A stretch of 27,198 bases of DNA from a virus. The notes beneath the pieces are model-generated. The model ran no database searches, was not told the origin of the DNA, and was given only the letters and a program-made list of their open reading frames with translations. Within the stretch, counting starts at the first letter, position 1. The number at the start of each line of letters is the position of its first letter. This document shows positions 1 through 27,198 of this stretch, in pieces. A program made the position numbers and the translations under genes. The DNA lies in IMG/VR virus record IMGVR_UViG_3300037041_000633, positions 1 to 27,198 of that record. The stretch is one strand, 5' to 3'.

Positions 1-53
1 AGTATGTTTTCTACTGTGTCACCTAAGCCTATTGGATTCTTATTTAATCCCAC
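1..53 (-). CDS. Small phage protein, 3'-truncated by window edge (GTG start)
   Basis: Reading leftward from a GTG at 53-51 gives an open frame that runs off the window: (V/M)GLNKNPIGLGDTVENI. An in-frame stop lies two codons upstream (59-57), so GTG is the only usual start. It overlaps the last 10 bases of the preceding gene, in keeping with the tight packing here. The GLGDTVE- start resembles small proteins of flavobacterial phages that begin GLGDTIEKITKATGI and end in a Cys-rich motif; this is recalled by eye, not searched. The function of that family is unknown to me. Confidence 0.5.
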   Translation of the reverse strand, partial: MGLNKNPIGLGDTVENI

Positions 54-229
54 GCTTTAATAGAATTTCGTATGTGTGTGCCAAAACCTATCGAATCCAT
101 TTCACGTCTAAATTTTCTACTCTCTGTGTAGTGTATTGTCATTTGTGCTGAGAGGCTTATCATTTCCTTTTGTGCTTTACTCATTAATTTAAGGCATAAT
201 TTCGCGCGTAATTTATTAAACAATTTCAT
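44..229 (-). CDS. Small basic protein of unknown function
   Basis: A 61-residue protein, strongly basic in its first third (MKLFNKLRAKLCLKLMSKAQKE) with a charged C-terminal half. No family recognised. Its ATG overlaps the TGA of the 45-residue gene before it (ATGA, 229-226), so translation is probably coupled. An AAAAACACG element (238-246) sits 8 bases upstream of the start. No signal peptide or long hydrophobic helix is visible, so a cytoplasmic product, perhaps binding nucleic acid, is the simplest reading. Confidence 0.6.
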   Translation of the reverse strand: MKLFNKLRAKLCLKLMSKAQKEMISLSAQMTIHYTESRKFRREMDSIGFGTHIRNSIKAWD

Positions 230-363
230 TTTTTATACGTGTTTTTACAGAATGTTTCAAATCTATTGTTGCAAAAATAATTTCTCATTTTAGGCTCCAT
301 TAACCTAAACGCTCCCCAGCTTAATTTTCTTTGCCATTGGGTTAATTGTTTGCTGTATTTCAT
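226..363 (-). CDS. 45-residue basic protein, unknown function
   Basis: This frame fills an otherwise empty gap: MKYSKQLTQWQRKLSWGAFR..., ending ...FCKNTYKK. Its ATG (363-361) overlaps the TGA of the upstream membrane-protein gene, and its own TGA overlaps the ATG of the next gene, both as ATGA. Such a perfect pair of coupled junctions is unlikely unless the frame is translated. The product is rich in Lys, Arg and aromatics, with two Cys near the C terminus. No family is recognised. It is too short for a default gene-length cut-off and could be missed in automatic annotation. Confidence 0.6.
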   Translation of the reverse strand: MKYSKQLTQWQRKLSWGAFRLMEPKMRNYFCNNRFETFCKNTYKK

Positions 364-584
364 ATGAATAATCTAACTGTCCAATAAATACCTAATATAA
401 CCCCTAAGGATAGCACACGTGTAAATGAACCTGCCATCTCTTTTTGTCCTTCGAACCAGGTTGTAATCTTTGACTGTGGTAACCAAGGTAAAAATAATAA
501 CATTGCTCGGTCAATGAAGAATATTAATCCAAATATCGGAAGTAATGAGATTCCTAATGCTACTTTTAAGTTCTTTTTGTTCAT
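360..584 (-). CDS. Small membrane protein with two predicted helices
   Basis: A 74-residue protein with two hydrophobic stretches, about residues 8-34 (VALGISLLPIFGLIFFI...) and 55-73 (FTRVLSLGVILGIYWTVRLF), joined by a polar loop (PQSKITTWFEGQKEMAG). A small inner-membrane protein is likely. It is the first gene after the terminator at 606-645, so its expression depends on read-through or on a promoter in that region. An AAAACACG element (591-598) lies 6 bases before its ATG. A superinfection-exclusion role is possible for a small phage membrane protein, but nothing in the sequence proves it. Confidence 0.6.
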   Translation of the reverse strand: MNKKNLKVALGISLLPIFGLIFFIDRAMLLFLPWLPQSKITTWFEGQKEMAGSFTRVLSLGVILGIYWTVRLFI

Positions 585-605
585 AATTTTCGTGTTTTAA
601 TTGTT

Positions 606-645
606 AAAAAACGCACAAAGGTTGCATTTCTACTCCCCTCGTGCG
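606..645 (-). terminator. Rho-independent terminator / possible attenuator
   Basis: On the minus strand CGCAC-G-AGG (645-637) can pair with CCT-TT-GTGCG (621-612), leaving a loop of about 15 bases, and is followed directly by TTTTTT (611-606). It lies between the 680-943 gene and the 360-584 gene. It contains a GAGGGGAG stretch and a seven-codon ORF that ends in the T tract, so it may act as a conditional terminator. Confidence 0.6.
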
Positions 646-671
646 CTACAAAACCTAAACATCAGTCCTTG

Positions 672-679
672 CAAAGATA
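672..679 (-). promoter_or_regulatory. Candidate Bacteroidota -7 element TATCTTTG
   Basis: The minus strand reads TATCTTTG, a match to TAnnTTTG, immediately after the stop codon of the 680-943 gene. No clear TTG is found 17-23 bases upstream, which lowers confidence. If used, it would start a short leader of about 60 bases ending in the terminator at 606-645. Confidence 0.35.
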
Positions 680-943
680 TTAATTTTCTAATGAATGTCG
701 TAAAAAATAAATATAATGCAGGTGGCCTATCGTTTGTGTCTTTAATATTCCTATTTCGTGTTTTCGTAGTTCTTTTTTCAACTTCCAAATGTTGATTGAA
801 CGCTGTACGCAAATAGCTGGTATTACATCGGTCTTATACCCTATTGAATAACCTATCAGTGCTTCCGTGTTTTTCATCGTTATAATCGTTGCTATCCACT
901 CTTCGGTTGGTATTCCATTAAGATATTTAACGCATTTTTCCAC
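680..943 (-). CDS. Hypothetical protein, uncertain start
   Basis: An 87-residue frame opening with GTG (943-941); the first ATG would be residue 23 (877), giving 65 residues beginning MKNTEALIGYS. No family recognised. The sequence is mixed polar/hydrophobic with a basic stretch (WKLKKELRKHE). The upstream 26-codon frame (971-1051) is in the same reading frame, separated by one TAA at 971-973, so this could be a gene split by a stop codon. Three AAAACACG octamers (757, 866, 943) lie in or at the start of this gene. A different-frame alternative at 630-812 was considered less likely. Confidence 0.45.
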   Translation of the reverse strand: MEKCVKYLNGIPTEEWIATIITMKNTEALIGYSIGYKTDVIPAICVQRSINIWKLKKELRKHEIGILKTQTIGHLHYIYFLRHSLEN

Positions 944-970
944 GTGTTTTTTTCGAAAGATAGTTATAAT

Positions 971-1051
971 TTAAATAGTGAATAAATAAATACTAAATCC
1001 TATTGTTACCAATGCTAATAAAAATCTGATAATTGCGATGTTCTCGTTCAT
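971..1051 (-). CDS. Putative 26-residue single-helix membrane peptide
   Basis: The frame begins with ATG at 1051-1049 and encodes MNENIAIIRFLLALVTIGFS followed by six residues and TAA. Almost all of it after residue 4 is one hydrophobic helix. It starts 11 bases after the stop of the preceding gene and has the A-rich run AAAAACAGAAATT before the ATG, as real starts in this window do. It is very short, so its reality is uncertain; it may also be the N-terminal part of the 680-943 frame, which follows in the same phase after a single stop. Confidence 0.35.
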   Translation of the reverse strand: MNENIAIIRFLLALVTIGFSIYLFTI

Positions 1052-1062
1052 AATTTCTGTTT

Positions 1063-1272
1063 TTAATTTGTTTCTAAATAATTATAGTAGTTTCTCTTTC
1101 CATTACTCAGGCTCTTGTCGTTTGCTGAGTCTATTGGGTCTAAATAATAGTAAACCTTCTTCTCTATTCGTGTTTTTGTCACTTTCTTTTCGGGCTTTAA
1201 TATCCAAAATACGGCAAATACTTGCGCACAAATTACGATAAAAACTCCGATTTTAAATATTGCCAGTTTCAT
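1063..1272 (-). CDS. Small membrane-anchored protein
   Basis: A 69-residue protein with an N-terminal hydrophobic segment (about residues 4-25, IFKIGVFIVICAQVFAVFWIL) followed by a charged, Tyr-rich tail (KPEKKVTKTRIEKKVYYYLD). It reads as a single-pass inner-membrane protein, or less likely an exported protein. The ATG lies 20 bases inside the end of the upstream helix-turn-helix gene, suggesting co-translation. No family recognised. Confidence 0.55.
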   Translation of the reverse strand: MKLAIFKIGVFIVICAQVFAVFWILKPEKKVTKTRIEKKVYYYLDPIDSANDKSLSNGKRNYYNYLETN

Positions 1273-1480
1273 AATCTAAAAGATATTTGCCGATTTTCTC
1301 CAGTGTTGTTGTGTGAAGTCCTTTACTCGTGTTTTCAGCGTTTAAATAAAGCCAAATTTGATTCTGACTAAGTCCGGCATCTCGTGAAAACTTCGCTAAT
1401 GTGATATTTTCAGTAAGTAAATGAAGTTGTATCATTTCCCTTGCTAAACTATTTACTTTAGATAGTTGTTTTGCTGTCAT
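1253..1480 (-). CDS. Small helix-turn-helix DNA-binding protein
   Basis: A 75-residue protein. Residues about 26-70 read as a Cro/cI (XRE) type helix-turn-helix: ITLAKFSRDAGLSQNQIWLY with the typical A-x3-G-x5-I/V spacing, followed by a third-helix pattern TTLEKIGKYL. A role as a phage transcription regulator is plausible. It is not next to a divergent operator as a lysogeny repressor would be; it sits inside a one-direction operon, coupled by ATGA (1480-1477) to the preceding gene. AAAAACACG lies 5 bases before its ATG and again inside the gene (1328). Whether it controls phage or host genes cannot be told. Confidence 0.6.
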   Translation of the reverse strand: MTAKQLSKVNSLAREMIQLHLLTENITLAKFSRDAGLSQNQIWLYLNAENTSKGLHTTTLEKIGKYLLDYETGNI

Positions 1481-1698
1481 TCTTTCGTGTTTTTAAAGGT
1501 TTCGTTGTAGTATTCATTAAATTCTGATTTCCAATTATCATCTGTAATATCTGTATAACCATCTACTAACCAAGCATTCATTATCTGCTGCTTTTCCATT
1601 TCTTCTGCCTTATTCCAACATTCTTTATTATGTTCAAAGTGTTCTTCTGCCAAAGGTTCAGATATAAGATTTTCTAATAACCATTCTACTGCTGTCAT
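1477..1698 (-). CDS. Small acidic protein, tandem paralogue B
   Basis: A 73-residue protein starting MTAVEWLLENL. The ATG at 1698 is chosen over one 16 codons upstream because it begins one base after the stop of the preceding gene and aligns with that gene's own start. It shares the framework MTAxEWL ... EMEKQQIMNAW/F ... YYNETFK with the 1700-1885 gene, so the two are tandem duplicates. The protein is rich in Glu, Trp and Asn. The MEKQQI-NA core is familiar from many small proteins of flavobacterial phages, but I know no function. Confidence 0.65.
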   Translation of the reverse strand: MTAVEWLLENLISEPLAEEHFEHNKECWNKAEEMEKQQIMNAWLVDGYTDITDDNWKSEFNEYYNETFKNTKE

Positions 1699-1699
1699 C

Positions 1700-1885
1700 T
1701 TATTCTGATTTAAATGTTTCGTTATAGTATTGTTCAGCTTCTTCATTCCATGTAGCTACATGACCCTCATCAAAAGCATTCATTATCTGCTGCTTTTCCA
1801 TTTCTTTTGCTTGTTCAAATTCTTCAATTGTAATAATTCCTTTGTGTTCGTACATTTTATTATACAACCATTCAATTGCTGTCAT
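1700..1885 (-). CDS. Small acidic protein, tandem paralogue A
   Basis: A 61-residue protein starting MTAIEWLYNKMYE. It is the paralogue of the following gene: both begin MTA(I/V)EWL, share the block EMEKQQIMNA and end YYNETFK. This copy is shorter between the two conserved blocks. It is the first gene after the weak hairpin at 1901-1918. The function is unknown; the small size, acidity and early position would fit a protein-protein interaction factor acting on the host, which is inference only. Confidence 0.65.
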   Translation of the reverse strand: MTAIEWLYNKMYEHKGIITIEEFEQAKEMEKQQIMNAFDEGHVATWNEEAEQYYNETFKSE

Positions 1886-1900
1886 AATTTTAGTTTTAAA

Positions 1901-1918
1901 GGGAGGTTTTACGCTCCC
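1901..1918 (-). terminator. Weak hairpin after the recombination cassette
   Basis: On the minus strand GGGAG (1918-1914) pairs with CTCCC (1905-1901) around an 8-base loop, followed by TTTAAAA. The stem is short and the T run is only three, so it may reduce rather than stop transcription. It occupies most of the 40-base gap between the OB-fold gene and the paralogue pair. Confidence 0.4.
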
Positions 1919-1925
1919 ATTGTTA

Positions 1926-2267
1926 TCAAAAAGGTAAATCGTCGTTTTCTATTGTGTTTTGAATCGGAACCGTTGTAACAGCGTTATTCAAATCTAAAAC
2001 TTCCAACTTCCAACCTTCCAAAGTATTGAAACAAGTCTCAACTCCTGCTGCATTCGTCCATAAACGCCCTTTAAGATTGATTTCTATACCTATCTTATTG
2101 TTAACAGCTAAATTCTGCAAGAAGGCACACTTATCGTTTACAAATTGAATTGATAAATGTTGTTTATACAGTCCTTCATCTACTTCAAGAATAATATCTT
2201 GTTTAGTGAATTTCTCACTTTTAACCTCTTTTGTACCAATTTTGTACACTAATCCTTCAACTTTCAT
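1926..2267 (-). CDS. SSB-like OB-fold protein (DUF3127-type)
   Basis: A 113-residue protein beginning MKVEGLVYKIGTKEVKSEKF, a pattern recalled for DUF3127 proteins, which are OB-fold single-strand-binding-like proteins of Bacteroidota phages. The C terminus IENDDLPF is an acidic tip ending in Pro-Phe like the protein-recruiting tip of bacterial SSB (DDIPF). It is the third gene of a cassette with the exonuclease and the ERF annealing protein; the start ATG overlaps the stop of the exonuclease gene by four bases (2267-2264). The likely role is to coat ssDNA in phage replication and recombination and to recruit partners through the tip. Confidence 0.75.
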   Translation of the reverse strand: MKVEGLVYKIGTKEVKSEKFTKQDIILEVDEGLYKQHLSIQFVNDKCAFLQNLAVNNKIGIEINLKGRLWTNAAGVETCFNTLEGWKLEVLDLNNAVTTVPIQNTIENDDLPF

Positions 2268-2944
2268 AATCTATTTTTTAAACTATTATAATAAATACGT
2301 GCCTCTTTGACACGCTCCTTTATTTTTTCTTGTGCTGCTTCGTCTTTTTGTACAATAAATCTTTTTACTCTTAATTCGCTCGGAATATGGTCGAAATTGT
2401 GCATCTTCTGAATTACATCTCTGACCTCCAAATCCTCTTCAATCAAATTCAATTTCCAATGCTGGCGACGTATTTCATCTTCTACTATCTGTAAGGGCGT
2501 ATTCATCAAACAATACACAAGTTCGCTTGTTTCGTGTCCTGTAAGCATCATGTAACCTTGCAATTGATAGTAGTAATCCTTGTTTTTTAACGTTTCGTCA
2601 AACAAAGGAAAAGTACTACCGTTCCAACTGCATTTAATATCAGCAAGTAATGAATCCGTGTTAATGTCAGGCTCACCGGTCAACCATTCGTTGTTAAATC
2701 TCGTCTCGTTTTTCACTACAAACTCCCAACCTAACACCTCTGAGGCAAATTGTATAGCTTCGTCTTCCATCTCCAAACCTTTATCAGTATATCGGCTTGA
2801 AAACTCCTTGTAAATACCTAATTCACGCTCTTTGAATAGGTCTTGAATGTAACTCTTTGCCGTTTCTGACAATGTTTCTGACTTTGTTCGTGGATCTGTT
2901 AATAATTTACCAAGTGAACTGCATCTAAATAGTAACTCTTTCAT
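2264..2944 (-). CDS. YqaJ-type recombination exonuclease
   Basis: A 226-residue PD-(D/E)xK nuclease. The active-site block is TGEPDI (Asp93) followed by LADIKCSW (Asp102, Lys104), then the downstream YYYQLQGYM motif (Gln127), which is usual for YqaJ/lambda-exonuclease-like proteins. In this family the enzyme degrades one strand of dsDNA ends to make ssDNA for an annealing protein. It lies directly after the ERF gene (ATGA overlap at 2944-2941), matching the exonuclease-annealase pairing of phage SynExo systems. The length is normal for a compact member, and all visible catalytic residues are present. Confidence 0.85.
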   Translation of the reverse strand: MKELLFRCSSLGKLLTDPRTKSETLSETAKSYIQDLFKERELGIYKEFSSRYTDKGLEMEDEAIQFASEVLGWEFVVKNETRFNNEWLTGEPDINTDSLLADIKCSWNGSTFPLFDETLKNKDYYYQLQGYMMLTGHETSELVYCLMNTPLQIVEDEIRRQHWKLNLIEEDLEVRDVIQKMHNFDHIPSELRVKRFIVQKDEAAQEKIKERVKEARIYYNSLKNRL

Positions 2945-3537
2945 AATAATTGAAGTGCTGACTTTTGAAGGTCGGTTAATTGAAACTTAAATAAATCCTC
3001 TTTTTTCGCCTTTCCGTCATTTACTGCGATAATAGCCTTTTCAAATCGTTCATTTGATATTGGTTGTTTATTTACGTGTTTAGTTACTTCGTTAGCATCG
3101 TCATCTTGCATTGATAAACTCAATAATGACTGTAAACTGTAACGTCTAAAATACGAAATACACCCGCCTAATTTTTGAGGGTCGTTTATCTCAGGTAGTT
3201 TAATTTGACTTGTAAACTCTTTACCACTTTCAATGTCAATTATTACACTGTGCACGTGTCCATCTGCAATAGGCTGTAACAGCAGTAAACCGTGTTTATG
3301 TAAGATTGGTTCAACTACATCTAAAATAGTGTTTAAATCAGCGTATTTAGATTTGAAAAAAGGATTGTCCGCTGACTTGTTTATTTTTCCTATTTCTTGC
3401 TTAGCTAAATGCAATTTATGATAAATGCTAAGTTTAACAGTTTTTGGTAAATCAATTAAATTATCTACTTCCTTAACTGCGTTTTGTTTTGAGATATCCA
3501 AGTACTCTTCAAAACTTAATTTTTCTTCTTTACTCAT
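2941..3537 (-). CDS. erf: ERF-family single-strand annealing protein
   Basis: A 198-residue protein with the hallmark ERF block DNPFFKSKYADLNTILDVV (about residues 57-75), then PEINDPQKLGGCISYFRRYS and the acidic DDDAN. ERF proteins anneal complementary ssDNA and drive phage recombination and genome circularisation. The C-terminal 50 residues are less conserved. It is followed, with a four-base overlap, by the YqaJ exonuclease and then the OB-fold protein. A 27-base gap precedes it with the A-rich run AAAACAAAACAAG just before the ATG. Confidence 0.88.
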   Translation of the reverse strand: MSKEEKLSFEEYLDISKQNAVKEVDNLIDLPKTVKLSIYHKLHLAKQEIGKINKSADNPFFKSKYADLNTILDVVEPILHKHGLLLLQPIADGHVHSVIIDIESGKEFTSQIKLPEINDPQKLGGCISYFRRYSLQSLLSLSMQDDDANEVTKHVNKQPISNERFEKAIIAVNDGKAKKEDLFKFQLTDLQKSALQLL

Positions 3538-3564
3538 AATGACTTGTTTTGTTTTTAGAATTGA

Positions 3565-3813
3565 TTAATTAATTATTTCAAATTGATTCCACTTAATAAA
3601 TTTATGTTTGTGTCCAAATGTTGGACAATATGTCTTGCAATCGTTCAAACTTTTTTTACCTAATTGCAAAACTCTTTCTTGTCCATCATCTGAAAGAAGA
3701 AATAAAAACTTTGAAATGCTTTGTGTTTTTCTTCCTTTTTCATCGTATGTTGAAGAATATCCATTGACAATTTTCACGATTTTGAATGACTTTATTTTTT
3801 GACCGATTTCCAT
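3565..3813 (-). CDS. Hypothetical protein, first gene of a promoter-led operon
   Basis: An 82-residue protein (MEIGQKIKSFKIVKIVNGYS...), apparently mostly beta strand, with two Cys and three His in the C-terminal third (DCKTYCPTFGHKHKF). The Cys-x3-Cys-x4-His-x-His spacing might bind a metal, but this is a guess. No family recognised. It is the first gene behind the strong promoter at 3844-3873, which is almost identical to the promoter at 10739-10772, so it heads the operon that includes the recombination cassette. Confidence 0.65.
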   Translation of the reverse strand: MEIGQKIKSFKIVKIVNGYSSTYDEKGRKTQSISKFLFLLSDDGQERVLQLGKKSLNDCKTYCPTFGHKHKFIKWNQFEIIN

Positions 3814-3843
3814 AATTTATAATATTTTTTTTGTTTTGTTCTA

Positions 3844-3873
3844 CAAATATAAACTTTCTTTTTATATAAACAA
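3844..3873 (-). promoter_or_regulatory. Bacteroidota-type promoter (TTG-N19-TATATTTG)
   Basis: The minus strand has TTG at 3873-3871, 19 bases, then TATATTTG at 3851-3844, a full match to the Bacteroidota -33/-7 consensus. The whole block from TTGTTTATATAAAA through TATATTTGTA to CAAAACAAA recurs at 10739-10772. It lies between the NinG-like gene and the 3565-3813 gene. Transcription should start near 3837, giving a short A-rich leader. Confidence 0.8.
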
Positions 3874-3876
3874 CAC

Positions 3877-4413
3877 TTATTTTAATTTATTTTTATAAAT
3901 GTTGATTATTTCTTTTAGATCATCTCTTGTAAACTTCCGTGTTTTATACGCTTTTTCACGTAAAATAATAAATTCATCCGATCCAATTTCTTTTTCAAGG
4001 TTGATTCCATATTCGATTAGGTTGCCTGAAAGCTGAACGTTGCACTTGTAGCAGCAGCTAAATACGTTATTCTCATCAAAACGTACGTTGTAATGATTGT
4101 TAGCATTAAAATAGTGGGAGGCGTGAACTACTCCGTTAATCTTTTTGCCACAAGAAAAACACGGTTTCCCATTGTCACGGTTACGAATAAAGGCATTGAA
4201 TACTTGTTGAGCTATTTTTAAATAGTCCTGAACTGTTAATATATCTTTTTTTAACTTAGATTTCCTTTCGCTCCATTCCTTTGACTCGCTTTTTTTCTTT
4301 TGTTCGAGTTTTTGTAGCGCTTCAATTAGCTTACAGTCGCTGTTCCAGCAGTATTTTTCCAACGTGCTAAATCTCGGTTCAAATTTTTCAGTACAATTTT
4401 TACATTTTTTCAT
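3877..4413 (-). CDS. ninG: NinG-like recombination endonuclease
   Basis: A 178-residue protein resembling lambda NinG (Rap), a zinc-containing nuclease that cuts branched recombination intermediates. The N-terminal Cys cluster is CKNC...YCWNSDC; the core is KPCFSCGKK, VHASHYFNANNHYNVRFDENN and FSCCYKCNVQLSGNLIEYG, which keep the Cys and His residues of the family. The ATG at 4413 is preferred over one five codons earlier because it forms an ATGA overlap with the methyltransferase stop. A middle stretch rich in Lys and Glu (about 35-58) is helical. Its placement between replication and recombination genes fits a role in processing joint molecules. Confidence 0.85.
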   Translation of the reverse strand: MKKCKNCTEKFEPRFSTLEKYCWNSDCKLIEALQKLEQKKKSESKEWSERKSKLKKDILTVQDYLKIAQQVFNAFIRNRDNGKPCFSCGKKINGVVHASHYFNANNHYNVRFDENNVFSCCYKCNVQLSGNLIEYGINLEKEIGSDEFIILREKAYKTRKFTRDDLKEIINIYKNKLK

Positions 4414-5480
4414 AATTTGCTTAACCATTGTTCGTAAATATTACTTGCTATTTGTGCAGTCATAACCGGGGGTACGCTCATACCAATTAAATACACTGTT
4501 TGTATTTTCCCGAAATTATAATCTAAAGGATAAGAACCAGCCTTTTTAATTTCTAAGTCGTTAATCGGTCTTTTAATTTCATAATGCCATATACCTCTTG
4601 TTCCTCCAGGGTTTGCCGTAATTGTAGGTAAAACTCTTTTTTTATCCGACTTAGAACCATTAAAAAAACTACCTTTTTCGTGTACTGTACTAAATGAATT
4701 GCCAGGTAAGCATAGATCCCATAATTTTGACACTGCCAAATGATTTAAAGTATTAGAATCTGTTTTATCTTCAATTTCTTGAAATGGTATTTCTTTTTCG
4801 TTAAACTCCATTTCAATTTTTGGAATTTCAGTAAACATATCTTGCCAATATAAAAAATCTTTTGCCAAATCTTTACGCAAACAAATGAAAAATACCCGTT
4901 CTCTTCTTTGCGGAATGCCCATTTTTGAAGCGTCTAATAAAAAATGTTGGCAGTAATATCCAGCTTCATCAAATGCCTTGTAAATCTTTATGACATATTC
5001 TTTCGCAGCACCTAAAAGCAAACCTTTGACGTTTTCGGCTATAACTACTTTTGGCTGTAGTTCTTTGGCTAAATCAATAAAGTCAAAAAACAGCGTGTCT
5101 AATACTTGTTCGGCTTGTCCTTCCCTGAATTTCTTCTCTTTGCCCCAGTCTTTTTCTCTATTTCCTGCCATTGAAAAGCTGCTACAAGGTGGTGAACCGT
5201 CTAAAATGTCTAATTCGTAAAGTTCTTTAGGTAGGTCTTTTCGTTTGGCAAAAGTTGTAATACTTTCAAGAAATGAAAATTTTGGTTTATGGTTTTCTTT
5301 GTATACCTCAATCATTTTCTTATCAATGTCATTGTGTCCAATTACATCAAATCCTGCAAGTTTATAGCCCATAGTAGAACCACCTCCACAAGCAAAGCAA
5401 CTAAATACTTTACCTTTATCTTTTGTAAAAACTGCATCTTTTAAAGTCCAGTTGTAATTAAATTTATGTTCTGTTTTCAT
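4410..5480 (-). CDS. dcm: DNA (cytosine-5) methyltransferase
   Basis: A 356-residue C5 methyltransferase. Motif I is FSCFACGGGSTMGYKLAGF (about 26-44, binds SAM), motif IV is DGSPPCSSFS with the catalytic Cys99, motif VI is AENVKG (Glu149), motif VIII is QRRERVFFI (191-199), motif IX is near TITANPGG (286-293), and a C-terminal motif X-like SVPPVMTAQIASNIY ends the protein. The region between VIII and IX (about 200-285) is the target-recognition part; the sequence specificity cannot be read from it. No partner restriction gene is nearby, so it is probably an orphan enzyme protecting phage DNA or marking it. It is coupled by ATGA at both ends. Confidence 0.92.
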   Translation of the reverse strand: MKTEHKFNYNWTLKDAVFTKDKGKVFSCFACGGGSTMGYKLAGFDVIGHNDIDKKMIEVYKENHKPKFSFLESITTFAKRKDLPKELYELDILDGSPPCSSFSMAGNREKDWGKEKKFREGQAEQVLDTLFFDFIDLAKELQPKVVIAENVKGLLLGAAKEYVIKIYKAFDEAGYYCQHFLLDASKMGIPQRRERVFFICLRKDLAKDFLYWQDMFTEIPKIEMEFNEKEIPFQEIEDKTDSNTLNHLAVSKLWDLCLPGNSFSTVHEKGSFFNGSKSDKKRVLPTITANPGGTRGIWHYEIKRPINDLEIKKAGSYPLDYNFGKIQTVYLIGMSVPPVMTAQIASNIYEQWLSKL

Positions 5481-5770
5481 ATTCCATTTATTAAATTAGC
5501 ATTCATTTCCTTTAGTTTCTCAATCTCAAATCTAAGCTCCATATTTTCTTTATGGAAGTTAAAATTCATCTTTTGCAACGTGTCAAACTCCTTGCTTTGC
5601 TGTTTAAAGATTAAAAATGTCTCGTTCATTTGTCGCAAGTGCTTTTCCATTCCTTGAATAAATACTTTTCGCTCTGGGTTCTTTTCCCTTAGTTCACTAA
5701 CTGTAAATTTCAAAGATTCGATTATCGCAAGTATATTTGTTTGTGCGTTTATTACTTCTAAATAGTCCAT
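5477..5770 (-). CDS. Coiled-coil protein of unknown function
   Basis: A 97-residue, almost wholly helical protein. Hydrophobic residues recur in heptads, for example FNFHKENMELRFEIEKLKEM near the C terminus. No known family. It sits between the helicase and the methyltransferase and its TGA overlaps the methyltransferase ATG, so it may be an accessory subunit to either, though only the position suggests this. Confidence 0.6.
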   Translation of the reverse strand: MDYLEVINAQTNILAIIESLKFTVSELREKNPERKVFIQGMEKHLRQMNETFLIFKQQSKEFDTLQKMNFNFHKENMELRFEIEKLKEMNANLINGI

Positions 5771-5779
5771 AATTTTAAG

Positions 5780-6763
5780 TTAAAAAGGTAAGTTTTGATT
5801 GTTTAAAGTGTGATAAGATTCTGAAAAACTTTTCAGCTCAGTAATTGGTTTCTTTATTTCGTGTTTTTCTTGTGCGTAAATGTTGCTGTGTTGATTAGGA
5901 TTGTTTGAGTCTAAATCATAATATCTGAATTTATTAATATCAAATCTTAAATTGATCATTCCTATTTTACCAATACTGCGAGGTTTAATCTTATTAAAAT
6001 ATATCTCGCATTGATTGTCGCTTAAATCCTCACGATGTACTGTTATCATACATTTTCCACTGTTAAACCATTCTGAGCCACCTTTCAAATCGTATGGACC
6101 TGGTGGTGTTCGCTTACCGTTTACTTTTTCCGTCAACTTTGGGTGTATAATAGTATGCAAATGTAAATCATTATCCTCAGCTAACTGATTTCTATACGGT
6201 AAAACAAATTCTAAATATTGAGCATAACCTCCATAACTTGAATAATCGTGGCTTAAATCCTTCCAACTGTCTATACTTGCCGTATGCAATCCTTCCGTTT
6301 TCTTTAATGTAACAGCATAATCCCAAAATTCAACAGCTGACATTTTCGCTTTTAAATCACTTTTTGTGAGTACTTTAAAATAATGACAAACCCATTCGCT
6401 TGCTGTACTGATTTCACTATCTGTAATTGTGTTATGTGCATCAGGATTAAATGATTTGCCCGTCTTTTTGTGAATTAAATCCGCTATTATTTCAATGTTA
6501 TTACCAACATCAGGAAAGTAAATTAAATGTTTCCAATCGTAAAATAAAGAAGTATTTATCAAACATTCCATAAGAAATTGAGTTTTACCACTCATTGGAT
6601 ACCCTGTCCAATCTGTACAATTACCTAACTGCATTGAATAATTATCTTTCATTTTATCAAATCCAAGAAACATCCCTTTATCGTGGTACGTCTTTTTGTA
6701 GTTTTGTAACGCATTGAGTATCTCACTCGCTTTCGTTATCTTAAATCCTTTCAAATTATCCAT
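5780..6763 (-). CDS. DnaB/RecA-fold replicative helicase-like ATPase
   Basis: A 327-residue P-loop ATPase. The Walker A motif is TGYPMSGKTQF (Lys60 counting from this start). Later blocks fit DnaB-type helicases: TASIDSWKDLS as the Walker B region, THTIIHP-like LHTIIHPK, then LKGGSEWFNSGKCMITVHRE and KIKPRSIGKIG, which resemble DnaB motifs 3-4. The DnaB N-terminal domain is absent. ATG at 6763 gives an 8-base overlap with the upstream gene; an ATG 8 codons earlier (6787) is possible. The C terminus ends NNQNLPF, close to the SSB-tip-like end of the phage OB protein. It should act as the fork helicase together with the DnaD-like protein before it. Confidence 0.8.
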   Translation of the reverse strand: MDNLKGFKITKASEILNALQNYKKTYHDKGMFLGFDKMKDNYSMQLGNCTDWTGYPMSGKTQFLMECLINTSLFYDWKHLIYFPDVGNNIEIIADLIHKKTGKSFNPDAHNTITDSEISTASEWVCHYFKVLTKSDLKAKMSAVEFWDYAVTLKKTEGLHTASIDSWKDLSHDYSSYGGYAQYLEFVLPYRNQLAEDNDLHLHTIIHPKLTEKVNGKRTPPGPYDLKGGSEWFNSGKCMITVHREDLSDNQCEIYFNKIKPRSIGKIGMINLRFDINKFRYYDLDSNNPNQHSNIYAQEKHEIKKPITELKSFSESYHTLNNQNLPF

Positions 6764-7448
6764 AAGGATTGAATTTTGATTGTTCACTAACTACGGTATT
6801 TACATATTTTGAAAAATTAGTGTTTACTAAAAAATGTTTAGGTATATCAAGCGAATTTATTTTTACCCATTCTGAATCTACCATTACTTTGTATGCGTGT
6901 TCAAAATCTTCTGGAGTGTATTCATCTTTTTTTAATTCTTTAAGATTATTTAAATCTGTTTTTGTTAATGTTTTAAAATTTCCTTTAACGCCTTTATATT
7001 TAAATTTCATTTGATTAAACCACATAATAAATTTTTCACTTAAAACAGCGTCAGCTTGTTTATTTGTTATATTGTTAGTTTGTTTATCTATGGTATCAAG
7101 TGCTTTGGTAGGTGCTTTGGTAGTTGCTTCATCAAGTGCTTTGGTACTTGCTTTGTCATTTTTTGATAGGGCAATTACTTTACTTTGGTGTTGGTTTTTG
7201 CTTTCAGTTACTATTTTTATAAATCCAAAATCGACCAAATCACTCAAAGTTTTTTTGTATGTGTTATAAGATCCAATTCCTAATGATTCCATTGTTACTG
7301 ATGTTGGTAATCCAAATTCTTGTTTTTGTCCTAATCTATTCCACCGGTCAATTAAATAACAATAAAAATCCGAATGAATAGCTTTTACTTTTGAGGGGTT
7401 TTCAAATTTGAAATTATACCAGTCCCTTATTAAATTATATCCATTCAT
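6756..7448 (-). CDS. DnaD-like replication initiator / helicase loader
   Basis: A 230-residue protein in two parts. Residues 1-100 look like a winged helix (SVTMESLGIGSYNTYKKTLS, then LVDFGFIKIV), a pattern found in phage initiation proteins. A low-complexity linker (about 102-130, KASTKALDEATTKAPTKALD) follows, then a C-terminal domain with DEYTPEDFEHAYKVMVDSEW and IPKHFLVNTNFSKYVN, reminiscent of the DnaD-type domain. The gene directly precedes and overlaps the helicase, the usual arrangement for an origin-binding initiator and loader. The homology is recognised by architecture only, so the exact family is uncertain. Confidence 0.7.
   Translation of the reverse strand: MNGYNLIRDWYNFKFENPSKVKAIHSDFYCYLIDRWNRLGQKQEFGLPTSVTMESLGIGSYNTYKKTLSDLVDFGFIKIVTESKNQHQSKVIALSKNDKASTKALDEATTKAPTKALDTIDKQTNNITNKQADAVLSEKFIMWFNQMKFKYKGVKGNFKTLTKTDLNNLKELKKDEYTPEDFEHAYKVMVDSEWVKINSLDIPKHFLVNTNFSKYVNTVVSEQSKFNPYG
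7095..7156 (-). repeat. Short repeats in the initiator linker
   Basis: On the minus strand the block ACCAAAGCAC(C/T)T occurs three times, twice followed by TGAT, coding TKALD, TKAP and TKALD in the linker of the initiator gene. It is an in-frame imperfect repeat that could expand or contract by slippage without breaking the reading frame. Confidence 0.6.
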
Positions 7449-7450
7449 AA

Positions 7451-7717
7451 TTAAAGCATTAAAGAAATTTGTTTTTTTAACTCCCTGCTTAATTTAATGG
7501 CCGTTGGTTTATCTAAAACAATATACTGTAAAGAATCCCAGCCTTCACTGTATTGTGAAGTATCATCTATTTCAATATACAATTTTTGATATTGATTAAG
7601 ATAAATTTGCATTTGTTTATCTGTGTTGTTTGTTTCCTCATCACCACAAAAAATCAATTTTACATTTCCCATAATAAACCGCATTTTATTTAAAAACACG
7701 TAAAAAGTTAAGTGCAT
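7451..7717 (-). CDS. Hypothetical protein with strong Shine-Dalgarno site
   Basis: An 88-residue protein. The start at 7717 is supported by a perfect GGAGG seven bases upstream; a second possible start is Met16 (7672, MGNVKLIFCG). The first 15 residues (MHLTFYVFLNKMRFI) are hydrophobic and basic; the rest is mixed, with DDTSQYSEGWDSLQYIVLDK and an amphipathic C-terminal helix. No family recognised. It sits behind a promoter (7816-7848) and an unusually long structured leader, so it is probably regulated after transcription starts. It is followed after two bases by the DnaD-like gene and so could control expression of the replication operon. Confidence 0.6.
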   Translation of the reverse strand: MHLTFYVFLNKMRFIMGNVKLIFCGDEETNNTDKQMQIYLNQYQKLYIEIDDTSQYSEGWDSLQYIVLDKPTAIKLSRELKKQISLML

Positions 7718-7724
7718 AAAAAAA

Positions 7725-7729
7725 CCTCC
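7725..7729 (-). promoter_or_regulatory. Perfect Shine-Dalgarno GGAGG
   Basis: The minus strand reads GGAGG, then seven T, then ATG at 7717. This is an ideal SD core and spacing. It is unusual here because other genes in the window have only A-rich leaders, as expected for Bacteroidota, where the anti-SD of 16S rRNA is normally shielded. Confidence 0.75.
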
Positions 7730-7741
7730 ATACTCAATAGG

Positions 7742-7806
7742 GATTCGACGTCCTACTTTGTATAAAGGTTAATTAAAATTCCTTTTGTTACTATAATGTC
7801 GAATCG
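7742..7806 (-). other. Candidate structured 5' leader RNA
   Basis: The gap 7718-7837 holds a perfect 8-base inverted repeat, GATTCGAC (7805-7798) and GTCGAATC (7749-7742), enclosing 48 bases. Inside it, GTA-ACA-AAAGG (7792-7781 region) can pair with CCTTT-A-TAC (7769-7760 region). An RNA starting from the promoter at 7816 would fold into a two-level stem ending just before the SD site. It has no tRNA cloverleaf. A control leader or a small RNA are both possible. Confidence 0.5.
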
Positions 7807-7815
7807 TAACGTGTA

Positions 7816-7848
7816 CAAATATACAAATAATATCTAATTAAATAGCAA
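7816..7848 (-). promoter_or_regulatory. Candidate promoter TTG-N22-TATATTTG
   Basis: The minus strand has TTG (7848-7846), 22 bases, then TATATTTG (7823-7816). It overlaps the end of the DGQHR gene. A start near 7809 would give a leader of about 90 bases for the 7451-7717 gene, and drive the replication genes beyond. Confidence 0.6.
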
Positions 7849-8638
7849 TTGGAAAAGATTTTTCAACGTCTTTATTGTATCGCAATACTTTCACATCTTG
7901 TCGTAATCTGTAGAAGTTCCAAGCCTTAATTATTAGTGCGTTTTTATGCTCTCTATCCATTTTACTTGTGCCTGTTCTGTCTTCTATCAATTTGTTTCTA
8001 AGCAAATAAATAACGTTGTTTGTCACATCTCTACCAGTGCATAATTCGTTAAAAAATAACTCGCAATCTGCTGAACTTTTAGTATTAAAATGAATCATAA
8101 ACGAACCGATTAAAGTGGGGCTCATTATCTTAGCAAATTGTACATAATAGCCGTATGTTTTGGAAGCAATATCTAAATAATAATCCTCATTTTCTTTAAA
8201 TTTATTCAACAATTCTACGTTTGTTAATGTGACATTCCCTCTATTACTTCTATTCCCATTACTTAACGCTTGAGAAAATTGTATAATTGGAGGAATTAAA
8301 CTTGAGTATTGAGCACCCGCAATGTAAAATACATCATTAGATGTTCTTGTTGTTCCAGAATCTAATACCACAAATACATCATCATTCAAATCAAATGCAA
8401 CATACATACTTAATTCAACATTTGCCTTTATAATTGCTCTTAACCGATGTTGACCATCTAATAACTTATTTGTTTTTGATAATTTAATCAATTCTCCAGT
8501 GTCGTTTTTCCAATTACCTTTCAGCATTTCGTTTGCATATTTCGTAACGATTGCATCTTTAAATTTACGGTTGTTTAGATTCATACTTAACATTTGTTCC
8601 GCTACTTCCTTGTTGATTTTTACTAATTCTACTCTCAT
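7838..8638 (-). CDS. DGQHR (ParB/DndB-like) domain protein
   Basis: A 266-residue protein with LLDGQHRLRAI at residues 59-69, the signature of DGQHR/ParB-N-like proteins. The following segment VAFDLNDDVFVVLDSGTTRTSNDV keeps the pattern of phage homologues in which a short beta domain precedes a helical C-terminal half. Relatives include ParB-type nucleotide-binding proteins and DndB, a regulator of DNA phosphorothioation; no Dnd genes are seen here. The role in the phage is unknown; DNA binding or nucleotide-dependent control of replication is plausible. The ATG lies five bases after the previous gene. Confidence 0.75.
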   Translation of the reverse strand: MRVELVKINKEVAEQMLSMNLNNRKFKDAIVTKYANEMLKGNWKNDTGELIKLSKTNKLLDGQHRLRAIIKANVELSMYVAFDLNDDVFVVLDSGTTRTSNDVFYIAGAQYSSLIPPIIQFSQALSNGNRSNRGNVTLTNVELLNKFKENEDYYLDIASKTYGYYVQFAKIMSPTLIGSFMIHFNTKSSADCELFFNELCTGRDVTNNVIYLLRNKLIEDRTGTSKMDREHKNALIIKAWNFYRLRQDVKVLRYNKDVEKSFPIAI

Positions 8639-8643
8639 GATGT

Positions 8644-8904
8644 TTATTTATTTATTTGATTATTAATTAAAATTATTTGGCTTAATATCTTTCCGTTCAA
8701 CCCAACACAATGATAAAATCCTTTTTCAGATGTTGACAAATAAGAAATAGTATCGAAATTATAGATTGATATTCCTTTCATTTTGCTTATTCCATCGTTT
8801 TTAACGTAGCCATAGAATCCAAGGTTTCTAACGTTGTCAGGAAAGTTGATTAATTTCGTTTCAATGGTTCGGTATTGATTAATGTATCGTTTTAAAGTTC
8901 TCAT
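8644..8904 (-). CDS. Hypothetical protein
   Basis: An 86-residue protein with a basic start (MRTLKRYINQYRTIETK) and a likely beta-rich middle (LGFYGYVKNDGISKMKGISI). No motif or family recognised. It lies between the DnaA-like gene (four bases upstream) and the DGQHR gene (five bases downstream), so it belongs to the same early transcript. Confidence 0.6.
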   Translation of the reverse strand: MRTLKRYINQYRTIETKLINFPDNVRNLGFYGYVKNDGISKMKGISIYNFDTISYLSTSEKGFYHCVGLNGKILSQIILINNQINK

Positions 8905-8908
8905 TTTC

Positions 8909-9298
8909 CTAATTATTATCTTCGTAATTAACTGATTTTACTTTTAACCTGGCAGCTCTAAAATTGTTCGTTCTGCGAATCGTTGGCAAAGGTCGTTTAG
9001 TGTAAATTATCGTTACCTTTTCGCAGTTGTTGAGTTGCGCTTCAATGCTCTTGATGTTCCAAAGAAATATTTCGTCTTTTTGTTGTATAAAATTATCGTA
9101 CATTCTCAATGCGTTAATAATCGTTGCGTGATTTTTACTAAATATTTGACCTATTGCAGCAAGTGAAAGTTTAGTATTTTTTCTAACAAAATTATAAGCT
9201 GCTGCTCTTTGGTAAACAATTTCTCTTTGGCGTGTTTCTTTCAAAATGCCATTGCGCTCGCAAATGTAAACTACCTTTTTTAAATCAATTTGTTTCAT
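8909..9298 (-). CDS. DnaA domain IV-like DNA-binding protein
   Basis: A 129-residue protein. Residues about 22-66 carry the signature of the DNA-binding domain of DnaA: RQREIVYQRAAAYNFVRK, then LSLAAIGQIFSKNHATIINA, where DnaA has SLxxIGxxFxxRDHSTVxHA. There is no AAA+ ATPase domain. The last 40 residues are basic. ATG at 9298 overlaps the previous gene by 14 bases; an ATG eight codons earlier (9322) would overlap by 38. Such stand-alone proteins could bind DnaA boxes or a phage origin, or act as a regulator. Confidence 0.75.
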   Translation of the reverse strand: MKQIDLKKVVYICERNGILKETRQREIVYQRAAAYNFVRKNTKLSLAAIGQIFSKNHATIINALRMYDNFIQQKDEIFLWNIKSIEAQLNNCEKVTIIYTKRPLPTIRRTNNFRAARLKVKSVNYEDNN

Positions 9299-9539
9299 CT
9301 GTAATATCTTTATATTGTTCATCTAACCACCCTAAAAACGCTCGCTGTATGTCGTTCTGTTGGATTATCGTTTCGTTATCCGCAATATCCATAAAGTGCT
9401 TATCCTGGTTTCTTATCGTTCTCACAACCTCGTTTTGTAGTTGTTTCGCTTTGAATCTAAACGGGAAATCTTCTAATTTATCGGCAACACTCGGAAGTAT
9501 TGACATTATTACGGTTAAGTTAAACTGTTCTTTTGTCAT
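9285..9539 (-). CDS. Hypothetical protein
   Basis: An 84-residue, mostly helical protein (MTKEQFNLTVIMSILPSVAD..., FRFKAKQLQNEVVRTIRNQDKHF) with an acidic C terminus. No known family. AAAAACACG lies five bases before its ATG, as for several genes at the left end. It overlaps the DnaA-like gene that follows and may be its partner. Confidence 0.6.
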   Translation of the reverse strand: MTKEQFNLTVIMSILPSVADKLEDFPFRFKAKQLQNEVVRTIRNQDKHFMDIADNETIIQQNDIQRAFLGWLDEQYKDITDETN

Positions 9540-9570
9540 TGTATCGTGTTTTTATGCGTTTTAAGAGACT

Positions 9571-9729
9571 TTATCCTATTTGTTGATTAACCGCTTCTAA
9601 ATAATCTAAATAAAGCGTTACGTTAAAACTTCCGCCTTTATCATTCTCTGACTTTTGACCTCTCCAGTGGCGCACCATTTGCGCAAGGTTTGGAGTTAAT
9701 TTGATAAATGTATTTTTTTTAGTTTTCAT
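9571..9729 (-). CDS. 52-residue hypothetical protein
   Basis: ATG at 9729-9727 forms an ATGA overlap with the stop of the preceding gene, and the frame runs to TAA at 9571: MKTKKNTFIKLTPNLAQMVR, then ...GGSFNVTLYLDYLEAVNQQIG. The coupling and the protein-like composition (basic start, amphipathic middle) support a real gene too short for many annotation cut-offs. No family recognised; a small DNA-binding protein is conceivable. Confidence 0.65.
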   Translation of the reverse strand: MKTKKNTFIKLTPNLAQMVRHWRGQKSENDKGGSFNVTLYLDYLEAVNQQIG

Positions 9730-9971
9730 CGTTCTGCAATTTTTGTAATTACTCTAATTTTTTGAGAATCTTCAAGGTCGTAATCTTCAATTACTTCTAA
9801 AATCTCGGTTAAACTTTTTTCTAAACTTGCAACCTTTTTGGCGCATTCTCGTTCATTTGTCAGGTCGTTTACTAATACTTCTATTGAGCGTTCAAGCTGC
9901 TTAGATGGGTTGCTTTCGTGCGCTTCAATCATTATGCACAATGTGACTAACGTGTCTTTTAATTCTTTCAT
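9726..9971 (-). CDS. Helical hypothetical protein
   Basis: An 81-residue, acidic, helix-rich protein with coiled-coil-like spacing (CAKKVASLEKSLTEILEVIE). No family recognised. It is coupled by ATGA to both neighbours, in a run of four small genes (10404 to 9571). Confidence 0.6.
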   Translation of the reverse strand: MKELKDTLVTLCIMIEAHESNPSKQLERSIEVLVNDLTNERECAKKVASLEKSLTEILEVIEDYDLEDSQKIRVITKIAER

Positions 9972-10195
9972 AATTTTTGTATTTCTTGTTTAACTTCTTG
10001 CCAATAATCATACGAAAATAAATCATTATTTTCTACTTCTCTTGTATAGTAACAAACTTCCATTATCTCATCAACTGCTAATAATGCGCATAAAAGAGCG
10101 TGTGGGTAAAGCATACACATAGATTCGTTTGAGCAATTTAAATCAACGTTAAACATTTTTTCCGTTAATTCTTTTGCTTTTTCTTGTGGTGTCAT
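9968..10195 (-). CDS. Hypothetical protein
   Basis: A 75-residue protein (MTPQEKAKELTEKMFNVDLN...) with the pattern ALLCALLAVDEIMEVC and the ending YDYWQEVKQEIQKL. This KAKEL...ALxxVDEI...YWxEVKxEI layout is common in small proteins of Flavobacterium phages; the function is not known to me. It starts by ATGA overlap with the preceding gene. Confidence 0.65.
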   Translation of the reverse strand: MTPQEKAKELTEKMFNVDLNCSNESMCMLYPHALLCALLAVDEIMEVCYYTREVENNDLFSYDYWQEVKQEIQKL

Positions 10196-10404
10196 AATTC
10201 TAATATTTTACAAAGTGTTTTTTGATAACTGTATTTTAATCTTTTTACGCCTGCTTCAACTGTTGAAATATCCTTTTCAGTGAATCCGTTTGTCGCTGCC
10301 ATGTGATTGTAAGCCTTCATTGTATTTAAACGCTGAATCATTCCCTCATACATATTTAAATAGTCTGAGGCTTTGTCGTGTAATGTTTTCATTTTGTCTA
10401 ACAT
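10192..10404 (-). CDS. Hypothetical protein
   Basis: A 70-residue helical protein (MLDKMKTLHDKASDYLNMYE...), with Met-rich N-terminal part and basic C-terminal helix (GVKRLKYSYQKTLCKILEL). No family recognised. It follows the promoter-proximal gene by three bases. Confidence 0.6.
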   Translation of the reverse strand: MLDKMKTLHDKASDYLNMYEGMIQRLNTMKAYNHMAATNGFTEKDISTVEAGVKRLKYSYQKTLCKILEL

Positions 10405-10407
10405 AAT

Positions 10408-10719
10408 TTAAAGTTTTGCAAATCCTGCGTTAAATTCTATTCTATCTAATTTATCATTTAAAAATAAATCGTAAAAAACTTCTGCTGTTCCATACGCTTT
10501 ACCATTGTATTTTAATTCCTTGTCAAATACTGACGTTATAGTCATACTTGTAAATTTGCTTTTTTCAAGTTCTAAAATGTTAACTCCAAAACTTTTTAAA
10601 TTGTCATGTGAAGTTGTTTTTTTACTTGTTTGGATTTTCAAAGATTTAACTTTTTTAAGTTCGTTTTTGTGATTAACACACCACGCTTTGAATTCTAATA
10701 TTGACATTTCTAAATACAT
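10408..10719 (-). CDS. Hypothetical protein, first gene of the early operon
   Basis: A 103-residue protein starting MYLEMSILEFKAWCVNHKNE. The frame is open 20 codons further upstream from a GTG at 10779, but the promoter -7 element (10739-10746) lies inside that extension, so the ATG at 10719 is taken. The protein seems beta-rich in its C-terminal half (YGTAEVFYDLFLNDKLDRIEF). No family recognised. Being directly behind the promoter shared with the 3565-3813 gene, it heads the early transcript. Confidence 0.7.
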   Translation of the reverse strand: MYLEMSILEFKAWCVNHKNELKKVKSLKIQTSKKTTSHDNLKSFGVNILELEKSKFTSMTITSVFDKELKYNGKAYGTAEVFYDLFLNDKLDRIEFNAGFAKL

Positions 10720-10738
10720 ATTGTTTTGTTTTGTCTTA

Positions 10739-10772
10739 CAAATATATATAAACTTTTCTTTTATATAAACAA
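10739..10772 (-). promoter_or_regulatory. Bacteroidota-type promoter, twin of 3844-3873
   Basis: The minus strand has TTG (10772-10770), 23 bases, then TATATTTG (10746-10739). It differs from the 3844-3873 promoter mainly by four extra bases (TATA) before the -7 element and one shifted A, and shares TTGTTTATATAAAA, GTTTATA, ATTTGTA and CAAAACAAA. The start site is expected near 10732, 12 or so bases before the ATG. Confidence 0.8.
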
Positions 10773-10790
10773 TATTCACGAAATAAGTTA

Positions 10791-10840
10791 AAAAATACGT
10801 AGAACTACGTAGATAAACTAAGTAGAACTACGTAGATAAA
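10791..10840 (-). terminator. Tandem palindromes with T tract closing the late block
   Basis: GTAGAACTACGTAGATAAA occurs twice on the plus strand (10799-10817 and 10822-10840, period 23). Each copy sits in a palindrome; the left one, TACGTAGAACTACGTA (10796-10811), has perfect arms. On the minus strand this hairpin is followed by TTTTTT (10796-10791), so it can act as a terminator after the endolysin gene. The stems are AT-rich and may instead, or as well, be operators for the early promoter 20 bases downstream. Confidence 0.5.
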
Positions 10841-10844
10841 TGTA

Positions 10845-11309
10845 TTAAAATAAAAGATTTTCGTTTTCTTCGTAAGGTAAATATACCGTTTTGCCGTTCT
10901 TTTTGATAGCAATTAACGCTTGTTTTCTGTTCCTTCCTTTTTTATAGGAGATATGAAACCAACTTGCTTTACCGTTTATTGGAAATTCTGCTATCATTTG
11001 GTCAAATACAACGTTCTCAATTATCCAATCGAATAACTCTTTATCGTGAAGGTCAACATCCATTGCCTCGCCTTTTACGTGTTGAGAGGAAACCGCTCCA
11101 CCAATGCGAGAATTTACACGCAACGAACGAAACCCGCTACTTATGTTTATAGGTCGACCTAAATGCTCTCTGATTGGCTCAAAAACTTTCTCACAAAGCA
11201 ATATCGCAGCATCTTTTTCTGTGAATCCCATTTTATTTGGAATACCGTATTTAATTGCAGTTTCTGAGCGTTCAAACTCTTCAATGGTAACGTGTTTCGA
11301 TAGTATCAT
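10845..11309 (-). CDS. Endolysin, M15 (peptidase_M15_3) family
   Basis: A 154-residue zinc peptidase of the type that cuts peptidoglycan cross-bridges or stem peptides. The family pattern is complete: SSGFRS (57-62), VNSRIGG, SSQHVKGEAMDVD with zinc ligands His77 and Asp84, and SWFHISY with His119. The last 35 residues are basic with a short acidic end. No signal peptide is present, so it should reach the wall through the holin. It is the last gene of the lysis cassette, coupled by ATGA to the holin-like gene. Confidence 0.88.
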   Translation of the reverse strand: MILSKHVTIEEFERSETAIKYGIPNKMGFTEKDAAILLCEKVFEPIREHLGRPINISSGFRSLRVNSRIGGAVSSQHVKGEAMDVDLHDKELFDWIIENVVFDQMIAEFPINGKASWFHISYKKGRNRKQALIAIKKNGKTVYLPYEENENLLF

Positions 11310-11509
11310 TTAACTGTTTTTTGTGCGTGAAATAAAGCCTTTCCACCGAATACAACAGCTCCAACCGTTAAGCAAACAATGCCAATTGGATTCGCTACCA
11401 ATCCAGTAGCCAAAACAGCTGCACAAACAGTGCCTATTGTCGTTGCAATGCGCCCTCTTCTACGGTCTTTTATTGGGGTTCGTTTTCTGATTCTGTCGAT
11501 TAACCTCAT
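11306..11509 (-). CDS. Holin-like small membrane protein
   Basis: A 67-residue protein with a very basic N terminus (MRLIDRIRKRTPIKDRRRGR) and two adjoining hydrophobic stretches, about 22-40 (ATTIGTVCAAVLATGLVAN) and 42-60 (IGIVCLTVGAVVFGGKALF). Size, topology and position between a second membrane protein and the endolysin fit a phage holin. Overlaps both neighbours by four bases. Holin function is inferred from context and form. Confidence 0.75.
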   Translation of the reverse strand: MRLIDRIRKRTPIKDRRRGRIATTIGTVCAAVLATGLVANPIGIVCLTVGAVVFGGKALFHAQKTVK

Positions 11510-11736
11510 ATTACTTTTTTAATGGTGATTTTATCAGGAATTACAGCGTAAATTTGATTTTTTGACTCTGTTTGTTTTTCGCTTTTTTGTTGGTTTCTGA
11601 TTTCAAACATCCTATCACTCCAACAATCTTCGAGTTTTGTTTCTAAATTACCAACTCTTATTGTAGTTATGGAAAGCCAAGCGCATAAAACACCCGTAAC
11701 TCCGTATTTCTTCGTAATTATTGCAATTTCATTCAT
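11506..11736 (-). CDS. Small lysis-cassette membrane protein
   Basis: A 76-residue protein with one weak hydrophobic segment at about 8-27 (TKKYGVTGVLCAWLSITTIR), then a helix with LETKLEDCWSDRMFEIRNQQ and a polar tail. The KYGVTGVL-AWL ... LEDC-x-DR layout is frequent in small proteins next to phage endolysins in Bacteroidota and resembles XhlA/Bdr-type holin-associated proteins. It could be a holin, an antiholin or an accessory factor. Confidence 0.65.
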   Translation of the reverse strand: MNEIAIITKKYGVTGVLCAWLSITTIRVGNLETKLEDCWSDRMFEIRNQQKSEKQTESKNQIYAVIPDKITIKKVI

Positions 11737-11757
11737 CTTTTGCTTGGTTTCATCTTA

Positions 11758-11765
11758 CAAATTTA
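11758..11765 (-). promoter_or_regulatory. Candidate -7 element for the lysis cassette
   Basis: The minus strand reads TAAATTTG, a match to TAnnTTTG, at the end of the 392-residue tail gene, 21 bases before the ATG at 11736. The best upstream element is TTC rather than TTG at 21 bases, so the promoter is only probable. Confidence 0.45.
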
Positions 11766-12941
11766 GTAAAAAGTACGCTGACTTTTGAATTTATCTGCTA
11801 CTTTACATTTTAAAACCGCTTTTCTGCTGAAATCTTTGTATTCAACTTCGGGACTTTCAGAAACAATAACCGGCAAATCTAAATATCTGTATGAATGATT
11901 ATGTGCGTTATAATCCGAGATAAACAACTCATTTTCTGAGATAAAAAACAACTCTAATAACGGGCGTAAAATACATTCATTTTCAGGGTCTGTAATAATT
12001 TCGTAATCGTTCAGATTTTCTCTAATTACTCTCTTCATTTCTCTATTGTCGTAGATAATATTATCTATTGCCATATTAGGCTGGCGATTTCCTAAGTAAC
12101 CGTAAAATCTATGTGTACTTTCCACGTTTGAATTAGTGAAATCTATACCGTCAATCGTTTGTTTTCCGTTAAAGATAGCACGCACGCGAGCCGTTTTAAG
12201 AGCGTTATGAATGCTGTAAGGTAATAACTTATAATCTCCCCATAAAAGTAAGCCTGACAAGCCCGAAATACTATAATTAATTGCAAGTGTATAGTTTCCT
12301 TGTCCGAAAGTTGTTAATATTTCGTTCCAATCGCAAGTTGCATAAAAAGCGTTTATTTCATTTGGAAAAGCGTTAATCTCGAAAGTGCCTAATACATTTG
12401 CATCACAGTCTAATATTTGAAATTCTGCTGTATCTGCATCCGAAGCTAACTTTATCCAAAAAGAGGTTAAATCATTTTTCCAACTTTCAGCAGCAGAACC
12501 TAAAACAAGCTGCTCACAACAACAATCTTTGAGGCCTCTATCCTGCTCAGTGAATGACTGCGGAAGTTTAATAGCTATGTATTCACGAAAAATTCTATCT
12601 TCAATGCCGCAATTCAAAATGATAGGTATGCATTCCGAAGTTGTAAACTCGTCAAAATAACCAATTGCCCAACCAACAGGCACACTACCCAATGGAGGAC
12701 ACGGTGGTTCAGAATTTTTCCAAAATGTAGCTAATGGAAAAGCAGGATAACCAAGCCCTCCATAAGTTACTTCCCATTGTCCACCTCCTACATTATTATA
12801 ATATAGATAATAATCAACACTTAAATAAGTCCAAGTGTAGTAATTCTCGCTGTTATAAGTGCCCGCAATATTTAGTTCAACTACTGTAGAGGACAGCTCG
12901 TCACGGAGTCGAAATTCAATACGTATACATTCGCACGCCAT
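11763..12941 (-). CDS. Cysteine-rich tail protein
   Basis: A 392-residue protein, last of the tail genes. Residues about 25-95 form a small beta domain with YYTWTYLSVDYYLYYNNVGG, then QWEVTYGGLG and EPPCPP, a pattern I recall from the ends of other flavobacterial phage tail proteins. The rest is beta-rich. It has many cysteines for a virion protein (MACEC at the N terminus, DCCCEQ in the middle). Position after the fibre suggests a tail-tip, fibre or host-contact component. The function is not established. Confidence 0.6.
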   Translation of the reverse strand: MACECIRIEFRLRDELSSTVVELNIAGTYNSENYYTWTYLSVDYYLYYNNVGGGQWEVTYGGLGYPAFPLATFWKNSEPPCPPLGSVPVGWAIGYFDEFTTSECIPIILNCGIEDRIFREYIAIKLPQSFTEQDRGLKDCCCEQLVLGSAAESWKNDLTSFWIKLASDADTAEFQILDCDANVLGTFEINAFPNEINAFYATCDWNEILTTFGQGNYTLAINYSISGLSGLLLWGDYKLLPYSIHNALKTARVRAIFNGKQTIDGIDFTNSNVESTHRFYGYLGNRQPNMAIDNIIYDNREMKRVIRENLNDYEIITDPENECILRPLLELFFISENELFISDYNAHNHSYRYLDLPVIVSESPEVEYKDFSRKAVLKCKVADKFKSQRTFY

Positions 12942-12943
12942 AA

Positions 12944-13240
12944 TTATTTAGATTTAATTAGGGTAATAAAAGAATCAAATATTACCTTTTGCTCTTTGGT
13001 CATATCCAAATAATCCAACTCTATAAATGATTTTGGTATAGAATTTTCTATTGTATAGAATTTCATAATTCTCGCAATTGGGTCTGAAATATTAACCGTT
13101 AACAACTCTTGTGTATCTGAAAACTCATTCATAAAGAAATCATATTCCGAAGTCAAAGGATAACTTACTTGTTCATTTGTCATTTCATCATAACAATAGA
13201 TAGTATCTATCATTATGTCTATTTTAGTTACGTTTTCCAT
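12944..13240 (-). CDS. Hypothetical protein next to the fibre
   Basis: A 98-residue acidic protein (MENVTKIDIMIDTIYCYDEM...). Its ATG shares an A with the fibre gene's TAA (TAATG at 13242-13238), so translation is coupled to the fibre. In siphoviruses, small genes right after a fibre may encode assembly chaperones; the size and acidity would fit, but no family is recognised. Confidence 0.6.
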   Translation of the reverse strand: MENVTKIDIMIDTIYCYDEMTNEQVSYPLTSEYDFFMNEFSDTQELLTVNISDPIARIMKFYTIENSIPKSFIELDYLDMTKEQKVIFDSFITLIKSK

Positions 13241-15480
13241 TATAAAAATATATTACCTTGTGTATCTTCTACTGCTACTATTGCTTGAGTTATTAATGCG
13301 CTATACGCTCCCCCTCCTTTATAAGTGTTTCCTCTTGTTGATACTGCTTGAGAATTGTTATTATTAAATAAATATGGAGCCGAAGCATTGGATAAAATAA
13401 ATGTAGTGTTCAATATAATAGCAGGTATAAATGCGGTACTACTTGATATACCGATTCCAGCTGCATTATTCCAGTCACTTATAATAGTTGAATTATGTAT
13501 TTCAATTACAGCAGTATTAGCAAACATAGAATAACTGCTGGTTGATTTTGATGTTAAATTATACACTTTTGATACATTGCTAGACATTTGAACTCCTCTT
13601 GATGAAGAGCTGATACCTGTGCAATTGTATAATAATGAAATATTTGATGTAATCCCAATACCGCTTACAGAAATACCAACACATCCAATAAGATTTGTTG
13701 CATTTGTACATTCTAGACCAACTCCTGATGTAGACCTTCCTACGCAATTAATAGATGTTGTTTGCGCAGAAAATCCACTTCCACTAGTTGATATTCCTAC
13801 ACTGTTATATTGATTTCCTGCACCTCCGTAAATACCGTAACCTGAATCAGATATTCCTGTGCAGTTTTGAAGGTCTCCTCCGTTATGACAGCGAATACCC
13901 GTACCACCACTTGTTCCGTAACCAATACAATTATTTAATTTTGCTCCTCCTGAAGAAAAAATTCCAAAAGCACCGTAAACAGTTGTTGCATAAGCTACAG
14001 CGTAATTTATTTCGTGAGTAGAATTTGAATTAAACAATACACCACACCCGCTTCCCGAATTTCTAAATGTAGAACCTGAACAGTTGATTGTACCACTTCC
14101 ACCCGCGCCTAAACTTAAACAAGAATTATCAAATAAACTTCCAGTGCTTCCCGTTCTAATAACGTTTAGATTATTGATATTACAAGAAGTCACTACTGTA
14201 TTAGCTGCTGTTAAAGCATGAGTTAATCCCGAATTATTAAGCGTATAAGTGTGACCATTTCCATTAATATTAACTCCATTTTTCAGAGTAATTGTAACTG
14301 CTCCCGTTTCAACAACGCTTGTGAACATCTCAATAGTTTGTCCACTTGTAGCGGCTGCCATTGCAAGTGTCAAAGTAGCATAATATGTATAAATACCGCT
14401 TGAATTTGAAATTCCAAAGACACCACCTCCACCCGCAGGAGTAGGAATATTTAAAGTATCTGCTATGAATGTAGCTGCACCACTTCCCGTAGTTGTTAGC
14501 GTAATTTGGTTTTGTTTGCCGTTAAAAGTACTCCAATTTGCACTACTCAAAGCACCTCTATTTGTAGCGCTTGCCGTTGGTAAATTGAAAGTATGCGTAT
14601 CTGTTGCCGAGTTAATAGCAAAATCCGTTCCGCTCGTTCCTACTGCTAAATATTGCGTTTGTTTTGTTAATCCATTAATCGAAGAAATACCACTCGAAAA
14701 CGTTGTTATTACTTGGCTTAAATGCGAGTTTTGCGTATGGTGTTTAATCGTGCGTCCCATTACACTATTTACAACATACACACGTAATGCAATCCTATCA
14801 GTTGATAAAAGAGTTGTTAATGGCATTGGAACCGCACAAACGTACAAATCAATTGCCGTTCCATTCGTTATTCCTTCGGGGTTTGCTGAATTATTTGCTA
14901 TACTTGTAAAGGTTGTGCCATCGTATTTTAAAATTTCTATATAAAAAGCTGGCGTTCCACCGCTTGAACTAGCCGAAAAATACATCTCAAAGTTCCAATT
15001 TCCCGCAGGAATTTCAACAAGGTTTGGGTCGTTAACATCAGTCAACCATTGACTAATTAAACCATTTCCAGCAAGGGAGAAATCAACTCCAGTTCCAAGC
15101 ACTGGCGTTTTGCTCATTTGGAAATAAGTACCAACACTTGCAGCTGTCCCACCGTTCAAATAATAGTTAACGCTATTTCCGCCACCTCCACTCGTTGGAA
15201 AGGTCGCAAGCGTTCCATCGCCTCTAATGTATTGATTTGCTAAGCCCGCAGCCGTTAAAGTTAAAGTTCCCGTTCCATCAACAGGGCTACCCCCTACAAT
15301 AAAGGCACTCGGAGCAGTTAAACTTATCGCAATGCCTGACAACATGGCCGCTTTAATTGTAGAGCCTAATATCTTTGCCGTTTGATAAACCGCACCGTCC
15401 CAATAATCGATATCGTAATAATCGTCGTCACCGTAAACAAAACGTTCTAAAGGGTATTCGTGTATTTTTTGATTTGCCAT
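13240..15480 (-). CDS. Tail fibre/spike with right-handed beta-helix
   Basis: A 746-residue protein. Residues 1-60 are the likely attachment part. About 100-250 is a beta-sandwich-like region. Residues 272-322 carry the common fibre block YLAVGTSGTDFAINSATDTH, HTFNLPTASATNRGALSSANW. From about 355 the chain becomes a Gly/Ser/Asn-rich beta-helix; between about 517 and 645 the rungs repeat every 19-22 residues as N-C-x-G-I-S-x-S-G-x-G-I (for example NCTGISDSGYGIYG, GCVGISVSGIGITS). Such helices bind or cut surface polysaccharide. No catalytic pair can be assigned by eye. It is the best candidate for the host-range determinant. Confidence 0.8.
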   Translation of the reverse strand: MANQKIHEYPLERFVYGDDDYYDIDYWDGAVYQTAKILGSTIKAAMLSGIAISLTAPSAFIVGGSPVDGTGTLTLTAAGLANQYIRGDGTLATFPTSGGGGNSVNYYLNGGTAASVGTYFQMSKTPVLGTGVDFSLAGNGLISQWLTDVNDPNLVEIPAGNWNFEMYFSASSSGGTPAFYIEILKYDGTTFTSIANNSANPEGITNGTAIDLYVCAVPMPLTTLLSTDRIALRVYVVNSVMGRTIKHHTQNSHLSQVITTFSSGISSINGLTKQTQYLAVGTSGTDFAINSATDTHTFNLPTASATNRGALSSANWSTFNGKQNQITLTTTGSGAATFIADTLNIPTPAGGGGVFGISNSSGIYTYYATLTLAMAAATSGQTIEMFTSVVETGAVTITLKNGVNINGNGHTYTLNNSGLTHALTAANTVVTSCNINNLNVIRTGSTGSLFDNSCLSLGAGGSGTINCSGSTFRNSGSGCGVLFNSNSTHEINYAVAYATTVYGAFGIFSSGGAKLNNCIGYGTSGGTGIRCHNGGDLQNCTGISDSGYGIYGGAGNQYNSVGISTSGSGFSAQTTSINCVGRSTSGVGLECTNATNLIGCVGISVSGIGITSNISLLYNCTGISSSSRGVQMSSNVSKVYNLTSKSTSSYSMFANTAVIEIHNSTIISDWNNAAGIGISSSTAFIPAIILNTTFILSNASAPYLFNNNNSQAVSTRGNTYKGGGAYSALITQAIVAVEDTQGNIFL

Positions 15481-15482
15481 AA

Positions 15483-17756
15483 TTACGCTATAATTTTATT
15501 GTCGTCATCTGTTGTCAACTTATCTAAATCCGTTGTAGTGATTTTAAACACTGGAGACTCAAGCGAACAACCTTTAATTTTAGTAGTGAATTTAACACCG
15601 TTTGCAAGGTTGATTAAATCGGGGTTAAAAAAGCATTCCATCTTAGCAAGTGTTGGAGTTGGAAAAGTAAGTTTACATTTCGTTTCGCCAACTAAAGGAA
15701 CTAATGGATTTGAAGGGTTGTTATCATAATCGATAACCGTACTTGATATAAATCTCGGGTTGCTTTCCGTAGGTTCGACCGTTATCATTCCCCAGGTTAC
15801 AGCGTCGTCCCAAACCTCCCCACTAATTAAAGAATGAGTTGCAATAACACGCATTAACTGACCCTCTGTAACGATGCCTACGTTCGTATTTGTAGCGTCA
15901 ATGTACAATTCTATGTTCTGAACGATTAACGGCTCTGAGTCGTAGTCTTTATCGAGTACAGTATCTTCAAAAATGTAAGCAAGTCCGTCTTTTACAAGTT
16001 CGATATTTAAACGAAGTTCCCAATCGCCTAAATTATTGAAGTTAAACCAATTCTTTGTCTGTTCGTTAGGATAAAAATCAGCATCAGCATTCAACTGTTG
16101 TAGCCAATATTCCCAACGTAAAAGGAATGGAAAATATACCTTAATACCGTATTCCGTTAAAGTGTCGATTGTAGGCTCTAATTTTAAAGTAGCTATTCGT
16201 TTTGCACTTGTTGTTGGTAACGTGTTTTGAACGGTGTTTGATTGATTAATTATGTACTGACCGCCAACAAAAGGAATAGTTGATATGTTAAAAAAGCACG
16301 TATTCAAGTCAAAACTTTCAAGCGTTGTAGGGTTGTAAGCCACAATTCTATATTCTATTGAGTCATAAACCGCTCCTTTTTCAAGTAAAAATTTACCACA
16401 AAATGCAAGGTCGTCCTCCGTATTCGCTTCGTATGTAAGCGCCGTATCTGCTGACTCAGTAGTGTTGTCTGAGTGGTCAATAAAGATGTTTTGAACGGGA
16501 ATTAATGGTCCTCCAACGGGCGGAGATTTGCTCAGTTGGTCGTTAAACACTAATAGGTTAAGATTGCCAAATTTAACCCACAATTTAAACAATCTGTCGC
16601 CATCTTCTAAGCCATCGAAGAACGTTGTAAATGAAGCGTTCGGAGTAAATGTAATTTTTAAAGTGTTTATCGTTCCAACCGTAATAATCGAATCTAATTC
16701 AAGCGTATAATTACCGCCAAATTCATTTGTCAAAGATGTATAAGCCGTTCCAACAGTCGGGACAGTACTACCCAAAGCCATTGAAATCTCGCCTTGTGAA
16801 TAAGGACGGTTTTTATAATAGTCTACATTAATGGATTGATAAGCCGCACCGATTGCATAGTCAACACTTGCTGAATCAACAATTACATCAAATGTTGTTG
16901 GTGAAGACCAATCTAAAACAGTTACACCTTGAACAAGTACAGCATCAACAACGCCTGTATTATAAGGTTGGTCGAAATATCCAGTATTTCCAGATTCATT
17001 TAGTAAAGATATTGATTTTGCAAAGGGTTCATCCGCTAAACTTGCCCACTCTAATTTAAGATAAGTTTTTAAACATTCAGCAGTGAAAAACCAATCGGGG
17101 TTTCTTATACCACTTTGTAAATATTCTAATTCAAGCAAAAAAGACCGCTCCAAAGAACCATCTTCAAGGACGTTATCAGCTTGCCTCGTCAACTCGCTAC
17201 TTGTTAAATATTGACCCGATTTATTAACAAGCTCAATGCCTGTAATTGTCGAACCAACCGCAAGGATATCCGTACCTTCAAACTTCATTCGAGTGCTTTC
17301 GCCATCAATTAAGGAGAAAGGCATTCCAGCAGTTGAATTTAAAACGTGATTAAGTGACGCTTCCAAAGTCGAACGCATCCTATAAGTAGCGTAAATAATA
17401 AAGAACTGTTGAGCCGTGTTATCGTACCAATAAGGGATACTCGATAACTGAATTATTGTATCGTCAACGTACAAAACTGAGGTTGTCCAACTGTAAATTG
17501 AAGTTCCTGACACATCATAAACGTTACAAGTTACGTTGTCACCAGGTCGAAAACCCTCTTCAATCCAACTTTGTGAACTCGATGTAATTTGATTTGTGAT
17601 AGCATCTAAAAACAAAGGATTTGTAAGTGATGAAAATCGTATCGTAGCCCGTAATGTAAGCGCAAGTTTCACCTTATCGCCTGCATTCATTCTGTAAAAT
17701 CCTAACGAATTGCCAAAAATATCAGTGTATGTTTTGTTAAATATTTGTACCGGCAT
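15483..17756 (-). CDS. Large tail-tip structural protein
   Basis: A 757-residue protein, beta-rich throughout, no signal peptide or membrane helix. It lies between the tail-tip hub and the beta-helix fibre. No motif of known enzymes is visible. The start MPVQIFNKTYTDIFGNSLGF overlaps the end of the small coiled-coil gene by 20 bases. Position and size suggest a baseplate or central tip protein to which the fibre attaches; this is inferred from gene order. Confidence 0.65.
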   Translation of the reverse strand: MPVQIFNKTYTDIFGNSLGFYRMNAGDKVKLALTLRATIRFSSLTNPLFLDAITNQITSSSQSWIEEGFRPGDNVTCNVYDVSGTSIYSWTTSVLYVDDTIIQLSSIPYWYDNTAQQFFIIYATYRMRSTLEASLNHVLNSTAGMPFSLIDGESTRMKFEGTDILAVGSTITGIELVNKSGQYLTSSELTRQADNVLEDGSLERSFLLELEYLQSGIRNPDWFFTAECLKTYLKLEWASLADEPFAKSISLLNESGNTGYFDQPYNTGVVDAVLVQGVTVLDWSSPTTFDVIVDSASVDYAIGAAYQSINVDYYKNRPYSQGEISMALGSTVPTVGTAYTSLTNEFGGNYTLELDSIITVGTINTLKITFTPNASFTTFFDGLEDGDRLFKLWVKFGNLNLLVFNDQLSKSPPVGGPLIPVQNIFIDHSDNTTESADTALTYEANTEDDLAFCGKFLLEKGAVYDSIEYRIVAYNPTTLESFDLNTCFFNISTIPFVGGQYIINQSNTVQNTLPTTSAKRIATLKLEPTIDTLTEYGIKVYFPFLLRWEYWLQQLNADADFYPNEQTKNWFNFNNLGDWELRLNIELVKDGLAYIFEDTVLDKDYDSEPLIVQNIELYIDATNTNVGIVTEGQLMRVIATHSLISGEVWDDAVTWGMITVEPTESNPRFISSTVIDYDNNPSNPLVPLVGETKCKLTFPTPTLAKMECFFNPDLINLANGVKFTTKIKGCSLESPVFKITTTDLDKLTTDDDNKIIA

Positions 17757-17955
17757 ATCTGTTCTGAATTTCGTTTAGTGCTAATATATTTCCGTCTTTT
17801 GCTGCTCTTAAAGCTGCGTTTATATCGTTTTGAATAGGCAAAATAGCCTTTTGTTCTTCAACATTTAGGTCTTTCAACAAGTTTTTGTTTAAATCAAGAA
17901 GTTTTTTAAGTGACTCACTCAAATTTTTATTCAATTCTTTAAATTGTTCTTCCAT
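17737..17955 (-). CDS. Small coiled-coil protein of the tail tip
   Basis: A 72-residue protein starting MEEQFKELNKNLSESLKKLL. The ATG at 17955 is one base after the TAA of the hub gene and is chosen over a start 29 codons upstream that would lie inside that gene. Residues 1-35 form a clear Leu-rich coiled coil; the C-terminal half is also helical. It may bridge hub and tip proteins. No family recognised. Confidence 0.6.
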   Translation of the reverse strand: MEEQFKELNKNLSESLKKLLDLNKNLLKDLNVEEQKAILPIQNDINAALRAAKDGNILALNEIQNRYAGTNI

Positions 17956-17956
17956 A

Positions 17957-19675
17957 TTAATCGTTAATTGTAAGCGTTGTAACCTTTCCACTTGCATAAT
18001 TATCGGGTATTCTGTATGTAATAGTTGCAAGGCTCTTCTCATCTATCCACTCAAGTTGAAGAATCTCACAATTTACCCCGCCAATTTCCGCATAATTATT
18101 ATTTAGCAAAGTTACGAAATCCTCCTCCATAATTCGCAATCTGACTGAACTTTTAATTTTCCAACTGTTTAACTGAATTTGATTTATGTAATGGTACTTA
18201 TTCCATAGGCTACTTGCGCTTACATAATTCTTGAAATTTGCGGGTTGTTTTCCTGCAACAGTATAAAGTAACTTAGTCACGGAAAAAAAGTTTTGACTAA
18301 TAATCATTATACCCACGCGCGCATCAATTTTAGCTGCTAAATTAGTACCGCCTCCAAACATTCCACTCACTTCGTCTATTAATTCAAACAATGTCTTCGC
18401 TTGCTTTTCAAGCCAATTTAAAGAGTCTTTTCGTTGTCCTAATGCAAAGGGAGGCGCAACGTCTTGAAGTCCCTTAATCGTTACCAAATCGGCATTAACA
18501 ATGTTTACGGGCTCAGTTGAAAACTCCGCATCGTGAATATCATAAAGTTCATCCATCGTATTTAAATCCATCGAGTCTAAAGTGTAATGAATGTAGTATC
18601 TTTTCCAAACGTCATCTGAGTTATACGTAAATTCGTCTTGTCGGTCAGCTTGAATAACCATAGCGGGTGCAACGTTCATCGATGTAATATCCTGCCAAAA
18701 ATCTCTTCGTTCAATTTGAACAACTCCATTAACTACCTTTGTTCGTGCGTTAAACGTTGTTTCGACAGCCGTAATAAGACTGCCCAACGTGCTTACAGTG
18801 TCGCTTGAACTTGGGACGCCCTTATTAAATGGAGCAACCAAATCGTCTGAGATGAATTTAAAGATTCCTTTACGACCTCGAACTAATGGAACAGGCAAAA
18901 CTGTAAAACTAGTAGAAGAAAGTAGAGTTGAATCAAGCGTAAATCCTAAATATTCACATCCTTTTTCGATTAAATCTTTTACTTTACACCCTAATAAATA
19001 GCGAACTTTAGGAAAAATCAAGTTGAATAATTGAAGACCTAAATTAGTAATTGCAATAAGTAACCCTGCAATATAAATAACTTGCGCTAATATATTAAGC
19101 ACATAACTTATAATGTCACCTAATCCAATTACGGGACCAGACGCCCCTACGGAAGGTGTACTCGCTTGAACACCCTCTGAGACCGTTGTCGCTAAGTCTT
19201 TAATAGCCGAAATAAGCGCATCCGTCATAGAGTAGAGACCCAACGCTAAACTAATAGCAAGTTCAGCTTGATTGTCTTTAACAACGATATACGGCACTTT
19301 GAAACGAGGGAAAACAACGCCTTTTTTAAGCATCAATTCAAAGGATGTACCGTTCGCATCTTCAAAAAACTTGTCTGCTGATTGTCTACGTAGTATTTTC
19401 AACTCACATTCGTAACTACGGAAAATTGGCGCGCTAGTAAGGTCAACATAATAGTTTAAACTTATACCGTTTGCCATCTGAACTCTGTAAGGAATCCCCT
19501 CAAAAATTCCAAGCGTTGTAATATGGTCTTGAACGATTCCATACGCTTCACGGGGTAAAATAATAGTGTCTACATTGATTTTAAGCACTTCGGGGTTATC
19601 TGTGAAGTCGGAAATTACTCCGATTTCTTCACGGTTGCGAGGCGTTATTTCAATCTCATTTAAAAAGTGTCTCAT
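17957..19675 (-). CDS. Tail-tip hub / distal tail protein with hydrophobic segment
   Basis: A 572-residue protein directly after the tape measure, the usual site of the distal tail or hub protein. The first 105 residues look like a Dit-like beta domain. Residues about 183-222 are strongly hydrophobic (IGLGDIISYVLNILAQVIYI, then AGLLIAITNLGLQLFNLIF), unusual for a soluble virion protein. The remainder is alpha/beta. The ATG overlaps the tape-measure stop as ATGA. The hydrophobic part could insert in the host envelope during DNA entry. Confidence 0.7.
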   Translation of the reverse strand: MRHFLNEIEITPRNREEIGVISDFTDNPEVLKINVDTIILPREAYGIVQDHITTLGIFEGIPYRVQMANGISLNYYVDLTSAPIFRSYECELKILRRQSADKFFEDANGTSFELMLKKGVVFPRFKVPYIVVKDNQAELAISLALGLYSMTDALISAIKDLATTVSEGVQASTPSVGASGPVIGLGDIISYVLNILAQVIYIAGLLIAITNLGLQLFNLIFPKVRYLLGCKVKDLIEKGCEYLGFTLDSTLLSSTSFTVLPVPLVRGRKGIFKFISDDLVAPFNKGVPSSSDTVSTLGSLITAVETTFNARTKVVNGVVQIERRDFWQDITSMNVAPAMVIQADRQDEFTYNSDDVWKRYYIHYTLDSMDLNTMDELYDIHDAEFSTEPVNIVNADLVTIKGLQDVAPPFALGQRKDSLNWLEKQAKTLFELIDEVSGMFGGGTNLAAKIDARVGIMIISQNFFSVTKLLYTVAGKQPANFKNYVSASSLWNKYHYINQIQLNSWKIKSSVRLRIMEEDFVTLLNNNYAEIGGVNCEILQLEWIDEKSLATITYRIPDNYASGKVTTLTIND

Positions 19676-22600
19676 CTTCTAACTTTATAACGGTTGTATG
19701 TTGTTGTATTTCCTTGTTTTGTGCTCTTAACGATTTCCATAACTGACTGCGTTATTTCGCCTATTCCAATATTCGTTTCGGGCTTGGATTTGATTGCCTC
19801 TTGTAAGTTTTTTATTTCGTTTACCAAAAGAGCCGTGTCAAAAGAGCTACCTATTTGACTATTCGAACGTATTATTTTACCGTTTTGGTATTCATTAGCC
19901 ATCTTTGCAAGTGCCTCATTACTTAAACCGCCGATTTGCTCGTTCAAACTCTTTGGAATTACTCGCTCGTTCGGGTGCAATACAGCGTGAAAACCTCCCT
20001 TTCCATCTATACCGTTACCATTCTTTCCAGTGTCCTCCGTACCATCGTAGAATGTAGGTAAACTTGCGATAAACTGCTGTAAAAGCATTGTGTCCTTAAT
20101 AGTGTCAAGTAATGGATGTTCAGAGCCGCCCGCTACTTTAGCATTGTAAGTTGAATAAACGCTTTCCGCTAACTTAATACGTTGCTGTTTTTTCAGCTCT
20201 TTTGCTTTCTGCGCATTGGCTTCATTTATAATTTTCTGCTGTTCTGCAAGGCTTTCTTTAGCGTTAATATTACCGTTTGCTGCGAGTGTTTGCAAGGTTG
20301 TATACTGCGTGTTTGCGGCTGCAATCTCTTTGTCAATTTGTTCTATCTTTTTATTCGATTGTGCAATAAAGAAATCTGCTGCTCCTTTGACAAGTTCCTC
20401 TTCCGTTTTTTGGTTCTTCGCCTTTTGCTCAAGTGCTTTTGTGTCCGCCTCTTCGTTATCTTTTAAAGATTTATCAGCAAATTCAGTTTGTAAATCAGCA
20501 CGTTTAAGAGCGTATTCAGCTATTATTTTGTTTTTAGCTGCTTCATTCTTTCCAACTGATAAAAGTTCCGCTTGTTCCTGCTCGTTTAACAACTCTAATT
20601 GTGCATTTTGTAGTTGAATTTCAAGCGCAATTGCCTCAAGTCCTTTTGCCTTTTTAAGTTTTAATTGAATTTCAAGTACTTTTGTTTCGGCTTTTGTTAC
20701 GTCTTTATTCTCTTTTAATACAGCCAATTTAGCTTGATAATCCGCCTCATTTAATAATCTCGCCTCTTGATATTGTTGGTCTCTATTTAACAAATCGGTT
20801 GAAGCTAATCTTTCCGCTTTTAATTGATTATCTCTATCTGTTTTTTGCTTTAAAAGTATTTGTTCTGCTGTGCTTGTGCGTTCAAATTCTGCATTTATCA
20901 AATCATCAAGTGACGCTTTCAAGTCCTCATTTGCTTTAACTTGACCATTTGTTGCGTCTGTTAAGGAATTAGTTGCTCCTGCTGCTTTGTCTATTACTGG
21001 AACATAACGCCCTTCTGTTTCATTTGTCAACTCAACTTGAACCATTCCATAAGTAGCAAGTCTTTTATTTAACTCTTCTAAATCTTTATAATATTTGATT
21101 AATTTTTCATCAGTTGCTTTTAAATAATTATCAGCTTCTTTTGTGGCTTCGGAAAGAGTTTTTCCCATATTCATCTGTACATCAATATTAAATTGTCTAT
21201 CTTTTGCTAATTCTTTATTTCGTTTGTAAATATCACTTTGTATTTTGCTTTGTTTTTCTAAATTACGTGTAGTGGCTTCATCATATTTAGTCATTTTATA
21301 CTTCACACGTTGATAAGCAATATAATCTTTAACAGCTAAATTTAACACTGCTTGAAAAGCTGTTTCATCACTTAGATTTTTTAAAGTTGTTCCATATTGG
21401 TCGTTTATTTGTTTAATCAATTTAGTACGCTCTTCACTATTTTTGTTAGTTGCTTTTAATTGATATACAAGTCCAACAAATTGAGTACTTTCTTCGGCTA
21501 TAAATTTGCTTGATTTAGCAACTTCTTCGTTTGCTCTTTTTTCAGCTTCCGCCCTCGCTTTTGTAGCCTTTTCCGCCTCTTCATTTCCACTAACTAAACT
21601 ATAAATACCGTATGCAAGTGCCGCTATTCCTGCGATAATTGCTACTATCGGTAGTGCTTTCATAGCCTTACCAAGTCCACTTGTCGCCACCGTTGCCGCC
21701 TCAGTAGCCACCGTTTGAGTAGTCGTTACCGTTGTATCTACAACCTTTGCACTTGTAAACAACCCCATTTTTGTAGCCGCTGCAATAAAAGCCGCTTTAA
21801 CCTCCGTTACGGTGTCCCCTAATGCGCCTAAACTTGTTAAGGCTTCCGACATTGCAGCTAATTGTTGAAGTTTTAACATGGCTTGCATTGCGCCCTCTGA
21901 TTCAATACCAAATAACCCCATTGCACCCGTCATTCCTGCGAACGCATCTATACCAACTTTACCCGCTTTCGCTATACCCGTTCCTAAGTTTTCAACAGCT
22001 GAACCCGCAGTGGATTTAATAACGGCGTTTGTATCCATTATCTTATCTTTTAGCTCCCCAGCATCAATTGTCATTTGCTTAAAACGTGGGTCAGTTGACT
22101 CCATATTTTGAAGAGCCTGAGTCATTTCACGCAATTGTTGTTTTAACCCTTTGGTCGCGCCTTCATAATTACCTACATTTCGGAAATTGTCACCTACTGT
22201 TTTATCAATTTGCTTTAATTCAGCATCCGCAATATTAACCGCTGCTGAAACCTCTTTAAATTGTGTTTCAAGTGTTGCGTATGCTGCCGTTCCTTTTTGT
22301 CCTGACTTTTCAAGTGCTGACATTTGAGCGAGTAACTCCTTTGCTTCATTTTTAATGGCTCTTGTACTTGCTTCAAGTTGTTTGTAGGCACTCGCCTCAT
22401 TAATTGCGGCTTTCGCTGCCTTTTCAGTTGCTTTGGCTTTATCGTTTTCAGTTTTTGCAATAGCGTTGTTTGTTTTAATTGTCTCCTGTGCTAACTTTTG
22501 CTTTTTAATATCAATATCAACTAAAATTTTATCCGCTGCTGCTAAGTCTTTTGTCGCTTGTGCAAGTACTTTGTCAATTTCTACGGCATCACTTTTGGCT

Positions 22601-22815
22601 TTATTTGCCTTTTGCGTTGCTGTTACAAATGAATTAATACCTTTTGTGTTGCCAAAATCAGCAGTTGACAAGTCCTTTTTTAAATTTCCTGCAAGTTTTT
22701 TAACCTCCGCATCAATCTCTTGAAACGATAAAATAGTTTTTTCCGCACTTTGACGAATCCCTAAAAATATATCCTCTTCTTGAAATATATCACTTGCGCT
22801 TATTTTCTTTGCCAT
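19672..22815 (-). CDS. Tape measure protein
   Basis: A 1047-residue protein, the longest in the window. The first 270 residues are helical and Ala/Lys-rich; a membrane-like stretch lies near 388-410 (LPIVAIIAGIAALAYGIYSL); long charged coiled coils run from about 650 to 900; the C-terminal part holds GGFHAVLHPNERVIPKSLNE, which I recall as typical of Bacteroidota tape measures. At the usual rule of about 0.15 nm per residue the tail would be near 157 nm. It determines tail length and is probably ejected with the DNA. Confidence 0.92.
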   Translation of the reverse strand: MAKKISASDIFQEEDIFLGIRQSAEKTILSFQEIDAEVKKLAGNLKKDLSTADFGNTKGINSFVTATQKANKAKSDAVEIDKVLAQATKDLAAADKILVDIDIKKQKLAQETIKTNNAIAKTENDKAKATEKAAKAAINEASAYKQLEASTRAIKNEAKELLAQMSALEKSGQKGTAAYATLETQFKEVSAAVNIADAELKQIDKTVGDNFRNVGNYEGATKGLKQQLREMTQALQNMESTDPRFKQMTIDAGELKDKIMDTNAVIKSTAGSAVENLGTGIAKAGKVGIDAFAGMTGAMGLFGIESEGAMQAMLKLQQLAAMSEALTSLGALGDTVTEVKAAFIAAATKMGLFTSAKVVDTTVTTTQTVATEAATVATSGLGKAMKALPIVAIIAGIAALAYGIYSLVSGNEEAEKATKARAEAEKRANEEVAKSSKFIAEESTQFVGLVYQLKATNKNSEERTKLIKQINDQYGTTLKNLSDETAFQAVLNLAVKDYIAYQRVKYKMTKYDEATTRNLEKQSKIQSDIYKRNKELAKDRQFNIDVQMNMGKTLSEATKEADNYLKATDEKLIKYYKDLEELNKRLATYGMVQVELTNETEGRYVPVIDKAAGATNSLTDATNGQVKANEDLKASLDDLINAEFERTSTAEQILLKQKTDRDNQLKAERLASTDLLNRDQQYQEARLLNEADYQAKLAVLKENKDVTKAETKVLEIQLKLKKAKGLEAIALEIQLQNAQLELLNEQEQAELLSVGKNEAAKNKIIAEYALKRADLQTEFADKSLKDNEEADTKALEQKAKNQKTEEELVKGAADFFIAQSNKKIEQIDKEIAAANTQYTTLQTLAANGNINAKESLAEQQKIINEANAQKAKELKKQQRIKLAESVYSTYNAKVAGGSEHPLLDTIKDTMLLQQFIASLPTFYDGTEDTGKNGNGIDGKGGFHAVLHPNERVIPKSLNEQIGGLSNEALAKMANEYQNGKIIRSNSQIGSSFDTALLVNEIKNLQEAIKSKPETNIGIGEITQSVMEIVKSTKQGNTTTYNRYKVRR

Positions 22816-23287
22816 ATTCTTCCATTAAATTAAAATATTCTCTTGTTGTAATTGTCTTAACATTTACCCAACTTCCTAACCATTTACTCAAGTGAATAAG
22901 TGATTGTTCTATTGTTATTCCACTTCCTTTATTCATTAGCATAGCGTCTAAATTCGCTATTTGCATCTCTATTTCTGTAAGTTTAAAACGTTCTCTAGTG
23001 ATAATAAAATCAACCTCTAACAACGCCTTTTTTCTCATCGCATTTAACAGCTTTTTGTACATATCTGACAACCCATATTCTAAAATATAACTGTCGTAAA
23101 TACGCTGCCACGCTTCAATGTCACTTTCTTCGTTCCCTTCTTTGCCTTTTCTAACATAACTCAATTCGTTTGATGTGCATTTAATCCAATTCGATAACGG
23201 CAACTCATCAATATCCCCGTAATAATCGAAGTGATTCAGTATAGTATTTTTCTTTGAGTTCCAAAATAAGTTTAATTTTACTCTCAT
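22790..23287 (-). CDS. Tail-assembly protein upstream of tape measure (possible chaperone)
   Basis: A 165-residue helical protein. The core EAWQRIYDSYILEYGLSDMY resembles a protein found before the tape measure in many Bacteroidota prophages. It overlaps the preceding gene by 80 bases in the +1 frame, and its end overlaps the tape measure by 26 bases. Its frame is open only three codons upstream of the ATG (stop at 23297-23299). By position it corresponds to the gpG/gpGT chaperones of lambda-like phages; it may be made independently or by frameshifting. Confidence 0.65.
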   Translation of the reverse strand: MRVKLNLFWNSKKNTILNHFDYYGDIDELPLSNWIKCTSNELSYVRKGKEGNEESDIEAWQRIYDSYILEYGLSDMYKKLLNAMRKKALLEVDFIITRERFKLTEIEMQIANLDAMLMNKGSGITIEQSLIHLSKWLGSWVNVKTITTREYFNLMEEYGKENKRK

Positions 23288-23663
23288 CTGTAAGTCCTAA
23301 TATTTTATCCGTGAATTTTTGAAGTAAATCTACTGATTCTTTTACTCCATCAGCGTTAATAATTATTCCGTCTGGCAATACTTCCAACATAAACGATTTG
23401 TAAAAGTCTCCATCGTCATACAATGTATAAGGTGTATTGAATTTTTTAGTTGCATCGTAAAAAGTTTCCGTTATAAGTGCATAAGTACCGATAACATAGC
23501 CATTTTCGTTTATTCCTTGTTCGAAAAGTTGGTCAATACGTACAAAATCGAGAACTTTTGTTTTGAATTTACTATCTGAGAACACGTAAAACCATATTTC
23601 ACGCTGAGAAAGTGCCTTACTGCGCTCCATTAAATCACCCAAAACAGTATCCATTAGTCCCAT
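23208..23663 (-). CDS. Tail-region protein (possible assembly chaperone, first part)
   Basis: A 151-residue protein (MGLMDTVLGDLMERSKALSQ...), with LDFVRIDQLFEQGINENGYV and TDESKIKLILELKEKYY near the end. A family with this LDFIRLDQLFxxGIDENG pattern is common in Bacteroidota phage tail regions, function unknown. It is the first gene after the terminator at 23681-23710, and its ATG lies five bases from a -7 promoter element. The next gene overlaps it by 80 bases. Confidence 0.7.
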   Translation of the reverse strand: MGLMDTVLGDLMERSKALSQREIWFYVFSDSKFKTKVLDFVRIDQLFEQGINENGYVIGTYALITETFYDATKKFNTPYTLYDDGDFYKSFMLEVLPDGIIINADGVKESVDLLQKFTDKILGLTDESKIKLILELKEKYYTESLRLLRGY

Positions 23664-23668
23664 TGTTA

Positions 23669-23676
23669 CAAAGTTA
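23669..23676 (-). promoter_or_regulatory. -7 element TAACTTTG beside the start codon
   Basis: The minus strand reads TAACTTTG, five bases before the ATG at 23663. A TTG in the terminator (23694-23692) is 15 bases upstream, shorter than usual. Transcription would begin at about the start codon, giving a leaderless or nearly leaderless mRNA for the tail-tip genes; the second Met (codon 4) could also be used. Confidence 0.5.
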
Positions 23677-23680
23677 CAAT

Positions 23681-23710
23681 AAAAAAGGGTGCAACCTTAG
23701 CTACACCCTT
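23681..23710 (-). terminator. Rho-independent terminator after tail tube genes
   Basis: On the minus strand AAGGGTG (23710-23704) pairs with CACCCTT (23691-23685), loop of 12 bases, followed by a T run (23686-23681). It lies between the 53-residue gene and the 151-residue gene and should reduce read-through from the abundant capsid/tube transcript. Confidence 0.8.
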
Positions 23711-23735
23711 CCTTTATCCTTTCTAAAGATTAATA

Positions 23736-23897
23736 TTACTTCAATTTAGCACGCTTCTTTCCGCCTTTATTCGCCAATTCAAACGCTACCTTCACCACGT
23801 TGGGCTTGATATGCTTGAACAACAAATAAGCATCTTTTAGCGACTTGTCAGTTAATTGCTCAACTGCAAATTGTGTAGCACCTACTTGAACGTACAT
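23736..23897 (-). CDS. 53-residue basic protein coupled to tail tube gene
   Basis: ATG at 23897-23895 shares its A with the TAA of the tail tube gene (TAATG). The product is MYVQVGATQFAVEQLTDKSL, then a helix and a basic end (ELANKGGKKRAKLK). The coupling, composition and the terminator placed just after its stop all support a real gene, though it is too short for many gene callers. It may be a small tail factor or chaperone made with the tube protein. Confidence 0.75.
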   Translation of the reverse strand: MYVQVGATQFAVEQLTDKSLKDAYLLFKHIKPNVVKVAFELANKGGKKRAKLK

Positions 23898-24799
23898 TAT
23901 ACTTCTAAATAAGATACTTCACCGTCAAATCCTGCCTTAGAAACGCTTAGAATCATTGCATCACCAGTACCACCCGTTGTATAAGTAGCAACATATTCGC
24001 CGATAGTAGTCAAACTTTCAGTAACAGTCAAAGGCGTTACAGCAACCCCATTAGCCGTTAAAGTCCAATCAATAGACAAAGCACCGCTGTATGAAATCGG
24101 GTTTAAAGCCGTTCCATAATCTAAAGCCGCTGTGAAAGTCAAAGAACCTGCAGCAATAGTAACAGTTGTCAAATTAACATCAATAAGACCGCTTAAATCG
24201 TTGAAATTGATTCCAGCTTCTGTAGGCGTTATCATGTACATTGTAGACTCATCAAATAATCTGTCAAAGTCAAATCCTAACATAATTTTTTGCGTTGTTG
24301 AATCAGTCGCAAAAGTGAACGTTGGGTTAAAACTTGGATTATCAACAGCTATTGGATATAATTTATTTCCTACTTTTGAACCTACCAAATTACCGTTAAT
24401 ATCGATAATATACACACCGAAATCTACACAACGATTATTTTGAAGTTTACCTAACAATGTAGGAGTTGAATCCTCCGCCCATAATTCGCCTGCAAAACTT
24501 CTTTTACCTTGACGTAAGAAAACCATTCTTCCACTGTTCGCCTCTTCGAATTGAGAATCTGCTTTAGGCATTTCAACGTTCTCAAAGTTTGGTAATGGAA
24601 ACCAACGCTTAGTAGAATCTACTTCGTTGATTAAATCCGCCCAAACTGGAAGTGGTAAAGTCAAATCTATGAAATTTGCTGTTCCATCAGCTCCAAATAA
24701 AGGAACCATTATTAATTTACTTGTTACGCTTTGAAGTGGTACGCAATTAGGTCTCCCTGTATTACTTAATCCACTTGCGCAATTGCATCCTATACTCAT
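23897..24799 (-). CDS. Major tail tube protein
   Basis: A 300-residue beta-rich protein. The N terminus MSIGCNCASGLSNTGRPNC, followed by a LIMVPLFGADG stretch, fits a layout I recall from tail tube proteins of flavobacterial phages. Residues about 215-300 (VDVNLTTVTIAAGSLTFTAA-like, ending GFDGEVSYLEV) look like an added Ig-type domain, often displayed on the tail surface. It is followed by a terminator, as expected for a highly expressed gene. The role is inferred from order (after the tail terminator-like gene, before the tape measure) and composition. Confidence 0.75.
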   Translation of the reverse strand: MSIGCNCASGLSNTGRPNCVPLQSVTSKLIMVPLFGADGTANFIDLTLPLPVWADLINEVDSTKRWFPLPNFENVEMPKADSQFEEANSGRMVFLRQGKRSFAGELWAEDSTPTLLGKLQNNRCVDFGVYIIDINGNLVGSKVGNKLYPIAVDNPSFNPTFTFATDSTTQKIMLGFDFDRLFDESTMYMITPTEAGINFNDLSGLIDVNLTTVTIAAGSLTFTAALDYGTALNPISYSGALSIDWTLTANGVAVTPLTVTESLTTIGEYVATYTTGGTGDAMILSVSKAGFDGEVSYLEV

Positions 24800-24817
24800 A
24801 ATTTTTGTTTTTTTAAA

Positions 24818-25492
24818 TTAACATTTACAATTTTCTTTATACTTTGTGAGCGTTATTCTTAACTCAACCCCTGATAAATTTGCGTCCAAAATGTTCTGAA
24901 ACATTCCGTTTTCTTGTTCAACACCGAACCTCGTAAATTCGATAATCTCCCAATCTTCAATGGTTTTAAAATTTCTATTTCTGTTTATGGTCTCAATAAA
25001 CTCTTTCGCTAACTGTTCCATTGGATAAACTACATTGGTAATATGGTCAGCAGTGTAATAATTAGCTACATCGGTCTCATCTAAAAAGAATATTCGAACT
25101 GAACTTTCAATATCCACCGTACTTTCACGCCCGAACTGTTTAAAATTCAAAGAACCAAGCAACCAAATAATTGGCGTTTTAGCCGTGACATCGTTACTTA
25201 AGATTGTCCATTCTCTGTTAGTTGCCTTTTTAGTTCCATGAATAAAAAACGGCGTAGGTAGGTTTATAGTACCGTTTAAATCTATTAAATCTTTGTTTTC
25301 ACTTACTAAATAATTATCAAATTCAACTTCCGTTAACAAGAATTCGTCTCCATCTAAATTAGTAACTTTCTTTCCAACACGCGCCCATTTACTATCGCAA
25401 GTCAATGTCTTATCAACATCAAAAGTCCCCTCGATAGTTGAATCCATCTGTGAAACAATGTTTCCGATAATTGTCGATAGTTCGTTTATCAT
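24818..25492 (-). CDS. Tail terminator / tail completion-like protein
   Basis: A 224-residue protein starting MINELSTIIGNIVSQMDSTI. The ATG at 25492 overlaps the TGA of the connector gene (ATGA) and is preferred to a TTG two codons earlier. It lies between the head-tail connector and the tail tube protein, the usual place for the tail terminator. Secondary structure appears alpha/beta. The C terminus is KENCKC. No sequence motif proves the function. Confidence 0.6.
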   Translation of the reverse strand: MINELSTIIGNIVSQMDSTIEGTFDVDKTLTCDSKWARVGKKVTNLDGDEFLLTEVEFDNYLVSENKDLIDLNGTINLPTPFFIHGTKKATNREWTILSNDVTAKTPIIWLLGSLNFKQFGRESTVDIESSVRIFFLDETDVANYYTADHITNVVYPMEQLAKEFIETINRNRNFKTIEDWEIIEFTRFGVEQENGMFQNILDANLSGVELRITLTKYKENCKC

Positions 25493-26235
25493 ATCCAATA
25501 AGCTGTTTGTTTCTGCATTCCGTTAAACGTGTTGAAGTGACCTTTTCCTATGTAAGTTACGGTAAACGTTCCGAGACCATCACCACCCGTAACAGTTACT
25601 ACTTCGTTAAGTTGATAATTACTTCCAGCAGCATTAATTGTTCCCGATTCGATTAAACTACCATCACTGACAATATCAAGCGTCAACCCACTACCAAACG
25701 TCGCTGTAGTTGGCACATTCAAAGCAGTTGCATAAGTGCTACCAGCATTCAATAACTCAACCGTTACCACTTGACCCGTTACAGTGTTAAAATTCACTTG
25801 TATGTAGGTCTGAATAGCCTTATAACTTCGAATTGCTTCGTTATAACGTGCATAAATCATTGAATACAACGTGCTCACTGGCTCTGAATTCTCGCTTATT
25901 GGTCGAACATTTCCGTACGGTGTCATTTGGTTAATCAAATCCTTTGAATACTCAAAATAAATGAAGCCTTTTAACATCTCTTTTATACCTTCTGATATTA
26001 TCAACTGTCTAAACGTTAAATTCTCGTAGAAGGGATTGAATACCTTTAGAAAATTAGGTGACTGCGGCACGTTTGCCAACAAGTCAGACTCAAATTCAGT
26101 GTATAAATTAGCCCCGAATAATTCGATTAGATAACGCTTTTCGTACTTGTCGATATAATCCTGCAATTTTACAGTGTCATACATACCCGTACTAAGTTGA
26201 TATTTGCCCGTGAAGTCAGAAATAGTTACAATCAT
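25489..26235 (-). CDS. Head-tail connector (DUF6712-like) with inserted beta repeats
   Basis: A 248-residue protein. Residues 1-155 are helical with YDTVKLQDYIDKYEKRYLIE and a pattern seen in the DUF6712-type connectors of Bacteroidota phages. Residues about 158-228 differ: two copies of a strand-turn unit (LLNAGSTYATALNVPTTATF and INAAGSNYQLNEVVTVTGGD) typical of small glycine-rich beta domains. The final GHFNTFNGMQKQTAYWI looks like the original C terminus, so the beta part may be an insertion. By position it joins the head to the tail. Confidence 0.65.
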   Translation of the reverse strand: MIVTISDFTGKYQLSTGMYDTVKLQDYIDKYEKRYLIELFGANLYTEFESDLLANVPQSPNFLKVFNPFYENLTFRQLIISEGIKEMLKGFIYFEYSKDLINQMTPYGNVRPISENSEPVSTLYSMIYARYNEAIRSYKAIQTYIQVNFNTVTGQVVTVELLNAGSTYATALNVPTTATFGSGLTLDIVSDGSLIESGTINAAGSNYQLNEVVTVTGGDGLGTFTVTYIGKGHFNTFNGMQKQTAYWI

Positions 26236-26238
26236 TGC

Positions 26239-26541
26239 TTATTTTTTTAGTTTTCCGAAACCTCTTTTAATAAATTGCTTTAACATTTCACCGCTAATTT
26301 TGAATAAAACGCCCTTAGGCAAGTGCTTAGATTGTCCGTTTCCTTCGAATTCATAAATCACTTTATCATCAATTTCAATCGTTGCGTGAACACCATCAGC
26401 ATCTTTCTCGATATGCACATCAACAAGGCGAGTGTCAAGGTCAATTTCTGTTCCTGTAACATCTCTTTTTACTGTCAATTCAGCATCGTTAACGTTTAAT
26501 TTAACGTTTAAATCCTTTTTTTTACGAGTCTTTTTTTCCAT
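26239..26541 (-). CDS. Small head-region protein
   Basis: A 100-residue protein with basic ends (MEKKTRKKKD, KQFIKRGFGKLKK) and an acidic, beta-rich middle (LVDVHIEKDADGVHATIEID). No family recognised. It is the first gene after the terminator that follows the capsid gene. A -7 promoter element ends only four bases before its ATG. A head completion, decoration or DNA-binding role would fit the position, without proof. Confidence 0.6.
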   Translation of the reverse strand: MEKKTRKKKDLNVKLNVNDAELTVKRDVTGTEIDLDTRLVDVHIEKDADGVHATIEIDDKVIYEFEGNGQSKHLPKGVLFKISGEMLKQFIKRGFGKLKK

Positions 26542-26545
26542 TGTG

Positions 26546-26576
26546 CAAATTTAAAAGGGGGGTTAAGAAGTCCCAA
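26546..26576 (-). promoter_or_regulatory. Promoter embedded in the capsid terminator
   Basis: The minus strand has TTG (26576-26574), 20 bases, then TAAATTTG (26553-26546), a full match to the Bacteroidota consensus. The TTG sits in the terminator hairpin. The ATG at 26541 is four bases after the -7 element, so the mRNA would be leaderless or nearly so. Confidence 0.6.
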
Positions 26577-26581
26577 CCCCC
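26551..26581 (-). terminator. Rho-independent terminator after the capsid gene
   Basis: On the minus strand GGGGGTT (26581-26575) pairs with AACCCCC (26564-26558) around a 10-base loop, followed by CTTTTAAATTT. The stem is strong; the T run is short (four). It should separate the abundant capsid message from the tail genes. Confidence 0.65.
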
Positions 26582-26592
26582 ATTATTTATTT

Positions 26593-27198
26593 TTATACTG
26601 CCAACGCTGCGATTGCTGTTGCGATATTTCCGTCAACGAATGCTGGATAATCATTTGCTTTAACGTATTGAACTAAACGAGCCTCAGCAAGGATAGTCAC
26701 CATATTACGTTGGAAGTCATCATTAACATAACCTACTTGTACGTTCATTGCCTCTCTCATTCTAACGTTAGACTTGCTGAAATCTCCTACTAAGAATGTT
26801 CCAGCAACCATATTAGTTGTAGAAACTACAGTAAGGTTAGCCACTCTATTAACGTCCATCAAGAACATTGGATATGTGTATTCACCAGTCGAAGTTTTAG
26901 TCAATTGCATAGCAGCAACATCCTCAGGATTCAAAACAACGTGTGTTGGTTCGAAGTTAGCATTTTGGATTTGTGCAATAGCAACTCTAATAACATCTGA
27001 GATATTAGGATTAACAACATTTCCAGCGAATGTACCAGCTGAGAAAGTAACTGAATTAGTCAAGATACCATTGATTCCACCGATAGCACCGTTTAACAAA
27101 GCATCTTCGATAGCTTGATCAATTGACGCCATCAAATCTGTATTGATTTCCGATTGAACGAAAGATAAATCAGCAAGCATTTCCTTAGAAATCTTAAC
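26593..27198 (-). CDS. Major capsid protein, HK97 fold (5'-truncated by window edge)
   Basis: The frame is open to the right edge (…VKISKEMLADLSF at the boundary), so about 201 C-terminal residues are present. KISKE-LADL is the usual start of the conserved HK97 capsid region; later blocks such as PTHVVLNPEDVAAMQLTK, YPMFL and GTFLVGDFSKSNVRMREAMN, and the RNMVTILAEARLVQYVKAND end, are typical of that family. It ends IAAL-AV before a strong terminator. The missing N-terminal part would hold the delta domain or scaffold, if any. Confidence 0.9.
   Translation of the reverse strand, partial: VKISKEMLADLSFVQSEINTDLMASIDQAIEDALLNGAIGGINGILTNSVTFSAGTFAGNVVNPNISDVIRVAIAQIQNANFEPTHVVLNPEDVAAMQLTKTSTGEYTYPMFLMDVNRVANLTVVSTTNMVAGTFLVGDFSKSNVRMREAMNVQVGYVNDDFQRNMVTILAEARLVQYVKANDYPAFVDGNIATAIAALAV

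Follow-up and report, generated by a model that had tools for sequence, protein, structure and literature searches.

The stretch of DNA analysed here (the window) comprises positions 1 to 27,198 of the IMG/VR virus record IMGVR_UViG_3300037041_000633. On its minus strand, a small ORF for a beta-rich protein is followed by a gene for an O-like replication initiator and by a DnaB-like helicase gene, which is the gene order given in the original prediction for this locus. Upstream, a ParB-like phage protein is encoded (7838-8638, minus strand, phrog_5931), which is related at ~30% identity to proteins of Vibrio, Mycobacterium and other phages; no relatives of this protein were found in bacterial genomes. 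The region between the ParB-like gene and the first ORF was proposed to be a structured leader with its own promoter, an 8-base perfect inverted repeat and a rare Shine-Dalgarno (SD) sequence, acting as an undescribed control element (Table 1).

Table 1. Features of the leader and of the genes behind it in the window
Feature	Position	Strand	Basis
-7 promoter box TATATTTG, Bacteroidota-type TAnnTTTG	7816-7823	-	Sequence; RNA element begins 3 nt downstream
Whole structured RNA element, transcript 5' end to end of U run	7717-7812	-	Covariance model and compensatory changes
Hairpin P1, GTTAC (7806-7810) / GTAAC (7787-7791), K1 in loop	7787-7810	-	91.4% of cells paired; double changes at 6 of 6 pairs
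K1, GATTCGAC, loop half of kissing helix	7798-7805	-	96.7% paired with K2
Linker AAAAGGAATTTTAATT, A/U-rich	7771-7786	-	Alignments: kept within class, not between classes
Hairpin P2/P3	7723-7770	-	P2 95.8% and P3 86.5% of cells paired; double changes at all pairs
P2 arms AACCTTTATAC / GTATGGAGGTT	7760-7770 / 7723-7733	-	
Purine internal loop between P2 and P3	7758-7759 / 7734-7735	-	
P3 arms AGTAGG / CCTATT	7752-7757 / 7736-7741	-	
K2, GTCGAATC, P3 loop, pairs with K1	7742-7749	-	Kissing-helix pairing as for K1
GGAGG, part of P2 3' arm	7725-7729	-	Non-conserved: GAAGG, AAAGG, AGGGG or AGGGT in relatives
U run, terminator-like, directly after or at P2 base	7718-7724	-	T-richness after P2 across instances
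First ORF of operon, small beta-rich protein	7451-7684	-	Likely start 7684 or 7672, not 7717: homologue starts (L002, L004, L043, L062)
Replication initiation O-like gene	6756-7448	-	phrog_18020, E 5e-5
DnaB-like helicase gene, survey anchor	5780-6787	-	phrog_239 primase/helicase, E 3e-14

Inspection of the letters confirmed GGAGG 7 nt before the ATG at 7717, and the motif was indeed rare, since none of the other starts among the 43 checked had GGAGG in the 20 nt before it. Its predicted anti-SD pairing, -10.5 kcal/mol, was the strongest among these starts. Near to it, at -10.2 kcal/mol, was GGGTGG upstream of a gene for a DnaA-HTH protein (9322, minus strand). As for the promoter, the -7 box was present and conserved in relatives, but a -33 box was not evident. 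The leader folded better than its shuffles (z = -2.2). On the minus strand it reads TATATTTG-tac-ACGTTAC-GATTCGAC-ATTATA-GTAAC-AAAAGGAATTTTAATT, directly followed by AACCTTTATAC-AA-AGTAGG-AC-GTCGAATC-CCTATT-GA-GTATGGAGGTT-TTTTT-ATG. The minimum-energy fold consisted of two hairpins, GTTAC/GTAAC and AACCTTTATAC...GTATGGAGGTT, and the two copies of the repeat lay one in each loop; GGAGG was therefore assigned to the 3' arm of the second hairpin. The P2/P3 hairpin had a predicted energy of -18.2 kcal/mol.

Sister phages were obtained through the first ORF and the upstream ParB-like gene. Four of them shared the same first gene, and two further phages carried the same upstream gene, quite different following genes and the same hairpin arrangement written in different letters. 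More relatives were brought in by a pattern derived from the linker. It was observed that the ParB-like protein was 97-98% identical in phages with unrelated next genes, which places a sharp mosaic junction at the element. In the first 6 sequences 94.8% of cells were paired and 10 pairs were changed on both sides; with 10 sequences the values were 96.2% and 19 pairs. The alignment of 39 distinct sequences had 93.6% of cells paired and compensatory (double) changes at 29 of the 30 pairs, and gave a covariation score of 0.746, compared with 0.213 after shuffling and at most 0.106 after sliding. The covariation in related phages that had been suggested as a check was thus found. Divergent classes could not be aligned by MAFFT, and some inserted letters were omitted from alignment A11 (model R2).

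The inverted repeat was present and perfect as claimed, but it was not the stem of one hairpin. A single long hairpin was ruled out, because the two hairpins covary each on its own, and the repeat was assigned to a contact between their loops. In this kissing helix, double changes were found at seven of the eight pairs, and 289 of the 296 cells were Watson-Crick, with no G-U pair in the 296. Since these pairs had never been included in any model or search pattern, their pairing was an independent test. The K sequences varied between phages; for example, L002 had CGTCTCAC/GTGAGACG where the window has GATTCGAC/GTCGAATC. In the nested helices, 80 G-U pairs were counted versus 7 A-C mismatches, and the functional molecule was therefore taken to be RNA with the same sense as the genes that follow. 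Conservation as DNA, such as an operator or a recombination site, was excluded by the compensatory changes together with these counts. On the comparative evidence, the leader is a ~95-nt RNA composed of hairpin 1, an A/U-rich linker, hairpin 2 and a U run, in which the loops pair mutually over 8 bp, all Watson-Crick. Were hairpin 1, the kissing helix and hairpin 2 stacked end to end, the linker of 11-16 nt would need to be nearly fully stretched over ~30 bp. This geometry points to a bend in the RNA or to a groove that takes up the linker.

The leader had been predicted to be an SD-dependent sensor of ribosome state responding to protein bS21. Ribosomes of F. johnsoniae lacking bS21 favour strong SDs, as in rpsU, whose SD pairing is below -13 kcal/mol, and control by such ribosomes is apparently confined to rpsU (PMC9976891). 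Like the bS21-controlled rpsU leader of Flavobacterium, the window has an SD-like GGAGG before an ATG, with no second gene preceded by one, in a host rarely using SDs; in contrast to that leader, its site is weaker (-10.5 versus below -13 kcal/mol), non-conserved, buried in a hairpin and placed before a non-conserved start codon (PMC9976891). The GGAGG is locked in P2 with a computed opening cost of ~8.5 kcal/mol. In L022, which carries the same element and an upstream protein 98% identical, the site is GAAGG with an anti-SD pairing of -4.2 kcal/mol, and in L004 it is AAAGG with -4.7 kcal/mol. The ATG at 7717 is missing in L002, L004 and L005, which retain the ATGs at 7684 and 7672, and homologues begin at one of these two positions, the very kind of outcome, no use of the 7717 start, that had been named beforehand as refuting the proposal. 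An rpsU-type leader would be expected to keep both SD and start codon, whereas these sister phages have GAAGG or AAAGG and lack the ATG. In other members, the first ORFs begin 5-47 nt past the hairpin behind A-rich leaders, with no SD near the start. Because of the weak pairing in sister phages, the locked site and the retained 7684/7672 starts, GGAGG was interpreted as a chance state of two stem positions that tolerate G-U. A bS21 switch is therefore hardly credible, and the mechanism originally proposed was abandoned. Judged by these comparisons, the odd ribosome-binding site is a by-product of structured RNA, which illustrates how an SD motif seen in a single genome can arise.

So that relatives were not picked by their RNA, loci were chosen by the helicase gene two places downstream, which had 335 relatives; 80 loci were collected and 78 searched by the covariance model. 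The window element scored 103.9 bits (E 9e-22) and was the sole strong match within the window. Among the 78 loci there were 38 strong matches of 50-106 bits, all on the strand of the gene and mostly 0.7-1.0 kb ahead of the helicase. A purely structural descriptor, which combined the promoter box, a first hairpin carrying K1 and a second one carrying K2 and followed by the U run, revealed divergent classes missed by the covariance model, including cultured phages. It placed the element at 54 of the 65 helicase loci that reached far enough upstream, and inspection added at least four more at the same place (L061, L074, L079 and L105), which raises the count to 58 of 65 or more. Applied to 1.09 Mb of fetched DNA, the descriptor found 53 distinct sequences, nearly all genuine on inspection (at least one, the long-span match in L124, was doubtful, and L002 was listed twice), compared with none in an equal amount of shuffled DNA. 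A relaxed descriptor without the U-run requirement gave ~17 false matches per Mb of shuffled DNA and was used solely on known sites. Compared across its relatives, the element is present in nearly all related flavobacterial phages, at the very start of the DNA-replication operon.

A nucleotide-similarity search of cultured phages revealed no relatives; these were found through the structural descriptor only. The version in FCL-2 (at about 37,487-37,584 of KM873719), GTAG[ATCATCCAC]CTAC ... [AGTGGATG], and that in tooticki/lillamy, TAATG[AAGTGAGACG]CATTA ... [CGTCTCAC], were unrelated in sequence; the letters of loops and linker were conserved within the main class, not between classes. Versions likewise unrelated in sequence were found in Polaribacter phage Danklef_1 and in Flavobacterium phage 11b; in the latter the element was the only strict match when the whole phage was scanned. 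Flavobacterium phage FCOV-F56 (L138) had two copies, 35378-35486 and 38599-38703, both in intergenic gaps; the U run of the first was displaced by 3 nt and the second stood before a non-initiator gene. The descriptor scan of Bacteroides phage B124-14 gave no match with the promoter box. A search of 397 Flavobacteriaceae genomes, insensitive because few candidates were scored per genome, gave one match (L048, 315-411), possibly a prophage or a phage contig within a bacterial assembly. This copy, in a Flavobacteriaceae sample genome, had the longest kissing helix, 10 bp (AGCCTTCGAC/GTCGAAGGCT), and lay only ~7 nt before the replication initiator. In members of divergent classes (L070, L072, L082, L091, L099, L129 and L137) the purine internal loop of the second hairpin was AGUA/GAA instead of the main-class GAA/GGA, apparently an exchange of structural modules at one place. 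The AGUA/GAA loop presumably resembles the sarcin-ricin (bulged-G) motif.

A TAnnTTTG box ended 2-4 nt before it in 31 of 36 distinct members, compared with ~2% of background windows. After P2, there was a median of 6 T in 8 nt (54 distinct instances), and the P2/P3 hairpins of seven members had energies of -15 to -20 kcal/mol. Between the hairpin and the start of the first ORF with 40 aa or more lay 5-47 nt, a gap so short that no further promoter fits between them. The element thus lies between a promoter and the first gene and has a stable hairpin directly before a U run, as in an intrinsic terminator. A simple terminator scan did not flag the window site, because the loop limit of the scan is 8 nt. 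With covariation, conserved placement and a conserved promoter box, the proposal of an undescribed control element, a structured leader before initiator and helicase genes, was strongly supported.

Because hairpin and U run follow immediately on a promoter and lead straight into an operon that has no second one, we propose that the leader is a transcription attenuator heading the replication operon, in which the K1-K2 contact sets readthrough (probability of roughly 0.5). The helices, kissing contact, sense strand, promoter, U run and position that enter this proposal come from comparison of the members; termination, regulation by the kissing contact and the identity of the effector we infer. 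The element would form the 5' end of the early transcript of flavobacterial phages. Hairpin 1 would fold as soon as it is transcribed and present the K1 loop, and the second hairpin, with a K2 loop exactly complementary to K1 and a U run at its end, would act as intrinsic terminator. RNA polymerase starting from the TAnnTTTG promoter would either stop after ~90 nt, releasing a compact kissing-hairpin RNA, or read through into the initiator/helicase operon, and the formation or timing of the K1-K2 contact would most likely fix the fraction that reads through. K2 could pair with K1 before the 3' arm of P2 exists, so that the contact may help or delay the terminator hairpin. The element would in this way probably control how much of the replication operon is transcribed.

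An antiterminator helix between linker and P2 was also considered. The pairing AAAGG:CCUUU looked attractive in the class of the window, but off-diagonal pairs scored nearly equally and many members were without it; linker:P2 pairing was 9.5 versus 9.1 between unrelated members (p = 0.048), which did not support such a helix.

A promoter and a terminator-like end bracketing a compact RNA could also mark a stand-alone small RNA of ~90 nt with targets in trans, either in the host or in the phage; it might serve as decoy to a host protein or counter a defence system, and the replication genes would be expressed by leak-through. The two copies in FCOV-F56 fit this reading, and so does L011 (9562-9656), where unrelated genes follow. 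Yet the element always lies 5-47 nt before the first ORF of an operon that has no second promoter, and the two loops, with which such RNAs usually bind their targets, are already occupied by their mutual pairing; we regard a primarily trans-acting function as rather unlikely. In L011, and also in L017 and L018, the same RNA class stands before a 132-aa protein and PAPS-reductase-like and ParB-like genes, and L011 is an exception in that the genes after the element do not resemble a replication module. Very improbable is a 5' stabiliser or a non-regulatory structure protecting the mRNA end, which would suit a compact fold at the very 5' end but would leave the conserved second hairpin with its U run unexplained.

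The proteins behind the element were found to change while the RNA stays. The first ORF encodes many unrelated proteins of 57-77 aa, or the initiator itself, and the initiators downstream belong to several unrelated families (O-like, DnaD-like, DUF6291-like and primosomal). A model in which the first small protein or the initiator regulates its own expression was therefore rejected, since both are replaced by unrelated families behind the same RNA, or are absent. A downstream protein is a less likely partner than the host machinery or the RNA, and because conservation of the RNA does not extend to the genes behind it, either the RNA or a host factor would read the set point of the proposed attenuator. 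The small proteins exchanged directly behind the RNA (7451-7684 in the window, and the first ORFs of L043 to L118) are unrelated and mostly beta-rich; in position and diversity they recall anti-defence proteins.

Conservation whichever genes follow points to host RNA polymerase as partner, which is what a factor-independent antiterminator like the HK022 put RNA would need. Such a leader would remain on the polymerase and let it pass the U run of the leader as well as terminators further along the early operon; put RNA suppresses distant terminators by way of the beta' zinc-binding domain of RNA polymerase. Put RNAs are ~70 nt long with two stem-loops beside early promoters (PMC9378689), and here too an early promoter is immediately followed by two hairpins, with replication genes behind them. 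However, the U run directly after the second hairpin resembles a terminator, and most records have one copy versus two in HK022, which makes antitermination of this kind unlikely. It is conceivable, as a tentative proposal, that the leader either recruits or modifies host RNA polymerase in a put-like manner or times terminator folding by a tertiary contact, and in either case would represent a new class of RNA with a direct action on transcription in Bacteroidota, by which nearly all flavobacterial phages would turn on replication with no protein devoted to the task.

Control of copy number or immunity of the P4 CI/c4 type would require a terminated RNA that pairs in trans with leaders still being transcribed from the same phage and causes them to terminate. 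The leader does contain complementary segments, K1 and K2, within a replication operon, and the K sequences differ between phages; the replication genes of P4 are described as repressed by premature termination, with CI RNA pairing with seqA and seqC (PMC4825925). Nevertheless, K1 and K2 are already paired in cis (96.7%), FCL-2 is virulent (PMC8092290) and would not need lysogenic immunity, and no match to the Rfam c4 model was obtained. This type of control is quite improbable for the element, and the cis-acting attenuator remains our preferred reading.

None of the 4227 Rfam models, riboswitches and ribozymes included, matched in the window at the curated cut-off, and in L001, L006, L007 and L014 none, c4 included, overlapped the element even at E values as high as 5. 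Type III toxin-antitoxin repeats and a leader peptide were rejected, as there are no repeats and no ORF within the element. No description of it was found in the open-licence literature of PubMed Central. The element belongs to a known broad kind, the leader RNAs of phages whose end resembles a terminator, and within this kind it is a new RNA family, unusual in its internal kissing contact. Next to nothing is known of the timing of early genes in Bacteroidota phages. Here a strongly covarying and widespread RNA, absent from Rfam, is fixed at the head of the replication operon, and it is unannotated in cultured, growable phages (FCL-2, FCOV-F56, tooticki/lillamy, 11b and Danklef). RNA-level control of phage replication in Bacteroidota thereby becomes directly testable by point and compensatory mutations.

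In ColE1, RNA I and RNA II form loop-loop complexes through fully paired kissing loops of 6-10 bp; the element is alike in its fully paired loops, but ColE1 joins two RNAs whereas here both loops belong to one leader. The c4 RNA of P1-P7, which we take to be a leader of an antirepressor operon with internal complementary segments, can likewise be compared with the element. P4 CI RNA, as far as the source describes it, shares the replication-operon leader with internal complementary segments and premature termination (PMC4825925). P4 CI and c4 are processed antisense RNAs in lysogens, whereas the segments of the element pair in cis, and virulent phages are among its carriers. The putL/putR RNA of HK022 (PMC9378689) is likewise a phage leader with two hairpins just downstream of an early promoter, before early and replication genes; the present element, known from comparison of sequences and with no sequence relation to put claimed, differs in its length of ~95 nt, its 8-bp kissing helix, its terminal U run and the phylum of its host. 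IsrK of Gifsy-1 activates translation in trans, and a kissing architecture is not reported for it in the sections of the source that describe it (PMC4825925). In the same account, one phage promoter of Gifsy-1 yields two products, a short RNA that ends at a terminator and a readthrough mRNA that covers phage genes downstream (PMC4825925), which is the arrangement proposed here for the element.
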